A DNA stretch of 64,000 bases from an uncultured Opitutia bacterium (GTDB lineage Bacteria; Verrucomicrobiota; Verrucomicrobiia; Opitutales; Opitutaceae). This document shows, piece after piece, positions 1 through 64,000 of the stretch (positions within the stretch are counted from its first letter, which is position 1; each line of letters starts with the position of its first letter). The position numbers and the translations under genes were made by a program. Where the stretch lies: NCBI GenBank assembly GCA_903827245.1, contig CAIKHO010000021.1, forward strand, positions 1 through 64,000, read 5' to 3'. Under the pieces are notes generated by a model. The model saw only the letters and a list, made by a program, of their open reading frames with translations. It was not told the origin of the DNA and did not search any database.

Positions 1-1563
1 AGGCGTGGTTCGCCCGGCCCGACACCTGCAGCGAAACCTCCTTCGGGTAGCGGTCCCAGAGGGAGGCAAACACCGTGTTCTTCGCCCCCTCGGCGGGCGG
101 CAGCTGGAAATGCACGCCGGAAGGCAGCGCGAGCCCACCCGCGGCCCCGGCCACGCGCCGCAGGCCGGAGTCGTCCACGGCAAAGGCCGCCTTGAAATTA
201 TCCCAGGACCCGAGTCCCTGCCGCGGAACCTGCAGCGACGCGCCGAGGGGGCGCGGCGCGAGGTACTCGTTCTTGAAGATCTGGCCGACGGGGTCGTTGT
301 AGGCCGCACCGAGATCGACTGACCGCCACACGGTTTCCGCCGGCGCGCTGATCTGCCAGTTCATCACGTTGTCCGTCACCGTGCCAGAATCGCCGAGATC
401 GACCCGCACGCGGATCGTGCCCGGCATGAGGCCGGCCGAGGGAAAGGCAACCTCCGCCGACTCTCCCAGCGCGGGAACCTTCATCGTGACCGTGCTTTTC
501 TGGCCGCCCACCTCCATCGCCGCCCAGCGCTCGATCGGCACCGTGGTGTTATTCCGCACCCGGAAGCGCACCGACTGCCCGTCCTGCGCCAGCGACGGCA
601 CGATCTCCAGCGGCAGGCGGACCTCAAAATCCACCGGCATCCACCAGGTCATGTCATCCTGCCGGACCTTGGCGAAGACCGTGTGGTAGCCCGGCAGTCC
701 GTTCACCACCGCGGTCGCCGCCTGGTCCTTCACGACCACGGCCTTCAGCGCCTTCTGCGGGTCAAAAATCTCCTGCACCGTGGCCGGGCCGAACTCCATG
801 CGGAACGGACGGTCGAGAACGTTCATCACCGCCGGCCGCACCAAGGCGGTGGCGTGACCGACCCAGCGGATGGTCACCTCGTACCGCGCAGCGGCCTGCG
901 CCGACTGCAGCTCGATGACCGGCTGGCCGATCATGTCGGGCACGTTCGTCCATTTCACCGCCTGCCCGTTCACCAGCACCGCGGCCACGCGCTCGCCGCG
1001 GGCAGTGGAACGCAGGCGCAGGCGCATGGGCTTGGAAAATTTCGGCTCGATGATGAAAAGCTCCGTCTGGTTGTTATCGAGGCGGTAGGTGTAGCTCACG
1101 TCGGGCGTGCGGATCGACGCATAGGCCCAGTCGCGCGGGAACCCCGGGTGGATGAGGAGTTCGCCCGCCAGCGCGTCCGGCGTGATGCCGAACAGGCCCT
1201 CGACCAGGCCGCGCGCCATCATGCCGGTGGTGTCGCCGAAGTCCCGGTAGGTTTCGCGGCGGTAGGCATCGTACTGGGACAGGTTAGGCAAGTTGCCGGG
1301 CGACGTGCCCATATACATCGCGTCGAGAGTCATGCCCTTCCACAGGCGCCAGGCCTCGTCGGCCCGGCCGCCCTGCCAGTAGGCCAGCGCGGTGTGCGCC
1401 AGCTCGGCCGGCACCACGTTGTTCAGGCTCCAGTTGTAGGGCACCCAGTTGCTCGTCGGCAACACGTACCAGTCGCCGGCCGGCACGCCCGGGCCGCGCA
1501 CGGGAATGTGCGCGATCTGCGTGTCGACATAGCGCAGTGCCTGGTAGGCCTGGAAGGGGTCGG
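1..1563 (-). CDS. DUF4450-like six-hairpin glycosidase, C-terminal part (partial, broken at both ends)
   Basis: A continuous reading frame of about 520 codons with no stop runs on the minus strand and leaves the window at base 1. Its amino-terminal visible part has an alpha-helical, aromatic-rich, six-hairpin-glycosidase-like character (for example VEGLFGITPDAL and LLIHPGFPRDWAYASI), followed by beta-rich C-terminal modules. This resembles DUF4450 proteins found in polysaccharide utilisation regions of Bacteroidetes and Verrucomicrobia; that assignment is from memory of the family. Enzyme activity and substrate cannot be read from the fragment. The coding sense upstream ends abruptly near 1561, where a plus-strand fragment begins, so the native N-terminus is missing. 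A pectin-oligosaccharide lyase nearby suggests a plant-polysaccharide role (inference). Confidence 0.55.
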
Positions 1564-1719
1564 GCAACCGCCGCCATTGCCGCGCTCGTCGGTTCCTCCG
1601 CTTACGTGAAGGCCTTGAACACGGTCGCGAACGAGGCTTATCCCCTCAACTTCACCCAGGGCAACCCGGTCATCGTCTCGGGCATCGCCGGCGCGCGCAC
1701 GCTCACCTACATGCAGTAA
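1564..1719 (+). pseudogene. 3' fragment of an unidentified plus-strand gene
   Basis: The last 51 codons (ending GARTLTYMQ, then TAA) have protein-like composition and normal codon use. They are followed 20 bases later by a strong hairpin terminator, as expected for a genuine gene end. No plausible start or upstream coding sequence exists, because the sequence immediately to the left is the 5' side of the minus-strand glycosidase frame. I do not recognise the protein. It is either a genomic remnant left by a rearrangement or one half of an assembly chimera. Confidence 0.5.
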
Positions 1720-1739
1720 GCCTCGGATTCTTAATCGCG

Positions 1740-1773
1740 GCCGCTCACTGAAAGGTGAGCGGCTTTTTTATTT
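1740..1773 (+). terminator. Rho-independent terminator of the truncated plus-strand gene
   Basis: Perfect 9-bp stem GCCGCTCAC / GTGAGCGGC with a short loop, followed directly by TTTTTTATTT. It sits 20 bases after the TAA of the 3' gene fragment. Confidence 0.85.
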
Positions 1774-1803
1774 CACCGCGGCAGCCGGGATCATGCCGTT
1801 GAA

Positions 1804-1877
1804 GGTGGAATGCGTTGACCCCAACGCGTTGCGGCGAAGCCGCTTCGATCCAGCGCGTTGGGTCAACGCGCTCCACC
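1804..1877 (-). repeat. Dispersed palindromic repeat, family 1 (copy 1)
   Basis: A 74-bp element starts GGTGGA and ends TCCACC. Its arms contain GCGTTGACCCCAACGCG and GCGCGTTGGGTCAACGCG around a centre that includes GCGGCGAAGCCGC and TTCGATCCA. The same sequence recurs in inverse orientation at 33412-33486, with a half copy at 26165-26210. It is non-coding. Confidence 0.8.
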
Positions 1878-2179
1878 TTTCAATCCGCCGTCTTCGTTGC
1901 TGGATTTCTTCCAACGGCATGGATCTGGGTCAGCGCCAGGAGCGCACAAGGGCTTGCCCACCTCGGGCGAGTCAAACACTCCAATGTTCAAGCCCTGTTG
2001 CGCAGCTTAACTTCTTTCAACCGCTCGGGCCCAACTCAGGCCACGGCGACCGCCAGCGGCTTGGCGCGCGGGAAGTACCGGAGGGGTGAACATGACTTCG
2101 TGATAGCGGCCGGCCATGGGGGAATCGGGTTGGGTGGGTGGTGGCGACGGGCCGGGAGGGCGCGTCGATGACGCCGGAC
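1878..2179. other. Gene-free stretch
   Basis: About 300 bases between the family 1 repeat and the TetR operator region. Frames here are short and have no recognisable product, and no hairpin, tRNA or promoter stands out. Confidence 0.5.
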
Positions 2180-2232
2180 TAGACAGACTAGTCTATCCGT
2201 CGTCAAGCGGAAAATAGACAGACCGGTATATT
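2180..2232 (+). promoter_or_regulatory. Promoter with two TetR-type operator repeats
   Basis: Two 16-bp repeats match at 13 of 16 positions: TAGACAGACTAGTCTA (2180-2195) and TAGACAGACCGGTATA (2215-2230), with starts 35 bp apart. The second overlaps a -10-like TATATT (2227-2232). The centres are palindromic (AGACTAGTCT), as expected for a dimeric regulator. The site lies just upstream of a TetR gene, so autoregulation is the simplest reading (inference). Confidence 0.6.
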
Positions 2233-2270
2233 TTATTTGCCCGTCTCGAAAAATCCTCTTCCTTGTGCCC

Positions 2271-2852
2271 ATGAGCCCGACCACCCCAACTCCCGCGTCC
2301 GCCAAGCGCGAACAGCTGCTGGACACCGCCTGGAGTCTCTTCTGCCGGAATGGCTACCGCGCCGTGGGCATCGACACCGTGCTGGCCGAGGCGGGGGTGG
2401 CGAAGATGACGCTCTACAACCATTTTTCCTCGAAGGAGGACCTGATCGCTGCCGCCATGGAGAAGAAGGGTGCTGAGACCCTGGCTGGACTGGACCGGCT
2501 GATCGCCGCCGGCCGGAGCCCGCAGAAACGCCTGCTGGCGGTGTTCGACTGGCTGGCGGGCTGGCTGGAGTCGGACAATTTCACCGGCTGCGCCTTCCTC
2601 AAGGCCGTGGGCGAATACACGGCCGCCGGGGACAAGCCGCGCCAGGCCGCGACCGCCTTCAAGCAGGCGATGCAGGACCGGATCGAGACCCTCTGCCGCG
2701 AAGCGGGCCTGAAGTCCCCCGCCCTGCTCGCCCGCCAGCTCATCCTCGTCATCGACGGCGCCACCCTCCACGCCGACATGCACGCCAACCCCGGCTACGC
2801 CGCCGACGCCCGCGCCATCGCCAAGGCCCTGATCGAAGCGGCCGCCGGCTGA
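2271..2852 (+). CDS. TetR/AcrR family transcriptional regulator
   Basis: A 193-residue protein. The N-terminal helix-turn-helix spans about residues 10-55 (KREQLLDTAWSLF, then VGIDTVLAEAGVAKMTLYNHF and SSKEDLIAAA), the classic TetR DNA-binding pattern. The C-terminal helical domain would bind a small ligand and dimerise. I place the start at the ATG at 2271 rather than the in-frame GTG two codons earlier. There is no clear Shine-Dalgarno sequence. Two matching palindromic sites lie 40-90 bases upstream, so it probably represses itself. No obvious target gene sits next to it, since a tRNA follows. Confidence 0.9.
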   Translation: MSPTTPTPASAKREQLLDTAWSLFCRNGYRAVGIDTVLAEAGVAKMTLYNHFSSKEDLIAAAMEKKGAETLAGLDRLIAAGRSPQKRLLAVFDWLAGWLESDNFTGCAFLKAVGEYTAAGDKPRQAATAFKQAMQDRIETLCREAGLKSPALLARQLILVIDGATLHADMHANPGYAADARAIAKALIEAAAG

Positions 2853-3023
2853 GCAGCAAACGTCGCTGCAATTAAAACCAAGCGCTCGTAAACCAGCGAA
2901 TGGACGAGCCGCTGGTCCAAAATCCCGCTCCCTCTGCGCCTCGACGCGAAATCAATCCGTCCGAAGCCCCGGCCACTCCCCACTTGCCACCCGTCACTCG
3001 TCCGCGACAAAGTCGCGCGACGC

Positions 3024-3096
3024 GGGCCTATAGCTCAACGGTCAGAGCAGAGGACTCATAATCCTTTGGTTCTGGGTTCGAATCCCAGTGGGCCCA
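3024..3096 (+). tRNA. tRNA with CAU anticodon (Met or Ile2)
   Basis: A complete cloverleaf: acceptor GGGCCTA/TGGGCCC with discriminator A, D-arm GCTC..GAGC, anticodon stem GAGGA/TCCTT with loop CTCATAA (anticodon CAU), and T-arm CTGGG-TTCGAAT-CCCAG. No 3' CCA is encoded. It is not an initiator by its acceptor end, which has a G-C first pair. Elongator Met and lysidine-modified Ile2 cannot be separated by eye. Confidence 0.92.
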
Positions 3097-3150
3097 TTAC
3101 CCGAACCCAGTATGCGATTTCCGCGCTGTGTTACCCTCCCGGAGGCCGAC

Positions 3151-4434
3151 TCACTTCATCGCCTTGTCGACCTCGACGGCGAATATGTAGGTCGCGCCGA
3201 ACATGTTTGAGCGGAAGAAAATCAGCTTCTGGTCAGGGCTGAAGAAGACGTTTGGCTCGAGGAGATAGCCGTGCTTGGACATGTTGACCAGGCGCTCGGA
3301 GTGCAGGATCCCGGGGTGCGGCAGACTTTTTTCCGGGGTGGTCGAGTCGTCGATGCGCTCGGGCCGGAAGAGGAACAGCCACTCGTTCGCCGGCGTCGCC
3401 CACGTGCACCAATCGGGCGCACTCGAGGTGCCATCGCCGCAGAAGAGAGTGCCGTCGGCGGTCGCGTTGTAATGGATCGACCATTCCGAGTTCGGCAGGT
3501 GATACCAGATGCGCTCGCCGTTCTCCACGTTGTAGGTCGCAAGATAGAACGACGTGCCAAAGGGCATGTGCAGGTCGTAGTAGATGGTCCTGCCGTCGAT
3601 GCTCCAGAACTCGTGGCCCGACGCCTCCATGCCCATCGTGCGCTTGTGGATGAGCGTATTGCCGGTGCCGTCGGTGCGGATGGTCCAGATGCGGTCCACC
3701 TTCCACCACGAGCCTTCGTGGCAGTACATCAGCAGCGTCGGGTCGGTCGGCGAGAACAGCAGGTGGTTGAGCCAGTCCGTGCTCTTGAGGATCACGTTCC
3801 GCTTCCCGGTGCGCAGGTCGATCGTGTACATTTCCATCGGCAGCCGCGCAGCCAGGCGGGCCTCCATCATTTCGACCTTGTTGACGGGTTGGACCCCGAC
3901 GCCGCGCTGGCCCTGTCCCTGACGCTGGCCGCCGGCCTTCTGGTTGTAGTCCTGCCCGTCGCCCACGATCATGGCGCCGGCGGCAAGGGTTTCGTCGGCA
4001 TTGATGGTGTCGACGTTCCCGCGCGGTGGCAGGTCGGCGATTTTGCGGGTTTCCCCGGTGTCGATGTTGGTGCCGTAGAGGGCGTGCTCCGCCGCCTTGG
4101 TGTAGAAGATGGTGGGTGTCTTGCGTCCCACAACGACGACCTTGACCTGGCCGGCGACGAGCGAGCGGATCCTGAACGTCGCGAGATCGAGCACGGAGAT
4201 GCCCTCCGGCGTGGTAAAGACCATCTCCTTCCCGTCGGGGGTGAACGGATTGACGTTGAAATAAAAACTGGCCGACTCCGGCTCGTCGGTGATCCGGTGC
4301 ACGCGATGGCCGGTGTCCGGATCGATCCAAATCTTAGGCGGGACGTCGCCGGCGGCGAGCAGCCCAGCGTTGAAAAACAGCGCGGCGACGATCGCCGATA
4401 CGCGACCGGCAAAACGGGGGGAAGGAGTGATCAT
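3151..4434 (-). CDS. Oligogalacturonate lyase (PL22 family), exported
   Basis: A 427-residue protein if started at the internal ATG at 4434, which gives a clean signal peptide (FAGRVSAIVAALFFNAGLLAAG). An earlier ATG at 4521 adds 29 unlikely residues. The body is a beta-propeller with PL22 hallmarks: a His-containing NHLLFSPTDPTLLMYCHEG segment, GHEFWSIDGRTIYYD and NEWLFLFRPE. PL22 enzymes cleave unsaturated oligogalacturonides by beta-elimination using a His base and a metal bound by His/Gln side chains, late in pectin breakdown. The signal peptide suggests a periplasmic location. A Gln/Gly-rich insert (KAGGQRQGQGQRG) lies near the middle. Confidence 0.85.
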   Translation of the reverse strand: MITPSPRFAGRVSAIVAALFFNAGLLAAGDVPPKIWIDPDTGHRVHRITDEPESASFYFNVNPFTPDGKEMVFTTPEGISVLDLATFRIRSLVAGQVKVVVVGRKTPTIFYTKAAEHALYGTNIDTGETRKIADLPPRGNVDTINADETLAAGAMIVGDGQDYNQKAGGQRQGQGQRGVGVQPVNKVEMMEARLAARLPMEMYTIDLRTGKRNVILKSTDWLNHLLFSPTDPTLLMYCHEGSWWKVDRIWTIRTDGTGNTLIHKRTMGMEASGHEFWSIDGRTIYYDLHMPFGTSFYLATYNVENGERIWYHLPNSEWSIHYNATADGTLFCGDGTSSAPDWCTWATPANEWLFLFRPERIDDSTTPEKSLPHPGILHSERLVNMSKHGYLLEPNVFFSPDQKLIFFRSNMFGATYIFAVEVDKAMK

Positions 4435-4721
4435 GGAGGCAACAAGGGTTGAAGAAGGATCACGCAGCCTGACGGCGGGCGCCGGGGTTCGTGATGAAAA
4501 GGGATGGCCGGGAAATTTCACGCTTTGGCCGAGCGCGGCGCCGGGCCGGAATATTTCCGATCCGGGTCGCGCAACGACGCTACGGCGTGATGGTTGGGTG
4601 AAGCTCGAACCAAACGTGTCAGGCCATTACTCCTAAAATCGAAATGCCACCTCGCTCCAAATTGACACCTCATGGCCGTTCGATCGCTGCCTTGGACTCG
4701 GTGCTGGATCCTCCGCGGTCG

Positions 4722-4940
4722 GCACGGTGAAAGCCAATCTTGCGGTCATGAGTGGGATCAGCCGGAGCCAGAAGCTGGCTGATTGCCTCAAGAGGTTGGC
4801 GATCGCCGTGTCGTGTCCCTCCAGCTTGCGTTCCAACTCGGTGAATTTGGCCGCGAGCTCCCGATGGGTGGACAGCAGTTCGCGCAATTGCACAAAAGCG
4901 TGGGCAATGATCGGAGGCCGGACCGGGATTGGCGGCGTTC
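4722..4940 (-). pseudogene. Remnant of an ORF6N-domain-type gene (C-terminal end only)
   Basis: The minus strand encodes HAFVQLRELLSTHRELAAKF and ERKLEGHDTAIANL in one frame. From about 4790 the homologous continuation EAISQLLAPA...RKIGFH is in another frame. This string is the typical C-terminal tail of ORF6N/KilA-N-type phage and mobile-element proteins (family recall). The DNA-binding N-terminal domain is absent and the tail is frameshifted, so this is a decayed fragment. The rest of the gap between 4435 and 5028 holds no gene I can support. Confidence 0.65.
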
Positions 4941-5028
4941 GCGGCGATTCCGGACAACCTCGTCGGACATGGCGCGTCTGGCTTGGCGACTCCTGAATGG
5001 ACAGCGCCATGAAGGGAGCCCTATCCCC

Positions 5029-6588
5029 ATGAATACTCCGGCTGATGACAGGAATGCGATTTCGCGGCGGGAATTTGTCCGCACGGCGGCCGTGGCGGCG
5101 ACAGCGGTTGGGACCGGCCTGGCGCTGAATTCGTCGGCGGCAAGGGCGGCTGAGGCAACAGCGGCGGCGGCCAAGCCCATGGTCGGCTTTCAGGCTGAGG
5201 TGTCTTACCTGCTGCAGTATGGGATCACGCGGTTTCTCGACGACGTGCAGGCCCGGGCTTCGGTCAATGCGATCTTCCTCCACGGCAATCCGTTCGAGGC
5301 GTCCTGGGCCGGGCTCGACCAGGCCGCGAACCCGAACGGCAACTTTGCCACGGCCCACCCCCAGTATTACCGCGATATTCTGATGCAGCCGCAGCCGCTG
5401 GCCGCTGGCGATTTCAACCTGCCAGACGCCATGGCGAAGATCACCGCCGAAACGCGGAAGCGGGGCGTGAAGGTTTTCACCTGGATGGAGGAGGACAACC
5501 GCCCGCCGCCCAAGATCAAGGGCATGGACCAGCTCTACGAGATCGACCTCCACGGTCGCCGCACCGCCGGCCACCCGGGTGGGCCGTGCCTCAACAACCC
5601 TTATTTCCGCAATCTCATCGCCGCGCAGGTCGAGGATTTCATCCGTTCCTACGACGTCGACGGCTTGCAGCGGGGCTCCGAGCGGCAGGGTCCGCTGGGC
5701 AACGCACTCGGCGCCTGGCATCATGGCGCGAAGAGCGATCCCGGCCACACGTCCTGTTTCTGCGAGCACTGCGCCGCCAAGGCGGCGAAGCTCGGCATCA
5801 ACTTCGAGCGGGTGAAGCAGGCTTACCTCACCCTCGAGCCCTATGTCCGGGCCGGGCGCGCCGGGCAGCGTCCGCGGGACGGCTATTACGTGGAGTTCTG
5901 GCGGATCCTCCTGCGCTACCCTGAGCTGCTCACGTGGGAAACGTTCTGGTCCGACAGCATGCGCGAGATGCAGCGCGAGTTTTACACCAAGGCGAAGGCA
6001 ACCCGGCCCGGCATCCAGATCGGGTTCCACATCTGGCAGAACATCGCCTTCAACCCGATGTACCGGGCGGAGCAGGATTACCGTCCGTACACCGAGTACG
6101 CCGATTTCCTCAAGCCGGTGGTCTACGACAATCCGGCGGGCGAGCGCATGACGTCCTTCGTGGACAGCCTGACGCAAAACATCTTCGGCGACCTGAGTCG
6201 GCAGCAACTGCTCGATTTCGAGTACAGCGTGCTGGGGCTCCATGAGAAGTCCTACGCCGAGATCACCGGGCAGCCGGCCCCAGCGGCCGGAACGCCGCCG
6301 GCCAAGGGCGGACCGCGGACGAGCTTCGCGCGGTTCTCGAGCGACTACGTCTATGGCGAGACCAAACGCGCGGTGGAGGGAGTTGCCGGGTCGAACACGA
6401 AGATCTGCCCGGGCCTGGGGATCGACGTGCAGGACAAGAACAGCACTCCCGAGAGCGTGCGCGACGCCGTGCACGCGATCTTCCGCGCCGGCGGCGTGGG
6501 CATGGTCGTTTCCACCAGCCACGCTGCGATGCGCCCAGAAAACCTCAGCGCCGTCGGCGCAACCCTCCGCGAGCTCAAGCTGGCGTAA
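5029..6588 (+). CDS. Tat-exported glycoside-hydrolase-like TIM-barrel protein
   Basis: A 519-residue protein. I chose the ATG at 5029 because AGGGAG lies 8 bases upstream and the product then begins with a twin-arginine signal (SRREFVRTAAVAATAVG, cleavage near AARAAEA). The mature part looks like a hypothetical glycosidase TIM barrel: VNAIFLHGN, RKRGVKVFTWMEEDN, a YDVDGLQRGSERQGP strand, a Cys-rich CFCEHCAAKAAK motif typical of such barrels, and a C-terminal VRDAVHAIFRAGGVGMVVST. It probably acts on carbohydrate in the periplasm, but no catalytic acid can be assigned with confidence. The earlier in-frame extension to 4783 overlaps the ORF6N remnant and is not real. Confidence 0.75.
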   Translation: MNTPADDRNAISRREFVRTAAVAATAVGTGLALNSSAARAAEATAAAAKPMVGFQAEVSYLLQYGITRFLDDVQARASVNAIFLHGNPFEASWAGLDQAANPNGNFATAHPQYYRDILMQPQPLAAGDFNLPDAMAKITAETRKRGVKVFTWMEEDNRPPPKIKGMDQLYEIDLHGRRTAGHPGGPCLNNPYFRNLIAAQVEDFIRSYDVDGLQRGSERQGPLGNALGAWHHGAKSDPGHTSCFCEHCAAKAAKLGINFERVKQAYLTLEPYVRAGRAGQRPRDGYYVEFWRILLRYPELLTWETFWSDSMREMQREFYTKAKATRPGIQIGFHIWQNIAFNPMYRAEQDYRPYTEYADFLKPVVYDNPAGERMTSFVDSLTQNIFGDLSRQQLLDFEYSVLGLHEKSYAEITGQPAPAAGTPPAKGGPRTSFARFSSDYVYGETKRAVEGVAGSNTKICPGLGIDVQDKNSTPESVRDAVHAIFRAGGVGMVVSTSHAAMRPENLSAVGATLRELKLA

Positions 6589-6671
6589 GCGCGCCGGCGC
6601 GCCGTGGTCGAGGCCGTGCGGTGCTTCGCCCAGGCACCTTCGTGCAGTCTGATGCATGCGGCGGCGGCGAA

Positions 6672-6699
6672 CATGATCCCAGCCCAAGCCGGGATCATG
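6672..6699. repeat. Perfect hairpin CATGATCCC / GGGATCATG
   Basis: 9-bp perfect arms with a 10-base loop in the gap after the TIM-barrel gene. There is no T-run, so it is not a canonical terminator. The motif GCCGGGATCATGC also occurs at about 1787-1799, just before another repeat element, so it may be part of the repeat landscape. Confidence 0.5.
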
Positions 6700-6710
6700 C
6701 AGTTGGAATG

Positions 6711-6838
6711 AGGTGGACCGTGACCTCCGGGCACGGTTGGCCTGCGCACCATTTGGTTTTACGTAGGGGCGCAGCTTGACTGCGCCCGGGCGTCGTCAAG
6801 CGACGCCCCTACCGCCGCCCGGAGGTCGGCGGCCACCT
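6711..6838. repeat. Palindromic repeat, family 3 (long copy)
   Basis: The element starts AGGTGGACCGTGACCTCCGG and ends with CCGGAGGTCGGCGGCCACCT, so its ends form an imperfect terminal inverted repeat. Inside is a second palindrome, GTAGGGGCGCAGCTTGAC... / ...TCAAGCGACGCCCCTAC. A shorter copy lies at 42464-42538 and a solo right end at 8243-8269. Confidence 0.75.
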
Positions 6839-6977
6839 TTTAGTTCGGCAGTTTCACAGTGAAGCAGACCCAGGCTGCTCCATTCAACTGTATGATGCCG
6901 GCCAGCTGCGAGCTGGCACGTCCCGTACCCGACAATCTCCACCGAACCAATCGGCGCCTGCCCGGTCGGTGAATGCC

Positions 6978-8144
6978 ATGAACCACGTTCCAGCCGGTTC
7001 GCGGACCCTTTTTTCACTGCGTACGGGTGCGCGCGCCCGCACGGCCCTGATCTGCGGCCTTGGCCTCGTGGTGCTGCTGGTGGCCATCCGCCTCGCCCTG
7101 CCGGCTATCCTGCGGAAGGCGATCAACCGCCGCCTCGATGAAATCCCCGATTATGGCGGGCACGTTACCGACGTGGGACTGAGCCTGTACCGGGGCGCCT
7201 ACCATTTGCGCGGGTTGGAAATCGTGAAGCGCAACGGCCAGGTGCGGGAACCGTTTTTCTCGGCCGAGGACATAGATTTTTCCCTCGCTTGGCTGGAGCT
7301 GCTGCATGGCAGGGTCGTGAGCGACATCTATGTCGATCGTCCGAAGCTGAACTTCGTCAAGGGCCCGACGACCGAGTCCAGCCAGCTCGCGGCCGACCGC
7401 CGCTGGCAGGATGTGATCGACGACATCTTTCCCATCAACATCACTTTTCTCAAAATCACCGACGGCCAGTTGCGCTACGTCGATACGGCCAGCAAGCCGC
7501 TGGTTGACGTGCGCGTGGAGCACCTGCTGGCAGTCGCCACGGGACTGCGCAATCGCGCCGCGGAGAAAGGGGATGAGTTTCCCGCCAGCATCAGCCTCCA
7601 GGGCGAGACGATCGGAGGCGGGAAGCTTCGCATCAACACGCTGGCGGAGCCACTGGCCGCCCAGCCGCACTTCCTCCTGAAGCTGGAGCTCGAGGATGTT
7701 TCGCTGCCCGCCCTGAACGAATTCCTGCGCGCCTATGGCAACGTCGACGTGAGCGCCGGGGATTTCAAGGGCTACGTGGAGCTGGCCGTGCACAACGGTC
7801 GTTTCTCCGGATACTTCAAGCCGTTCTTCCAGCATGTGGATTTCAGTCCCGTGCCGGGCGAAGACCGGCCGCTTGGGCGCCGGATTTGGGAGACGCTGGT
7901 CCACGGTTTCGCCGTGATCTTCAAGAATCATCACAAGGACCAGGTGGCGACCCGCATTCCCTTCTCGGGCGAATTCGGCAAGATCGACGTGCGCGTCTGG
8001 CAGACCTTCGTGAACCTCGTGCGCAACGGTTTCATCCAGGCCCTGCCGGAGAAACTCGACAGCAAGGTGAAGCCGGCCGACGCCGCCGTGCCGCCCCCCG
8101 CGGCCGGCCTGTCCAACACGGCACCGCCAGCCAAGAAGTCATAG
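6978..8144 (+). CDS. DUF748/AsmA-like inner-membrane-anchored protein
   Basis: A 388-residue protein from the ATG at 6978; a GTG 9 bases earlier is in frame. One N-terminal transmembrane helix (ALICGLGLVVLLVAIRLALPAIL, about residues 23-45) is followed by a long periplasmic beta-rich domain containing YGGHVTDVGLSLYRGAYHLRGLEI, SAEDIDFSLAW and DIYVDRPKLNFVKG. That is the pattern of the first DUF748 repeat. Family members are AsmA/TamB-like proteins linked to the cell envelope, some proposed to move lipids. The C-terminal tail is low-complexity Pro/Ala/Lys. It has no operon partner: repeats lie on both sides. Confidence 0.7.
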   Translation: MNHVPAGSRTLFSLRTGARARTALICGLGLVVLLVAIRLALPAILRKAINRRLDEIPDYGGHVTDVGLSLYRGAYHLRGLEIVKRNGQVREPFFSAEDIDFSLAWLELLHGRVVSDIYVDRPKLNFVKGPTTESSQLAADRRWQDVIDDIFPINITFLKITDGQLRYVDTASKPLVDVRVEHLLAVATGLRNRAAEKGDEFPASISLQGETIGGGKLRINTLAEPLAAQPHFLLKLELEDVSLPALNEFLRAYGNVDVSAGDFKGYVELAVHNGRFSGYFKPFFQHVDFSPVPGEDRPLGRRIWETLVHGFAVIFKNHHKDQVATRIPFSGEFGKIDVRVWQTFVNLVRNGFIQALPEKLDSKVKPADAAVPPPAAGLSNTAPPAKKS

Positions 8145-8242
8145 CCCCTGGAAATTTTCCGGGCTGCCCTCAAAATACCATGGTCTTTTGCCGTCATTCC
8201 GAACGCCGCGGGCTGAAATCGCTGCGCGCGGGCACCCGGAAT

Positions 8243-8269
8243 CCGCCGCCCGGAGGTCGGCGGCCACCT
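8243..8269. repeat. Family 3 repeat, solo right end
   Basis: CCGCCGCCCGGAGGTCGG followed by CGGCCACCT, identical to the right end of the elements at 6711-6838 and 42464-42538. The matching left end is missing. Confidence 0.7.
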
Positions 8270-8369
8270 GTGCTTGCTGGCATGAATTGGCCAATGGGCT
8301 AAAGTCCAAAACCTGGCGGACGTTGGTATTATTGCCGGGCATCAAATCCTTGCCAGCAGACCGGCCGGT

Positions 8370-8747
8370 TCAAAACGTTGCGCCGTGATATCGTGGCGCG
8401 ACACGGATCGGGCTTCGTACTCCCAGATGACATGAATTTGCCTCTGCGTCGCACGAGTCAGAAACGGGAGCAACGGTCCTGTCCTCGGCCTTGTCCGATA
8501 GTTTCACCGCCCGGGGCATGGTCACCGGTGTGCCGTTGAAATAGTCGATCTGCTTCGCAATGAGCAGGGCATGGCTGAGTTCTTCGGCGGCGTGGCGCTC
8601 CAGCTCGCCCGCGATGTGCTGGAACTTGGCACCCTTCATCGTCTGGCTGTAAACGATGTAACCGATGATGGCCTGATACTCCCTCGCCAGGTCTTGGTTC
8701 AGGAGCTTGATCATGTGCTTGCGGGTGATGGGGGCGGGATTTTTCAT
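8370..8747 (-). CDS. Truncated ferritin-like protein
   Basis: Residues 1-80 match the first half of a bacterioferritin/ferritin-like four-helix bundle: IKLLNQDLAREYQAIIGYIVYS, then a conserved AGELERHAAEELSHALLIAKQIDYFNG with the E..H iron ligands, then VKLSDKAED. The expected helices 3 and 4, with the second E..H ligand set, are absent. After about residue 80 the frame continues in unrelated sequence (SCDAEANSCHLG...) to a stop at 125 residues. The product would therefore lack half of its iron site and is probably non-functional or a pseudogene. Its start has no clear Shine-Dalgarno sequence. Confidence 0.7.
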   Translation of the reverse strand: MKNPAPITRKHMIKLLNQDLAREYQAIIGYIVYSQTMKGAKFQHIAGELERHAAEELSHALLIAKQIDYFNGTPVTMPRAVKLSDKAEDRTVAPVSDSCDAEANSCHLGVRSPIRVAPRYHGATF

Positions 8748-8838
8748 AATTACTGTGACCGACAGCCGTCATGCCACCGGGTTCGGTTAATAAGTCGCGC
8801 GCCCTCCCCCGCCCGTGCTCCCGGCCCTCTCCCCGGCT

Positions 8839-8865
8839 GTAGTGTCAACTAATAGCTGACACTAC
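8839..8865. repeat. Hairpin with CTAAT loop (copy 1)
   Basis: GTAGTGTCA and TGACACTAC form perfect 9-bp arms. The core TGTCAACTAATAGCTGACA closely matches TGTCACCTAATGGGTGACA at 44491-44509. There is no T-run. It lies about 90 bases upstream of the truncated ferritin start. Confidence 0.6.
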
Positions 8866-8931
8866 GTTTCGGGCCGTCCGGTGGTGGTTGATCGGGACCG
8901 TCCGCTTTGATTCCCTTTTTCGCGGGCGGAG

Positions 8932-8979
8932 TGTAGCCGGCCTCGCTGAGGCCGGGCGGGGTCAGCGACCCCGGCTACA
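8932..8979. repeat. Intergenic inverted repeat TGTAGCCGG...CCGGCTACA
   Basis: The outer arms TGTAGCCGG / CCGGCTACA enclose two smaller hairpins (GCCTCGCTGAGGC and GGGGTCAGCGACCCC). It has no T-run and no coding capacity. It lies between the ferritin remnant and the esterase gene. Confidence 0.65.
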
Positions 8980-9035
8980 AGAAAACTTGCCACGACGCTC
9001 TCGCGCGCGGGGAGCGGCTTTCCCGTTACTCCCGC

Positions 9036-10118
9036 CTACTTCTTGTTTTTCGCGAAGGCGGCGAGGTCCCGCGCGGCCTTGGTCTCGAAGCCGGGCTTGC
9101 CCAGGAATCCGAGGTCGCGGAACCAGTCGATATAGCGGTCCTGCCAGGTGCCGAACGGGATCCCGCGGCGGTCCATCAGGCCGTCGGCGTGCACGCCGTT
9201 GCCGTAGATGTGCATCTCGAGGTTCGGCACCCCGGCCTTCAGCATTGCGGCAAAATAAGTGTCGGCCCAGACGGCATGCTGGCGATCGCCGGAGCCGGCA
9301 CAGACGATGAAGGTCGGCGGGGCGTCGGCGGGAATTTTCGTCGCCGCATCGCGCGTGAACGGCGTGGGGCCCGGATAGATCAGCCCGACAAAGTCCGGTC
9401 GCGAAGAAACCGGCGCGAGTGGGTCGCCCGGAGCCTGGTTCTTGCGGTTGAAATCGTCGTAGAACACCGCGGTAGAGGCCGCGAGCTCGGCCCCGGCGGA
9501 AAAGCCGACGATCCCGATCTTCGCCGGGTCGATCTTCCACTCCGCCGCGTGCGCGCGCACCAGCCGGATGGCCTGGAGCGCATCGGTCACCTCGTCGGTC
9601 AGCGGATCGTAGCCGTCGCTTTTCAGTCGGTTGCGGAGGATGACCGTGTTGACGCCGTAGTTGTAGAACCAGCCCACAAAATCGGCGCCCTCCGTGCCGA
9701 CATTCAGGGTGTTGTGCCCTCCGCCCGCGGCGAGAATGACGGCCGTGCCGGTATTGACCGAGGCCTGCGTGAAATGCACCTCGATGGACGGGTTGTGGAT
9801 GTTGACGATGCTCTGGATCCGCCCCGGCACGTCGCGAGCCATGTTGTAATGCTCCGCCTCGCGGATCCGCTCGTGCTTCAGGTAGGGCGAATCCGGCGGG
9901 TAGAGCGGGATCACGATGCCGCCCGGCAAGATCGGCTGCGGGGCATAGGGACCATCGGTCGCCGGCCCCGGCGACGGCACACCGAGCGGCGCGTAAGCAG
10001 CCGCGGCCGGAGGCGACGGATTCTGCGCCCGGGCGGCAGGCGCCAGCAAGGCCGACAAGAGCAGCGGCCCGAGCGCCGCGCCGATCCGATTTCTCTGCAC
10101 CGGGGTGAACAACTTCAT
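9036..10118 (-). CDS. Secreted alpha/beta-hydrolase (carbohydrate-esterase-like)
   Basis: A 360-residue protein with a signal peptide (IGAALGPLLLSALLAPAARA, cleavage near residue 31) and a Pro/Ala-rich linker. The catalytic domain shows the oxyanion strand TAVILAAGGGHN, the nucleophile elbow GFSAGAE, an acid region around ICAGSGDRQHAVWAD (written VCAGSGDRQH in the translation) and a C-terminal His in GNGVHADG. This is the layout of xylan- or feruloyl-esterase-like members of the esterase/lipase superfamily. It probably removes acyl groups from polysaccharide in the periplasm or outside; the substrate is inferred only from nearby pectin and glycan genes. It stands alone, flanked by repeats. 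Confidence 0.8.
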   Translation of the reverse strand: MKLFTPVQRNRIGAALGPLLLSALLAPAARAQNPSPPAAAAYAPLGVPSPGPATDGPYAPQPILPGGIVIPLYPPDSPYLKHERIREAEHYNMARDVPGRIQSIVNIHNPSIEVHFTQASVNTGTAVILAAGGGHNTLNVGTEGADFVGWFYNYGVNTVILRNRLKSDGYDPLTDEVTDALQAIRLVRAHAAEWKIDPAKIGIVGFSAGAELAASTAVFYDDFNRKNQAPGDPLAPVSSRPDFVGLIYPGPTPFTRDAATKIPADAPPTFIVCAGSGDRQHAVWADTYFAAMLKAGVPNLEMHIYGNGVHADGLMDRRGIPFGTWQDRYIDWFRDLGFLGKPGFETKAARDLAAFAKNKK

Positions 10119-10284
10119 GGGGTTCGAAGGCCTTCAATCCAGCGGCCCTGCCGCTGAGGCGCAAGCCGCCAGCGTTACGCACCGGATGAAGGGCCCAGTT
10201 CTCCGGTCTCTATCTCTGCCTTCAGTCGACTGTTTTTTGAAAGATTGACCACAAAAGCTGCGTTTCATCAGGAGCCAGATGTTT

Positions 10285-10426
10285 TTCGAACACCCTCTTC
10301 CGTCTCTCGGGTCGTCTCCTGTAAAGCCTCCGGATCCGATCCGTTGCACAGGAGGAATGCCGAGGTCGGTCCGAGAGTTGATTCAAACGGCTCTCTTCCG
10401 TCCCCCCGGATCCCCTCCTGTAAAAT
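10285..10426 (+). repeat. Family 2 repeat, left flank of the GxxExxY gene
   Basis: Two direct sub-repeats (ACCCTCTTCCGTC...CTCCTGTAAA and GGCTCTCTTCCGTC...CTCCTGTAAAA) are separated by the conserved core CCGGATCCGATCCGT and an inverted ACAGGAGGAATGCCGAGG. The left ACAGGAGG can pair with the right CCTCCTGT. Nearly the same arrangement occurs at 13275-13420, with related units at 10860-10935 and (reverse) 17811-17890. Confidence 0.8.
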
Positions 10427-10444
10427 CCCGCTCGCATCCATCAC

Positions 10445-10846
10445 ATGCACCCACTGTTTGATAAAGCCGACAAACTGACCGGACAGATCATCGCTGCCGC
10501 CATCGAGGTCCATAAGGACAAAGGCCCTGGACTGGTTGAATCCATCTATGAATGGTGCCTGCTCTGCGAATTGGACCTGCGCCAGCTATCACACGAGGTG
10601 CAGCGCGTAGTCCCGATCCGCTACAAGAAATTTCACCGGGAGGATCTGCTGCGCTTCGATCTATTGGTGGAAGGCTGTGTCCTGATCGAAGGCAAGGCAG
10701 TTGAACGCATCCTGCCGATTCACCAGGCACAACTGCTGAGCTACATGAAGCTCCTCGATGTGCCCGTTGGTCTTCTGATAAACTTCAATGTGGCCAGACT
10801 CACCGATGGTGTCTCCCGGCTCGTCCTTCCGGGCGCTGGTATTTAA
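10445..10846 (+). CDS. GxxExxY family protein (PD-(D/E)XK nuclease-like)
   Basis: A 133-residue protein matching the GxxExxY family from end to end: the naming motif GLVESIY (residues 29-35), YKKFHREDLLRFDLLVEG, IEGKAVE, HQAQLLSYMKLL and GLLINFNV. The Asp of RFDLLV and the E-x-K of IEGKA form a PD-(D/E)XK-type active site pattern, so a nuclease fold is likely. Cellular function is unknown for the family. The gene begins 19 bases after one copy of a palindromic repeat and ends 13 bases before another copy in the same orientation. This suggests that gene and repeat form one unit (inference). Confidence 0.88.
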   Translation: MHPLFDKADKLTGQIIAAAIEVHKDKGPGLVESIYEWCLLCELDLRQLSHEVQRVVPIRYKKFHREDLLRFDLLVEGCVLIEGKAVERILPIHQAQLLSYMKLLDVPVGLLINFNVARLTDGVSRLVLPGAGI

Positions 10847-10859
10847 AATTAATCCATTC

Positions 10860-10935
10860 TTACAGGAGGAAGACCTAGGCCGATCAGTGGACTGGTTCGA
10901 ATACCCTCTTCTGTTACTTGGATTTCCTCCTGTAA
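10860..10935 (+). repeat. Family 2 repeat, right flank of the GxxExxY gene
   Basis: A single 76-bp unit bounded by TTACAGGAGGAA and TTTCCTCCTGTAA, which are inverted repeats. The middle has TCGAATACCCTCTTC, as in the other copies. It has the same orientation as the copy at 10285-10426. Confidence 0.8.
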
Positions 10936-11042
10936 GATTTCTGGCTTCAAATTTATTGCCGTGAAACGCTCGTGTGAAGCCTAGGACTCCGACTTGGAGA
11001 ACGCCTCATCACCAGCTCAATTCCAGATACCGGCCGCTGCCC

Positions 11043-11975
11043 TTACGGCTTAGTGAGCGCCGAGGCGACGCTCGGCGTGGCTGGCGATTCCGAAACCGTT
11101 TCGGGCGATCTGATCGCTATCTTGGGCGCCCATTTCAGCCACTCCTTGTCCGGCTCCGACGTCAGCTGGAAAACGCCCCCGTCCGGGGCGGGCGGTGCGA
11201 GGGGCTCGGTGTCGGGGGTGGCGAAGGCCACGCCCCCGGTGACCAGCGATTCGAGCGACGTGTTCTTGAGCTCGGCCCCCAACAGGCCGACCTTGAAGGA
11301 AAATCCGCCCGCGTTCCAAAACCGGGTGCTCGTCCGCACTAGGTCGACATAAGGGGCGGCCACGTGGATGCGGACCAGCACCGCCGTGGCGTCGTCGGCC
11401 AGCCGGTTGGTGTCCACTTCGCCCACCTTGACCTCGCGATAAAAAACCGGAGCGCCGGTCGTGAGCGAGCCGAGCCGGTCGCCCTGCAGAATGAAGTTCC
11501 GGCCCTTGTCGGAGTTCTCGGGCGGCGGGGTTTTGTCCAGGCCGGTAAACTGCTTTGCGGGCGGACCCTTGCCGGGGTGCACGTTGAGGCGCGCGCCCGT
11601 GAGGAGGGTGTCGAGCCCGCGCACGCCCGAGAAGCCGATCTCGGGATGCACGATCCAGAATTGGCCGCCACCGGCGGCGAGCGCCGCGGCGCCCTTGTCG
11701 ATGACCACCCGCACGCGCACACGGTTCAAATCCGGATTCAGTTCCACGGCCTTGACCAGACCGACCGCCACCCCTTTGTACTCGAGCACGGTCTTGCCGG
11801 CCTCGACGCCGGAGCCGTTGGCGAACTCGATCGTTATCACCGGGCCGTGGTCGTACAGTTCGCGGAAGATCATCCAGGCGCCAACCGCCGCCGCGATCAA
11901 CGGCACGATCCAGACCAGCTGGAGCCGGGGCAAGCGGGAGCTGCGGGAAATCCTCGGCGTCGCCGGAGAGTTCAT
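11043..11975 (-). CDS. MCE/MlaD-domain protein, PqiB-like
   Basis: A 310-residue protein from the ATG at 11975. It has one N-terminal transmembrane helix (LVWIVPLIAAAVGAWMIF) and two MCE (mammalian cell entry) domains: about 42-95 (ITIEFANGSGVEAGKTVLEYKGV) and about 175-240 (GSLTTGAPVFYREVKVGEV). E. coli PqiB has three MCE domains and about 545 residues, so this is a short form. PqiB-type proteins form hexameric tubes that carry lipid between the membranes. Its ATG overlaps the stop of the upstream pqiA-like gene (ATGA), indicating translational coupling. Confidence 0.85.
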   Translation of the reverse strand: MNSPATPRISRSSRLPRLQLVWIVPLIAAAVGAWMIFRELYDHGPVITIEFANGSGVEAGKTVLEYKGVAVGLVKAVELNPDLNRVRVRVVIDKGAAALAAGGGQFWIVHPEIGFSGVRGLDTLLTGARLNVHPGKGPPAKQFTGLDKTPPPENSDKGRNFILQGDRLGSLTTGAPVFYREVKVGEVDTNRLADDATAVLVRIHVAAPYVDLVRTSTRFWNAGGFSFKVGLLGAELKNTSLESLVTGGVAFATPDTEPLAPPAPDGGVFQLTSEPDKEWLKWAPKIAIRSPETVSESPATPSVASALTKP

Positions 11976-12511
11976 GAGGCGGTGGACGTTGAGGTCATCG
12001 GCGCCTGATCGCGCCAGAGCACGCGGGGGTCGAACGCCTGGGTCGCGAGCACGGTGAGCACCACGGCGATCGCAAAGGCGATGATCCCGCTGCGGGGTTC
12101 CACCGTCGAAAGGGCGCCGAACTGCACCAGCCCGGAGAGAAAGCCGACGAGGAAGACATCGAGCATCGACCAGCGCCCGATGAAATCCAGGGCGGCATAG
12201 AGCCGCGTCAACCTCCGGACATCGTTGCTGGGGCCCCGGTGCGCTGAAAGGATCAGCCAGCCCAGACCCGCCAGCTTGAGCACCGGGATGAGAATACTGG
12301 CGGTGAACACGATGACGGCGATCACCCACAGCCCCTGACGCCAGAGTTCAACGATGCCGGAGAAGATGGTGTCCGTTCGGTTCAGTCCGGAAATCTGCGT
12401 GTTCAGGATCGGGAGCAGATTGGCAGGGACCAGCATCATGGCGGCGGCCAGCGCCAGCGCGGCGGCGTTGGCCGGATTTTCGGAACGGAGCCGCGGCAGG
12501 CGTCGCTTCAT
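11972..12511 (-). CDS. PqiA-like membrane protein (second copy)
   Basis: A 179-residue paraquat-inducible protein A family member with four predicted helices: about 17-35, 58-80, 98-118 and 138-160. It has the family's NLLPILNTQISGLNRTDTIFSGIVELW segment and SMLDVFLVGFLSGLVQFG. It corresponds to the second half of E. coli PqiA. It overlaps both neighbours by 4 bases (ATGA junctions at 12508-12511 and 11972-11975), so the three genes form one coupled operon for lipid transport across the envelope. Confidence 0.87.
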   Translation of the reverse strand: MKRRLPRLRSENPANAAALALAAAMMLVPANLLPILNTQISGLNRTDTIFSGIVELWRQGLWVIAVIVFTASILIPVLKLAGLGWLILSAHRGPSNDVRRLTRLYAALDFIGRWSMLDVFLVGFLSGLVQFGALSTVEPRSGIIAFAIAVVLTVLATQAFDPRVLWRDQAPMTSTSTAS

Positions 12512-13122
12512 GACGGCGGCGAGGCATCGCCCCGGACGGTGGATTGGAATTCAAAGCTGCGCCACGCCAGCAGGAGCGCGAACGACATCGCGCCGTAACA
12601 CCAGAAGCCCGGCCCGATCGCGACATGGACCAGTTTGCCCAATTTCATGAGGGCGACGAGCACGGCCAGCACCTGCACTTCCGGCATCGCCCAATACCCG
12701 AGGGCGTGGGCGGCGCGCGACAGCAGATCCACCTGCACCGGCGGCCAGCCGAGACGCGCCGGCACCAGCAGGCCGGCCAGCACGATGAGCATGGCGATCG
12801 GCACGAGCGTGCCGCAGAGCAGCACCCAGATTGCCAGCAGGTGCATGCCATTGTCCCGGAAACCATTCACGCCCGTGAAAAGCAGGCCCACCCGTTCATG
12901 GCCCAGTTTTCCGGCGGTGATAAACGGCAGGAGCGCCGCGGGCAGGGCGAGCATCAGGCCGGTGATCGTGAAAGCGAGGGCCGCATCGGCCCCCAAGCGC
13001 GAGCCCTGCGCCAGCACCGTATCGCAGCGGACGCAGAGCGCCCTTTCACCGGGCGCGAGGGGAACCGCCCGGTGCTCATGACCGCACAGGCGGCAGGTCA
13101 GGTTTTGAGGGTGGGCGGACAT
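12508..13122 (-). CDS. PqiA-like membrane protein with zinc ribbon (first copy)
   Basis: A 204-residue protein. The N-terminal zinc-ribbon pattern CRLCGHEH...CVRCDTVL (residues 10-40) is followed by four transmembrane helices, with ALPAALLPFITAGKLG and YWAMPEVQVLAVLVALMKLG typical of PqiA. It equals the first half of E. coli PqiA, so here the single PqiA is encoded as two genes. It is first in the operon. The promoter region upstream (13123-13274) shows no obvious operator. Confidence 0.87.
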   Translation of the reverse strand: MSAHPQNLTCRLCGHEHRAVPLAPGERALCVRCDTVLAQGSRLGADAALAFTITGLMLALPAALLPFITAGKLGHERVGLLFTGVNGFRDNGMHLLAIWVLLCGTLVPIAMLIVLAGLLVPARLGWPPVQVDLLSRAAHALGYWAMPEVQVLAVLVALMKLGKLVHVAIGPGFWCYGAMSFALLLAWRSFEFQSTVRGDASPPS

Positions 13123-13274
13123 TCAGGCGGGGAAATGAATTTGGAGCCGGGATGAGGCCATGGATGCAATTCGCGGATTTGCAGAAGACCGCGAACGAAC
13201 GACCCACAGTACAGCGGTGGGTTCCCGGCGGGCCGGCCAAACCGGGGGCAAAGACCTGGCACCCAGATTGGATG

Positions 13275-13420
13275 TTCGATCTAGCACCCTCTTCCTCCCT
13301 CGGATCGTCTCCTGTAAAGCTTCCGGATCCGATCCGTTGCACAGGAGGAATACCGAGGTCGAACCGAGGATTGGTTTGAATACCCTCTTCCTTCCCTCGG
13401 ATTGCCTCCTGTAAAAATTT
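13275..13420 (+). repeat. Family 2 repeat (copy without a gene)
   Basis: Shares nearly the full length of the 10285-10426 copy: CACCCTCTTCC, CGTCTCCTGTAAAG, TTCCGGATCCGATCCGTTGC, ACAGGAGGAATACCGAGG, then GAATACCCTCTTCC and GCCTCCTGTAAAA. No GxxExxY gene is present here. The rest of the 13123-13551 gap shows nothing else I can support. Confidence 0.8.
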
Positions 13421-13551
13421 GGTTCGATCGTTTTTAAAGTCGACTGCGCAGGGGCGGCGCCTGTCGCCGTCCATGGGCGTCCGCAAGGGACGCCCTGCAA
13501 GAACTCCAAGATGCATCTGGATTCCTAGCCGCGCCCGGAATCACATGGGGC

Positions 13552-16500
13552 GTGTCCGGACCGCCGACAGATTCTTCCTTTCCCTTCCGTATCGACTTCC
13601 CGCCGGCGCTGCCGATCAGCGCGCGGGCGGAGGAAATTGTCGCGGCCATCCAGGCGCATCCAGTCGTCATTCTCGCGGGCGAGACCGGCTCCGGCAAAAC
13701 CACCCAGATCCCGAAGATGTGCCTTGCCGCCGGCCGCGGCACGCGCGGCCGCATCGCCTGCACCCAGCCGCGCCGCGTGGCCGCGCTGTCCATCTCCCGC
13801 CGCGTGGCCGAGGAGCTCGGCGTCGCCTGGGGCCGCGAGGTCGGCTGCAAGATCCGGTTCAACGACCAGACCACTCCGGCCACGGTCATCAAGTTTCTCA
13901 CCGACGGCATGCTGCTCGCCGAGGTGCAGGGTGATCCGCTTCTGCGCGAGTACGACACCATCATCATCGACGAGGCGCACGAGCGCTCGCTCAACATCGA
14001 CTTCCTCCTCGGGCACCTGCGCACGCTGCGGTACAAGCGGCCCGAGCTGAAGATCATTGTCACGTCCGCGACGATCGACACCGCCGCGTTCAGCAAGGCG
14101 TTCGACGACGCACCGGTCATCACCGTCGAGGGCCGCATGTACCCCGTCGAGCTGATCTACGCCCCACTGGATTCCTTCGGCCGCGACTGGAATGAAGATC
14201 CCGACCGGGCCGGCGCAGACGCGTCCGCCGAAGCCTCGGCGAAGGCGGAGGCCCTGCACTACATCGACGGGGCGGTCGCGGCGGTGGAACGCATCGTGGG
14301 CGACAGCACCGCCGGCGACATGCTGGTGTTCATGCCGAGCGAGCGCGATATCCGCGAAACCTCCGAGCTGCTCGAAGGCCGGATCAAGTCCGCCGGCGGC
14401 GCCGCCCGGGCCGGCCTCGAGGTCATCCCGCTGTTCGGCCGCCTGACGAACGCCGAGCAGCAGCGCGTGTTCGCCCCGTCACAGCGCAGGAAAATCGTCA
14501 TCGCCACCAACATCGCGGAAACGTCGCTGACCATCCCCGGCATCCGGTTCGTCGTGGACACCGGCCTCGCGCGCCTGAGCCGCTATTCGCCGCAGGCGCG
14601 CACGCGCCGGCTGCCGATCGAGCCCGTGGCGCAATCAAGCGCCGACCAGCGCAAGGGCCGCTGCGGGCGCGTGGCCGACGGCGTGTGCATCCGGCTTTAT
14701 TCCGAGCAGGATTTCCTCGAGCGCCCGCGCTTCACGCAGCCGGAAATCCAGCGGGCCAATCTCGCCGATGTGATCCTGCGGATGAAAGCGTTCGGCTTGG
14801 GCGACATTGAGCGTTTCCCGTTCCTGAACATGCCCGCGACAAAATCGATCCGCGCGGGTTATGCGCTGCTGGAGGAATTGGGGGCGGTCGCGCCGGCGGA
14901 TGCGCCGCCGGCGCGAGGGGCGAGGGCGAGGGACGAGGGGCCAGAGCCTCAGACCAATCCGACCAGCGGGGGCACGGCGCTTGCGTTGGTCGAGCTGACT
15001 CCACTCGGGCGCGAGTTGGCGCGGCTGCCGGTCGATCCGACGGTGGGGCGCATGATCCTGCAGGCGCGGAGCGAGAAGGCGCTGCGCGAGGTGCTCATCA
15101 TCGCGGCCGGCCTCAGCATCCAGGATCCACGCGAGCGGCCGCTCGAGAAGCAGCAGCAGGCGGACGCGGCCCACCGCCGGTTCGCCCATCCCGACTCGGA
15201 TTTCCTCACCCTGCTCAACCTCTGGGATTCAGCTCACGGCGAGTTCGAGACGATGTCGCAGTCCCGGCTGCGCCGGTTCTGTCGCGACCATTTCCTCAGC
15301 TACACGCGGCTGCGCGAGTGGAGGGACATCCACTCCCAGCTGCTCGACACGCTGGAAAAGCGCGACGACTTCAAATTCTCCTCGGCCTTTGACGGCCTGA
15401 AAGCCGACGACCCGCGGGCCACGGCCTTCGGCACGCCGCCGTACCGGGCGATCCACCGCAGCATCCTCGCCGGCCTGCTCGGGAACATCGCGCGGCTGGA
15501 CGAGGACAACGGCGGCTACAAGGCGACGCACGACCGGCGGGTGAGCCTGTTTCCCGGCTCGGCGCTGTTTGTGCGCGAGGATCCCCGGAAGAAAAACCCG
15601 GCGGCGCGCACCGGAGCCAAACCCAAGACTCCGCGCTGGATCATCGCCGCCGAGATCATGGAGACCTCGCGGATCTACGCCCGCACCTGCGCCCGGCTCG
15701 ATCCGGCGTGGGCGCTCGAGCTCGGCGCCCATCTCGTGCGTGTGGCGCACAGCGAACCGTTCTGGAACGCGGACCAGGGCCGCGTCCTGGTGAAGCAGCG
15801 CACGCGGCTGTACGGGCTCGAGCTGGACAGTCGGGCGGTTGGCTACGGCCGGATTGATCCGCCGCATGCGACGGAGATCTTCATCCGCGAAGGCCTGGTG
15901 AACGACACGATCACGTGGCCCTTCGACTTCCTCGCCCACAACCGCAAGGTGCGCGAGCAGGTGGAGGCCATCCTCACGCGCACGCGCGACAGCGGCTACC
16001 TCAACCTCGACGAGGCGGCTTACCGGTTTTACGCGGCGCGGCTGGCGCCGGAGCGGCCGGGGGGCGAGGGCGAGGGGCGAGGGACGGCAGTCGGCGGACG
16101 GACGACAGAGGGCGGAGGACAGGGAATCTCGGCGGTGGCGGAGCTGGTTGACCTGATGCGTGAGCGGCGCGGGGCGGACCCGCGGTTTCTGATGATGACG
16201 GTGGACGACCTGCGGGATCCGGCCACGCCCGAGCAGGACACCACGGCGTTTCCCGAGGTGCTGCCGTTGCAAAACAACGCACTGCCGCTGGCCTATGCGT
16301 ACAAGCCGGGACAGTCGGACGATGGAGTCACGCTCGAGGTCGGCGTGCGCGAGGCGGAGACCCTCAACGCCGCGGCGCTCGACTGGGCGGTGCCCGGTCA
16401 TCTCGAGGCGAAAGTGGAGCACTACCTGCGGACGCTGCCGAAGGAATTGCGGCGCGCCTTCGTGCCGCTGGGCGACACGGCGCGCAGCGTGGCGGTGCAG

Positions 16501-17808
16501 ATCGCCCGGCGCGACCGCCTGACCGCCCGCCGCGAGACCCTGATCGAGGCGCTGGCTGCGCAGCTGCGCGAAGGATTTAAAATCGCCGTGGACCCGGCGC
16601 TTTGGGCGGAAAAGCCGCCGCCCGACCACCTGCGCGTGCGGGTGCGCGTGGTGGACGATGAAGGCCGCGAGCTATGCGCGAGCCGGGAACTGGCCGAGAT
16701 CCAGGCGGCGCTGCACGCGCATGGCCGCGCCGCCAGCGCGGCCGTGGCCCACGAGGACCCGGAGGCCTGGCGCCGGGCGCGCACGCAATGGGAAAGATCG
16801 GACCAGACGGCATGGACGTTCGGCGACATCCCGGCACGCGTGCAGGTGGGCGACCAGGCCGGCGTGCCGGTGTTCGCCTTCCCCGGACTCCGCGCCGGCG
16901 TGGAGGGTGTCGCGCTCCGTTTGTTCAAGACCCCGGAGGAGGCGCGGGACGCAACCCGGCGCGGCCTGGCCGCGCTGCTCGAGCTGCAACTGCGGCATGA
17001 CCTCGGCTGGACGCAGCGCGACTTGGGCAAGCTGCGCGAGCTGGGCGCCCTCACGGCCACCATTGCGCCCCTGGCGGCGCTGCAGGAGGACGCTTTCCAG
17101 TCGGTGCGACGCTGGGCCTGCGATCCGGGACGCGTCCCCGGCCCGCCGGAATCCGGCGCCGACCGCGGACTCAACGCCGCCCGTTTCGCCGCCGCGCTCG
17201 AGCGCGCGAAAACGGACCTGCGCGGCCTGGTGCCGCGGCTGGTCGACCTGCTGCGCGAAATCCTTGAGCTGCGGCAGGCGCTGCTGGTCCATGCCCAGCC
17301 CTACCCCGGCCTCGAGCAGGAGGTCGCCTCGCTGCTCAAGGCCGATTTCCTGCGGACCACGCCGTACGGACAACTCGGGCAGTTCCCGCGCTACCTGAAA
17401 GGCATGAAGCTCCGCGCGGACCGCTGGCGGCAGAATCCCGCGAAGGACACCGAACGCGCGCGCCAGATCGCGCCCTATCTGGCCGCGCTCACGCAGCGGA
17501 GCGAGCCAGCCGGGACGTTTCGCTGGCTGGTGGAGGAATTCCGCATCAGTCTCTTTGCGCAGGAGCTCGGCACGGCCGAGCCGGTGTCGGTCCAGAAGCT
17601 GGACCGTGCGCTGGCGGAGCCGGCTGGACGATTGGCGCCGACCTTGACGACCACGGAGTCTTCCCCGCCCGCAGGCATGGCCAGTCCAAAAAAGCCCGGG
17701 GAAAGCAAACCGGAGCCGGCGGCGTCCGGCCGGCTGCTGGCCGAGCCGGCAAAAAAATCCAGGCCGCTGAAAAACCTGGGCGGACTGGACAATCTGTTCA
17801 GGAAGTGA
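13552..17808 (+). CDS. hrpA: ATP-dependent RNA helicase HrpA (DEAH box)
   Basis: 1418 residues, close to the usual 1300-residue HrpA. The start is the GTG at 13552. Motifs in order: I GETGSGKTTQ (about 43-52), Ia TQPRRVAALS, II DEAH within IIIDEAHERS (about 140), III SATID, V TNIAETSLTIPG, VI QRKGRCGR. Then come the winged-helix, ratchet and OB-type domains, and a long DUF3418-like C-terminal region with FPEVLPLQNNALPLAYAYKPG and RYLKGMKLR. It would remodel RNA or mRNA-ribosome complexes in the cytoplasm. Two low-complexity inserts (about residues 448-472 and 833-860) are repeat-like DNA within the frame. Confidence 0.95.
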   Translation: MSGPPTDSSFPFRIDFPPALPISARAEEIVAAIQAHPVVILAGETGSGKTTQIPKMCLAAGRGTRGRIACTQPRRVAALSISRRVAEELGVAWGREVGCKIRFNDQTTPATVIKFLTDGMLLAEVQGDPLLREYDTIIIDEAHERSLNIDFLLGHLRTLRYKRPELKIIVTSATIDTAAFSKAFDDAPVITVEGRMYPVELIYAPLDSFGRDWNEDPDRAGADASAEASAKAEALHYIDGAVAAVERIVGDSTAGDMLVFMPSERDIRETSELLEGRIKSAGGAARAGLEVIPLFGRLTNAEQQRVFAPSQRRKIVIATNIAETSLTIPGIRFVVDTGLARLSRYSPQARTRRLPIEPVAQSSADQRKGRCGRVADGVCIRLYSEQDFLERPRFTQPEIQRANLADVILRMKAFGLGDIERFPFLNMPATKSIRAGYALLEELGAVAPADAPPARGARARDEGPEPQTNPTSGGTALALVELTPLGRELARLPVDPTVGRMILQARSEKALREVLIIAAGLSIQDPRERPLEKQQQADAAHRRFAHPDSDFLTLLNLWDSAHGEFETMSQSRLRRFCRDHFLSYTRLREWRDIHSQLLDTLEKRDDFKFSSAFDGLKADDPRATAFGTPPYRAIHRSILAGLLGNIARLDEDNGGYKATHDRRVSLFPGSALFVREDPRKKNPAARTGAKPKTPRWIIAAEIMETSRIYARTCARLDPAWALELGAHLVRVAHSEPFWNADQGRVLVKQRTRLYGLELDSRAVGYGRIDPPHATEIFIREGLVNDTITWPFDFLAHNRKVREQVEAILTRTRDSGYLNLDEAAYRFYAARLAPERPGGEGEGRGTAVGGRTTEGGGQGISAVAELVDLMRERRGADPRFLMMTVDDLRDPATPEQDTTAFPEVLPLQNNALPLAYAYKPGQSDDGVTLEVGVREAETLNAAALDWAVPGHLEAKVEHYLRTLPKELRRAFVPLGDTARSVAVQIARRDRLTARRETLIEALAAQLREGFKIAVDPALWAEKPPPDHLRVRVRVVDDEGRELCASRELAEIQAALHAHGRAASAAVAHEDPEAWRRARTQWERSDQTAWTFGDIPARVQVGDQAGVPVFAFPGLRAGVEGVALRLFKTPEEARDATRRGLAALLELQLRHDLGWTQRDLGKLRELGALTATIAPLAALQEDAFQSVRRWACDPGRVPGPPESGADRGLNAARFAAALERAKTDLRGLVPRLVDLLREILELRQALLVHAQPYPGLEQEVASLLKADFLRTTPYGQLGQFPRYLKGMKLRADRWRQNPAKDTERARQIAPYLAALTQRSEPAGTFRWLVEEFRISLFAQELGTAEPVSVQKLDRALAEPAGRLAPTLTTTESSPPAGMASPKKPGESKPEPAASGRLLAEPAKKSRPLKNLGGLDNLFRK

Positions 17809-17810
17809 GC

Positions 17811-17890
17811 GCCTCGGATCGGCCTCGGCTTGCCTCCTATGCCACGGATCGGATCCGGAAATTTTCAGGAGACGATCCAAGAAGGGGGCA
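17811..17890 (-). repeat. Family 2 repeat, reverse partial copy
   Basis: Read on the minus strand it gives GATCGTCTCCTGAAAATTT, CCGGATCCGATCCGTGGC, AAGGAGG-like ATAGGAGGCAAGCCGAGG and GATCCGAGGC. This matches the core and inverted arm of the 10285 and 13275 copies. It begins directly after the hrpA stop codon. Confidence 0.7.
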
Positions 17891-17931
17891 GAGGGCGGGC
17901 AAAAGACCCCTCCCTGCCATTCATCCCGCTC

Positions 17932-19656
17932 TCAGCGGCTTTGTCCGCGGCCGATAAGCTTGCGCCGGCGCAGCGCGCCGGTGGCGAGCAGCGCCGTGCC
18001 AGCCAGCAGCAGGCCCCAGGTCGAGGGCTCCGGCACGGGCGTGAAATTCAGGAAGAGATTATTGCCCACCTGCGAGACGAAAAAACTGCCGGTGCCGAGG
18101 CTGTTCGCGAAGCCGGGGTTGCTTCCAAAAGAAGCCGTTGTGAGCAAAAAGGCGTTGGAATTAAACCCCGTGATTCCTCCCGTCGTGTTGGCAATCATCC
18201 ACGAATAGGACTGGGCCGGATTGAAATTGACGACCGACCCGGCAAGGTTCCCGGCCGTCACGGAATTAATGGAGATCCCAAATTGGGCCGAGTTACTGGC
18301 AGTGATGTTCAGCGCGCCGGAGATGTTCAGCAGACTCCAGTTGGCGCCCGCCGTACCAGTGGCATTGTTGATGAAAAAATAGAGCAGCCCGTTGCCCGCA
18401 AACGTGGCGCTGGGCGCCGAGAACGTACCCGGGGTGAAGGTGCTAGCACCGCTATTGAACATACCGGGAAAGAGCTTTCCGCCGCCGCCGATGGTCAGCG
18501 CCCCGGTGATGCTGTTATTGGCGATGAGCGCGCCGCCGCTGCCGATGGTCGACGGAGTGGAACTGGTGATGTTGACCGGTCCGGAACCGAGGGCCGAACC
18601 CGTGCTGTTGGTGAGGATCACCGTCCCACTGTAAATCGTCGTGCCCCCCGAATAAGTGTTCGCGTTTGGCAGGGTGATCATGCCACCCGTCAGCACCGAA
18701 ACCGCACCCGTGCCCGAGATCGCGTTGGCGAAGGCAACGTTGGCCGAACCGTCCTCATTCAGGACGAGCGTTCCATTGTCGACGATCGCACCGGCGATGG
18801 ACGAATTGCTCGTCACACCGTCACCGATCTGCAGCGTCGCACCGCTGTTGATCATCGATCCGCCCCCATAGGTGTCGGTGCCGGTGAAGATCGAGCTGCC
18901 GGTGCCCCCGATGGTAAGGCTGCCGGTGCTGCCCGAGATGACACCCTGGAACGTGTTGGCTACGGCATTGTTGATGATCAGGTTCACGCTCGAGCCCAGG
19001 CTGACGTTGCCCGCAAAGCCGCTGTTGCCGATCAGGCCGGCAATCGTCTCGTTGTAGTTTACGTCCAGCGTCGTCCCGGTCGAGAGCTTCATGGTGCTGT
19101 TCGGCGAATAGGCGCCGGCGTTGGCATCGACGATGACCGCGCCGCTCGGCCCGATGAACGTGTTGCCGGAATAGGTCTTGTTGGTGCCCGTGAACGTCAG
19201 GGTCGAGAGCTGGGTGAGCCGCACATTGCCGGTGCCGGAAATCGCGTTGGCCAGCGAGCTGTTGACCGTGAGGTTGATATTGAAGTTGCCGTTGTCGACG
19301 ATCGCGCCCGAAACCGAGCCCGAGGTGGTCGTGCTCGCCGAGCCGAACTGCAACGTGCCGCTGCTGCCGATGGTAATCCCGCCGGTGCCGGTGCCGGATC
19401 CGGTCGTGTTCGTAAGAATCAGCAAACCGCCATTGACGGTCGTGCCGCCGGTGTAGGTATTGGCCCCCGCCAGGATCTCGTTGAAGGTGGTTGCGCCGGA
19501 CTTGTTCAGCGCACCGGCACCGCTGATCACACCAGTATAGAGATCCGCCGACACCGACGCTGAGCTTATGGTCAGGGTTGCCCCGCTTCCGATCGCCACG
19601 CCGACCGAGCTGGTACCCGTCAGGCCGGCGATGCTCTCGTTGCTGTTAACATTCAC
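17932..19656 (-). CDS. Beta-strand-repeat PEP-CTERM protein, 3' part (after frameshift)
   Basis: A 574-residue frame continuing the same repeat protein as 19653-21902 but in another frame. Repeats of the autotransporter-associated beta-strand type run to about residue 370 (units such as NKTYSGNTFIGPSGAVI, NTYTGGTTVNGG, GAIVDNGNFN). A non-repetitive region follows. The end is a textbook PEP-CTERM sorting tag: VPEPSTWGLLLAGTALL plus a basic RRRK tail. Such proteins are processed by exosortase, which is not in this window. In-frame coding sense extends upstream of the first start codon to about 19725, so this is not an independent gene. Confidence 0.8.
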   Translation of the reverse strand: MNVNSNESIAGLTGTSSVGVAIGSGATLTISSASVSADLYTGVISGAGALNKSGATTFNEILAGANTYTGGTTVNGGLLILTNTTGSGTGTGGITIGSSGTLQFGSASTTTSGSVSGAIVDNGNFNINLTVNSSLANAISGTGNVRLTQLSTLTFTGTNKTYSGNTFIGPSGAVIVDANAGAYSPNSTMKLSTGTTLDVNYNETIAGLIGNSGFAGNVSLGSSVNLIINNAVANTFQGVISGSTGSLTIGGTGSSIFTGTDTYGGGSMINSGATLQIGDGVTSNSSIAGAIVDNGTLVLNEDGSANVAFANAISGTGAVSVLTGGMITLPNANTYSGGTTIYSGTVILTNSTGSALGSGPVNITSSTPSTIGSGGALIANNSITGALTIGGGGKLFPGMFNSGASTFTPGTFSAPSATFAGNGLLYFFINNATGTAGANWSLLNISGALNITASNSAQFGISINSVTAGNLAGSVVNFNPAQSYSWMIANTTGGITGFNSNAFLLTTASFGSNPGFANSLGTGSFFVSQVGNNLFLNFTPVPEPSTWGLLLAGTALLATGALRRRKLIGRGQSR

Positions 19657-21902
19657 GCCGCCGGTGGACGAAAGGGCGATGATGCTGTTGGGTGAAAAGT
19701 CGCCGCTGACGGTGTCGGGATCGTGCCGGCACTGACGTTGGTCTGGCCGGAATAGGTCTTGTTCGCCCCGGAGAAGGTGAGTGTACCCGTTCCGACGACG
19801 TTCAGAATTCCCGTGCCGGAAACCGTATTGCCGAGGCTCGTATTGCCGGCGAGATTGAACCCAAGAGTGCCGTTATCGATAATGCTGCCGGTGACAGAGC
19901 CGTTGTTCGTGCCGTCACCCAGCTGGAGCACGCCGGCCGTGTTGATGGTCGTGCCACCGGTGTAGGAATTGGCGCCCACGAAGATTTCCTTGCCGCCCGC
20001 GCTGCTCACCGCCACCGAACCGGAGCCGGTGATGACACCCTGATACTCGTCGGTGAAACCCGCGGTATTCAGGGTCAGCCCGGCACCCGTAGCGATCGTG
20101 ACCGTCCCGCCCGCGTTGCTGTAGCCGATCAAGCCGAAGATGGTTTCATTGAATCCGACCTGCAGGTTGGCGCCACTCGCCACGGCCATGGTGCTGCCCG
20201 AGGAAAACGCGCCGGCGTTTCCGTCCGCCAGCGTGGCGCCGGACAATACGTTGGTGAATCCGGAATAGGTCTTGTTCGTGCCCGAAAATGTAATGGTCCC
20301 GGTCTGGGCGTCGGTGACACCGCCCGTGCCGGAGACTGTATTGCCGAAGGTGACGGCGTTGGTGCGGTTGAACTGGATGCTGCCGTTGTCGACAATGGCA
20401 CCCGAGACCGACCCGGTGGTGCTGCCGCCGGTGGTGCCGATGGCGAGGGTGCCGCCGATATTGACGTTGACGGTGCCGGTGCCGGTCGCCGAGCCGGAGG
20501 AGTTGGCCGCGTAGAGGGTGCCGCCGCTGTTGATCGTCGTGCCGCCGCTGTAGGTGTTGCTGCTGCCCGTGATCGTGGCGTTCCCGCCATTGATCACGGT
20601 CACCACGCCGGTGCCAGTGATCGCGTTGCCGAAGGTGCTCGTTTCGGCGAAGCTGAGGATGCCGTTGTCCGTAACACTGCCGGCAATCGCGCCATTGGTG
20701 CCGGCGCCGACAGCACCGATCTGAAGGGTGGCGCCATTGCTGATCGTGACGCCGCCCGAACCGGTCGCGGAGCCGCTGGCGTTATTCACGACCAAGGTGC
20801 CGGAGCTGACTGTCGTGCCGCCGGAATAGCTGTTGCTGGTGCCATTCAAGGTCATGGTGCCGGTGCCCCCGGTGACCAGAGCGCCTGAGCCGTTGATGAC
20901 GCCTGAGAAAGGACCCGCGATGCCGGTGGTGTTGACGGTCAGGGCCGTGCCGGAGGCAAGACTCACGGTACCGCCGCCGCCACCGTTTTGCAGGCCGGCG
21001 ATCGTCTCGTTGGAATTCACCGAGAGCGTGCCATTGGTTCCCACCAACACCGCGCTGTTCGATGAAAAGGAAGCCCCCGAGACGCCATCGGCCAGCGTGC
21101 CGTTGTTGACCGAGGTAAGGCCGCTGTACGAATTGCTGCCGGTCAGGGTGAGGGTGGCCGTGTTGCTGCCCCCGTAAGTCACGCTGCCGGTGCCGGAGAT
21201 GTTTCCTCCATAAGTCTGGCTCGCTCCCGCGCCGGAGAAGAAAGAGAGCGTGCCGCTGTCGGCGACGTTACCGCTGATCATTGCGGTGGTGGAAATGCCA
21301 TTGCCCACCGTGAAGGTGCCGGTGGTGATCGTCGTGCTGCCCGAGGTGCGGCTGTCAACCCCGGCAAATTGCAGCGGTTGGATGCCGTTGTTGGTGATGG
21401 TCAGGTTGCCCGCGCCAGAAAGAGTCCCGTTCATCAGCAGGCCGGCGCCGGCAGTGACGGTGTTGGTCACGGTGATGTTGCCGTTCATGACCACAGGCAC
21501 GTTGATCAAAATACTCGTGGTACCGGATGTGTTATTGGTCACCCCCGACGCTCCGCCGCCAGTGAACGCGATCGCAGAACCGCTGCCGGTATTGATGCCG
21601 TAACCCTGGTTGCCGCTGAAAGTGATCGAGTTCAGCAGAATACTAGCGTCGAGATTTACCAAAGGCTGGGCCGCGGTTCCGAAAATAACGTCGGAATTTG
21701 CCGTGGGCGCTATTCCTCCCTGCCAGTTGCCGTTCTCCGACGCGTTGTGGTTGGAGCCGCTGGCATCCGTCCACGTGAACTGCGCCCGCAGGGAAATCGC
21801 ACCGGCCGAAGCCGAAAGAATCACCAACGCAACTGTGCGCAGGTTCTTCCAAACACCAAGTTCACTCATTCGCAGCAAAACGAAAGGGGTACGGTTTCGC
21901 AT
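19653..21902 (-). CDS. Beta-strand-repeat PEP-CTERM protein, 5' part (before frameshift)
   Basis: 749 residues: signal peptide (ALVILSASAGAISLRAQ, cleavage near residue 40), then FTWTDASGSNHNASENGNW and many autotransporter-associated beta-strand repeats (SYSGLTSVNNGTLADG, NTYSGGTTINSGGTLY, NKTYSGFTNVLSGATLADG). The end, after SGQTNVSAGTI, runs into nonsense (PTPSAATFHP...). The expected continuation (DTVSGDFSPNSIIALSS) lies in another frame at about 19725. Together the two parts would make one exported protein of about 1323 residues. A second possible start is the ATG at 21869. Confidence 0.8.
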   Translation of the reverse strand: MRNRTPFVLLRMSELGVWKNLRTVALVILSASAGAISLRAQFTWTDASGSNHNASENGNWQGGIAPTANSDVIFGTAAQPLVNLDASILLNSITFSGNQGYGINTGSGSAIAFTGGGASGVTNNTSGTTSILINVPVVMNGNITVTNTVTAGAGLLMNGTLSGAGNLTITNNGIQPLQFAGVDSRTSGSTTITTGTFTVGNGISTTAMISGNVADSGTLSFFSGAGASQTYGGNISGTGSVTYGGSNTATLTLTGSNSYSGLTSVNNGTLADGVSGASFSSNSAVLVGTNGTLSVNSNETIAGLQNGGGGGTVSLASGTALTVNTTGIAGPFSGVINGSGALVTGGTGTMTLNGTSNSYSGGTTVSSGTLVVNNASGSATGSGGVTISNGATLQIGAVGAGTNGAIAGSVTDNGILSFAETSTFGNAITGTGVVTVINGGNATITGSSNTYSGGTTINSGGTLYAANSSGSATGTGTVNVNIGGTLAIGTTGGSTTGSVSGAIVDNGSIQFNRTNAVTFGNTVSGTGGVTDAQTGTITFSGTNKTYSGFTNVLSGATLADGNAGAFSSGSTMAVASGANLQVGFNETIFGLIGYSNAGGTVTIATGAGLTLNTAGFTDEYQGVITGSGSVAVSSAGGKEIFVGANSYTGGTTINTAGVLQLGDGTNNGSVTGSIIDNGTLGFNLAGNTSLGNTVSGTGILNVVGTGTLTFSGANKTYSGQTNVSAGTIPTPSAATFHPTASSPFRPPAA

Positions 21903-22022
21903 ATGAAGCTAGGGACTTATCCCCAACCTGACAGAAACCTGACGGACAACAAGTGAATTGCATTAAGCCATGCCTAACAGGGATATCTAGTACCTGATTG
22001 GTCCCAAAATTCCTCGATCAAG

Positions 22023-22040
22023 GGAAGTTAGGTAACTTCC
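22023..22040. repeat. Perfect palindrome GGAAGTTA-GG-TAACTTCC
   Basis: 8-bp perfect arms with a 2-base centre in the 226-base gap between the repeat-protein start and the end of the PAP2 gene. There is no T-run. It could be an operator for the repeat-protein gene, whose start is about 120 bases away, but nothing else shows this. Confidence 0.4.
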
Positions 22041-22128
22041 GGACTAGGTCTTCTTGCAACTCCAGGACGCTCGGTGAGAACGAAGCCGCAGCCTGAAATC
22101 CGCGACCACTTGTGGCTGACTCTATAAA

Positions 22129-22779
22129 TCACACGTTGCGCGGTGCGAGCGCCGCACCGGCCAAACCAAGCGCCGCACCGCCAAGCACGTCGAGCGCCAC
22201 GTGCTGCTTGGTCGCCAGCGTGGAATAGACGATGCCCGCGCACCAGATCCAGCTCAGGCTCCGCGCCAGACCGCGGTCACCCATTTGCCGCAGGCGGCGG
22301 TGCAGCAACAACGCGCAGAAAACCGCGAACGCGACATGCAGGGAGGGACAGGCATTGCCGGTCCCGTCGACCGTCTTGAGGTGGGAAAATCCTGGGTGAA
22401 TCCTCCAGTCGACATCCAGCGACGACACGGCGGTTGGCCAGAAGAAGAAGACCGCGAACCCCAAGAGACAGAGCACACCGGCCGTTCGATAGAAGGCGAC
22501 GATCTCGCGCCGCTCAATCATCAGCCCCGGCACCAGCGGGACGTAGATCCACAGCGATACATAGAGCAGCAGTGCGCCGGGCCGGAAGGCAATCCACCGG
22601 TCGATCGCTGTGACCGGCATCAGGGTCACGGGAAAAACCGGGAATTTCAGCAGCAGGAAATAGCCGGCGAAGAAGGCCACGCCGAAAAGCGCGAGAGCGG
22701 CGAGCTTCAACCCGGCCAAGGCTTTCAACCGTGGACCCGCCGGATCCCGCCAGGCTGCTTCGTGGGTGCGTAGGGCCAT
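22129..22779 (-). CDS. PAP2-superfamily membrane phosphatase
   Basis: 216 residues from the ATG at 22779. A longer frame up to 22878 runs into a palindromic repeat, so the shorter start is preferred. Five to six transmembrane helices. C-terminal PAP2 motifs are present: CPSLHVAFAVF (motif 2, PSLH) and STLATKQHVALDVLGG (motif 3, H....D). The N-terminal motif 1 is weak (DRWIAFRPGALLLY). This is closest to the inositolphosphotransferase/lipid-phosphatase-like branch, acting on phospholipid or polyprenyl phosphate at the periplasmic face. Substrate unknown. Confidence 0.82.
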   Translation of the reverse strand: MALRTHEAAWRDPAGPRLKALAGLKLAALALFGVAFFAGYFLLLKFPVFPVTLMPVTAIDRWIAFRPGALLLYVSLWIYVPLVPGLMIERREIVAFYRTAGVLCLLGFAVFFFWPTAVSSLDVDWRIHPGFSHLKTVDGTGNACPSLHVAFAVFCALLLHRRLRQMGDRGLARSLSWIWCAGIVYSTLATKQHVALDVLGGAALGLAGAALAPRNV

Positions 22780-22841
22780 GCAGGTTCGGCCGAACCTGCG
22801 GGCTGCGGGGAGGAAAGGCAAAGGAAGAAGGCGCCGGATTA

Positions 22842-22966
22842 TTTTCGCGCAGAGGCACGGAGGCGCTGAGGAAGTCAAAAAGCCAGATCAGGAGGCCGCA
22901 GCAAAAAGCATCCGGCGCTGGATCTTATCTGCTCTCGCTTTGCGGTTCTGCGCCTCTGTGCGAAAT
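22842..22966. repeat. Family 4 inverted repeat (TTTCGCGCAGAGGC...)
   Basis: The left arm TTTCGCGCAGAGGCACGGAG faces the right arm CTCTGTGCGAAA (with TTGCGGTTCTGCGCCTCTG). The same design occurs at 25410-25501 and 32691-32863. It fills the gap between the PAP2 and cytochrome genes. Confidence 0.7.
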
Positions 22967-22985
22967 CCCTCTTTCTTGCCGCCTC

Positions 22986-24776
22986 TTAATTTTTGCCGTC
23001 CGCCTCGTACCAATCGCCGCGCAGCCAGTCGGCAATGAGCCCGATCTCCTGCTCGGTGAGCTGCTTTTCCGCGCCAAACGCGGGCATGCGGTCGTTGCGC
23101 GGGCCGTAAAAGCGCTCGTGAGCGGGATTGGAAATGAATGACGTCAGCCACTCGCGTGAGCCGTAGCCCGTCAGGCTGGGTCCTTCCCCTCCGTCGTTCG
23201 CCTCGCGGTATTGGTGGCAGGTCGTGCAATTCATGGCGTCGCTCGCGATCTGCTTGCGTCCGTCGGCGACGATCGCCGCGTCGCGGGCATCAAATTCCGC
23301 CTGCGCTTTCAATCCCGCCTCGGCGGACAGCGCGATGATGGCTTTCCCGAGCTGTTCCCGGTCCGCTGCGGAGAAATTCGGGACCTCCTCCTTCACGAAC
23401 TTCACCATCTTGCCGTCCTTGTGCTTGCTGCCGCCGAAATAATGCGGGCTGTCCACCTGCCTGGCGTCGAACAATCCCGTCAGCCACTCGCGGCTGGCAA
23501 ATCCCTTCAGGTCGGACGCGGACGGCGGATCCTTCGGCTGGCCGCCGAGCGCGTCGTCCCCGCCGAAACGGTGGCAGCTGGCGCAGTTCCGGGCAAAAAG
23601 CTTGGGCCCCTGGGTCAGCGGATCGCCGCGCAGGAGCGTGACGGCCCCCGTCACGGGAATGCCCGTGGGCGCCTGGGCCAGCGCCACGACGCGCTCGGCC
23701 TCGCGCTCGGCGGTCCGGACGGCGGCGAGGTAATCGGGATTGCCCCGGTCCTCATTGACCGCGAGCCAGGTCAGCAGCGCCACGCCGGCGAGCATCGCCC
23801 AGAGGAAACCGACGTTGAAGCGGTGGCCGAGCTTCCATTTGCCCAGGACCGGCAGCGCCGCCAGCACGAGCAGCAGCAGCGTGGGCAGCACGATCGCGCC
23901 CCAGATCTCGGTGCCGCCGGGGAAATATTTCAGGAGCTGGAAGAGGAAGAGAAAATACCACTCGGGTCGTGCGGCGGAAAACTGCTCGGAGGGATCCGCG
24001 GGCGCGCCGAGCTCGGCGCCGTGGTAGCGCACGACGAAAAACAGCACCGCCGCCAGCACAGCCAGGCACGCCACGGCGTCACAGAACACCTGGTCCGGCC
24101 AGAAGGCGGCATCGGGCTTCTTCTTCGGCAGCTTCGGCGTGAGCCCGTGGCGGCGGAAGAGATAGATGTGGGCGACGATGAACGCGATGATCGCTCCCGG
24201 GATCACGCCCGCGTGCAGGGCGAAGAAACGCGTGAGTGTGGGATGGCCGTAGTCGCTGCCGCCGATGACAATCTGCTGCAGGGACGGACCGATGACCGGA
24301 GTGATCGCGGCGATGTTCGTCGCGACCTTCGTCGCCCAGTAGCCCTTCTGGTCCCACGGCAGCAGGTATCCCGTGAGCGAAAGCGAGAGCACGAGCAGGA
24401 GCAGCACGACGCCGAACCAGAAGTTGACCTCGCGCGGGGCCTTGTAGGCACCGTCGATCACCACCTGCATGAGATGCAGCACCAGCAGCACGGTCATCGC
24501 CTGCGCCGTGTAATGGTGAAGACCGCGCAGAAACCAGCCGCCCCACATCTCGTGCTGGATGAAATAGACGCTCTCCCACGCCGTCTGCGAGCTGGGGCTG
24601 TAGGCCAGCCACAGGAAAAGGCCGGTGATGACCTGGACGGCGAAGCAGAACGTCAGCGTGCTGCCCCAGACGTAGCGCCAGCGCGCGCCGCCAGGCACGT
24701 TTTCAAACAGCGACTCATGCAGCAGCTTCTTGTAGCCCGTGCGGTGGTCCAGCCAGTCGAGCATCGCTTTCATCAA
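22986..24776 (-). CDS. Cytochrome b fused to two cytochrome c domains (bc complex)
   Basis: 596 residues. Residues 1-220 are cytochrome b with paired haem histidines (LRGLHHYTAQ, LLVLHLMQVV and later FFALHAGVIPG, AFIVAHIYLFRRHG), followed by subunit-IV-like ARPEWYFLFLFQLLKYFPG and helices to about 360. The C-terminal part carries two c-haem motifs, CASCH (about 397) and CTTCH (about 525), with Met ligands likely in the M-rich loops (RMPAFG). It oxidises quinol and passes electrons through the Rieske protein and haems c. Its ATG overlaps the Rieske gene stop (ATGA). Confidence 0.92.
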   Translation of the reverse strand: MMKAMLDWLDHRTGYKKLLHESLFENVPGGARWRYVWGSTLTFCFAVQVITGLFLWLAYSPSSQTAWESVYFIQHEMWGGWFLRGLHHYTAQAMTVLLVLHLMQVVIDGAYKAPREVNFWFGVVLLLLVLSLSLTGYLLPWDQKGYWATKVATNIAAITPVIGPSLQQIVIGGSDYGHPTLTRFFALHAGVIPGAIIAFIVAHIYLFRRHGLTPKLPKKKPDAAFWPDQVFCDAVACLAVLAAVLFFVVRYHGAELGAPADPSEQFSAARPEWYFLFLFQLLKYFPGGTEIWGAIVLPTLLLLVLAALPVLGKWKLGHRFNVGFLWAMLAGVALLTWLAVNEDRGNPDYLAAVRTAEREAERVVALAQAPTGIPVTGAVTLLRGDPLTQGPKLFARNCASCHRFGGDDALGGQPKDPPSASDLKGFASREWLTGLFDARQVDSPHYFGGSKHKDGKMVKFVKEEVPNFSAADREQLGKAIIALSAEAGLKAQAEFDARDAAIVADGRKQIASDAMNCTTCHQYREANDGGEGPSLTGYGSREWLTSFISNPAHERFYGPRNDRMPAFGAEKQLTEQEIGLIADWLRGDWYEADGKN

Positions 24777-25318
24777 ACGCGGACCTGCTCCTTCACGCCG
24801 GCGCGGTAGTTCTGGAAGTTCACCCAGATCTCATCGCCGTTGCGGATCTCGGCCGTGAGCTCGTCCAGCGCGCGCGGGCTGGGGCTCTTGGGATCGAGGA
24901 CCTTTCCGTCCAGCGCGAACGTGCTGTCGTGGCAGGGACAGTGATAGTGGTTTTTCGCCGCCTGAAAATCGACGAAGCAGCCGGCATGCGGGCACACGAC
25001 GTTGAAGGCCCGCACCTCCTTGTCGCTGATGCGCCACAGGTAGACCGCGCCGACAGGTACGTTCGGGGTGCGCGTCCAGGCGTCGACCTTGGTCGCCAGC
25101 ACGGGAAACTTGCGCGGCTCGCCCGTCTCCGGGAGCGCCTTCAGCGAGGCGACCCGCACGGCGCCGGTAGTGGCGGCCTTGCGCCGGAGCGGGTTGAGGA
25201 GAACCAGCAGCCCCGAGACGGCCGGCACCAGCATCGTAACCGCGCCGATGGCAATCGCGCCGGCCTTAACGAAGAAATTGCGCCGGGAGTTCTGCGGATG
25301 CGGGTGGGATTTGGCCAT
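24773..25318 (-). CDS. Rieske iron-sulfur protein of the bc complex
   Basis: 181 residues from the ATG at 25318. The N-terminus has a Tat-like anchor (SRRNFFVKAGAIAIGAVTMLV). Two cluster-binding loops are present: CPHAGC (about 129-134) and CPCHDS (about 150-155), each giving one Cys and one His to the 2Fe-2S centre. It is the first gene of a two-gene operon and overlaps the cytochrome b-c-c gene by 4 bases. Electrons from quinol pass through it to the c haems. Confidence 0.93.
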   Translation of the reverse strand: MAKSHPHPQNSRRNFFVKAGAIAIGAVTMLVPAVSGLLVLLNPLRRKAATTGAVRVASLKALPETGEPRKFPVLATKVDAWTRTPNVPVGAVYLWRISDKEVRAFNVVCPHAGCFVDFQAAKNHYHCPCHDSTFALDGKVLDPKSPSPRALDELTAEIRNGDEIWVNFQNYRAGVKEQVRV

Positions 25319-25409
25319 GCGAGGAGGAGGCAGGAAACAGGAAGGGGGTTGCGGAAGGATGACGGATAAGCCGGGAAATCGTTTCAAACCCGAAATCCAA
25401 GGAATGCTG

Positions 25410-25501
25410 TTTTCGTGCAGAGGCACAGAGACGCGACGGGGACGTCGCGTCTCCAACTGTCCCATGTAACACTCCGCCCCACTCTGCGTCTCGCGCGAAA
25501 A
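25410..25501. repeat. Family 4 inverted repeat with inner hairpin
   Basis: The left end TTTTCGTGCAGAGGCACAGAG and right end CTCTGCGTCTCGCGCGAAA are related inverted arms. Inside, GAGACGCGAC (25428-25437) and GTCGCGTCTC (25444-25453) form a perfect 10-bp stem. It occupies the gap between the Rieske and DUF4202 genes. Confidence 0.65.
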
Positions 25502-25519
25502 TATTTCCATGCGGCGTGC

Positions 25520-26101
25520 CTAGGAGGCGATCGCCTCCTGCACGAGCCCCGCGATGCCGGGCGGCAGCGCGAGGCCGCCGGCGAGCTGCTGGGCGGCGGG
25601 GCTCATCTTCCGCCAGGTCTTCCGGATGATATCCACGAATTTTTCGCGCGGGTACCCGGCATGCTGGGCGGCAAAGGCGCCGATCTCGTTTTCCAGGAAA
25701 ACCAGGCAGGCGGCATCCTCGAGCGCCTGCGTGCCGGGATTGGTTTTCAGGCCGGTCTTCGAGACCCATACCGCCACCTCGGCCGCCTCGGCGGGGGACA
25801 CGCCGGCGGCGAGCAGGAGTTCACGGGCCCGCTCGGCCTGCTTCACGTAGAGCGATCGGCGCCAGGCGTGGTAGCCGGGCTTGTCCATGGCGAACGACGC
25901 CCGCGGCACCGACCAGCGCTCAAGATGCTGGCAGCGCGCGGCCAGTCGCAGAAGCGGGGTTGCATCCGGCACAAGGCGCGCCACCCACGCCTCGATGCCA
26001 TCGGCATAGACCAATTCGGCGGGCCGGCCGTCTGCCGCGCGGTGCGGATCAGCCGCGTGGGCGGCATCAATCAGTTCCCGGGCGCGGGTGTAGAAATCCA
26101 T
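25520..26101 (-). CDS. DUF4202 domain protein
   Basis: 193 residues from the ATG at 26101. It matches DUF4202 along its length: ELVYADGIEAWVARLVPDATPLLRLAARCQHLERWSVPR (His-rich helical core), PGYHAWRR, LKTNPGTQALEDAACLVFLENEIGAF, and IIRKTWRKMSPAAQQLA. Soluble and all helical; its function is unknown. It is on the same strand as the Rieske/cytochrome operon, but a 200-base repeat-filled gap argues for separate transcription. The longer frame upstream runs into a palindromic repeat and is not used. Confidence 0.85.
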   Translation of the reverse strand: MDFYTRARELIDAAHAADPHRAADGRPAELVYADGIEAWVARLVPDATPLLRLAARCQHLERWSVPRASFAMDKPGYHAWRRSLYVKQAERARELLLAAGVSPAEAAEVAVWVSKTGLKTNPGTQALEDAACLVFLENEIGAFAAQHAGYPREKFVDIIRKTWRKMSPAAQQLAGGLALPPGIAGLVQEAIAS

Positions 26102-26164
26102 GGCGCCCGATTGCAAGACCTCGCAGCTCGCACGGCAAGCCGCGGAACGGGTCGTCGCCCAGGA

Positions 26165-26210
26165 GGTGGAGTGGGTTGACCTCAACGCGCTGGATCGCGG
26201 CGGCTGCGTT
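26165..26210 (+). repeat. Family 1 palindromic repeat, half copy
   Basis: GGTGGAGTGGGTTGACCTCAACGCGCTGGATCGCGGCGGC matches the left half of the 33412-33486 element in the same orientation. The right half is missing. Confidence 0.7.
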
Positions 26211-26230
26211 CCATTGCATCGGTGCCTGAA

Positions 26231-26251
26231 GTCGGGCTTCTCCAGCCCGAC
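26231..26251. repeat. Perfect hairpin GTCGGGCT / AGCCCGAC
   Basis: 8-bp arms with a 5-base loop, one of four different palindromes packed between the DUF4202 and DUF3592 genes. It has no T-run. Confidence 0.55.
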
Positions 26252-26269
26252 CCCGAATCCCACGGAAAG

Positions 26270-26346
26270 TTTGACCACTGATTACACCAATGGGCACGGA
26301 TAACGCATGCGACTATCTCTGCCATTGGTGCAATCAGTGGCCAAAA
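26270..26346. repeat. Inverted repeat TTGACCACTGATT...AATCAGTGGCCAAA
   Basis: The arms TGACCACTGATTACACCAATGG and CCATTGGTGCAATCAGTGG pair with few mismatches around a 25-base centre. Non-coding. Confidence 0.65.
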
Positions 26347-26362
26347 TCCGACTGTGCCCGAA

Positions 26363-26381
26363 GGCGGGTCAAAGACCCGCC
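26363..26381. repeat. Hairpin GGCGGGTC-AAA-GACCCGCC
   Basis: Perfect 8-bp arms with an AAA loop, 50 bases upstream of the DUF3592 start. A degenerate relative (GGCGGGCAAAAGACCCCTCCCTGCC) sits at about 17896-17920. Confidence 0.6.
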
Positions 26382-26432
26382 CTGCCCTCCAATAATTCTT
26401 CCTTCCTCCTTCGTAATGGTCAGATTGTCCCC

Positions 26433-27236
26433 ATGGGTCCCGCCGATTCCTCCGCATCGCGCGATGGACAACTGGCCGCGTTGCTGGCCGCGCCGGCTCC
26501 ACGGATCGTGCCATCCGCATTGCGGCGCGCTGGTGCCCGGCAGGCGACGCCTGTGTCCATCGCGATTTTAGGGGCGATCTTCGCCGTGGTCGGCCTGGGC
26601 ATGGGCTCGGTGTTCTTCCCATGGAATTTCTATCGCGACTGGCAGTTGTCTGCCTCCGGAACCGACACCGCCACCGGCCGGGTGGTGTCCGTCAGGAACA
26701 CCAGCCTGAGCATCAACCGGCGCAAGGTGGTCCGCTACGAGTTCACGTTCAAGACCGCCACTGGTGCGAATGAGCGCGGGATTTGTTACACGACCGGCCA
26801 GCAGTGGAGCCCGAACGCCACCGTCACCGTCCGCTACCGTCCCGAGGATCCGGAGGTCGCCTGCATCTTCGGCGCCCGCCTGAGCGAGTCCGGCGCGGTC
26901 GTGCTGCCCATGCTGATCCTCCCCGGCGCAGGCCTCGGTCTCATCGCGTGGTTTGTCGTCTCCCGCCGGCGCATCCGGTCGCTGCTGGAACGGGGCACCG
27001 TGGGCGAGGCCCTCGTGACGGCGGTCGACCAGACCTTCACCCGGGTGAACAAGCGGTATGTCTACAAGATCACGCTGCAACGCACCGACGCACCTGACGC
27101 CGGCACGCTCACTCTGCGCAGCTACCAGCCGGAGGTGGTCTCGTTCGCCCAGGCGCGCCTGGCCTCGAAACAGCCCGTCTTCGTGCTCTACGATCCCGCG
27201 AAGCCCAAGCGCGCTTTGCTGCCGGAAACGCTCTGA
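26433..27236 (+). CDS. DUF3592 membrane protein
   Basis: 267 residues from the ATG at 26433; earlier in-frame starts fall inside repeats. Two transmembrane helices, about residues 42-62 (ILGAIFAVVGLGMGSVFF) and 158-178 (VLPMLILPGAGLGLIAWFV), flank a beta-rich domain with TATGRVVSVRN, VVRYEFTFKT and VTVRYRPEDPEVACI. That is the DUF3592 pattern. A second small beta domain follows and ends VLYDPAKPKRALLPETL. Function unknown. Monocistronic. Confidence 0.8.
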   Translation: MGPADSSASRDGQLAALLAAPAPRIVPSALRRAGARQATPVSIAILGAIFAVVGLGMGSVFFPWNFYRDWQLSASGTDTATGRVVSVRNTSLSINRRKVVRYEFTFKTATGANERGICYTTGQQWSPNATVTVRYRPEDPEVACIFGARLSESGAVVLPMLILPGAGLGLIAWFVVSRRRIRSLLERGTVGEALVTAVDQTFTRVNKRYVYKITLQRTDAPDAGTLTLRSYQPEVVSFAQARLASKQPVFVLYDPAKPKRALLPETL

Positions 27237-27322
27237 CCGGCAGGAATGATCGTTCGGAAATCTTCGTCTCCAGCGACGACCACGGGGCCGCAAACCCGCG
27301 GCTGCCGATAAACCCGCTCCGT

Positions 27323-30300
27323 CTACGCCAGAATCCGCCGCAGGCTGTCGAGGTCGAGCACGCTCGCCAGCGATTCCTCCTGCACGACGGCGGCGGCGAG
27401 CGCGGCCTTCTCGCGCTGCAGGGCGCGGATCTTCTGCTCGACGGTGTCCGCGGCCACCAGGCGGTAGGCGACCACGGGTTGCGTCTGTCCGATGCGATGC
27501 GTGCGGTCGATCGCCTGCGCCTCCACGGCCGGGTTCCACCACGGGTCGCAAAGGATCACGTAGCTGGCGGCGGTGAGGTTGAGACCGAAGCCGGCGGCCT
27601 TGAGGGACAAGAGGAACACGGTCTGGCTGCGGTCGGCCTGGAATTTATCCACCAGCGCGGCGCGATCCTGCGTCTGGCCGGTGAGCAGCAGGTGCGCGAT
27701 GCCGGCGGCGGCGAGCCGCCCGCGGATGAGCAACAGGAGCTCGACGAACTGGCTGAACACCAGCACCTGCTGGCCTTCATCGCGCAGTTCCTCGAGTCGC
27801 TCCAGCAGCGCGTCGAGCTTGGCGCTGGGCAGGTCGCGATGAACAGGGTCAACGAGCGCAGGATGGCAGCAGATCTGGCGCAGGCGCAGGAGGCTGGCGA
27901 GGACGTTGAAGCGCACGGCGTCGAGCGCGCGGTTGGTCTCGACGCCGAGGAGCTGCGCGCGGGCGTGCTTGAGCTCGGCGTCGTAGAGCCGGCGCTGCCC
28001 GCCTTCCAGATCGACGAGGATCTCGTCCTCGGTGCGCGAGGGCAGCTCGGGCGCGACCTGCGCCTTGGTGCGGCGGAGCATGAAGTGACGCACGCGGCGG
28101 CGCAGGCGCGCGGTGGCGGCGGGGTCGTCCGCGGGAAACTGGCGGCGGAAGGCGGCCTGCGGGCCGAGCAGGCCAGGTTGCGCGAAGGCAACTAGGCTCC
28201 ACAGGTCGAGCAGCCGGTTCTCGATCGGCGTGCCGGTGAGCGCGAGCCGGTGCGCGGCGGGAATGGCGCGCGCAATGACGGCGGTCTGGCTGGAGGGATT
28301 CTTAATGAACTGGGCCTCGTCGAGGATGACCGCATCCCACGCGTGCTGCTGAAACCATTCGGCGTTCAGGCGCAGTTGCGTGTAGTTGGCAATGAGGATC
28401 GCCGGCCCGGCGGGCGGCCCGGGCGGCACCGGGGCCGCCGCCACCACGGGCGTGAAGGCGATGGCGGTGAGCCCAGGCGCAAAGCGCGCCGTCTCTGTGA
28501 GCCAGCCGTGCATCACACTTTTCGGGCAGATGACGAGCGCGCGGAAGGGTGGTGTGTCTGTTCGCGCGCCCTGCCGTCCGGCAGGGCCGCGGGCTGCGCC
28601 CTCGGCCTGATGGAGAAGCCACGCGAGGGCCTGCACGGTTTTGCCCAGGCCCATGTCGTCGGCGAGGATGCCGCCGAAGCCGTTGGCCGAGAGCTGGGCG
28701 AGAAAGTGGAAACCTTCTTCCTGATAGGGCCGCAGCGTGGCGCGCAAACCGGCGGGCAGCGCGGGCGGCGGCACGGCCGCGATGGCCGCCGCGCGTTCTC
28801 GCAGGTCGGCGGCGAAGCGGGCGTCGCGCGCGGCGAAGGCGCCGGCCTCGCTGGCAAGTTGAAGGGCGTGCAGCCGGTGCTTCGCGGGGCGGCCCTCGGC
28901 GAGCAGATCGCCGGCCTGGAGGCCGAGCCGGTCAAGCGCGGCCGCGGTGGCGTCGCCCGCGCCGGACGCCAGTTCCAAGCGGCGCCAGCCGCGGCCGGCC
29001 AGGCGCACCCATTTGCCCCGGGCCTTCAGCAGCAGCGCGAGTTCCTCGGGCTTGAGCGTGGTGTCCTCGACGCGCAACTCGACGGTCAGATCGAACCAGT
29101 CCCGTCCCGCGCCGGACGCGGGTACGGCGGAAAACTCCACGTGTGCGCGCAGCGGCGGCCCGAGCAGACCGGCCAGCTCGGGCGCGACCTCAATGGCCAG
29201 ACCGGGCGGCAGCGTGGCGTGCCACGCGGTGAATTCCTCCGGGAAGTTTTTCGACGCGAAGCGCGACCAGGCCCCGGCCCAGCCATTCCACTCGAGCCGA
29301 AACGCCCCAAGGCGCGCGCTCACGGCGTGGGCCGCCGTGAGATCGAACTCCAGCAATGGGTCGTCGGGCCCGCGCCGGGGCGGTGTGCCGCCCTCGGTCC
29401 ACCGCCAGCCTTCGCCGCCACTCCAGCGCTGCTCGCAGGGCGGCTCTTCGGCCCGGGCGGAGAGTTGGGCGTAAAAATCCACCGGGCCGTTTTCAACGGT
29501 CGGTTCGCCCAGCCAGAGTTTCAGCCGCGGACGCAGCACGACGTGGCGCACATTCGTCTCGAATGACGCGGGCAGGCGCAGTCCAGCGGCGCGCAGGCGC
29601 GTCATGATGCGCGGATCCGCGAGGGCGGCCGTCGGCAATTGCCCCGCGGGAACAGGCGGCGGCCCGCGCCACACGCGGCCGTCGAAAAGGTAGAGCGGCT
29701 CCGGCCGCAGGGCGACGACCGCTGCGCCGGTCGCGTCGCGGCCGTCGGGCGTGACAAGGCGGAGGTCGAGCCGGTCGCTCGCGGTCGCGGAGACGGTCGC
29801 CTCGGGCACAAGCGGAGCCGGCTCGATGGCGAACGGGCGGCCATCGGGGAGCACAAACGCCCCCCGGGCCGCAGCGGTACGGAAAAGCCCCTCGGCCGCC
29901 TCCCCGGGCAGGGGTTGTTTCGGGGAAAGGCTGAAGTCGAGCCCGGCGCCGTACTCGGCGGCCAGGGCGGTGGCGAGCGCCGCCTCCGCGGGCGGGAGGT
30001 GCTCGAAGTCGGCAGGACGCGCGGCGTCGAGGGCGTTGAACCATTTCTGCGCGGGCGCCTTCCATGGCTTGTCGGGCCCGGCGCGCACCTCGATAAGCAA
30101 ACCGCCCGAGGGGCCGACCCGGGCTCGCAGTCCCGCGACACCGGCGGTGGGGCCGGGCGCGGACGGCTTGTCGGGCCCGGCCAGCGCAGCACGCCATGCG
30201 GCCAGTTCCTTCTGCACCAGACGCTCGTTGATGGCAGCGTGGACGGCGCGGGTGTCCGTCAACGGACGGAAAACCTCCGGAATCGCGTGGCCGGTACGCT

Positions 30301-30979
30301 CATAATCGTAGGCGATGAACTGCCAGAGCGCCCAGGGGTCGGCGGGCGCGGTGGTATGATCCCACCAGTCGGCGAAGGCCGGGGCGTAGAGCGGTGCGTC
30401 GGGCGCGGGCGTGTGCTCAAAGCCGTGGCGCAGCAACGTGCCGGGATAGAGCCGGCCGTAAGCCTGGGTGAACTCGGTGAACAGCGCCGCAAGGCCCCCG
30501 AGTTGGCGGCCCTCGGCGTCGGAAAGCGGGCGGCCGAGTTTTTCGGCCAGAACCGGCGACCATTGCTCGCGGAAGGAGACGTTCTTATTGGCCGGTTTCG
30601 GCGCCAACGCGAGGGGTGGCCGCCGCGGCATCGGGGTGAGATCGTCCTTGTCCACCACCCCGGCCTCGACGTCCGCGATCCACGCAAGGCCCGCGGCATA
30701 GACGTGCTTGCAGTCCACCTCCATCGGGCAGGTGCAGGCCGAACTCCATTTGCCCCGCGTCAGGAAGAGGGTGACGGAATAGGCCTCCTGGCCGGTCACG
30801 ACGGCCTCGACAAAGTGGTCGGCCTCGGACCACACGTCCTGAACCTGGGCTTTGGCATAATAGTCCTCGCCGCGCCCGCGGATAACCGGATCGAAGGTGG
30901 TGAGCCACGCCTTGAGCGCCATGAGGGCCTCGGGGGTCTTCACGCTGCGCACGATGGGCCCGCGGGATTTGGCTGACAT
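27323..30979 (-). CDS. SNF2-family helicase with SWIM zinc finger
   Basis: 1218 residues from the ATG at 30979. The N-terminal SWIM motif is CTCPMEVDCKHVYA (about residues 64-77). A long middle domain follows. The C-terminal Swi2/Snf2 ATPase has I DDMGLGKTVQ, Ia LVICPKSVMHGW, II DEAQ, III LTGTPIENRLLDLWS, V/VI TASYVILCDPWWNPAVEAQAIDRTHRIGQTQPV, shown here in parts. It is a DNA-dependent translocase probably acting on protein-DNA complexes, transcription or repair. A palindrome-derived linker (about residue 800) lies between motifs I and Ia. Confidence 0.93.
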   Translation of the reverse strand: MSAKSRGPIVRSVKTPEALMALKAWLTTFDPVIRGRGEDYYAKAQVQDVWSEADHFVEAVVTGQEAYSVTLFLTRGKWSSACTCPMEVDCKHVYAAGLAWIADVEAGVVDKDDLTPMPRRPPLALAPKPANKNVSFREQWSPVLAEKLGRPLSDAEGRQLGGLAALFTEFTQAYGRLYPGTLLRHGFEHTPAPDAPLYAPAFADWWDHTTAPADPWALWQFIAYDYERTGHAIPEVFRPLTDTRAVHAAINERLVQKELAAWRAALAGPDKPSAPGPTAGVAGLRARVGPSGGLLIEVRAGPDKPWKAPAQKWFNALDAARPADFEHLPPAEAALATALAAEYGAGLDFSLSPKQPLPGEAAEGLFRTAAARGAFVLPDGRPFAIEPAPLVPEATVSATASDRLDLRLVTPDGRDATGAAVVALRPEPLYLFDGRVWRGPPPVPAGQLPTAALADPRIMTRLRAAGLRLPASFETNVRHVVLRPRLKLWLGEPTVENGPVDFYAQLSARAEEPPCEQRWSGGEGWRWTEGGTPPRRGPDDPLLEFDLTAAHAVSARLGAFRLEWNGWAGAWSRFASKNFPEEFTAWHATLPPGLAIEVAPELAGLLGPPLRAHVEFSAVPASGAGRDWFDLTVELRVEDTTLKPEELALLLKARGKWVRLAGRGWRRLELASGAGDATAAALDRLGLQAGDLLAEGRPAKHRLHALQLASEAGAFAARDARFAADLRERAAAIAAVPPPALPAGLRATLRPYQEEGFHFLAQLSANGFGGILADDMGLGKTVQALAWLLHQAEGAARGPAGRQGARTDTPPFRALVICPKSVMHGWLTETARFAPGLTAIAFTPVVAAAPVPPGPPAGPAILIANYTQLRLNAEWFQQHAWDAVILDEAQFIKNPSSQTAVIARAIPAAHRLALTGTPIENRLLDLWSLVAFAQPGLLGPQAAFRRQFPADDPAATARLRRRVRHFMLRRTKAQVAPELPSRTEDEILVDLEGGQRRLYDAELKHARAQLLGVETNRALDAVRFNVLASLLRLRQICCHPALVDPVHRDLPSAKLDALLERLEELRDEGQQVLVFSQFVELLLLIRGRLAAAGIAHLLLTGQTQDRAALVDKFQADRSQTVFLLSLKAAGFGLNLTAASYVILCDPWWNPAVEAQAIDRTHRIGQTQPVVAYRLVAADTVEQKIRALQREKAALAAAVVQEESLASVLDLDSLRRILA

Positions 30980-31074
30980 ACAGGAGGCCGCTGGTGGGCG
31001 GGAATTTATTATCGGGGACACGGTCGGCCCCGCCCGCGATTTACTGCATGAGGGGACCGCCCGTATTCCTGGGA

Positions 31075-32601
31075 TTAGTAAACCTGTTCTTCGAGTAGCG
31101 CAAACAGCTCGGCCTCCGTGATGCGCCTCTGCTGCATGCTGTCGCGCTCGCGGAGGGTGAACGTGTCGCCGGGCTTTTCGATGGTGTCGAAGTCGATCGT
31201 CACGCACCACGGCGTGCCGATCTCGTCCTGCCGGCGATAGCGTTTGCCGATGTTGCCGCCGTCGTCGTAGAACACGGCGTAGCGACGCTTGAGCTTAACG
31301 TAGAGATCCTTCGCCCGACCGACGAGCGCCTCCTTGTTTTTCAGGAGCGGCAGCACGGCTACCTTCACCGGCGCGAGGCGCGGCGAGAGCCGGAGCACGG
31401 TGCGCTTCTCGACGTTGCCCTTCTCATCGGTCACGTCCTCCTCCGCGTAACCGGCGCAGAGGACGGCGAGGAAAATGCGGTCCACGCCCACGGCGGGCTC
31501 GATCACGTGCGGCACGAATTTCTTCTTCGTGGCCTCGTCGAAGATTTCCTGCGGCTTGCCGCTGGCGGCGGCGTGCTGGCCGAGGTCGTAGTTTCCGCGC
31601 GCCGCGATGCCCCACAGTTCCTGCACGCCGAACGGATACTTGAACATGATGTCCACCGTCCCGCGCGAGTAGAACGCGAGCTTCTCCTTCGGGTGCGTGT
31701 GGCGCGAGAGGTGGTCGTCGGGCAGGCCGATGCTCTTCAGCCAGGCCTCGCACCACGCGATCCATTCCTCGTGGCACCTGGCCCAGTCGGCGTCCTCGTG
31801 GATGAAATACTCCATCTCCATCTGCTCGAACTCGCGGGAGCGGAAGATGAAGTTGCGCGGCGTGATCTCGTTGCGGAACGACTTGCCGATTTGCGCGATG
31901 CCGAACGGCAGCTTCACGCGGCCGGTGTCGACCACGTTCTTGAAGTCGACGAACATGCCCTGCGCCGTCTCGGGGCGCAGGTAGGCGACCGAGGAGGCGT
32001 CGGTCATCGCGCCGACGTTCGTCTGGAACATCATGTTGAACGAGCGCGGCGCCGTCAGGCTGCCGGGTTCGCCGGTGGCGGGCGATGGGATGAGAGCGAT
32101 CTCGTCCGGCTGCGCCTCGGTCATGTCTTTCGCCACAACCGGCGCCAGCTGGCCTTGAATGGCCTTCTTGCGCTTTAAATCCTCAGCAGCGGCCTGGAGT
32201 TCGCCGGCTGTGTTTTCACTTTCCAGAGCGGAAACATAACCGGAGATTTTGCCGTCGACAACGACGGCGGCGAAAAACAGTTGATCCGCCCGGTACCGCT
32301 GCTTGCTCACCTTGCAGTCGACGAGCGGGTCGGTGAAGCCGGCGACGTGGCCTGACGCCTCCCAGACCTTCGGGTGCATAATGATGGAGGTCTCGATGCC
32401 AACGACGTCGTCGCGGCGGCGGACCATGTCGTTCCACCAGCAGTCGCGGATGTTTTTCTTCAGCTCTGCGCCGAGGGGACCGTAGTCGAAAAAGCCGTTG
32501 AGGCCGCCGTAGATCTCGGACGAGGGAAAGACGAAGCCCCGGCGCTTCGCGAGCGAGACGATGGCTTCCATGAGGTTTACGGGGACGGTCGGCGTGGACA
32601 T
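31075..32601 (-). CDS. glyQS: Glycyl-tRNA synthetase, single-chain type
   Basis: 508 residues from the ATG at 32601; an in-frame ATG five codons earlier is less likely. This is the eukaryote/archaeal-like homodimeric GlyRS, not the bacterial alpha2beta2 enzyme. Class II motifs: motif 1 [17 protein letters not shown], motif 2 [25 protein letters not shown], motif 3 [18 protein letters not shown], followed by the anticodon-binding domain with [13 protein letters not shown] and a C-terminal [13 protein letters not shown]. It charges tRNA-Gly in the cytoplasm. Confidence 0.95.
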
Positions 32602-32690
32602 AAGAGGCGAAGGCATAGCGCAGGGCGCGGGGGGCGGTCAATTCCGCGCTTGGGCGGGTAATGGCAGCGTTTGGGATCAATCCTACCAAG

Positions 32691-32863
32691 CCGGTTTCGC
32701 GCAGAGGCACAAAGCCGCAGGGGAGAGGTAATTTCACACGGAGGCCACAGAGTAATTCGCCGATGATCGACCTCTGTGTCCTCCATGCCTCTGTGTGAAA
32801 TTCCGGGTCCCGAGCCCAATCTCCCGCCTTACTCCGCGACTTTGCGGCTCTGCGCGAAACCGG
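32691..32863. repeat. Two nested inverted repeats (family 4 outer, TTTCACAC inner)
   Basis: The outer arms CCGGTTTCGCGCAGAGGC and GCTCTGCGCGAAACCGG are nearly perfect. An inner element (32730-32812) has arms AATTTCACACGGAGGC and GCCTCTGTGTGAAATT. One repeat seems to be inserted in the loop of the other. It fills most of the gap between glycyl-tRNA synthetase and the Spy-like gene. Confidence 0.75.
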
Positions 32864-32978
32864 TTTGAAATGACCGATCGCAACCAGGATCATCGCTGCC
32901 GCCGGCAGGCCGTAACCCGCAGGGAAGAGCGGCGTCATATTTTCCAGAATAACTCCCTCAAAAATCCCGCTCTCTTCC

Positions 32979-33392
32979 ATGAAAACATTCACCAAGGTCA
33001 CTCTCCTCACCCTCGGGCTCGCTTCGGCCGCCCTTCCCTTTCTGGCGGCCGCCGACACGGCCGCGCCCTCCGCACCAGCACCCGGGGCGAAATTCCCGCG
33101 GCTGCACGCCATGATGGTCCGCCGGATGGCCGTGGCCCGGCACGTGGCAAAAAAGCTCGGCCTGAGCGCGGACCAGATCGCCCAGCTCAAGTCCCTGCGC
33201 CAGCAGACCGCCGCCACGATCAAGGGCATCCGGACGGACTCCGCACTCACGCGGGGGCAGAAAAAGACCCAGGCCGTCGCGGCACTGCAGAACGCGCGGA
33301 CCCAGATGCGCGGTGTGTTGACGACAGACCAGCAGGCCAAGTTCGACCAGATGCGCGAAAATCTGCGCGCATTCCGCAACGGAGCGCTCTGA
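32979..33392 (+). CDS. Spy/CpxP-like periplasmic protein
   Basis: 137 residues with a signal peptide (TLLTLGLASAALPFLAAADT, cleavage about residue 25). The helical body has KKLGLSADQIAQLKSLRQQ and GVLTTDQQAKFDQMRENL, which resemble the paired LTxxQ motifs of Spy/CpxP chaperone or metal-stress proteins. The likely role is periplasmic folding or envelope stress sensing. No partner sensor kinase is nearby. Confidence 0.75.
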   Translation: MKTFTKVTLLTLGLASAALPFLAAADTAAPSAPAPGAKFPRLHAMMVRRMAVARHVAKKLGLSADQIAQLKSLRQQTAATIKGIRTDSALTRGQKKTQAVAALQNARTQMRGVLTTDQQAKFDQMRENLRAFRNGAL

Positions 33393-33411
33393 GCAGGGTT
33401 GATGCCGTGCT

Positions 33412-33486
33412 GGTGGAGCGGGTTGACCCCAACCCGCTGGATCGAGGCGGCTCCGCCGCAACGCGTTGAGATCAACGCGTTCCACC
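33412..33486 (+). repeat. Dispersed palindromic repeat, family 1 (copy 3)
   Basis: A complete 75-bp element: GGTGGAGCGGGTTGACCCC, AACCCGCTGGATCGAGG, CGGCTCCGCCGCAACGCG, TTGAGATCAACGCGTTCCACC. Centre and arms match the copy at 1804-1877 in reverse and the half copy at 26165. It lies between the Spy-like and cyclase genes and ends 34 bases before the cyclase start. Confidence 0.8.
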
Positions 33487-33519
33487 TGCACGGATTCAAA
33501 CGTTGCCGAAGCGGAGGGC

Positions 33520-34206
33520 ATGGCCAACGTCGCCTTCGCCGCCATGCCGCTGATCGACCTTTCCCAGCCGCTTTTCGACCAGGCCCCGAACTGTCCCGTG
33601 CATCCGCCGGTGAGCTTCCGGCGGACCGCCGACCATCCGCAGGGCGGGTGGCGCATGGAGGAGATCGCCATGGCCACCCACACCGGCAGCCATCTCGACG
33701 CTCCGCTGCACAAGATCGCCGGCGGCAAAAGCATCACGGATCTTCCCCTCGAGACCTTCACCGGTCCGGCCCGGATCGCCGATCTCCGCGGGCTCGCGCC
33801 CGATGCGCCCATCACGCCCGCACTGCTCGCGCCGCGGCTGCCCGGACTCGCTGCGGGCGATATCGTGCTCCTCGCCACGGGCTGGGGCGACCGGCGCGCC
33901 AAGACTCCGGAGTGGCTGCAACACTCCCCTTTCGTCGATCCCGCCGGCGCCCGCTGGCTGGTTGAACAACGGGTGCGGGGCGTAGGGATCGACCACTACT
34001 CCATCGGCGGGAGCGGCCCGATCAATGCCGAGACGCACACCGTCCTGCTCGGTGCGGGACTGTGGATCGTCGAGGAATTGCATTTTCCGCCCGAGGTTTT
34101 TTCCCTGGCGTCGCCGCTGAAATTCTGGGCCCTCCCCCTCAACTGGCCCGGCTGCTCCGGGGCCTTCTGCCGGCCGGTGATCGAGCACGACGATAGCCGC
34201 GGTTGA
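33520..34206 (+). CDS. Cyclase-family hydrolase (kynurenine-formamidase-like)
   Basis: 228 residues from the ATG at 33520, where GCGGAGG lies just upstream. Another ATG at 33544 starts closer to the conserved PLIDLSQPL. The metal site motif HTGSHLDAPLH (about residues 55-65) is that of the cyclase/kynurenine formamidase fold, with later SIGGSGPINAETHTVLLGAG and EELHFPPEVF. These enzymes hydrolyse amides or lactones using a divalent metal. The natural substrate is not evident. An unannotated promoter may lie in the repeat just upstream. Confidence 0.85.
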   Translation: MANVAFAAMPLIDLSQPLFDQAPNCPVHPPVSFRRTADHPQGGWRMEEIAMATHTGSHLDAPLHKIAGGKSITDLPLETFTGPARIADLRGLAPDAPITPALLAPRLPGLAAGDIVLLATGWGDRRAKTPEWLQHSPFVDPAGARWLVEQRVRGVGIDHYSIGGSGPINAETHTVLLGAGLWIVEELHFPPEVFSLASPLKFWALPLNWPGCSGAFCRPVIEHDDSRG

Positions 34207-34208
34207 AA

Positions 34209-34318
34209 GTTTAGTGGTGAAGGTTGAAAGTCGGAAAAAACGGCGGGAATCAAACTGGTTATCAGAGCTGAGCGCCCCCCTCCGGACTTTCAACTTTCCC
34301 CCTTCAACTTTCAACTGT
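34209..34318. repeat. Inverted repeat of TTGAAAGT / ACTTTCAA units
   Basis: The left side has GTTGAAAG and GGTTGAAAGTC; the right side has GACTTTCAACTTTC and CTTCAACTTTCAACTG. A related pair of TTGAAAGTC and GTCTTTCAACT lies at about 35254-35360. Non-coding. Confidence 0.55.
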
Positions 34319-34328
34319 CCCCCTCCCC

Positions 34329-34868
34329 ATGCTTCGCCCGCCCGAAAGCTTCACGACCGCCCGGCTCAGCGCGCAGCGTCCGCGCGTGGAGGATGCGCCG
34401 GCGGCGTTTGCGGCCTATGCGGGTGACCCCGAAGTGACACGATACCTCGCTTGGAAGACGCACGAACGCGTCGAAACCCTTGCGGAATTTCTCCAGCTGC
34501 GCGCGGAGGACTGGGCGCAGGACCGCCCGCATTATACTTGGCTGTTGCGCCTGCAGGGCGAGGAGGCCGTGGCCGGCACCATCGGCTGCATTCCCGCCGG
34601 CGGCAAAATGATGTTCGGCTACGTGCTCGCGAAGAAATACTGGGGCCGGGGACTGACGGGTGAGGCGCTGCGCTACCTTGTCGACTGGACCCTGGCTCAG
34701 CCGGAATATTTCCGGGCGTGGGCCTTTTGCGACGTGGAAAATCCGGCGTCCGCCCGCGTGACGGAAAAGGCGGGCATGACCCGCGAGGGCGTGCTGCGCC
34801 GCTGGCACGTGTGCCCGAACCTCGGTTCCGATCTGCGCGACTGCATCATTTGCGCGAAGGTGAAATAG
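34329..34868 (+). CDS. GNAT-family N-acetyltransferase (RimJ/RimL-like)
   Basis: 179 residues, close to the RimJ/RimL norm. Acetyltransf_3 features: FTTARLSAQRPRVEDAPAAF, MMFGYVLAKKYWGRGLTGEALRYLVDWTL (acetyl-CoA P-loop region) and WAFCDVENPASARVTEKAGM. It transfers acetyl from acetyl-CoA to an N-terminal or other amine, substrate unknown. It stands alone between TTGAAAGT-type repeats. Confidence 0.87.
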   Translation: MLRPPESFTTARLSAQRPRVEDAPAAFAAYAGDPEVTRYLAWKTHERVETLAEFLQLRAEDWAQDRPHYTWLLRLQGEEAVAGTIGCIPAGGKMMFGYVLAKKYWGRGLTGEALRYLVDWTLAQPEYFRAWAFCDVENPASARVTEKAGMTREGVLRRWHVCPNLGSDLRDCIICAKVK

Positions 34869-35007
34869 CGCGGGCAAGGTCGCGGTGCGCGACGGCGCGT
34901 CGGTCCGCGGGTTACAGGATCCGGCTTAATTTTGGCGTTTTTTTGACCGGGGGTTTTGCAACCGGCCCGATGGGGTGGCGTCTCGACCGCAGATCACATC
35001 ACCTACC

Positions 35008-35136
35008 ATGAAAAACAGCCTCTCCTTCAAATTCCTCGCCGTCATCATCCTGGCGGGCCTTGTCCTCGCCGTCGTCAATCCCGGCAATTCCGCCACGCGC
35101 GCAGATGCCCGGACCGTCGAAACCGCGCAGCGCTGA
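35008..35136 (+). CDS. Small (42 aa) membrane or exported peptide
   Basis: ATG at 35008 to TGA at 35136. The sequence begins MKNSLSFKFLAVIILAGLVL, a basic N-terminus and one hydrophobic helix, with a polar tail ending VETAQR. It is followed by a hairpin terminator 56 bases downstream, which supports a real transcript. Function unknown; it could be a membrane peptide or a cleaved signal peptide with a short tail. Confidence 0.5.
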   Translation: MKNSLSFKFLAVIILAGLVLAVVNPGNSATRADARTVETAQR

Positions 35137-35191
35137 AAAGCGCCGGCCATCCTTTTTCCTCCCCCGTTTCACGCCGGGAGAGCGAATGCAC

Positions 35192-35230
35192 CCGCCGCCC
35201 CGGAGTCCGCTCCCGGCGGCGGTTTTATTT
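35192..35230 (+). terminator. Rho-independent terminator after the small peptide gene
   Basis: Stem CCGCCGCC (35192-35199) / GGCGGCGG (35215-35222) followed by TTTTATTTT. Confidence 0.8.
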
Positions 35231-35368
35231 TCCGGGGCCCAGCCGGAACGAGGAGTTGAAAGTCGAAGGGTGAAATTTGAAAGACCGCGGCCGAATCCGA
35301 ACCGAACGAAAAGATGGCTGGAATCCTCACCTTGAAAAGCAACGTGTCTTTCAACTGCATGAATTGGC

Positions 35369-36232
35369 TCAGCCCTTCAACGCTCCGGCGGCGACGCCCT
35401 TCACAATCTGGCGCTGCAGCAGAAGATAGACGACCAGGATCGGCAGCGTCACCAGCACGAGTCCGGCAAACAGCATGCCGTAGTCGGTGTGGTATTGCGC
35501 GTTGATCGAGAGGTTCGCGAGCCCGAGGGGCAGCGTCCGGGAACTGCCATCGACGTCGCCGCCGACCAGCATGAAGGCGAAGAAGTACTCCTTCCATACC
35601 CCGATGAACTGGAAGATCGCCACGGTCACCAGCCCGGGCCGGGCCAGCGGCAGCAGCACGCGCCAGAACGCCGAGAACTCGCTGCAGCCATCGATCACCG
35701 CGGCCTCGTAGAGCGAGCGCGGCAGCGACCGGAAAAATCCCGCGAGGATGAAGATCGCGAAGGGCAGGCCGTTGGCGGTGTAGACGAGGATGAGGCCCAG
35801 CCGCGAATTGAGCAGGTTCAGCGCCCGCAACTCGAAAAAGAGCGGCACCATCGCCAGCTGCGCCGGGATCATCAGGCCCGCCAGGAACAGCCAGAAGGTC
35901 GCGCGCGCCAGCGGATGATAAAATCGCGTGAGGGCATAGGCCGCCATCGCCCCGAGCGCGACGATCAGGGTCACGGACACGCCCGTGACCAGCACGGAGT
36001 TGAAAAAATAGTCTCCGAACCGGGCCTCGCGCCAGGCCCGCGCATAGTTGTCGAGGCGCAGGTCATCGGCCGCCGGCAGCGTAAACGTATCGCGGAAAAT
36101 GGCGGCGTCGGGTTTCAGCGAGGAATACGCCACCCAGAACATGGGAAAGATCACCCAGGCCGCGTAGCCGAGCAGCACGGTGAAAATGAGCGGCCGGCCC
36201 AGGGAAAAATTCCGCGCCCGCCCGGCCTTCAT
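35369..36232 (-). CDS. Sugar ABC transporter permease (MalG type)
   Basis: 287 residues. Six transmembrane helices with a large periplasmic loop. The EAA motif of the cytoplasmic loop is YEAAVIDGCSEFSAFWRVLLPLARPGL (about residues 185-211). The N-terminal part FPMFWVAYSSLKPDAAIF is typical of carbohydrate-uptake type 1 permeases. Its ATG overlaps the stop of the binding-protein/permease fusion (4 bases). No ATPase is encoded here, so a shared MsmX/UgpC-type ATPase elsewhere is presumed. Confidence 0.9.
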   Translation of the reverse strand: MKAGRARNFSLGRPLIFTVLLGYAAWVIFPMFWVAYSSLKPDAAIFRDTFTLPAADDLRLDNYARAWREARFGDYFFNSVLVTGVSVTLIVALGAMAAYALTRFYHPLARATFWLFLAGLMIPAQLAMVPLFFELRALNLLNSRLGLILVYTANGLPFAIFILAGFFRSLPRSLYEAAVIDGCSEFSAFWRVLLPLARPGLVTVAIFQFIGVWKEYFFAFMLVGGDVDGSSRTLPLGLANLSINAQYHTDYGMLFAGLVLVTLPILVVYLLLQRQIVKGVAAGALKG

Positions 36233-38628
36233 TCCACGGCCTCCCGTTTGAGCCCGCGCAGCACGACGGCGCTGGCGGCCAGCACCAGGACGAAAAGGAC
36301 GACGGCGAGCGCCGTGGCCCGGCCGATGTCGAAATCCTTGAACATGGCCGTGACCATCAGGGTTCCCAGCGTGTGGGTGGTCGTATCGGGATCCTGCGAC
36401 GTGAGCAGCCAGATCATCTCGAAGGCGTTGAGGCCGCTGATGACGAGGAAGACGGCCGAGATGACGATCGCCTCCCAGATCAGCGGCAGGGTGATGGTGA
36501 AAAACTGCCGCCATGGCGGGGCGCCGTCGATTTCCGCCGCCTCGTAAAGCTGCGGGTCGATGCCCTCCATCGCCGCCAGGTAGAGGATCAGGTTGAAGCC
36601 GCACGCCATCCAGAGATAGATCGGGACCAGCGCGACGTAGAGGTGGGCCGGCGCGAGCCAGGGATAGTTGTCGAACGAGCGCAGCCAGTCCGAGTCGACC
36701 ATCCCGCCCAGTGCGACCAAGCCCGCGTTCACGAGCCCGCCGTGCGGTTCGTACGCATTGAGCCAGAGCAGCGTGGCCGCGATGCCCCCGAGCATGTTCG
36801 GGAAAAGAAACAGGACCCGGAACACCGCCCCGCCCCACACGCCGCGGTGGATGAGCGTCGCAAAGAACAGCGCCAGCGGCACAACGACGAGCGCGGGCAC
36901 CAGCATGAGAAAAAGATTGTTGCGCAGCGCGACCCAGAACGCGTCGCTCTCGAAGAGGAGCCACTTGAAATTCAGGAGGCCGACCCACGTGCGCGCCCCG
37001 ATGCCATCCCAATGCGTGAAGGCCCAGCCCAGCGCCGTCAGTCCCGGGAGCAGCACAAGCCCGGCATAGAACAAAAGCGCCGGCCCGACAAAACCCAGGG
37101 CGACCGGCGCCCGCAGCCGCGCAAAGGAGGATGCAACACCCTCGCCGGCCGTCTGGCCGGTCGACCTCCCGCGGGCCCGTTCGCGCAGTTTTTGGCCACC
37201 CAGCCAGAGGGCCACGCCCCCGACTGCGGCCAGCAGGAGGGTACCCGCGACGGGATGGCGGATTTCCACGCGGCCGGGTTCCGCCAGATCCGCGCGGTCG
37301 CGCGCGGCGGCGGCCTCGACCCGCTCCGCGAATTGCTGCGGTGTGATTTGTCCCGTCGTGAGGCGCTGACTCTCGTCGACGAGCGCCTGCCGGACAGCCG
37401 GTGGCTGCAGCATGGTCTGCGGCATGTTGAAGGCCTCGCGCGCCCGCGAAATCATCGCCGCGGTTTCCTGCATGCGCGGGGAGAAGGCCGCCACGGGTAC
37501 GCCGCGCACCGCGACGGGCGCGTCCTGCTGCCGCACAAAAGCCTCGGCCCGGGCCCGGGAGGTCAGGAAACGCAGAAAGTCGACGGTCTGCCTTTCTCGC
37601 TCCGCATCCCCCGTCGCAAACACAAAAAAGCAATCCGCCCCGGTCTGGATGGTCGTCGGATCCGCCACGCCATCCGGAAAAACCGGGAAGTTCATCACCC
37701 CGAGCTCGAAGCCGTCGGGAATTTTCCCCTGCATTTCACTGACAAGCCACGAGCCGGACACGGTCATGGCGGCCCGGCCGTCCAGCAGGGCCAGCTCCGC
37801 GCCGGTGTGCGTCGCGCCCTCCCAGCCGGGCTGGGCGTAGTCCCGCGTGATGCGCTGCAGCAGCTCGGCGCTCCGGACGTAACGCGGGTCGAGCCTGGCG
37901 CCGGGCTTCAGGTCGTTGACCGCCTGCCAGCCGGCGAGCCCGGCCAGGTTGTAGTAGGCCGCACGCAGAAAGGCGTCGGGATAAAGCCACCGCGAACCCG
38001 GCAGGCTGATCGGAGCAATGCCGGTGGCACGGATTTTTTCACAGAGCGCGAAGAACTCGTCCCACGTGCGCGGTTCCTTCCAGCCATGGGCGCGGAACAG
38101 CGCCTGGTTGTAGAAGATGGACCAGCAGGCATAGGTGAACGGCAGTCCGTAGACCCGGCCGGCGATGCGCCATGAATCGAGCGCACCGGGCATGAATGTA
38201 TCGCCCCACCGCGTGTCGCCCTCCCAGTTGCGGGCGTCGAGAAACGGCGTGAGGTCGAGCATCCGGCCCGCCCGGATCAGCGCGGGCCAGAGGACATAGG
38301 GGGCGGACGCGGCATCGGGATAGTGCCCATCGATGATGCGCACCCGGAGTTTGTCCTGAATGCGCGGATCGCCATAGATGTTCACCTTCACCCCGGGCCG
38401 CTGCGACTCGAATAGCCGCGCTGTCTGTTCGTAGAAAGTGACGCCGTAGCCGCCGCTGAAAACAGGGATGTCGAGCTCCGTGGCGGCGGCGCGCGGGCCG
38501 ATGACCTGAAATACAAACCCAACGAACAGGCCGAGGCCGAGCCTCGTCATCCCGGTCAGGCCGGAGCGCAGGCTGCCTGAAAATCCGGCCGGTGTCTCCC
38601 GCGTCGCGTTTTTCGGCCCCAGGTTCAT
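36229..38628 (-). CDS. Sugar-binding protein fused to MalF-type permease
   Basis: 799 residues from the ATG at 38628. An ATG at 38550 gives a better signal peptide (LGLGLFVGFVFQVIGPRAAA). Residues about 50-430 are a family 1 solute-binding protein (PVFSGGYGVTFYEQTARLFESQ, ALDSWRIAGRVYGLPFTYACW, TMTVSGSWLVSEMQG-like AAMTVSGSWL, TGADCFFVF). A linker helix (LLLAAVGGVALWLGG) joins it to a MalF-type permease with six further helices and the EAA motif LYEAAEIDGAPPWRQFFTITLPL. The binding domain would be tethered at the periplasmic face. It is coupled to the second permease by an ATGA overlap. Confidence 0.88.
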   Translation of the reverse strand: MNLGPKNATRETPAGFSGSLRSGLTGMTRLGLGLFVGFVFQVIGPRAAATELDIPVFSGGYGVTFYEQTARLFESQRPGVKVNIYGDPRIQDKLRVRIIDGHYPDAASAPYVLWPALIRAGRMLDLTPFLDARNWEGDTRWGDTFMPGALDSWRIAGRVYGLPFTYACWSIFYNQALFRAHGWKEPRTWDEFFALCEKIRATGIAPISLPGSRWLYPDAFLRAAYYNLAGLAGWQAVNDLKPGARLDPRYVRSAELLQRITRDYAQPGWEGATHTGAELALLDGRAAMTVSGSWLVSEMQGKIPDGFELGVMNFPVFPDGVADPTTIQTGADCFFVFATGDAERERQTVDFLRFLTSRARAEAFVRQQDAPVAVRGVPVAAFSPRMQETAAMISRAREAFNMPQTMLQPPAVRQALVDESQRLTTGQITPQQFAERVEAAAARDRADLAEPGRVEIRHPVAGTLLLAAVGGVALWLGGQKLRERARGRSTGQTAGEGVASSFARLRAPVALGFVGPALLFYAGLVLLPGLTALGWAFTHWDGIGARTWVGLLNFKWLLFESDAFWVALRNNLFLMLVPALVVVPLALFFATLIHRGVWGGAVFRVLFLFPNMLGGIAATLLWLNAYEPHGGLVNAGLVALGGMVDSDWLRSFDNYPWLAPAHLYVALVPIYLWMACGFNLILYLAAMEGIDPQLYEAAEIDGAPPWRQFFTITLPLIWEAIVISAVFLVISGLNAFEMIWLLTSQDPDTTTHTLGTLMVTAMFKDFDIGRATALAVVLFVLVLAASAVVLRGLKREAVE

Positions 38629-38864
38629 GCGGGAAGAAAGCATGGCCAATGGCGGGCTGGTGCAACCAAACCTTTGGGCCGCCGGAGGAGTTGCCGACGA
38701 CGGTTTTCCTCCGTTTTCCGGACACTCCCGCGCTGGGTCATGGAATAGCGTTGCTGCGGCCGGTCCTGAGCCTACAACAGCGGCTTTCATGGTCGTAAAA
38801 AACACCGGTAACGAGAGCTGTCCGCCGCATCACCGCGGGCGCGGGAACTGAGCGTCCGTCCGCC

Positions 38865-39215
38865 ATGTACCAGGTCAATTTTTCCGAGCAGGCCATGCGG
38901 GAGCTGAACCGCCTCGACAAGCTGGCGCAGATGGAGGTCATCGAGCAGATCAGCCTGCTGAAGCCTGCAGACCTGGCGGCCCCGCGCGAACCGCTCGGGC
39001 ATTTCCACCGCGCCGGCCGTGAATTCTACCGGCTGCGGGCCGGCGAATTCCGGTTTTATTTCGCGGTGCACGGCGAGACGCTCCACGTCGACTACATCCT
39101 GCACAAAAATACGCTCGAGGACTTCCTCCTGCGCAACAAGTTCCCGGTCTCCGAGCAGCAGCTGGTGGAGCAACACTCGAAATTCTGGAAATATCTCGAG
39201 AGCCTGACCAAATGA
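38865..39215 (+). CDS. RelE/ParE-like small protein
   Basis: 116 residues. The pattern resembles the RelE/ParE toxin fold: YQVNFSEQAMRELNRLDK (first strand and helices), HFHRAGREFYRLRAGEFRFYFAV (paired strands with basic residues), LHVDYILHKNTLEDFLL. The C-terminal helical extension is longer than in typical toxins. No antitoxin gene precedes it. Its stop overlaps the pssA start (ATGA at 39212-39215), so the two are translationally coupled. It may be a domesticated RNA-binding relative rather than a toxin (inference). Confidence 0.6.
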   Translation: MYQVNFSEQAMRELNRLDKLAQMEVIEQISLLKPADLAAPREPLGHFHRAGREFYRLRAGEFRFYFAVHGETLHVDYILHKNTLEDFLLRNKFPVSEQQLVEQHSKFWKYLESLTK

Positions 39216-40126
39216 TCTTCCGCCGACCCACCGACGCCGAACGCGCCGCCGCCGAGGCGGATCTCGCCGATCGCGAGGATCCCTACCATGTGACGCAGGC
39301 CAGCCGGATCTATTTCCTGCCGAACCTGATGACGGCGGGCAACCTGTGCTGCGGGTTTGTCGCGATCATCTTCTGCATCAAGGCCAGCTACGAAATGCGC
39401 CTGGCCGGGGTAAAGGTGACATCCGACCTCACACCCGAAGCCATCAACTACTTCAAGTGGGCGGTCTGGCTGATCTTTGGTGCGGCCGGATTCGACACGC
39501 TGGACGGCCGGCTCGCGCGCCTCGGCGGCCGCGAATCGCTCTTCGGCGCGGAATTCGACTCGCTGGCCGACGTGGTGTCGTTCGGCATCGCCCCGGCCCT
39601 GATGGTTTTCTTCCTGATTCTTTCGCCGACGCAGGGATATCCCAACTTCCAGCAACTCGGCGGCTTCCTGAGTTTCATCTATCTCCTTTGCGCGGCCATC
39701 CGGCTGGCCCGTTTCAACGTCATCACCAACCCCCTGCTCCATCGCGACGCGAAGGACTCGAACAAGGACTTCGTCGGCCTGCCGGTGCCTGCCGCCGCCG
39801 GCACGGTCGCCTCGCTGGTTCTCACCCTCCTCCATCTGGCCGAGAACAGCCGCGATCTTCAGCGCTGGGCGTTGGGGCTGCCCCCGTTGCTGGCCTTGAT
39901 CGCCATCCTCATGGTCAGCTCCGTGCGTTATCCCAGCGGCAAGAAGGTCGACATGCAGACGCGGACCAAGCTGTCCACGTTTGTCCTGCTCATCTGCATC
40001 GGCGGGATCATTTTGAATTTCAAGGAGGTCGGCCTGCTGGTCTGCACCCTCAGCTACATCTTCTTCGGCCTGCTGCGGCACTGGCGCCGCAGCCGCGTCC
40101 CGCGTCGGCCGACTGCTTCCTTGTGA
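39212..40126 (+). CDS. pssA: CDP-diacylglycerol-serine O-phosphatidyltransferase
   Basis: 304 residues with eight or so transmembrane helices. The CDP-alcohol phosphotransferase signature is present at about residues 97-123: DGRLARLGGRESLFGAEFDS, i.e. D-G-x2-A-R-x8-G-x3-D-x3-D. N-terminal YFLPNLMTAGNLCCGFVAI is typical of PssA. It makes phosphatidylserine from CDP-diacylglycerol and serine in the inner membrane. It is coupled to the RelE-like gene. Confidence 0.93.
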   Translation: MIFRRPTDAERAAAEADLADREDPYHVTQASRIYFLPNLMTAGNLCCGFVAIIFCIKASYEMRLAGVKVTSDLTPEAINYFKWAVWLIFGAAGFDTLDGRLARLGGRESLFGAEFDSLADVVSFGIAPALMVFFLILSPTQGYPNFQQLGGFLSFIYLLCAAIRLARFNVITNPLLHRDAKDSNKDFVGLPVPAAAGTVASLVLTLLHLAENSRDLQRWALGLPPLLALIAILMVSSVRYPSGKKVDMQTRTKLSTFVLLICIGGIILNFKEVGLLVCTLSYIFFGLLRHWRRSRVPRRPTASL

Positions 40127-40165
40127 GGAAATTGCGCGCTCCTTGCGTACAACCGTGTACCTGCG

Positions 40166-40183
40166 AATAACCGCCGGGTTATT
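40166..40183 (+). repeat. Perfect palindrome AATAACC-GCCG-GGTTATT
   Basis: 7-bp arms with a 4-base loop, 39 bases after pssA. No T-run follows; it may be a weak terminator or mRNA 3' stabiliser of pssA. Confidence 0.4.
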
Positions 40184-40281
40184 GGCCGAAGACCGAAAGT
40201 TCCTCACAGGTCCCGACGATGTGTTTTCCAGAGGTAAAACGCACAGTTGCTATGGATTCGAGCTGCCCATAATAATACTGA

Positions 40282-40310
40282 TATAGTTCCTTATTGAACT
40301 GGTTTATAAT
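40282..40310 (+). promoter_or_regulatory. Probable dnaN promoter
   Basis: A perfect -10 TATAAT (40305-40310) lies 41 bases before the dnaN ATG in an unusually AT-rich 120-base stretch. The -35 is weak (TATAGT-like at 40282-40287, 17-base spacer). No DnaA box (TTATNCACA) was seen. Confidence 0.45.
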
Positions 40311-40351
40311 CAGACTTTGTTAGTTTCTCACCGAACGCCCTTAGCTTCCTC

Positions 40352-41476
40352 ATGAAATTCAAAATCAATCGCGACCATTTCGCCAACGGCCTGGCCCAAG
40401 TGCTGAACGTTGTCGGTTCCAAGGCCACGATGCCGATTCTGAGCAATGTGCTCATCGAAGCGGAGAAGGACCAGATTTCCCTGACCACCACGAACTTGGA
40501 CCTCGGGATCCGCTGCAAGATCAAGGCGGAGGTGAAGGAAACCGGCTCGGTCACGCTACCAGTCAAGCGCCTGGCGACCATTGTGAGGGAATTGCCCAAC
40601 ATCGACGTGACCTTGGATGCCTCGCCCAACCACCAGGTGAAGCTGAGCTCCGGCGGTTCAAACTTCCGCATCATGGGCATTGGCCGGGAGGAATTTCCCC
40701 CGTTGCCGGAGTTTGGCGACGAGAAGGCCTACAGCCTCGAGCAGGCCGAGCTGGCCACGATGCTCAAGAATGTCTCCTACGCGCAGTCGACCGACGAGAC
40801 CCGTTACATCCTCAACGGCGTCTATTTCAACTTCAAGGACGGCAAACTCTCGCTTGTGGCGACCGACGGCCGCCGTCTGGCCCTCACGGCCAAGGAAATG
40901 ACCGTCCCAGCGGCCAGCGCCGGCGCCATCATCCTGCCGGCCAAGACCGTAGGCGAACTGCTGCGCCTGCTCGACAAGGGCGAAAAGGTGAAGATCAACT
41001 TTAACGACCGCCGGGCGTCATTCCAGATCGCGACGGACAAGGACAACAGCGGGCTGATCGACAGCGTTTACCTTTATTCCAAGGTCGTGGAGGGAAATTA
41101 CCCCAATTACCAGCAGGTGATCCCGAAGGAAACCCACCAGCGGATCAAGCTGGAGCGCGAACTCTTCCTCCAGTGCATCCACCGCGCGGCGCTGGTCTGC
41201 TCGGAAAAGGCGAACTCCGTGAAGATCAAGCTCACGAGCAACCTGCTCGAAATCACCGCGCAGAGCCCGGACTTCGGCGAAGCGCACGAGTCGATGGCAA
41301 TCGGTTACAGCGGCCCCGACCTGCAGGTCGCGTTCAATCCGGCTTTTGTGATGGATCCGCTGCGCGCACTGACCAAGGACGAGGTGTTTTTCGAGCTCAA
41401 GGACGAGGTGAGCCCCGGTGTGTTCAAGACGCTGGACAGCTTCATCTGCGTCATCATGCCCGTGCGGCTGAGCTGA
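40352..41476 (+). CDS. dnaN: DNA polymerase III sliding clamp (beta subunit)
   Basis: 374 residues, standard for DnaN. Three clamp domains: [32 protein letters not shown], the middle domain with [30 protein letters not shown], and the C-terminal end [17 protein letters not shown]. It encircles DNA and tethers polymerase. dnaA is not adjacent: pssA lies upstream and a membrane protein downstream. Confidence 0.97.
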
Positions 41477-41560
41477 CACCTTGCCGATCCTGGTGACGGA
41501 GCAGCCCCGCCCGGCCCGCCGGCGATCATGGTGGCCGCGGACTGCCCCCCATCACACCCG

Positions 41561-42442
41561 ATGACCGACCCCACTTATCCGCTGCTGGCCGCGATGACCG
41601 TTTCGATGGTTCTGTTCCAGCTGAACCACCGCTACGCCTCGCCCGTGCTGGCCATCTTCAACCGGTGGCTGCGGTGGTTCATCTTTGCCTTTGGCGCGGC
41701 CTTTGTCTGCCGCGACTTCGAGTTTATCGAGCGGCCGTACCCCGTGCTGGTCATGGTCTTTTTCCTCGTGTGGTTTCTGGTCGAGACGCTTTACAACTGG
41801 CTGGCCATTCATGCCCTCAGCGTGAGCCCGCTGCCCCTTTTTCCCCGCTACACCCCGAATCAAAGCGGCGAGGAATGGCCCACCCAGCCGCGCCTGCTCA
41901 AGGTCCGCGAATGGCTCCGCTCCCAAGGTTTCAAGCAGGTGCAGGCGCTGCGGGCCGAGGTCGGCGGCGGCAGTTACCTGCGCGTGTCGATTTACCAGGA
42001 CGAAGCGGCGGCGCTTCGTGTGCAGATCATGTTCCTACCCCAGGCCAATGGCAGCATCACCGCCTGCTATGTGCTCTCCTCGCAGCTGGCGGATGGGCGC
42101 CGGGTCGTGACGGACAACCTTTACGTCCCCTTTGGCGGCTTTTACCCGGAAAACTGGCTGGTGGAGCGCGCGCCCTGGCGCCGGGCGCTACCGCGCATGG
42201 TAGCACGCCACCGCGTCCGCCTCGGGCGGGCCGGGGCACCCGTCGAGCCGTGGGCAAACGACCCGATGGCCGACCTCAATTCCGAGCAGCACGAGCTCGA
42301 CCGCCTGAACACTGAGCTCGGCTTCCTGCACCCGCACCACGACCGCGACGACCTCGGCAAGATCACCCACGAGGGGCGCTATCGCGTCTGGAAGGAAATC
42401 TGGATGCTCGACTACCTCGGCCGGCCCACGCGGTACGAGTGA
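41561..42442 (+). CDS. Uncharacterised membrane protein
   Basis: 293 residues from the ATG at 41561. Three hydrophobic segments in the first 85 residues (LLAAMTVSMVLFQL, WLRWFIFAFGAAFV, VLVMVFFLVWFLVETLYNW) precede a soluble C-terminal domain with FKQVQALRAEVGGGSYLRVSIY and LYVPFGGFYPENWLVERAPW, ending EGRYRVWKEIWMLDYLGRP. I do not recognise the family; it is probably lineage-specific. It follows dnaN by 84 bases and may be co-transcribed. Confidence 0.7.
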   Translation: MTDPTYPLLAAMTVSMVLFQLNHRYASPVLAIFNRWLRWFIFAFGAAFVCRDFEFIERPYPVLVMVFFLVWFLVETLYNWLAIHALSVSPLPLFPRYTPNQSGEEWPTQPRLLKVREWLRSQGFKQVQALRAEVGGGSYLRVSIYQDEAAALRVQIMFLPQANGSITACYVLSSQLADGRRVVTDNLYVPFGGFYPENWLVERAPWRRALPRMVARHRVRLGRAGAPVEPWANDPMADLNSEQHELDRLNTELGFLHPHHDRDDLGKITHEGRYRVWKEIWMLDYLGRPTRYE

Positions 42443-42463
42443 GTGAGAGTGGCCGGCTGGGCC

Positions 42464-42538
42464 GGTGGACCGCGACCTCCGTGGCGCGGTGAGGCCTGCG
42501 ATCGATTCAATCCGCCGCCCGGAGGTCGGCGGCCACCT
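42464..42538. repeat. Palindromic repeat, family 3 (short copy)
   Basis: GGTGGACCGCGACCTCCG at the left and CCGGAGGTCGGCGGCCACCT at the right, with GCCTGCGATCGATTCAATCC between. Same ends as 6711-6838, but only 75 bp. Confidence 0.75.
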
Positions 42539-42556
42539 TTCGATAGATGAAACCGG

Positions 42557-43222
42557 CTAGGGTCGTTTCTTCCGCTCCGACTCGATCTCGTCCCACAGCG
42601 CCCGGGACTGTTCCTCGGCCAGCTTCAGCTCCAGTTGCTTGAGCTGCTCCCTGAGATCGTGTCCCCGCCGGGCTTGTTCGCCAAAGAGCGTCGAGCCCGC
42701 GGTCATCGCCGGATTCATCCGGTAATGCTCCGTCATCCGGGGGAACGCACGCAGGTCGGTCTGGTCGCCGGCGCCGACGTCGAAACCCGACCGCTTGAGC
42801 AGCCGGCCCAGCGGGTAAAAGGCCTTGTGCAAGGTCTCGGCGAAGTGCGCGGGAAAGGGCGACTCCGGCCGGCCGCGCCCGCGGAGATAATCGAAGATCC
42901 GGTAGGCCGTCGTGTCCGGATAGGTGTCATTCACGGTGAAGCACTGCTGCATCCAGGCCTCGGTGAAAAGGTCCTCGAGCAGGTTCGGCACATCCCAGGC
43001 CAGCAGCTCGGCCTCATCGAGCAGCTCCTTCAGGCCGGCCTTGGTCCGGTTTCGAGAGATGAGGAAATCCTGCCGACCGATAATCGCTGTGATCCGGGGA
43101 TAACCGGCCATCACCTCTGGAGCCGCCATCCGGCGGAAGGCCGACATCTGGGTGCGCATCAGCCCGAGCGCTTGCTCCATGTCGGTTTTTACCCGGGCGA
43201 CCGCATCGGCTGTGGTGCTCAT
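42557..43222 (-). CDS. Uncharacterised soluble protein
   Basis: 221 residues from the ATG at 43222. Predicted mostly helical. Features include FRRMAAPEVMAGYPRITAIIGRQDFLISRNRTKAGLKELLDEA and a C-terminal coiled-coil-like stretch (HDLREQLKQLELKLAEEQSRALWDEIESE). No family recognised. It lies convergent with the membrane protein gene and shares the strand of moaA. Confidence 0.6.
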   Translation of the reverse strand: MSTTADAVARVKTDMEQALGLMRTQMSAFRRMAAPEVMAGYPRITAIIGRQDFLISRNRTKAGLKELLDEAELLAWDVPNLLEDLFTEAWMQQCFTVNDTYPDTTAYRIFDYLRGRGRPESPFPAHFAETLHKAFYPLGRLLKRSGFDVGAGDQTDLRAFPRMTEHYRMNPAMTAGSTLFGEQARRGHDLREQLKQLELKLAEEQSRALWDEIESERKKRP

Positions 43223-43309
43223 GAGAGGCTGGTTGATGACTGGGGGCGCAGATTGGTGGAAACTTGCCGGGCGCGGCAATGCGGAACCAATGCCGTGGTC
43301 CCCCGGGGT

Positions 43310-44338
43310 TCAGCCGCCGATGTAGCTCATCTCCACCTTGGCGCGGCCCTCCCCGGTGGCGAGCAACTCGGCGCGCTCGTCGCTGTAGCGGTCGAGGCGG
43401 CCCGACCAGATCCGTGCGAGGTATTGCGCCAGCTCCGCGTCGCCGGCCCCGGCCCGCAGGCAGCCCAGCACGTCCCAGCCGAGCGAGGCAAACAGGCAGG
43501 TGTAGAGCCGGCCATCCGCCGAAAGACGCGCCCGATGGCAGTCGCGGCAGAACGGCTCTGTCACCGAGCTGATGAGCCCGATCTCTCCGCGGCCGTCGCG
43601 GTAGCGGTAGCGTGCCGCCACCTCGCCGCGGTAGGCGGGCCCGGCCGGCTCAAGGGGCCAGACTGCGCCGATGCGCGCCACGATTTCCTGCGCGGGCACC
43701 ACCTGGTCCGGCGACCAATGGTTCGTGTTGCCCACATCCATGAACTCGATGAAACGCAGCGGATGGCCTCGCTGGCGGAAGTATTCGCACAGCGCGATGA
43801 GCTCGTGGTCGTTGATGCCGCGCTGGACCACGCAGTTGATCTTGACCGGCAGGCCGAGGGCCGCCGCGGCGTCGATGCCGCGCAGCACGCGCGCCACGCT
43901 GAAGCCCAGTCCGTTCAGGCGGCCCGCCGTGGTGTCGTCGAGGGAATCCACCGAGACATTGACACGGTCGAGCCCCGCGGCGCGCAGGGCGGGCGCGAGT
44001 TTTTCCAGCAGCCAGCCATTGGTGGTGAGGGCGACATCCGGGACGCCGAGCTCCTGCTTCAGCGCCCGCACCAAGTCGGGCGCGTCGGCGCGCAACAGGG
44101 GCTCGCCGCCGGTGAGGCGGACTTTTTCCACGCCGAGCGCCTGGAACGCGCGCACGATCCGGGTGATTTCCCCCAGTGTCATCAGCTGGGGATCGCGCAG
44201 GAAGGAATAACCCGCGCCAAAGATCTCCTTCGGCATGCAGTACGGGCACCGGAAATTGCAGCGGTCCGTCACGGAAATGCGGAGGTCGCGCAGCGGGCGG
44301 GCAAAGGGGTCGCGGACGGACAGGGACATTCTTCCCAT
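43310..44338 (-). CDS. moaA: GTP 3',8-cyclase MoaA
   Basis: 342 residues; ATGs at 44338 and 44329 are both possible. Radical SAM cluster motif CNFRCPYC (C-x3-C-x2-C) near residue 25, GGEPLL, and the C-terminal second 4Fe-4S cluster CRDCHRARLSADGRLYTCL. The terminal Gly-Gly (YIGG) is conserved in MoaA. It converts GTP to the cyclic precursor of molybdopterin together with MoaC. It is divergent from the moeA-moaC-moaD-moaE cluster. Confidence 0.95.
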   Translation of the reverse strand: MGRMSLSVRDPFARPLRDLRISVTDRCNFRCPYCMPKEIFGAGYSFLRDPQLMTLGEITRIVRAFQALGVEKVRLTGGEPLLRADAPDLVRALKQELGVPDVALTTNGWLLEKLAPALRAAGLDRVNVSVDSLDDTTAGRLNGLGFSVARVLRGIDAAAALGLPVKINCVVQRGINDHELIALCEYFRQRGHPLRFIEFMDVGNTNHWSPDQVVPAQEIVARIGAVWPLEPAGPAYRGEVAARYRYRDGRGEIGLISSVTEPFCRDCHRARLSADGRLYTCLFASLGWDVLGCLRAGAGDAELAQYLARIWSGRLDRYSDERAELLATGEGRAKVEMSYIGG

Positions 44339-44485
44339 CAAGACACACGGAAAGGAGAGAGGCAAAGCCGGATGTTCATTCGGCTGCGCGCATTTTGGGC
44401 GAAAGGACCCGGCCGCCCCAATCCCACCCGTTTCTTCCCGCGGACCCAGACTTTTTGGCACGCACTATATCACAAACGGACCCAG

Positions 44486-44514
44486 CCCAATGTCACCTAA
44501 TGGGTGACATTGGG
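44486..44514. repeat. Hairpin with CTAAT loop between moaA and moeA (copy 2)
   Basis: CCCAATGTCACC and GGTGACATTGGG form a perfect 12-bp stem; core TGTCACCTAATGGGTGACA. A matching core lies at 8839-8865. It is in the divergent moaA/moeA intergenic region, about 110 bases upstream of moeA. Confidence 0.6.
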
Positions 44515-44622
44515 TCGGGTTCATGCGGCGCGCGGGGTGATTTCCCAAGATTATAAACCGGGGTTAGGATCGTTTATTTCCTCCGTGCCCTCCGCTGGTT
44601 CGTCGTCCAGCCTCGCCGGGTC

Positions 44623-45825
44623 ATGCTTACCCCTGCCGAAGCCGAGCAGCTCATCCTTGGGAACCTCGTACCCCTGCCCAGCGAGGACTGCCCGCTGGCG
44701 GAGGCGCACGGCCGGGTGCTGCGCGGCGCGGTGTGCGCCGACCGCGATCTCCCGCCGTTCGACCGCGTAACGATGGATGGCTATGCGGTGCGGGCTGCGG
44801 CGTTGGCTGCAGGCACGCGGACTTTCCGGGTCGAAGGAATCCAGGCTGCGGGCATGATCCCCCAAAAGCTCGGCCCCGGGCCTGATGCCTGCGTCGAGAT
44901 CATGACGGGCGCGGTGCTGCCGATCGGCGCCGACTGTGTGGTACCCTATGAGGAAACGACGAGGGCGGGCGAGGTGATGACCGTGACCGCGGTGAATTTT
45001 TCCGCCGGGCATGCGGTGCACCGCCGCGGCAGCGACCACGTGGCCGGCGATGAAATACTTTCCTCCGGTCTGCGGCTCACCGGCCGGGAGATCGCGGTGG
45101 CGGCTGCCTGCGGCTGCGCGAGCCTGACCGTTGCGATCCGGCCCAAAATTGCGGTGGTTGCCACCGGCGACGAACTCGTGGACGTGAACATGCCGGTGGC
45201 TCCGCACCAGATCCGCCGCAGCAACGACTACGCCCTGCGGGCCGCGCTCATTGCCGCCGGATATCCGCAGGTTGGGCGGTTTCACCTCCGGGACATGCGG
45301 CAAGAGATCGAGCACCGGCTATGGCATATTCTGGCCGAGTACGATGTCGTGCTGCTCAGCGGCGGCGTATCGAAGGGCAAGTTCGACTACCTGCCTGCCG
45401 TGCTTGAGTCGCTGGGCGTGAAGAAAATTTTCCATGGCGTAGCGCAGCGTCCCGGCAAACCCATGTGGTTTGGCACCAGTGCGCGGCGCACCCCGGTCTT
45501 TGCGCTGCCGGGCAACCCGGTGGCGAGTTATACCTGTCTGCACCGCTATGTGCTTCCGGCCCTCGACCGGGCGGGCGGGCGCATTCCGCCGGCGCTGCGC
45601 ACGGTGGCGCTGGCGGCGCCGGTCACCTTCAAGCCGGCCCTCGCGTATTTCCTGCCCGTGAAGCTGGCGAGTGGACCGCGTGCGGAGATGCTCGCCCTGC
45701 CCGATCCGGCCAACACCTCGGGCGATTTCGCCGGTCTCGTCGGGACCGACGGCTTTGTCGAACTGCCGGCGGACCAAACGGAGTTTCCCGCCGGCTACCT
45801 CGCGCCGTTCCGGGCCTGGGCCTAG
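44623..45825 (+). CDS. moeA: Molybdopterin molybdenumtransferase MoeA
   Basis: 400 residues. N-terminal MoeA domain with DLPPFDRVTMDGYAVR, a TGAVLPIGADCVVPYEE core, then the MoCF domain with VVATGDELV, HQIRRSNDYAL, VLLSGGVSKGKFDYLP and ALPGNPVAS. The C-terminal domain IV follows. It inserts molybdate into molybdopterin (or its adenylylated form). First gene of the plus-strand moeA-moaC-moaD-moaE run. Confidence 0.95.
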   Translation: MLTPAEAEQLILGNLVPLPSEDCPLAEAHGRVLRGAVCADRDLPPFDRVTMDGYAVRAAALAAGTRTFRVEGIQAAGMIPQKLGPGPDACVEIMTGAVLPIGADCVVPYEETTRAGEVMTVTAVNFSAGHAVHRRGSDHVAGDEILSSGLRLTGREIAVAAACGCASLTVAIRPKIAVVATGDELVDVNMPVAPHQIRRSNDYALRAALIAAGYPQVGRFHLRDMRQEIEHRLWHILAEYDVVLLSGGVSKGKFDYLPAVLESLGVKKIFHGVAQRPGKPMWFGTSARRTPVFALPGNPVASYTCLHRYVLPALDRAGGRIPPALRTVALAAPVTFKPALAYFLPVKLASGPRAEMLALPDPANTSGDFAGLVGTDGFVELPADQTEFPAGYLAPFRAWA

Positions 45826-45876
45826 CCCGCAAAATCACTTTGCGCCCCTGCGGGTTTGCGTGAACCTTTCCGCCCG

Positions 45877-46350
45877 ATGTTCTCCCACCTCGATGAGCAA
45901 AACCGGCCGGCGATGGTCAACGTCGGCGGCAAACCGGTGACCCGGCGCACGGCTCACGCCATGGCGGTCGTCGCCCTGCCATCGGCGCTTGCGGCTCTGT
46001 TGAAGGACGGCGACATCGCGACAAAAAAAGGGGCGATTTTTCAAACCGCCATCCTGGCCGGCGTGATGGGGGCGAAGCGCACCAGCGAACTCATTCCACT
46101 CTGTCATCCGCTCGCGCTGGACGACTGCCAGATTGAAATCACCTCCGACGCGGCGCGCAGCGAGGTGTCGATCCACTGCCGGGTGCAGACGCACGCGAAG
46201 ACCGGCGTCGAAATGGAGGCGCTGACCGGTGCCACGGTGGCCGCGCTCACCGTCTACGACATGGGCAAGGCCGTTTCCCACGGCATTGTCATCAAGGAAA
46301 TCCGGCTCCTGGAAAAAACCGGCGGGAAAAGCGACTATCACGCGGAATGA
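45877..46350 (+). CDS. moaC: Cyclic pyranopterin monophosphate synthase MoaC
   Basis: 157 residues from the ATG at 45877. MoaC motifs: MVNVGGKPVTRRTA, KRTSELIPLCHPLAL (with His), and THAKTGVEMEALTGATVAALTVYDM. It acts directly after MoaA to form cyclic pyranopterin monophosphate. Confidence 0.95.
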   Translation: MFSHLDEQNRPAMVNVGGKPVTRRTAHAMAVVALPSALAALLKDGDIATKKGAIFQTAILAGVMGAKRTSELIPLCHPLALDDCQIEITSDAARSEVSIHCRVQTHAKTGVEMEALTGATVAALTVYDMGKAVSHGIVIKEIRLLEKTGGKSDYHAE

Positions 46351-46423
46351 TTTTCATGGGGCAACGAGCGAAAAACGAAGAGATCAAACCCGTACGCCCG
46401 ATCCGTTTTCTCTCCCCAATCGC

Positions 46424-46669
46424 ATGACCAAGTCGATCCACGTGCAGTATTTTGCGATCCTGCGCGAGCAGCGGGGACTCGCGCAGGAAAAAATTACGAC
46501 CAGCGCCGCCACGGCCAGCGAGTTTTATGACGAGTTGCGCGGCCGGCATGGCTTCACGCTCCCGGCCGATCGCCTGCGCGTCGCCGTGAACGATGAGTTT
46601 GCGCCTTGGGGATCGGCGCTGAGCGATGGCGACCGCCTCGTCTTCATTCCCCCGGTGGCGGGCGGTTGA
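46424..46669 (+). CDS. moaD: Molybdopterin synthase small subunit MoaD
   Basis: 81 residues, ubiquitin-like. Ends VFIPPVAGG, with the essential C-terminal Gly-Gly that is thiocarboxylated to donate sulfur. ILREQRGLAQE and DRLRVAVNDE are typical. It lies 73 bases after moaC and 11 bases before moaE. Confidence 0.93.
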   Translation: MTKSIHVQYFAILREQRGLAQEKITTSAATASEFYDELRGRHGFTLPADRLRVAVNDEFAPWGSALSDGDRLVFIPPVAGG

Positions 46670-46680
46670 GCAAGGAGCCC

Positions 46681-47133
46681 ATGTTCAGGATTTCCCCCGA
46701 GCCACTCGATCCGGCAGCACTGCAACGCCGGTTGCTCGATCCGCGGGCCGGCGCCTGCGCGACCTTCGAGGGCTGGGTGCGCAACCGCAACGACGGCCAG
46801 GCCGTCCGGGCGCTCGACTACGAGGCCCATGCGACCCTGGCGGAGAAGGAGGGTTTGCGCATCCTGGCCGAGGCGCAGGCGAAATTTTCAATCCTCAACG
46901 CTGTCTGTGCGCACCGGGTTGGTTCGCTGGTGCTGGGCGACATGGCGGTGTGGGTCGGGGTCACGGCGGAACATCGCGGCGATGCCTTCGATGCGTGCCG
47001 CTACATCATTGACGAAGCCAAGGCCCGGGTGCCCATCTGGAAAAAGGAACATTACGCCAGCGGCGCCACGGCCTGGATCAACTGTGCGACCCGCGGCCCG
47101 GCGTCAGGAATACCGCCGGCGAAACCGCAATGA
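46681..47133 (+). CDS. moaE: Molybdopterin synthase catalytic subunit MoaE
   Basis: 150 residues from the ATG at 46681, with AAGGAG 4 bases upstream. Contains GACATFEGWVRNRNDGQAV, ALDYEAHATLAEKE and the signature RVPIWKKEHYASG with the catalytic Lys. It pairs with MoaD. No mogA/moaB was seen in the window, so that step is presumably elsewhere. Confidence 0.95.
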   Translation: MFRISPEPLDPAALQRRLLDPRAGACATFEGWVRNRNDGQAVRALDYEAHATLAEKEGLRILAEAQAKFSILNAVCAHRVGSLVLGDMAVWVGVTAEHRGDAFDACRYIIDEAKARVPIWKKEHYASGATAWINCATRGPASGIPPAKPQ

Positions 47134-47242
47134 GGCCTTCGCTGGAAGGAAGGCGTCTTCTGCGCCTTAAATAATCCGCTAAACATATGGAGCCCGGTGG
47201 ATTTGCACTCGTCTTGGCCGGCGGCTGGGTTATGCCCAACCC

Positions 47243-47545
47243 ATGACTTTGCTGGCTGTCACCGCGATGGAGAAGCTCAAGGCGATCCCGCCGGGATTCT
47301 GGCTGAAGGTGCTTCTGGGTGTCGCCATCGTGGTCGGCGTCGTCATTGCCCTGCGCAAGGTCGCCGCCATGAACAAGGTGGTGCTGGCTGTCATCGTCTT
47401 CATCGTGGTGATCGTCGGCGGGGTAAACTGGATCTACGAGCGGAACGAGCCCGCGATGCTCACCCCGTTCATCGACAAGATCGCGCCCTTTTTCCCGAGC
47501 AAGGGCAGTTACGGCGGCAAGCAGCAGGGCGGACCGAAGATGTAG
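47243..47545 (+). CDS. Small membrane protein
   Basis: 100 residues with two transmembrane helices: about 21-37 (LKVLLGVAIVVGVVIAL) and 46-64 (VLAVIVFIVVIVGGVNWIY). A polar tail ends with a Gly/Lys/Gln-rich segment. An ATG at 47267 is an alternative start. No family recognised. Confidence 0.65.
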   Translation: MTLLAVTAMEKLKAIPPGFWLKVLLGVAIVVGVVIALRKVAAMNKVVLAVIVFIVVIVGGVNWIYERNEPAMLTPFIDKIAPFFPSKGSYGGKQQGGPKM

Positions 47546-47617
47546 CCGGGGAAGTCGGGCGCGGCCCGATTTTCGGGTGGTTTTCCTCAGGGCTTTGTGG
47601 CCAACTCATCCTCCGCC

Positions 47618-49120
47618 ATGCCCAAATCTCAATCTGACATTGGACTCATCGGCCTCGCCGTGATGGGTCAGAACCTCGCCCTCAACATCGCCGACCACGG
47701 CTTTCAGATCTCGGTCTACAACCGCACGACCGAGAAGACCGACAAGTTCGTCGCGGAAAATCCGCACACACCCGGTGGTGTCGTCGGCACGAAGACCCTG
47801 GAAGAGTTCGTCAAGTCCCTCGCGAAGCCGCGAAAGATGATCATCCTCGTGCAGGCCGGCAAGGCGACGGACGCCGTCATCGACGGCCTTGTGCCGCTGC
47901 TCGAGCAGGGCGACATTGTCATCGACGGCGGCAACGCCCTCTGGACCGACACGATCCGCCGCGAAAAGGCGCTGGCCGCGAAAGGCCTGCGCTTCATCGG
48001 CAGCGGCGTTTCCGGCGGCGAGGAAGGCGCGCGCTTTGGCCCGTCACTCATGCCGGGCGGCGAGTTGGCGGCCTGGAAGGAACTGAAGCCCATCTGGGAG
48101 GCGGTGGCCGCGAAGGTGGATGCCAAGACTGGCAAGCCCATCATGGGAGCCACGCCCGGCCACCCGGTCACGGGCGGCGTGCCGTGCACGACCTACATCG
48201 GCGCCAACGGCGCCGGCCACTACGTGAAGATGATCCACAACGGGATCGAGTATGGTGACATGCAGATGATCTGTGAGGCCTATGCGCTGATGAAGGGCCT
48301 GCTCGGACTCAAGGCGGCCGAGATGGGCGCGATCTTCACCGAGTGGAACGCCGGGATCCTCGACAGTTTTCTGATCGAGATCACCGCCGACATCCTGAAG
48401 CAGAAGGATCCAGTTTCGAAGAAGCCGTTCGTCGACATCGTCCTCGATACCGCGGGCCAGAAGGGCACGGGCAAATGGACCTCGACCAACGCCCTCGACA
48501 TGGGCGTGCCGGCGCCGACCATTGCCGAGGCGGTGTTTGCGCGCTGTATCTCCGCGATCAAGGAGGAACGCGTCGCCGCCTCGAAGATACTGAAGGGCCC
48601 GGCGAAAAAATACCGCGGCTCGAAGAAGGCGCTCCTCGCGGCCATCCACGATGCACTCTACTGCTCGAAGATCTGTTCCTACGCGCAGGGCTTCCAGCTC
48701 ATGCGCACCGCGCAGAAGGAATACGGCTGGACGCTCAACTTCGGCGAAATCGCCCAGATCTGGCGCGGCGGTTGCATCATCCGCGCGGCCTTCCTGCAGA
48801 AGATCACCGAGGCCTACGCGAGGAACCCGGACCTGGCGAACCTGCTGCTCGACCCGTATTTCAACAAGACGGTCAAGAAGGCCCAGGAAAACTGGCGCAA
48901 GGTGATCTCGCTGGCCGCCGAATGTGGCGTGGCCGCGCCGACCTTCAGCTCCGCCCTCGCCTACTACGACAGCTACCGTTCCGCCCGCCTGCCGGCCAAC
49001 CTGCTGCAGTCGCAGCGCGACTACTTCGGCGCCCACACCTACGAGCGGACCGACCAACCGCGCGGGAAATTCTTCCACTTGGACTGGCCGGAGCCCACCC
49101 GCCCGCAGATCGCGAGCTGA
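47618..49120 (+). CDS. gnd: 6-phosphogluconate dehydrogenase (decarboxylating)
   Basis: 500 residues from the ATG at 47618; a GTG seven codons earlier is in frame. N-terminal Rossmann [17 protein letters not shown], substrate and catalytic motifs [34 protein letters not shown] and the all-helical C-terminal dimer domain ending [14 protein letters not shown]. It oxidises 6-phosphogluconate to ribulose 5-phosphate with NADP in the pentose phosphate pathway. Confidence 0.96.
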
Positions 49121-49151
49121 GGAAATTTCCCCCTCTGTCCCGTCATTCTCT

Positions 49152-49190
49152 AGGCGCGTTCCACCAGGACGCGCCTTTTTGTTTTTATTG
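49152..49190 (+). terminator. Rho-independent terminator of gnd
   Basis: AGGCGCG / CGCGCCT stem with an 11-base loop, followed by TTTTTGTTTTT, 30 bases after the gnd stop. Confidence 0.85.
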
Positions 49191-49208
49191 GGCCCGAAGG
49201 AATTCGAC

Positions 49209-49529
49209 TCAGTTGGCCCAGGCACCGGTGAGCACGCCGGCGATCTCTTCCTCCTCTTCCTCCGCCGGCAATTCCTCAAGGGGGGCAAAGCGTTCCGAGG
49301 AAAAACCGAGCTCCTGTTCCCCCTTGTGAAAGGGATCGGGCGGATTGTGCAGCTCCTCAAGCAGGAGCCCGACGGTCGCCGAGTCGCCGCCCTTGACGAT
49401 CTTTTCGCGGCCGAGAAACACCTCGCGGATGGTGTAGATGTTGTCCTTCACGGGCAGCTGCTTGTAGATCGCCCGGACGAACTCGGGAAAGGTGTCGTTA
49501 ACGCACACGACTTTCTGGCCTTTGATCAT
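49209..49529 (-). CDS. Small conserved-looking protein of unknown function
   Basis: 106 residues. N-terminal GQKVVCVNDTFPEFVRAIYKQLPVKDNIYTIREVFLG suggests a small beta fold; the C-terminal part is strongly acidic (EELPAEEEEEEIAG). No family recognised. It is convergent with gnd, and the gnd terminator lies between them. Confidence 0.6.
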   Translation of the reverse strand: MIKGQKVVCVNDTFPEFVRAIYKQLPVKDNIYTIREVFLGREKIVKGGDSATVGLLLEELHNPPDPFHKGEQELGFSSERFAPLEELPAEEEEEEIAGVLTGAWAN

Positions 49530-49631
49530 GGGAAAAAAGCTAAGGCTGTTTTATGCCGGAGGCAACGAAGGGAACGGAGAAGAAACAAGGGGAGTGAATA
49601 TCCCGCGCCTTTGATCGTTAAAATCAAGGCT

Positions 49632-50093
49632 TCACTCGATCCGTCCCTCGTCGAACTCGATCAGATCGGGCACGCTCTTGATTTCCCCGACACGATCCGC
49701 GCAGCCCATGGCGGTGAGGGCCTCCCTCAGGAATTCCTGCCCGGCCGGGGTCATGCCTTTCTGGACGTAGTTGCGGTTCCATTGGTGGGCGCGGACGTCC
49801 TTCGGGAGCAATTCTAGCAGGCGCTGCTCGACCTCTATTTCTTCCCCCGCCGTGAAGACGATTTTTTCCACCGCATCAGGATCGATGCCGAGGTGCAGGC
49901 AGAGGAAACGGTCGAGACCGCGCTTGTAGTTTTTCGCGTAACTGGCCGGCAGCGCCCCATGCGCCTTCACATACCGGCATTTCGCGAGAAAACGCGGCAA
50001 GTGGAGCAAGCCGGTCGCCGCGTGCGGCAAGTACGCGGACGGGAGGCTGGTCAGGATTTCACCCGTGGATCCGGGAATTGGCTTGGAGGTCAT
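49632..50093 (-). CDS. DUF5069-like protein
   Basis: 153 residues. LLHLPRFLAKCRYVKAHGALP and NYKRGLDRFLCLHLGID resemble the start of DUF5069 proteins, which have a conserved LPRmldKaRa stretch and a DRrFL motif. The function of the family is unknown. It is about 80 bases downstream of gltD on the same strand and could share its transcript. Confidence 0.6.
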   Translation of the reverse strand: MTSKPIPGSTGEILTSLPSAYLPHAATGLLHLPRFLAKCRYVKAHGALPASYAKNYKRGLDRFLCLHLGIDPDAVEKIVFTAGEEIEVEQRLLELLPKDVRAHQWNRNYVQKGMTPAGQEFLREALTAMGCADRVGEIKSVPDLIEFDEGRIE

Positions 50094-50174
50094 GGGCTCG
50101 ACCGAACGAGTGGGTTTACCGGCCGGCGGGCAAGTTCCCCCGTGGGCCCTTATCAGAAACAGGAAAGCCGCGGT

Positions 50175-51659
50175 CTAAGGCAGATCCGTCGAGCCCATGA
50201 GGTAGCGGTCGCACTCGCGCGCGGCGCCACGGCCCTCATTGATCGCCCAGACCACAAGGCTCTGGCCGCGGCGGCAGTCGCCGGCGGCGAAGACGCCCTT
50301 GAGGCTGGTGGTGTACTTTTCGTGCTCGGCCTTGACGTTGCTGCGGGCGTCGGTCTCGACGCCGATTTCCTTCAGCAAAGGCTGCTCTGGCCCGAGGAAA
50401 CCCATGGCGAGCAGCACGAGCTGCGCGGGACGCGTCTTTTCGGTGCCTGGCTGTTCCTTCGGCACGAACTGGCCCTTCTCGTTTTTTTCCCACTTGATCT
50501 CGACGGTCACGAGTTCCTTCACGCGGCCCTCGGCGTCGCCGACGAATTTCTTCACGGTGGTCACGTACACGCGGGGATCCGCGCCGAACTTGGCGGCGGC
50601 CTCCTCTTGGCCGTAGTCCATCTTGTAAACCTTGGGCCACTCGGGCCACGGGTTGTCCGCGGTGCGGTCCATTGGCGGCTTCGGGAGAATTTCAATCTGC
50701 ACGAGGCTCTTGCAGCCGTGGCGCATGGACGTGCCGACACAGTCGGTGCCGGTGTCGCCACCGCCGATGACGACCACGTCCTTGTCCTTGGCGCTGATCA
50801 TCGCGTGGTCGGCGCCGCCGTTCAGAACGGCTTTGGTGTTGGCCGTGAGGAACTCCATCGCGAAATGGACGCCCTTGAGGCTGCGGCCCTCGATCGGCAG
50901 GTCGCGGGGCTGCGTGGCGCCGGTGCAGATGACGGTGGCGTCGTATTCGTTGAGGAAGATCTGGGGCTCGACGTTGTCGCCGACGTTCGCGTTGCAGATG
51001 AACTTGATGCCCTCCTGCTCCATGAGCTTGATGCGGCGGAGGACCACCTCCTGCTTGTCGAGCTTCATGTTCGGGATGCCGTACATGAGGAGGCCGCCGG
51101 GGCGGTCGGCCCGCTCGAAGACAGTCACGGTGTGGCCGGCGCGGTTAAGCTGCGCGGCGGCGGAAAGGCCGGCCGGACCGGAGCCGATGACGGCGACCTT
51201 CTTGCCGGTGCGGACCGTGGGTGCTTCCGGCAGGACCCAGCCTTCATCCCAGCCTCGGTCGGTGATGGCGGCCTCGATGTTCTTGATCGTGACGGGCGGC
51301 TCGTTGATGCCGAGGACGCAGGAACCCTCGCAGGGCGCGGGGCAGACGCGGCCGGTGAACTCGGGGAAATTATTGGTCTTGTGCAGCCGGTCGAGCGCCT
51401 CGTGCCAGAGACCGCGGTAGACCAGGTCGTTCCACTCCGGGATGAGGTTGTTGATCGGGCAACCCGACGCCATGCCGCTGATGAGCTTGCCGGTGTGGCA
51501 GAAGGGCACGCCGCAGTCCATGCACCGCGCACCCTGATGGCGGAGCTTCTTCTCCTCCATGTGATGGTGAAACTCCTTCCAGTCGCGCACGCGCTCGACC
51601 GGGGTGCGGTCCACGGGCAGCTCCCGCAGATACTCGATGAATCCAGTTGGTTTGCCCAT
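50175..51659 (-). CDS. gltD: Glutamate synthase small (beta) subunit
   Basis: 494 residues. N-terminal cluster Cys motifs [12 protein letters not shown] and CPAPCEGSC, the FAD site [38 protein letters not shown], and the NADPH site [13 protein letters not shown]. The C-terminal FAD motif is [20 protein letters not shown]. It passes electrons from NADPH to the large subunit. It lies 50 bases after gltB. Confidence 0.97.
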
Positions 51660-51709
51660 GGGTCAGTAGCGATAAGGGATGTAAGTTTTAAGCGGCAAGC
51701 CGGGAGGGG

Positions 51710-54700
51710 TTAGTTTCCGCCGACGCGGGAGAGGTCGCGCGCGTTTTCCTCGAAGGCGGCCATGACCGCCTCGTCGCCGGTGAGGCCCTGGTCGTGGGCC
51801 CGTGCGATGCACGCGAGCACCCGCTTGTAGTCCTTGGGCATGACCTTGACGAATTTCGGCACCATCTGGTCCCACGCGGCCAGCACATGCTTCGCGCGGA
51901 CGCTCCGCGTGTAACCGAAATGTTTTTCAATCATCGCGCGGACCTCGGCGATCTCGGCCGCCGATTCAAGTTTCTCGAGGCCGACCATGGCCGGATTGAC
52001 GCGCTTCGGGAAGTCGCCGCGTTCATCGAGCACGTACGCGACACCGCCCGACATGCCCGCCGCGAAATTGCGTCCGGTGGCGCCGAGGATGACGACCTGG
52101 CCGCCGGTCATGTATTCGAGGGCATGGTCGCCCACGCCCTCGACGACGGCGTTGACGCCGCTGTTGCGGACGCCGAAGCGCTCGCCCGCCATGCCGCACA
52201 GGTAAACCTCGCCGGCCGTGGCGCCGTAGAACGCAACGTTGCCGACAATGATGTTTTCCGCCGGCACAAAGCTCGAGTTGGCCGGCGGGAAGATGGCGAT
52301 TTTTCCGCCGGAGAGACCCTTCCCGACGTAGTCGTTGGCATCACCCTCGATGGAGAAGGTCATGCCCTTCGGCATGAACGCGCCGAAGCTCTGGCCGGCG
52401 GAGCCCTTGAAGTGGACCCGGATGGTGTCCTCGGGCAGGCCCGCGGCGCCCCACTTTTTCGTCACCTCGCTGCCGGTGATGGTGCCGACGACGCGGTTGA
52501 CGTTGCGGATGGGCAGTTCGGCGATGACCTTCTCGCCGCGCTCGATGGCCGGGCGGCAGAGCTCGAGGAGCGTGGTGAGGTCGAGCGACTTTTCGAGGCC
52601 GTGATCCTGCTTGATGGAGCAGAACCGGCCGACCTCGGGGCCCACGTCGGGCTGGTAGAGGATGTTGCTGAAATCGAGGCCCCGGGCCTTCCAGTGCTCG
52701 ACGGCCTTGTGCGGCTCGAGGCGCTCGACGTGGCCGATCATCTCCTCGATGGTGCGGAAACCGAGCTGGGCCATGAGCTCGCGCACTTCCTCCGCGATGA
52801 AGCGCATGAAGTTGACGACATGCTCGGGCTTGCCGGCAAACTTCGCCCGCAGCCGGGGATCCTGCGTGGCGACGCCCGCGGGACAGGTGTTGAGATGGCA
52901 GACGCGCATCATGATGCAGCCCGTGGCGACGAGCGGCGCGGTGGCGAAGCCGAATTCCTCGGCGCCGAGCAGCGCGGCGATGACGACGTCGCGGCCGGTC
53001 TTCAACTGGCCGTCGGTCTCGACCGCGATGCGGCTGCGGAGATTGTTGAGGACGAGGGTCTGGTGCGTTTCGGCGAGGCCGAGTTCCCATGGCAGGCCGG
53101 CGTGCATGACGGAGGTCTGCGGCGAGGAACCGGTGCCACCGTCGTGCCCGCTGATCAGCACGACGTCGGCGTGTGCCTTGGCGACACCGGCGGCGATGGT
53201 GCCGACACCGACCTCGGCCACCAGCTTCACGCTGATGCGCGCGTGGCGGTTGCTGTTCTTGAGGTCGTGGATGAGCTCGGCGATATCCTCGATGGAATAG
53301 ATGTCGTGGTGCGGCGGCGGGGAAATGAGGCCGACGCCGGGGGTGGTCTTCCGAGTCTTGGCGATCCACGGATAAACCTTGGCGCCGGGCAGCTGGCCGC
53401 CCTCGCCGGGCTTGGCGCCCTGCGCCATCTTGATCTGGATTTCCTTGGCGCTGACGAGGTATTCACTCGTGACGCCGAACCGGCCGGCCGCCACCTGCTT
53501 GATGGCGGAGTTTTTCGAGTCGCCGCTGGGCAGGGGGAGGAAACGATCGGAGTCCTCGCCGCCCTCGCCGGTGTTGGACTTGCCGCCGATGCGGTTCATC
53601 GCGATGGCGAGCGTCTCGTGGGCCTCCTTGCTGATGGAGCCGTAGGAAATCGCGCCGGTCTTGAACCGCTTCAGGATCGCCTCGACGGGCTCGACCTCCG
53701 TGATTGGAATCGCGTCCGCCGCCTTGAAGTCGAGCAGGCCGCGCAGGGTGCAGAGGTTCTTCGAGGTGTCGTTGACGATCTTCGAGTAGTCCTTGAACGC
53801 GGCGTAGTTGGTGGTGCGCACGGCCTTTTGCAGGCGATGGATGGACTCGGGGCTGAAGAGGTGGAACTCGCCGTCGTTGCGCCACTGGTACTGGCCGCCG
53901 ACCGGGAGCACATGGCCGTTGACGACGCGATCCGGGTAGGCCGCACGATGCCGCGTGAGCACTTCCTGGGCGATGACATCGAGGCCGATGCCGCCGACGC
54001 GCGAAGACGTCCAGGTGAAATAGTGGTCGATCACGTCCTGCCGCAGGCCGACCGCCTCGAACACCTGCGCACCGCGGTAGCTCTGGATGGCGGAAATGCC
54101 CATCTTGGACATGACCTTGATGACGCCCTTGGAGGCGGCCTTGACCATGTTCTTGCACGCGGTCTTGTGGTCGATGTTCGTCAGCAGGCCATCCTGGATC
54201 ATGCCGTCGATCGTCTCGAACGCGACGTACGGGTTGATGGCGCTGCAGCCATAGCCGATGAGCAGGGAGAAGTGATGGACCTCGCGGGCCTCGCCGGTCT
54301 CGAGCACGAGGCTGACGCGCGTGCGCAAGCCCTCGCGAATAAGGTAGTGGTGCAGGCCGGCGATGGCCAGCAACGCGGGAATGGGCGCGAACTCGCTGGT
54401 CACGCCGCGATCGCTGAGGATGAGCACGGCGGTTTCGTCCTCTTCGATCATGCGCCGGGCCATGACGCACAGCTCCTCGAGGGCCTTGGCCAGGCCCTTT
54501 TCGCCGCGGGTGACGCGGAAAAGGATCGGCAGCACGCCGACCTTGAAGCCGGGCCGGTCCAGCCGGCGGATCTTGGCGAACTCCTCGTTGGTGAGGATGG
54601 GCCACTTCAGCTCGATGCGCCGGCATGCGCTCGGCTCGGGATTGAGCAGGTTACCCTCGGAGCCGAGACGGGTTTCGGCCGAGGTGATGAGCTCCTCGCG

Positions 54701-56350
54701 GATGCTGTCGATCGGCGGGTTGGTGACCTGGGCGAAGAGCTGCTTGAAATAATCGTAGAGCAGGCGGGGCTTGTTCGAGAGCACCGCAAGGGGGGTGTCG
54801 TTGCCCATCGAGCCGATGGCCTCGACGCCATCGCGGGCCATGGGAGCGAGAATGATCCGCTGGTCCTCAAAGGTGTAGCCGAACGCGATCTGCCGGTGAA
54901 GCAGCGTCTCGTGATCCGGCACGGGCACGGCGGGTACGGGCGGCAGATCTTCCAGGTGAACGAGGTGCTCGTTGAGCCACTGGCGGTACGGCCGCTCGGA
55001 AGTGAATTTCTGCTTTATCTCCTCGTCGCTGATGATCCGGCCCTCGCCGGTGTCGACGAGGAACATGCGGCCAGGCTGGATGCGGCCCTTCTCGCGGATT
55101 TTTTCCGGCGGCACGTCGAGCACCCCGGCCTCGGAGGCCATGATGACGAGGTCGTCGGTCGTGACATAATAACGCGAAGGCCGCAGGCCGTTCCGGTCGA
55201 GCACGGCGCCGATCTGATTGCCATCGGTGAAGGCGATGGCGGCCGGGCCGTCCCATGGCTCCATCAGGCAGGAATGATACTGATAGAACGCCTTCCGGGC
55301 GTCGTCCATGCTCTCGTGGTAGGACCACGGCTCGGGAATCATCATCATCATCGCGTGCGCGATGGGCCGGCCGGCCAGCACGAGCAGCTCGAGCGTGTTG
55401 TCGAACATCGCCGAGTCGCTGCCGTGCGGATTGATGATCGGGAGGATCTTCTGCATGTCCTCGCCGAACAGCTCGGAGGAGAAGAGCGCCTGGCGGGCGT
55501 GCATCCAGTTGATGTTGCCCCGCAGGGTGTTGATTTCGCCGTTGTGGGCGACGTAGCGGTAGGGATGGGCGCGGTCCCAGCTCGGGAACGTGTTGGTGCT
55601 GAAACGCGAGTGGACCAGCGCGATCGCGGTTTCCATCGCGGGGTTCAGCAGGTCGACGAAATACCGGTCGAGCTGATCGGTGGTCAGCATGCCCTTGTAG
55701 ACGATCGTCTTGTGGGACAGGCTGGGCAGGTACCACGATTCGCCGCCATTGATGGTCGCGGTGCGGATCTCGCTGTAGGCGCGCTTGCGGATAATGTAGA
55801 GCTTGCGCTCGAATGCCATGTCGTCGGTCAGCGACGGGTTGCGACCGATGAAAATCTGGCGGATGAAAGGCTCGCTGGCCTTCGCGGTGTCGCCGAGCGA
55901 CGAGTTGTCGGTCGGCACGGTGCGCCAGCCGAGCAGGGTCTGGCCCTCGGCCTGGACGATCTGGCCGAAAAGTTCCTCGAGCTTGCGCCGGACGGCGGCG
56001 TTGCGGGGGAGGAAGACGAGGCCGGTGCCGTATTCGCCGGGCTTGGGCAGGGCAATGCGGGCCTTCTTGCACGCTTCCTGAAGAAAAGCATGCGGCATTT
56101 GCAGCAGCACTCCGGCGCCGTCGCCCGTGTTGACCTCGGCGCCGCTGGCGCCGCGATGGTCGAGGTTCCGCAGCACCTGGATCCCCTGCTTCAGGATCTG
56201 GTTGGACTTGCGGCCCTTCATGTCCACCACGAAGCCGACGCCGCAGGCGTCGTGCTCAAACCAAGGATCGTAAAGCCCCTGCTTGGCGGGCCGCTGCCCG
56301 GCGGCGCGGTCAGGTCGGCTGTTCAGGGAGGAAGGGGACGGAGTGTTCAC
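51710..56350 (-). CDS. gltB: Glutamate synthase large (alpha) subunit
   Basis: 1546 residues. A propeptide of about 34 residues precedes the catalytic Cys of the class II glutaminase ([14 protein letters not shown]). Then come the central domain, the FMN-binding synthase domain ([52 protein letters not shown]), the 3Fe-4S loop ([15 protein letters not shown]) and the C-terminal GXGXG beta-helix ([15 protein letters not shown]). With GltD it makes two glutamates from glutamine and 2-oxoglutarate, for ammonium assimilation. Confidence 0.97.
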
Positions 56351-56446
56351 AAGCGGATCGGATTCAACGGGAGCCTTGAAAAGGACGATGTGTCATGGGC
56401 CGCATCTGCCGGCGGCCCGGCAGGTTCGAAGTGGTGATGGGTGCGC

Positions 56447-56483
56447 AAAAAAAGGGCCGGTCATTCGGTGGAGAGCCGGCCCT
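56447..56483 (-). terminator. Rho-independent terminator of the glutaredoxin gene
   Basis: On the minus strand: GGGCCGG...CCGGCCC stem followed by TTTTTTT. It sits 36 bases after the glutaredoxin stop. Confidence 0.8.
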
Positions 56484-56518
56484 GTAAAAACTTGGATGGT
56501 CTGGACTGGGCGGTCTCG

Positions 56519-56854
56519 TCAGAAGAAGCGGATCGTTTTGGTGGCCATTTTGGCATGCTCCTCGTCCGAGCAACCCGCATTGGTGGGCGAGTCGGCGCTG
56601 GTGTCGGCCGGTTTCACCAGGTCGTTGCTGAGCAGGTAGTTTTCCACCTCTTCGCCCGAAATGTCGGCCAGCATCACCCCGTCGATCTCGACGCAGGGCG
56701 AGAGGGGCTGGCCAGACTTCTGCACCATTTCGGCGTAGTTGGCGCGGTTGTTGATGATGTCGATGTCCTCGAAGGCGAGGTTGTGCTTGCGCATGATGGC
56801 GCGAACGCCATTGGACCAGCCGCATTGCGGCTTGAGATAGGCTTTGATCTTCAT
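56519..56854 (-). CDS. Glutaredoxin-like protein (CGWS motif)
   Basis: 111 residues. Thioredoxin-like fold with KAYLKPQCGWSNGVRAIMRKHNLAFEDIDI (active-site C-G-W-S, monothiol type) and LSPCVEIDGVMLADISGEEVENYL (cis-Pro region SPCVEID in place of TVP). The C-terminus adds a short Cys-containing tail. It may bind glutathione or a 2Fe-2S cluster or carry out thiol exchange. It has its own terminator and lies upstream of gltB on the same strand. Confidence 0.8.
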   Translation of the reverse strand: MKIKAYLKPQCGWSNGVRAIMRKHNLAFEDIDIINNRANYAEMVQKSGQPLSPCVEIDGVMLADISGEEVENYLLSNDLVKPADTSADSPTNAGCSDEEHAKMATKTIRFF

Positions 56855-57135
56855 GCGATGAGTATGTGTGGGGACGAAAACGGCGCAAGGTATAGGACTG
56901 CATTCCCGCCGGGCAAGAGGAAGTTTGGACTTTTTTGGGATCTAACTAAGCATATGCCATGCACAGCACGCCGTTTTTCTCTAGCCGCATGCGCCGGGGT
57001 CACGTATCACGCGGAGGAAGAATGTCCTCGTGACGGCATCATCGGCCATCCGAACCGCCGCTGGAGCAGGCCCCCGGGAGCTTTGGGGCGTGGTTCAGGG
57101 CGGACCATAATGGGCCGCCGATCGCATGATTTTGC

Positions 57136-57504
57136 ATGAAAACCATCCTCCTTCTCCTCTGCTCCAATATTTTCATGACGATTGCCTGGTACGGGCAGCT
57201 CAAATTCAAGTTCCTCGAGGGCAAATCGCTCCTCACGATCATCCTTTTCTCATGGGCCGTCGCGTTTTTCGAGTATTGCCTCATGGTCCCGGCCAACCGC
57301 GGCGGCTACCTGAGCGGTGAGTTCACCGGCTACCAGCTCAAGATCATCCAGGAATGCGTCACGCTGGCGGTCTTTGTCGTGTTTGCCTGGGTCGTGCTCC
57401 GGGAAAAACTGGCGTGGAACTACGCGGTCAGCTTCGCGCTGATCCTCGCCGCGGTGTGGTTCGCCACCGCCTTCAAGCCGGGCGGGCCGTCGGGCGGCCA
57501 CTGA
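57136..57504 (+). CDS. DMT-superfamily protein, DUF486 family
   Basis: 122 residues with four transmembrane helices. FMTIAWYGQLKF, ILFSWAVAFFEYCLMVPANRGGY and QLKIIQECVTLAVFVVFAWVVLREKLAWNYAVSF are typical of DUF486, a small drug/metabolite-transporter-like family. Function unknown. It is monocistronic and about 110 bases before recA. Confidence 0.88.
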   Translation: MKTILLLLCSNIFMTIAWYGQLKFKFLEGKSLLTIILFSWAVAFFEYCLMVPANRGGYLSGEFTGYQLKIIQECVTLAVFVVFAWVVLREKLAWNYAVSFALILAAVWFATAFKPGGPSGGH

Positions 57505-57618
57505 TCCGCGGCAAAATCCGCTCCGCGCTTGCGTCGACCATTGAAAGATTCACGGTCAAAACCACGTTTCTATTTGCGACGGTGACCTCGCATTAACCCT
57601 TAATCCATCCCTTCCGCC

Positions 57619-58686
57619 ATGTCCAAAGCCGCTCCCGCCAAGGCCGCCTCCCCTGCCCCCGCGACCCATGTCCGCGACAAAAACATCGAGCTCGCGCTCT
57701 CCGCCATCAGCAAGCAGTTCGGCGAAGGCTCGATCATGCGCCTGGGCAGCAACCAGAAGATGAAGATCGAGACGCTCTCGACCGGCTCCCTCGCCATCGA
57801 CCTCGCCCTGGGCGTCGGCGGCCTGCCCAAGGGCCGCATCATCGAGATCTACGGCCCGGAATCCTCGGGCAAGACCACCTTCTGCCTCAGTGTCATCGCC
57901 GAGGCCCAGAAAAGGGGCGGCCTGGCCGCCTTTATCGACGTCGAGCACGCGCTCGACCCGAAATACGCCCGCGTGGTCGGTGTGAGCCTGGATGACCTGC
58001 TGGTTTCCCAGCCGGACAGCGGCGAGGATGCGCTGAACATCATGGAGACGCTGATCCGCTCCAACAGCATCGACGTCATCGTGCTGGACTCGGTGGCGGC
58101 GCTGATCACCAAGGCCGAGCTCGACGGCCAGATGGGCGACATGACCATGGGCAGCCAGGCCCGGCTGATGTCGCAGGCCATGCGCCGCCTCACCGCCGTC
58201 GTCAGCAAGACGAACTGCGTGTGCATCTTCACCAACCAGATCCGCGAGAAGATCGGCGTGATGTTCGGCAGCCCGGAGACGACCTCGGGCGGCCGCGCGC
58301 TGAAGTTTTTCTCCTCGGTCCGCATCGACATCCGCCGCAAGGACCAGATCAAGACCCCCGAGGGCAAGGTCATTGGCAACCGCACGAAGATCAAGGTCGT
58401 GAAGAACAAGATCGCCCCGCCCTTCACCGAGGTGGAATTCGACATCATGTACGACGAGGGCATCTCGAAGATTGGCTCGCTCCTCGACCTCGGCCTCGAG
58501 CACAAGATTCTGGAAAAGAAAGGCGCGTGGATCGCCTACGAGGGCAACCTCGTCGGCCAGGGCCGCGACGCTGCCAAGCAGGCGCTCAAGGAAAAACCCG
58601 AGCTGGCCGAGAAAATTTCCAAGGCGATCCTGGAGAAGGTGAATGTCACCGGTGGCGCCGTCATCACTGGCGGGAACACCGATTGA
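57619..58686 (+). CDS. recA: Recombinase RecA
   Basis: 355 residues, standard length. Walker [15 protein letters not shown]-type core [30 protein letters not shown], Walker [13 protein letters not shown]1/L2 loops with [19 protein letters not shown] and [18 protein letters not shown]. It catalyses strand exchange and activates LexA. I see no classical LexA box in the 110 bases upstream. Confidence 0.98.
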
Positions 58687-58698
58687 TCGCCGCGGCCT

Positions 58699-59229
58699 TC
58701 ACGGCCCGGGCGTGACGGTTTCGCCGACTTTTTTGCCGAGATCGCGCAGGTACGTGTCGATGGTCGTGTCGTAGCCGAAAACGAAACGGCCGAGGAATCG
58801 AAACACGACGTTTTTTACCTCGCCGTGTTCCGTGATGCGCACGCGGGCGCCTTCCGGGGCGGCTGAAAATTCATACGTCCACGAGCCGCCATAAGGCAGG
58901 TCGTCGTCGTCGATCTTCACCACCAGTTTCTCGGCCAGTCTTTCCTCCAGCACGACATAGGTCACGGCCCGATGTCCCGCGGCCTCCCGGTAACAGGGCC
59001 GCCCGTCCCGCGGCGGCAGCAGTTCGACGCTTTTCAAGCCGGTGCGCCAGGCCGCCGTGTTCGCAAAATCACGCACCAGGGCGAAAAGCTCGGCCGGCGT
59101 TCGATGAAACACGGCCTGACGCGTGGCCTCGTGCTGGCGCGGCAAAAACGATCCGAGCAGCGCACATGTGGTCACCAGCAAGAACGGCAGAGCAAGCAGG
59201 AGGAACAGCCATTTCATGGGTTTATTCAC
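58699..59229 (-). CDS. SRPBCC-family lipid/polyketide-binding protein, membrane-anchored
   Basis: 176 residues. An N-terminal hydrophobic anchor (KWLFLLLALPFLLVTTCALLG) is followed by a START-like SRPBCC domain (RTPAELFALVRDFANTAAWRTGLKSVELLP, GGSWTYEFSAAPEGARVRITEHGEV). Ligand unknown. It overlaps the MarR stop by 4 bases (ATGA), so the regulator and this gene form one operon. Confidence 0.8.
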   Translation of the reverse strand: MNKPMKWLFLLLALPFLLVTTCALLGSFLPRQHEATRQAVFHRTPAELFALVRDFANTAAWRTGLKSVELLPPRDGRPCYREAAGHRAVTYVVLEERLAEKLVVKIDDDDLPYGGSWTYEFSAAPEGARVRITEHGEVKNVVFRFLGRFVFGYDTTIDTYLRDLGKKVGETVTPGP

Positions 59230-59684
59230 CGGGATTGAGGTTGTTTGATTTGGAGATGACGGGCGGCGCGTGCGAGCAGGGCCAGTCCGTCCATGGCCCG
59301 CTTGGCCTCGGAGGGCGTGAGTTGCCCGAGAAGTTTCACGACCCGCCGGCGATCGAGCACGGACGCGCCGGCCATGGCTTCGGCGCCCTTCGCTGTCAGG
59401 CGCAGTTCAATCTGCCGGCGGTCGCTGGCGCGAGGGGTCCGGACGATATAACCAAGCGATTCCAAGCGTTTGACCGACGCGGAGAGCGTTGAAGCTGACA
59501 AGCCCAGGTGTTTCGCCAGTGCACCCGTGACGACGGCCTGATCGTCGTCAAGATGAGTCAGCAGTCCCGAGTCCTGCGCCGAAAGACGATAAGAGGTGGA
59601 AACCGCGCGCACATGGTGGCGGTGGCAGGCCAGATAAATCTGCGGGTAAAAACGCTGGATCGCGATCACGGGGTCATCGGTCAT
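59226..59684 (-). CDS. MarR-family transcriptional regulator
   Basis: 152 residues. Winged helix with GALAKHLGLSASTLSASVKRLESLGYIVRTPRASDRRQIELRLTAKG as recognition helix and wing. It is divergent from the ABC efflux operon, with a palindrome between them. It probably regulates itself, the SRPBCC gene and perhaps the efflux operon (inference). Confidence 0.9.
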   Translation of the reverse strand: MTDDPVIAIQRFYPQIYLACHRHHVRAVSTSYRLSAQDSGLLTHLDDDQAVVTGALAKHLGLSASTLSASVKRLESLGYIVRTPRASDRRQIELRLTAKGAEAMAGASVLDRRRVVKLLGQLTPSEAKRAMDGLALLARAARHLQIKQPQSR

Positions 59685-59713
59685 TTCGGGCGAGTTTAGC
59701 GGTCCGGCAATAT

Positions 59714-59727
59714 TTCGTCAAAACGAA
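59714..59727. promoter_or_regulatory. Candidate MarR operator
   Basis: Inverted repeat TTCGT-CAAA-ACGAA in the 150-base divergent region between the MarR gene start (59684) and the ABC ATPase start (59835). The placement fits a MarR site; binding is inferred. Confidence 0.45.
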
Positions 59728-59834
59728 GGATCTTCCGGTGGTTCATTCCTGCTCGGATCTCTTTCGAACCGAGGGTTGGACCGGTTTGCACGTTGCGGCG
59801 GGGATGGCCCCGGGCTTGGCTGGTTTTAATTGCC

Positions 59835-60584
59835 ATGCCTCCGGTCGAACCCAGTTCCCTTGTCCTGCCGGCGGTTGAGCGGGAACCGGTTTTTCAGGTA
59901 CGTGATCTGGCGCGCATTTACGGCGAGGGCACGGCGGCGGTCACCGCGCTGCGGGGGGTCGACCTCGATCTTTTTCCCGGTGAACTGATCGTGCTGCTTG
60001 GCGCCTCGGGCAGTGGAAAGTCCACGCTGCTCAACCAGCTCGGCGGACTCGACTCACCCACGCGCGGGACGCTGCTCTACCGGGGCTGGAATCTGGGCGC
60101 GGCCGATGAAGCCGACCTCACCCGTTTCCGCCGCGATGCCGTCGGCTTCGTCTTTCAGGCCTACAATCTGATCCCGAGCCTCACCGCGCGGGAGAACGTC
60201 GCGCTCATCACGGAGATTTGCCGCGATCCCATGGCGCCCGAGGAGGCGCTCACCCTCGTCGGGCTCGGGGAGCGCATGGATCATTTTCCCGCGCAGCTCT
60301 CCGGCGGGGAACAACAGCGCGTGGCGATCGCCCGCGCCATCGCGAAGCGCCCGGCCGTGCTGCTTTGCGACGAGCCCACCGGTGCGCTCGACGTGCGCAC
60401 CGGTATCACCGTGCTCGAGGCGATCGAGCGCAGCAACCGCGAACTCGGCACGCTCGCCGTCATCATCACGCATAACGCCATCCTCGCCGACATGGCCGAC
60501 CGCGTCTTCACGCTTTCCGACGGCCGCATCGTGAACGAGCGCACGAATGCCCGGCGCGGCTCCGTGAGCGAACTGGCGTGGTGA
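59835..60584 (+). CDS. ABC transporter ATP-binding protein (MacB/LolD type)
   Basis: 249 residues from the ATG at 59835. Walker [15 protein letters not shown]-loop [16 protein letters not shown], signature [15 protein letters not shown], Walker [13 protein letters not shown]-loop IITHN. It belongs to the type VII (MacB/LolCDE) exporters. It is followed by a double-FtsX permease and an HlyD-like adaptor, forming an efflux or lipoprotein-type export system. Confidence 0.93.
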
Positions 60585-60587
60585 ATT

Positions 60588-60670
60588 ACAGGAGACAGTA
60601 GACAGGAGACAGCACCGACCATGAACGATCATCATCACCTTTCCCTTCCGTCTCCTGTCTCCCGTCCACT
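60588..60670. repeat. Inverted repeat of ACAGGAGACAG / CTGTCTCCTGT units
   Basis: The left has ACAGGAGACAGTAGACAGGA; the right has CCGTCTCCTGTCTCCCGTCC. It sits between the ATPase and permease genes of one operon, so it would be in the mRNA as a hairpin. Confidence 0.6.
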
Positions 60671-60700
60671 ATCCCCTGAGGCGCCTCGGGCGTCTGGAAC

Positions 60701-63067
60701 ATGAGCCTGCTCGACCGCAAGCTGCTGCGCGATCTCCGGGCGCTGAAGTCGCAGGCGCTGGCGGTCGCGCTCGTCATGGCCTGCGGCCTCGCGATGATGA
60801 TCATGACGCGCTCGCTCATCCTCTCGCTGGAGACGGCGCGCGACACCTATTACGGGCAGAATCATTTTGCGGAGATCTTTGCGCGGCTGAAGCGGGCGCC
60901 GAACGCACTTCGCGAGCAGCTGGCGGCCATTCCCGGCGTGGCGGCCGTGGAGACGAGCATCGCGATCCAGGTCACGCTTGATGTGCCGGGCCTGGCCGAG
61001 CCCGCTGTGGGCCTCATCAACTCATTGCCCGAACGCGGCGAAGCCCGGCTGAACCGGCTCTATTTTCGCAGCGGCCGGCTGCCCCTCGGCCAGACCACGC
61101 ACGGCGAACTTGCCGTCAGCGAGGCGTTCGCCGATGCGCACGGGCTGAAGCCGGGCGACACGCTCGCCGCCATCCTCAACGGCACCAAGCAAACCTTCCG
61201 GCTTTCCGGCATCGCCCTCTCGCCCGAGTTTGTGTTCGAGGCGCCGCCGGGAGCCGCGCTGCCGGACAACAAGACCTATGGCGTTTTTTGGATGCCCTAC
61301 CGGGAACTCGCCACGGCCTTTCAGCTGTACGGCGCCTTCAACGCCCTTGCGCTGACGCTGGCGCCCGGCGCCTCCGAGGGCGCGGTCATCGCCGCGGTCG
61401 ACCGCCTGCTGGCACCCTATGGCGGGCGCGGCGCCTATGGCCGGGAAAACCATCCGTCCCACCGCCGGGTGGAGGACGAGATCCGCGTGCTGCAGGGGCT
61501 TTCCGTCGCGTTTCCGCTCGTTTTCCTCGGCGTGGCCGCGTTCATGACCAATTCGGTGATGAGCCGGCAGATCGCCCTGCAGCGCGAACAGATTGCCATG
61601 CTCAAGGCCTGCGGCTTCAGCAACGCGCAGGTCGGGGCGCACTATTTCAAGTTCTCGCTCGCGATCGTGGTGGTGGGCGTCGCGCTGGGCACGCTGGCCG
61701 GCGTCATGCTCGGGCGCCGCCTGGTGGAGATGTATCACCTGTTCTTCCGGTTCCCGCGGCTTGAATTTCTCCTCGATACGCGGGTGCTTTTCGCCGCGGT
61801 GTTCGTGAGCGCGCTGGCGGCCTTCGCCGGCGTGGCGGGCGCGGTGCGTCGCGCGGTGCGACTTCCGCCCGCCGAGGCCATGCGACCGGAGGCACCGGCC
61901 AGCTACCGCCCGGCCTACGCCGAGCGGCTGGGGGCCGCGCGCTGGTTCACGCCTTCCTTCCGCATGGCGCTCCGCAACATCGAGCGGCGCCCCGTGCGCG
62001 GTGCCCTCACCTGCCTGGCGCTTGCGCTGGCGACGGCCATTCTCATCGTGCCGAACTCGTTTCGCGATGGGATTGGCCATGTGATCGATTTCCAATGGGA
62101 CATCGTGCAACGGCAGACCGTCACCATGTCCCTGGTTGAGCCGGGCCCGGCGCGCGCGATCGCCGATTTCCGGCACCTGCCCGGCGTCGTGCTGGCGGAG
62201 CCGTTCCGCTATGTGGCCGTGGAACTGCGCGCCGGGCCGGTCACCCGCCGGCTGCTGCTGCAGGGCCTGCTTGAGCGCGGCACACTCAACCGCGTGATCG
62301 ACGCGCATTCGCAGCAGCTCACCCTGCCCGCCCGCGGCATCGTCATCTCCGGCAAGCTGGCCGAGATTCTCCACGTCAAGCCGGGTGACGAGGTGATCGC
62401 GAAGGTGCTGGAGGGAGAGGAACGCGAACTGGCCGTGCCGGTGGCCGGGCTCGCCGAGGATTTCGCCGGCACGGCGGCCTACATGGAGCTGCACGCACTC
62501 AACCGGCTCCTGCTCGAGGGCGACCGCATCAATGGTGCGCACCTCGCGGTGGATGGCAGCCGGTGGGACGAATTTCTCCGCGCCACCAAGGCCACGCCGC
62601 GCTCCGCCGGCGTTGTGATTAAAAACCTGATTCGCGAGGGCTTTCGCAAAACCACCGCGGAGAGCATCGGCCTCCTCCAGAAAATGTACATGCTGTTCGC
62701 GACGATCGTCGCGTTTGGCATCATCTACAACAGTGCGCGCATCTCGCTCTCCGAGCGCGCGCGCGAGCTCGCGACGCTGCGCGTGCTCGGCTTCACCCGG
62801 GGAGAAGTGGGCGCGGTCCTCGTGGGCGAACTGGTGCTCCTCACGCTCGTGGCGCTGCCGCTTGGCCTCGTGCTGGGCTCGGGCTTTGCGAGCGGGATCA
62901 TTGCGAGCGTGAACACCGAGACGGTGCGTCTGCCGCTGGTCCTCACCGCCTCCAACTACGCCTTCGCCGTGCTGGTCGTCGCGCTGGCTTCGGCGTTGTC
63001 GGCGCTCTTCGCGGCCCGCAAGCTGGCCGAGATCGACCTCGTGGGCGCGCTCAAGGCGCTCGACTGA
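60701..63067 (+). CDS. ABC transporter permease with two FtsX domains
   Basis: 788 residues. Transmembrane helix about 18-38 (LAVALVMACGLAMMIMTRSLI), a large periplasmic domain (about 40-260), three helices about 265-385 with IALQREQIAMLKACGFSNAQVGAHY, a second N-terminal helix near residue 440 (LTCLALALATAILIV), another periplasmic domain, and a final three helices (LLTLVALPLGLVLGSGFASG, YAFAVLVVALASALSAL). It is the membrane partner of the ATPase upstream. Confidence 0.9.
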   Translation: MSLLDRKLLRDLRALKSQALAVALVMACGLAMMIMTRSLILSLETARDTYYGQNHFAEIFARLKRAPNALREQLAAIPGVAAVETSIAIQVTLDVPGLAEPAVGLINSLPERGEARLNRLYFRSGRLPLGQTTHGELAVSEAFADAHGLKPGDTLAAILNGTKQTFRLSGIALSPEFVFEAPPGAALPDNKTYGVFWMPYRELATAFQLYGAFNALALTLAPGASEGAVIAAVDRLLAPYGGRGAYGRENHPSHRRVEDEIRVLQGLSVAFPLVFLGVAAFMTNSVMSRQIALQREQIAMLKACGFSNAQVGAHYFKFSLAIVVVGVALGTLAGVMLGRRLVEMYHLFFRFPRLEFLLDTRVLFAAVFVSALAAFAGVAGAVRRAVRLPPAEAMRPEAPASYRPAYAERLGAARWFTPSFRMALRNIERRPVRGALTCLALALATAILIVPNSFRDGIGHVIDFQWDIVQRQTVTMSLVEPGPARAIADFRHLPGVVLAEPFRYVAVELRAGPVTRRLLLQGLLERGTLNRVIDAHSQQLTLPARGIVISGKLAEILHVKPGDEVIAKVLEGEERELAVPVAGLAEDFAGTAAYMELHALNRLLLEGDRINGAHLAVDGSRWDEFLRATKATPRSAGVVIKNLIREGFRKTTAESIGLLQKMYMLFATIVAFGIIYNSARISLSERARELATLRVLGFTRGEVGAVLVGELVLLTLVALPLGLVLGSGFASGIIASVNTETVRLPLVLTASNYAFAVLVVALASALSALFAARKLAEIDLVGALKALD

Positions 63068-63084
63068 ACGGCCGTTATTTTTCC

Positions 63085-64000
63085 ATGAATCCAGTCTCCC
63101 CGCCCTTTCCCGCCGCAAAAAAGACCGGTGCCCCCGGCTGGCGCCGACGGCTGCCGCTCCTCGGCGCCGCCCTGCTCGTGCTGCTCATCGTGGTCGGCCT
63201 GTGGCCGCGCGCCGTGCCGGTGGAAATGGCGACCGTGACGCATGGCGCCCTCGTGGTGACGGTCGACGAGGAAGGCATGACGCGCGTAAGGAACCGCTAT
63301 GTCGTCTCGGCGCCGGTGGCCGGCCAGCTCCGCCGCATCGACTGGAAGGCCGGCGCCGTGGTGGAGGCGGGGCGGACGGTTCTCGCGGTGCTTGAGACCA
63401 GCGGGGCGGATTTCCTTGATGCCCGCAGCCAGGCCCAGGCCGCAGCGCGGGTGCAGGCGGCGTCCTCGAATCGTGAACTGGCGGCGGCCCAGCGGGAACG
63501 ATCCCGCGCGACCCGCGCCCTCACCCAGGCGGATCTCGGGCGTTACCGTTCGTTGCTGGAAAAGAACACACTCTCGAAGCAGGAATTCGACGTGGTGCAG
63601 ATGCGGGACGCGACTGCTGCGCAGGACGAGCGCGCGGCGGACTTCGCGCTGCAGGTGGCGGAGTTTGAACTCCAGCAGGCGCAGGCCCTGCTGGTGCGCG
63701 GCCAAACGGCGGTGAATTCGAGTGGTTCTTCGCAGGCCGGCTCCGGTCCGGTTGTTCCCGCGGGCAGTGCGGAGCCGTTGATTATCACCTCGCCGGTGAG
63801 CGGGCGGATCCTGCGGGTGTTTCAGGAAAGCTCGCGTGTTGTGCCGGGTGGTTTCCCTCTGCTGGAAGTGGGCGATCCGGCCGATCTGGAGGTGCGCGTA
63901 GAGGTGCTCTCGCGGGATGGCGTGGCGATTAATCCCGGCGCCCGCGTCATGCTCGAACAATGGGGCGGTCCGCAGCCCCTCGAGGCGCGGGTGCGGCTGG
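63085..64000 (+). CDS. HlyD/RND-type periplasmic adaptor (partial, right edge)
   Basis: Starts ATG at 63085 and runs past the window end (305 residues seen). One transmembrane helix (LPLLGAALLVLLIVVGLWP), then a biotinyl-lipoyl-like hairpin domain (VVSAPVAGQLRRIDWKAGAVVEAG), a long alpha-helical coiled coil with Gln/Ala-rich heptads, and the second half of the lipoyl domain (IITSPVSGRILRVFQESSRVVPGG). It would link the ABC permease to an outer-membrane channel, making a MacAB-like efflux pump. Confidence 0.9.
   Translation, partial: MNPVSPPFPAAKKTGAPGWRRRLPLLGAALLVLLIVVGLWPRAVPVEMATVTHGALVVTVDEEGMTRVRNRYVVSAPVAGQLRRIDWKAGAVVEAGRTVLAVLETSGADFLDARSQAQAAARVQAASSNRELAAAQRERSRATRALTQADLGRYRSLLEKNTLSKQEFDVVQMRDATAAQDERAADFALQVAEFELQQAQALLVRGQTAVNSSGSSQAGSGPVVPAGSAEPLIITSPVSGRILRVFQESSRVVPGGFPLLEVGDPADLEVRVEVLSRDGVAINPGARVMLEQWGGPQPLEARVRL

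Follow-up and report, generated by a model that had tools for sequence, protein, structure and literature searches.

In the REP/REPIN-RAYT systems, or REPtrons, multicopy intergenic palindromes bracket a single enzyme gene, groups of the enzyme are reported to have co-evolved with their cognate palindromes, gene-less copies are taken to be non-autonomous, and expression of the enzyme by read-through has been proposed (PMC2817692, PMC3116915, PMC8266576, PMC3733652). The last of these also describes TIRtrons, which are RAYT-like genes in terminal inverted repeats, some of which also form a repeat family. Another small ORF, S23, lies in the loop of terminal inverted repeats that form the intervening sequences (IVSs) of 23S rRNA (PMC4990558). 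In Coxiella, the IVS ends in inverted repeats of 28 bp, RNase III cuts it in vitro, and tandem heptamers lie 5′ of its S23 ORF; more than 25 years after the discovery of rRNA IVSs, this source still calls their function and origin unclear and their origin and mobility unresolved (PMC4990558).

The locus described here, from a 64,000-nt stretch of Opitutaceae DNA (the window), approaches one known kind of system, palindromic repeats with a dedicated enzyme, but with a different enzyme. As in REPtrons, palindromes that are multicopy and intergenic bracket one gene; unlike in REPtrons, that gene encodes a GxxExxY protein of the PD-(D/E)XK type and not an HUH tyrosine transposase, the arms consist of tandem units of about 9 nt, several arm dialects occur per genome, and the three window hairpins lack GTAG. 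Because the enzyme differs, we do not place the unit among the REP-RAYT systems. With TIRtrons and rRNA IVSs it shares a gene enclosed by inverted repeats, which in the window takes the form of a hairpin, the gene and a second hairpin. It is set apart from TIRtrons by its enzyme superfamily and by arms that are internally periodic, and from rRNA IVSs by its position between protein genes, its nuclease-family gene, its 9-nt units and its multicopy gene-less hairpins. The window element itself lies between two protein ORFs instead of in a 23S rRNA helix, and an Rfam search of positions 8500-19000 gave no rRNA match. As regards a classical insertion sequence, the protein encoded between the hairpins matches PDDEXK_3/GxxExxY only; it is no transposase, and it is not S23 either. 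The explanation that we favor, and to which we give about an even chance, is that of a nuclease element bordered by hairpins and accompanied by solo hairpins as its non-autonomous derivatives. It would work in the manner of REP-RAYT but with an unrelated enzyme, and the protein would recognize its cognate arms and mobilize them. In the literature searched, outside of which most subscription journals fall, no source joined GxxExxY with repeats, and the passages that use the word GxxExxY are not about repeats.

The original prediction was that a 133-residue GxxExxY protein with a D...ExK pattern is bracketed by copies of one repeat, 19 bases before and 13 bases after the gene. The ORF was borne out, with both profiles above their cut-offs, and a hairpin does stand on each side (Table 1). 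The 3′ gap was correct, but the 5′ gap is 21 nt, and the upstream copy begins with CACAGGAGG and not with TTACAGGAGG. The three complete hairpins tested, the two beside the gene and the one at 13339-13416, fold 3.7 to 4.6 standard deviations below dinucleotide shuffles. With at most one mismatch, TTACAGGAGG occurs eight times in the window against 1.07 expected, a count reached in 0 of 100 shuffles. Two gene-less repeats, thought to be identical to those at the gene, were found at 13275-13420 and 17811-17890, although they are only similar: positions 13296-13376 are 89% identical to 10303-10383, and 13341-13419 are 80% identical to 10862-10940, while the copy at 17811-17890 is diverged (83% identity over 54 nt) and in inverted orientation.

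Table 1. Positions of the nuclease gene, its hairpins and the gene-less repeat copies in the window
Feature	Position	Strand	Basis or detail
Lone right arm CCCTCTTCC...TCTCCTGTAA, 5′ of upstream hairpin	about 10293..10325		Sequence comparison, folding
Complete upstream hairpin CACAGGAGG...CCTCCTGTAA, 77 nt, 21 nt 5′ of start codon	10347..10423		Folding z -4.1
GxxExxY protein gene, 133 aa, PD-(D/E)XK nuclease family, PF13366/TIGR04256	10445..10846	+	ORF list, profile matches, AlphaFold2 pLDDT 96.3
G-x-x-E-x-x-Y signature, codons 29-35, GLVESIY	10529..10549	+	Alignment
PD-(D/E)XK catalytic pattern, codons 72-84, D72 ... E82-x-K84	10658..10696	+	Alignment
Complete downstream hairpin TTACAGGAGG...CCTCCTGTAA, 76 nt, 13 nt 3′ of stop codon	10860..10935		Folding z -3.7
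Gene-less copy of upstream composite: lone right arm, linker, complete hairpin	about 13288..13414		Hairpin 13339-13416, z -4.6
Diverged gene-less copy, inverted orientation, directly 3′ of ORF 13552-17808	17812..17882		Sequence comparison

The upstream repeat is a composite of a lone right arm, a linker of about 20 nt and the complete hairpin. Because the lone right arm precedes the complete hairpin, inward and outward hairpins can alternate here, the lone arm and the left arm of the hairpin possibly forming an outward-facing hairpin round the linker. Such alternation of inward and outward hairpins resembles BIMEs, and it could indicate that the repeats are a REP/BIME family moved by an unseen RAYT, an HUH tyrosine transposase, with the GxxExxY gene as a bystander. 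The Verrucomicrobium O. terrae is reported to be rich in GTAG REPs (PMC3733652). We consider this explanation extremely unlikely, however, as neither a GTAG nor a CGTC tag was seen by eye in the three window hairpins, and arms of this build accompany GxxExxY and S23 genes well beyond the window genome.

The window protein is predicted to be a nuclease. It matched PF13366 (PDDEXK_3) with 122.2 bits and TIGR04256 with 127.8 bits, for curated cut-offs of 22 and 35, respectively. When it was aligned with the proteins of 38 of 80 homologous loci (39 sequences in total), residues G29, E32, Y35, D72, E82, K84, and Y100 were invariant and Q96 was kept in 90% or more. No PDB chain matched the protein by sequence at an E value of 1, but its AlphaFold2 model was confident (pTM 0.88). 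The closest fold was that of 4ic1 (SSO0001), which we take to be a Cas4 (Foldseek E value 3.3e-3; Z 8.5 over 98 residues, rmsd 3.2), and lambda exonuclease was the next Foldseek match (E value 0.04); nothing was found at an E value of 0.001 or below, and structural neighbors ranked after the first, with Z below 7, perhaps share merely a common arrangement. The model thus presents a PD-(D/E)XK fold that is closest to the Cas4/lambda exonuclease branch, whose members act on single-stranded DNA and on DNA ends. Cas4 and lambda exonuclease likewise share the D...ExK and Q...Y residues. Cas4 proteins have four conserved Fe-S cysteines, whereas the GxxExxY protein is a minimal 133-aa domain in which this set is absent and only C38 is conserved at 90% or more. 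The gene is under purifying selection, with a median pN/pS of 0.22 (23 sequences, 253 pairs) and a dN/dS of 0.08 among the 88 pairs with usable dS, the latter a rough value because the synonymous distances are large (the smallest being 1.2). A stop or frameshift fell within the matched span at 6 of the 80 loci.

These 80 loci were the best of 100 found in a scan of GTDB species genomes. Inverted arms were scored by local alignment of the 150 nt upstream of each gene with the reverse complement of the 150 nt downstream, for which 79 loci were long enough (L096 was too short). A lack of flanking repeats at most GxxExxY genes, which would have counted against the original prediction, was not seen: 49 of the 79 loci scored at least 14 and 58 at least 12, whereas 14 was reached in 1 of 395 intervals drawn at random from these loci and in 1 of 167 other ORFs. 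The order is that of a purine-rich arm, the gene, and the complementary arm. Some of the 30 loci below 14 are decayed and others have no visible arms. Going by record titles, scores of at least 14 were reached in Verrucomicrobiota, Planctomycetota, Bacteroidota, Lentisphaerota, Acidobacteriota, and Pseudomonadota. The same was seen closer to home, in the bacterial family of the window, where 84 of 100 genomes have at least one GxxExxY gene: among the 30 best-scoring TIGR04256 loci, which are not a random draw, 20 reached at least 13, versus 5 of 240 control intervals, and several of those below 13 have arms that look decayed by eye.

What these loci have in common is not CCTCCTGTAA itself but inverted arms of tandem units of about 9 nt in many dialects, among them ACAGGAGGNAACGGAGG, ACAGAAGGNAACAAAGG, ACCACAGAGGNCACAGAGG, CCGCGGATNACGCGGAT, and ACCACTAAT. 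In 71 arms of 24 nt or more, self-match was 0.48 at a lag of 9 and 0.27-0.36 at every other lag between 4 and 13. In the window genome, the second GxxExxY gene (L001:1350-1960) also has paired arms (score 22), in the CGCAGAGG dialect, and these lie farther from the gene than is usual. At L058, tandem copies of a whole hairpin with its spacer were noticed by eye in the 190 bases 3′ of the GxxExxY gene (from 2377), and they look like a head-to-tail amplification of the unit. Generality across the family formed no part of the original prediction, and neither did the S23 parallel described below. Short tandem units scattered between genes are also the hallmark of the cyanobacterial STRR heptamer repeats. 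The TAACTGA heptamers of Beggiatoaceae are similarly tandem and intergenic, but they are direct repeats, with one inverted case of 170, and the main text of that study does not mention S23, four helix, or GxxExxY (PMC4679880).

The position of the arms allows for another reading, in which they are operators or mRNA stability elements through which the GxxExxY gene regulates itself and mobility is irrelevant. In 86 elements, the median distance between the inner arm end and the gene is 14.5 nt on the start-codon side, with a lower quartile of 7, and 6 nt on the stop-codon side, and arms so rich in purines could act as ribosome binding sites. An operator would not be expected to have a second arm past the stop codon, however, and hairpins of the same dialect are multicopy without the gene, with gene-less hairpins of such build also standing behind unrelated genes. 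Consequently, we regard autoregulation as very unlikely to account for the arms.

Of 121 proteins, 86 have an arm score of at least 12, and 83 were kept after near-copies were removed; L139 had been left out beforehand, as had rows that contained stops or in which the protein or the flanks were short. Among the 83, the more alike two proteins are, the more alike are their arms (Mantel rho 0.60; none of 2,000 permutations was as high, the largest being 0.16). Paralogues of the same genome, at a mean identity of 38%, have an arm similarity of 0.24 (24 pairs from three genomes), whereas 693 pairs of proteins that share at least 60% identity, presumably for the most part from different genomes, have one of 0.52, which indicates that dialect is a property of the element and not of the genome. 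Arms and gene, therefore, descend together. That dialect follows protein subfamily suggests that each protein recognizes its cognate arms, and it lends indirect backing to the earlier idea that the nuclease acts on its own repeat, but the match could reflect joint descent instead of recognition. The two arms of an element may also be kept alike. In 27 elements of the ACAGRAG dialect, the arms of one element are 88.7% alike versus 74.6% when swapped between elements, a level that none of 5,000 swaps reached for the former, and at several columns the two arms have changed in concert. This comparison, which left out gapped arms, is supportive rather than proof, and the contrast between own and swapped arms is inflated because arms were chosen by their own pairing.

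Copies of the repeat without the gene are numerous. The window genome has 43 exact copies of TTACAGGAGG, against 12 of a reversed control, but only two GxxExxY genes, and 3 of the 43 copies sit in the two hairpins beside the window gene. We read 30 of the motif places in this genome; by eye, 13 were in complete hairpins (both ends of some hairpins, and the hairpins of the window gene, are included in this number) and 17 appeared to be single arms instead of complete inward hairpins, which speaks against the explanation that we favor. Ten of these 17 have their best inverted partner 35-57 nt upstream, giving an outward-facing hairpin. We had considered that single arms might be the borders of other cargo genes, but this was rejected, since the partner in those 10 is not beyond a gene. 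Outward-facing hairpins of the form CTCCTGT ... ACAGGAGG, with a short loop, recur in the window genome (L026, L031, L036, L038, L039, L040) and resemble the composites at 10.3 and 13.3 kb. The same genome has an MISL RNA (RF03079, 518 bits; L019:1887-2647) that is separated by about 300 nt from a solo hairpin.

Across 100 genomes of the bacterial family, 22 carry the window subfamily, at an identity of 55% or above and in one case as a partial gene at the end of a contig, and their median count of TTACAGGAGG was 7.5. For the 62 genomes in which all GxxExxY genes are of other kinds it was 2, and for the 16 without any it was 1. The first group differs from the other two with p values of 3e-5 and 6e-5, uncorrected for kinship, and the latter two differ with a p value of 0.063, while the reversed control pattern was equal in all three groups (means of 8.4, 8.5, and 8.2). 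Against this, five genomes (G049, G085, G019, G069, and G035) have 52, 26, 18, 14, and 11 copies, respectively, without a gene of the subfamily; either these are orphan repeat populations or the gene was missed in the assembly. A second dialect is that of the CGCGGAT type. In at least 8 of 10 genomes with that gene (at least 80% identical), the exact pattern adjoins the gene, and one genome has no pattern; away from its own gene, the dialect shows a weak excess (median 1.5 versus 1), with a two-sided p of 0.056 when set against the other GxxExxY genomes and a one-sided p of 0.011 when set against all.

Because motif copies far outnumber genes, and because genomes exist that have the TTACAGGAGG dialect without a subfamily gene, one might suppose that these are ordinary interspersed hairpins of independent origin and that the gene was trapped between two of them by recombination, serving, for example, in defense or repair. 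In line with this, another hairpin dialect, discussed below, is linked to no gene here. Chance trapping would not, however, arm most of one family on both sides, nor would it tie dialect to protein subfamily. It had been asked whether the repeats are equally common at random genes, and the answer is twofold: gene-less copies do lie near many genes, but arms on both sides, which are frequent at GxxExxY and S23 genes, occurred at just the one other ORF of 167 mentioned above. No family among the PADLOC anti-phage models matched the window protein at an E value of 0.1, and tblastn found GxxExxY homologues in 8 of 72,556 plasmid records and 0 of 50,697 phage records. Independent origin is thus decidedly improbable in our judgment.

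The proposal of a mobile unit drew some backing from differences at a single site between related species and from the mixing of phyla on the protein tree. The spacer 5′ of a HIT-family gene was read in 50 genomes (L181-L210, L277-L296), and the end of the same upstream gene was found in 40 of them, synteny resting on a short motif of that end. A GxxExxY-loaded unit occupies the site in 4 of the 40, with a spacer of about 490 nt. Gene-less hairpins scoring at least 12, in several dialects, occupy it in 13 (spacers of 82-170 nt, one of 365), a census that stands without a matched control of other intergenic sites. Three have a 21-nt spacer without a hairpin, and the remaining 20 have weaker or no arms. 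An arm often begins within a few bases of the upstream stop codon. Four species of genus g29 show four dialects at this site, one of them weak. Of the four species of genus g16, two have a loaded site, another carries a hairpin that is different and weaker, and the last is masked in part. The site therefore shows turnover at the scale of the genus. With so many unrelated dialects in related species, it also looks like a hot spot. One dialect found here, GGAAATCAGGAA / GGAACTCAGGAAC (L185, L193, L203, L296), is linked to no gene and possibly belongs to another protein family.

The protein tree has 16 changes of phylum label where 7 would suffice (75 rows, few columns), a count to which mis-binned contigs and paralogues may contribute. 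No recent gene copies were found in the gene-rich genomes G026 and G058: the identity of paralogues there does not exceed 61% and 69%, which would make any movement of the gene-loaded form old or rare. No target-site duplication was found, and for the window element a search with the ORF at 11046-11978 in 57 relatives, 15 of them matching, yielded no empty allele. Besides the window's own, 8 of the 15 matching loci were read; their neighbors differ, and the window's hydrolase was not found there. Among the sequences analyzed, no excision, insertion, or cleavage event was seen.

If the element is mobile as we favor, autonomy would rest with its gene-loaded form, from which the solo hairpins would derive as non-autonomous units, in the way that REPs relate to RAYT/TnpAREP. 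The nuclease, being like Cas4 and lambda exonuclease in fold, may recognize the hairpin of its own dialect in DNA, either single-stranded at replication forks or extruded, and may then cut or resect it, with repair copying the element or keeping its arms alike. Expression could come by read-through, as most elements have a co-directional gene upstream. With a home-made choice of ORFs, the upstream neighbor was co-directional in 107 of 121 loci and the downstream neighbor in 90 of 124. After shared sites were joined, the upstream figure was 73 of 84, compared with 124 of 173 ordinary ORF pairs (p 0.007), and the downstream figure, 58 of 87, was no different from that baseline.

This excess of co-directional neighbors would also suit an element that works in RNA, like the 23S rRNA IVSs, in which the arms would pair in the transcript, host RNase III would excise or cut the hairpin, and the ORF would either be carried along as a passenger or serve in RNA processing. 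The Coxiella IVS, with its inverted repeats, RNase III cutting, and heptamers, offers a precedent, and S23 genes, which are what rRNA IVSs encode, are likewise framed by an arm on either side here. We prefer the DNA level to the RNA level because the fold neighbors of the GxxExxY protein are DNA nucleases and because arm mismatches show no sense-strand G.U bias, with 52 sense-type versus 78 antisense-type transitions (p 0.028 in the opposite direction). The window copy, moreover, is antisense to both of its neighbors, the minus-strand ORFs 9036-10118 and 11043-12329, which argues against an RNA-level reading, and in the stretches compared with Rfam, none of its families matched the arms. An RNA-level element is therefore unlikely, in our estimation, although it keeps an appreciable chance. 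GxxExxY genes are widespread and unexplained, and the link between subfamily and dialect makes both the function of the protein and the origin of the interspersed hairpins testable in a single binding or cleavage assay. If recognition is real, the natural dialects would supply small nucleases that come already paired with their hairpin substrates.

The S23 genes extend the comparison to a second protein. In the same bacterial family, 17 of the 30 best-scoring loci of S23 four-helix-bundle genes (TIGR02436), again not a random draw, had an arm score of at least 13, versus 3 of 240 intervals. Here the arm period is 7, with self-match of 0.73 at lag 7 and 0.78 at lag 14, compared with 0.20-0.31 at the other lags from 5 to 13 (measured on those arms of 20 nt or more, among 19). 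It is conceivable, although we would put the chance somewhat below even, that GxxExxY elements with 9-nt arms and S23 elements with 7-nt arms are branches of one transposase-free mobile class in which the protein reads the arms unit by unit, that many of the interspersed hairpins of Verrucomicrobiota, Planctomycetota, Bacteroidota, and other phyla are gene-less derivatives of this class, and that rRNA IVSs are members that landed in rRNA. The parallel would then offer a source for rRNA intervening sequences. The S23 units with period-7 arms are also intergenic here, and in Opitutaceae (L151-L180) their arm units include AGTAGCG, GGAGTCA, GTTGAGA, and AATTAAG.
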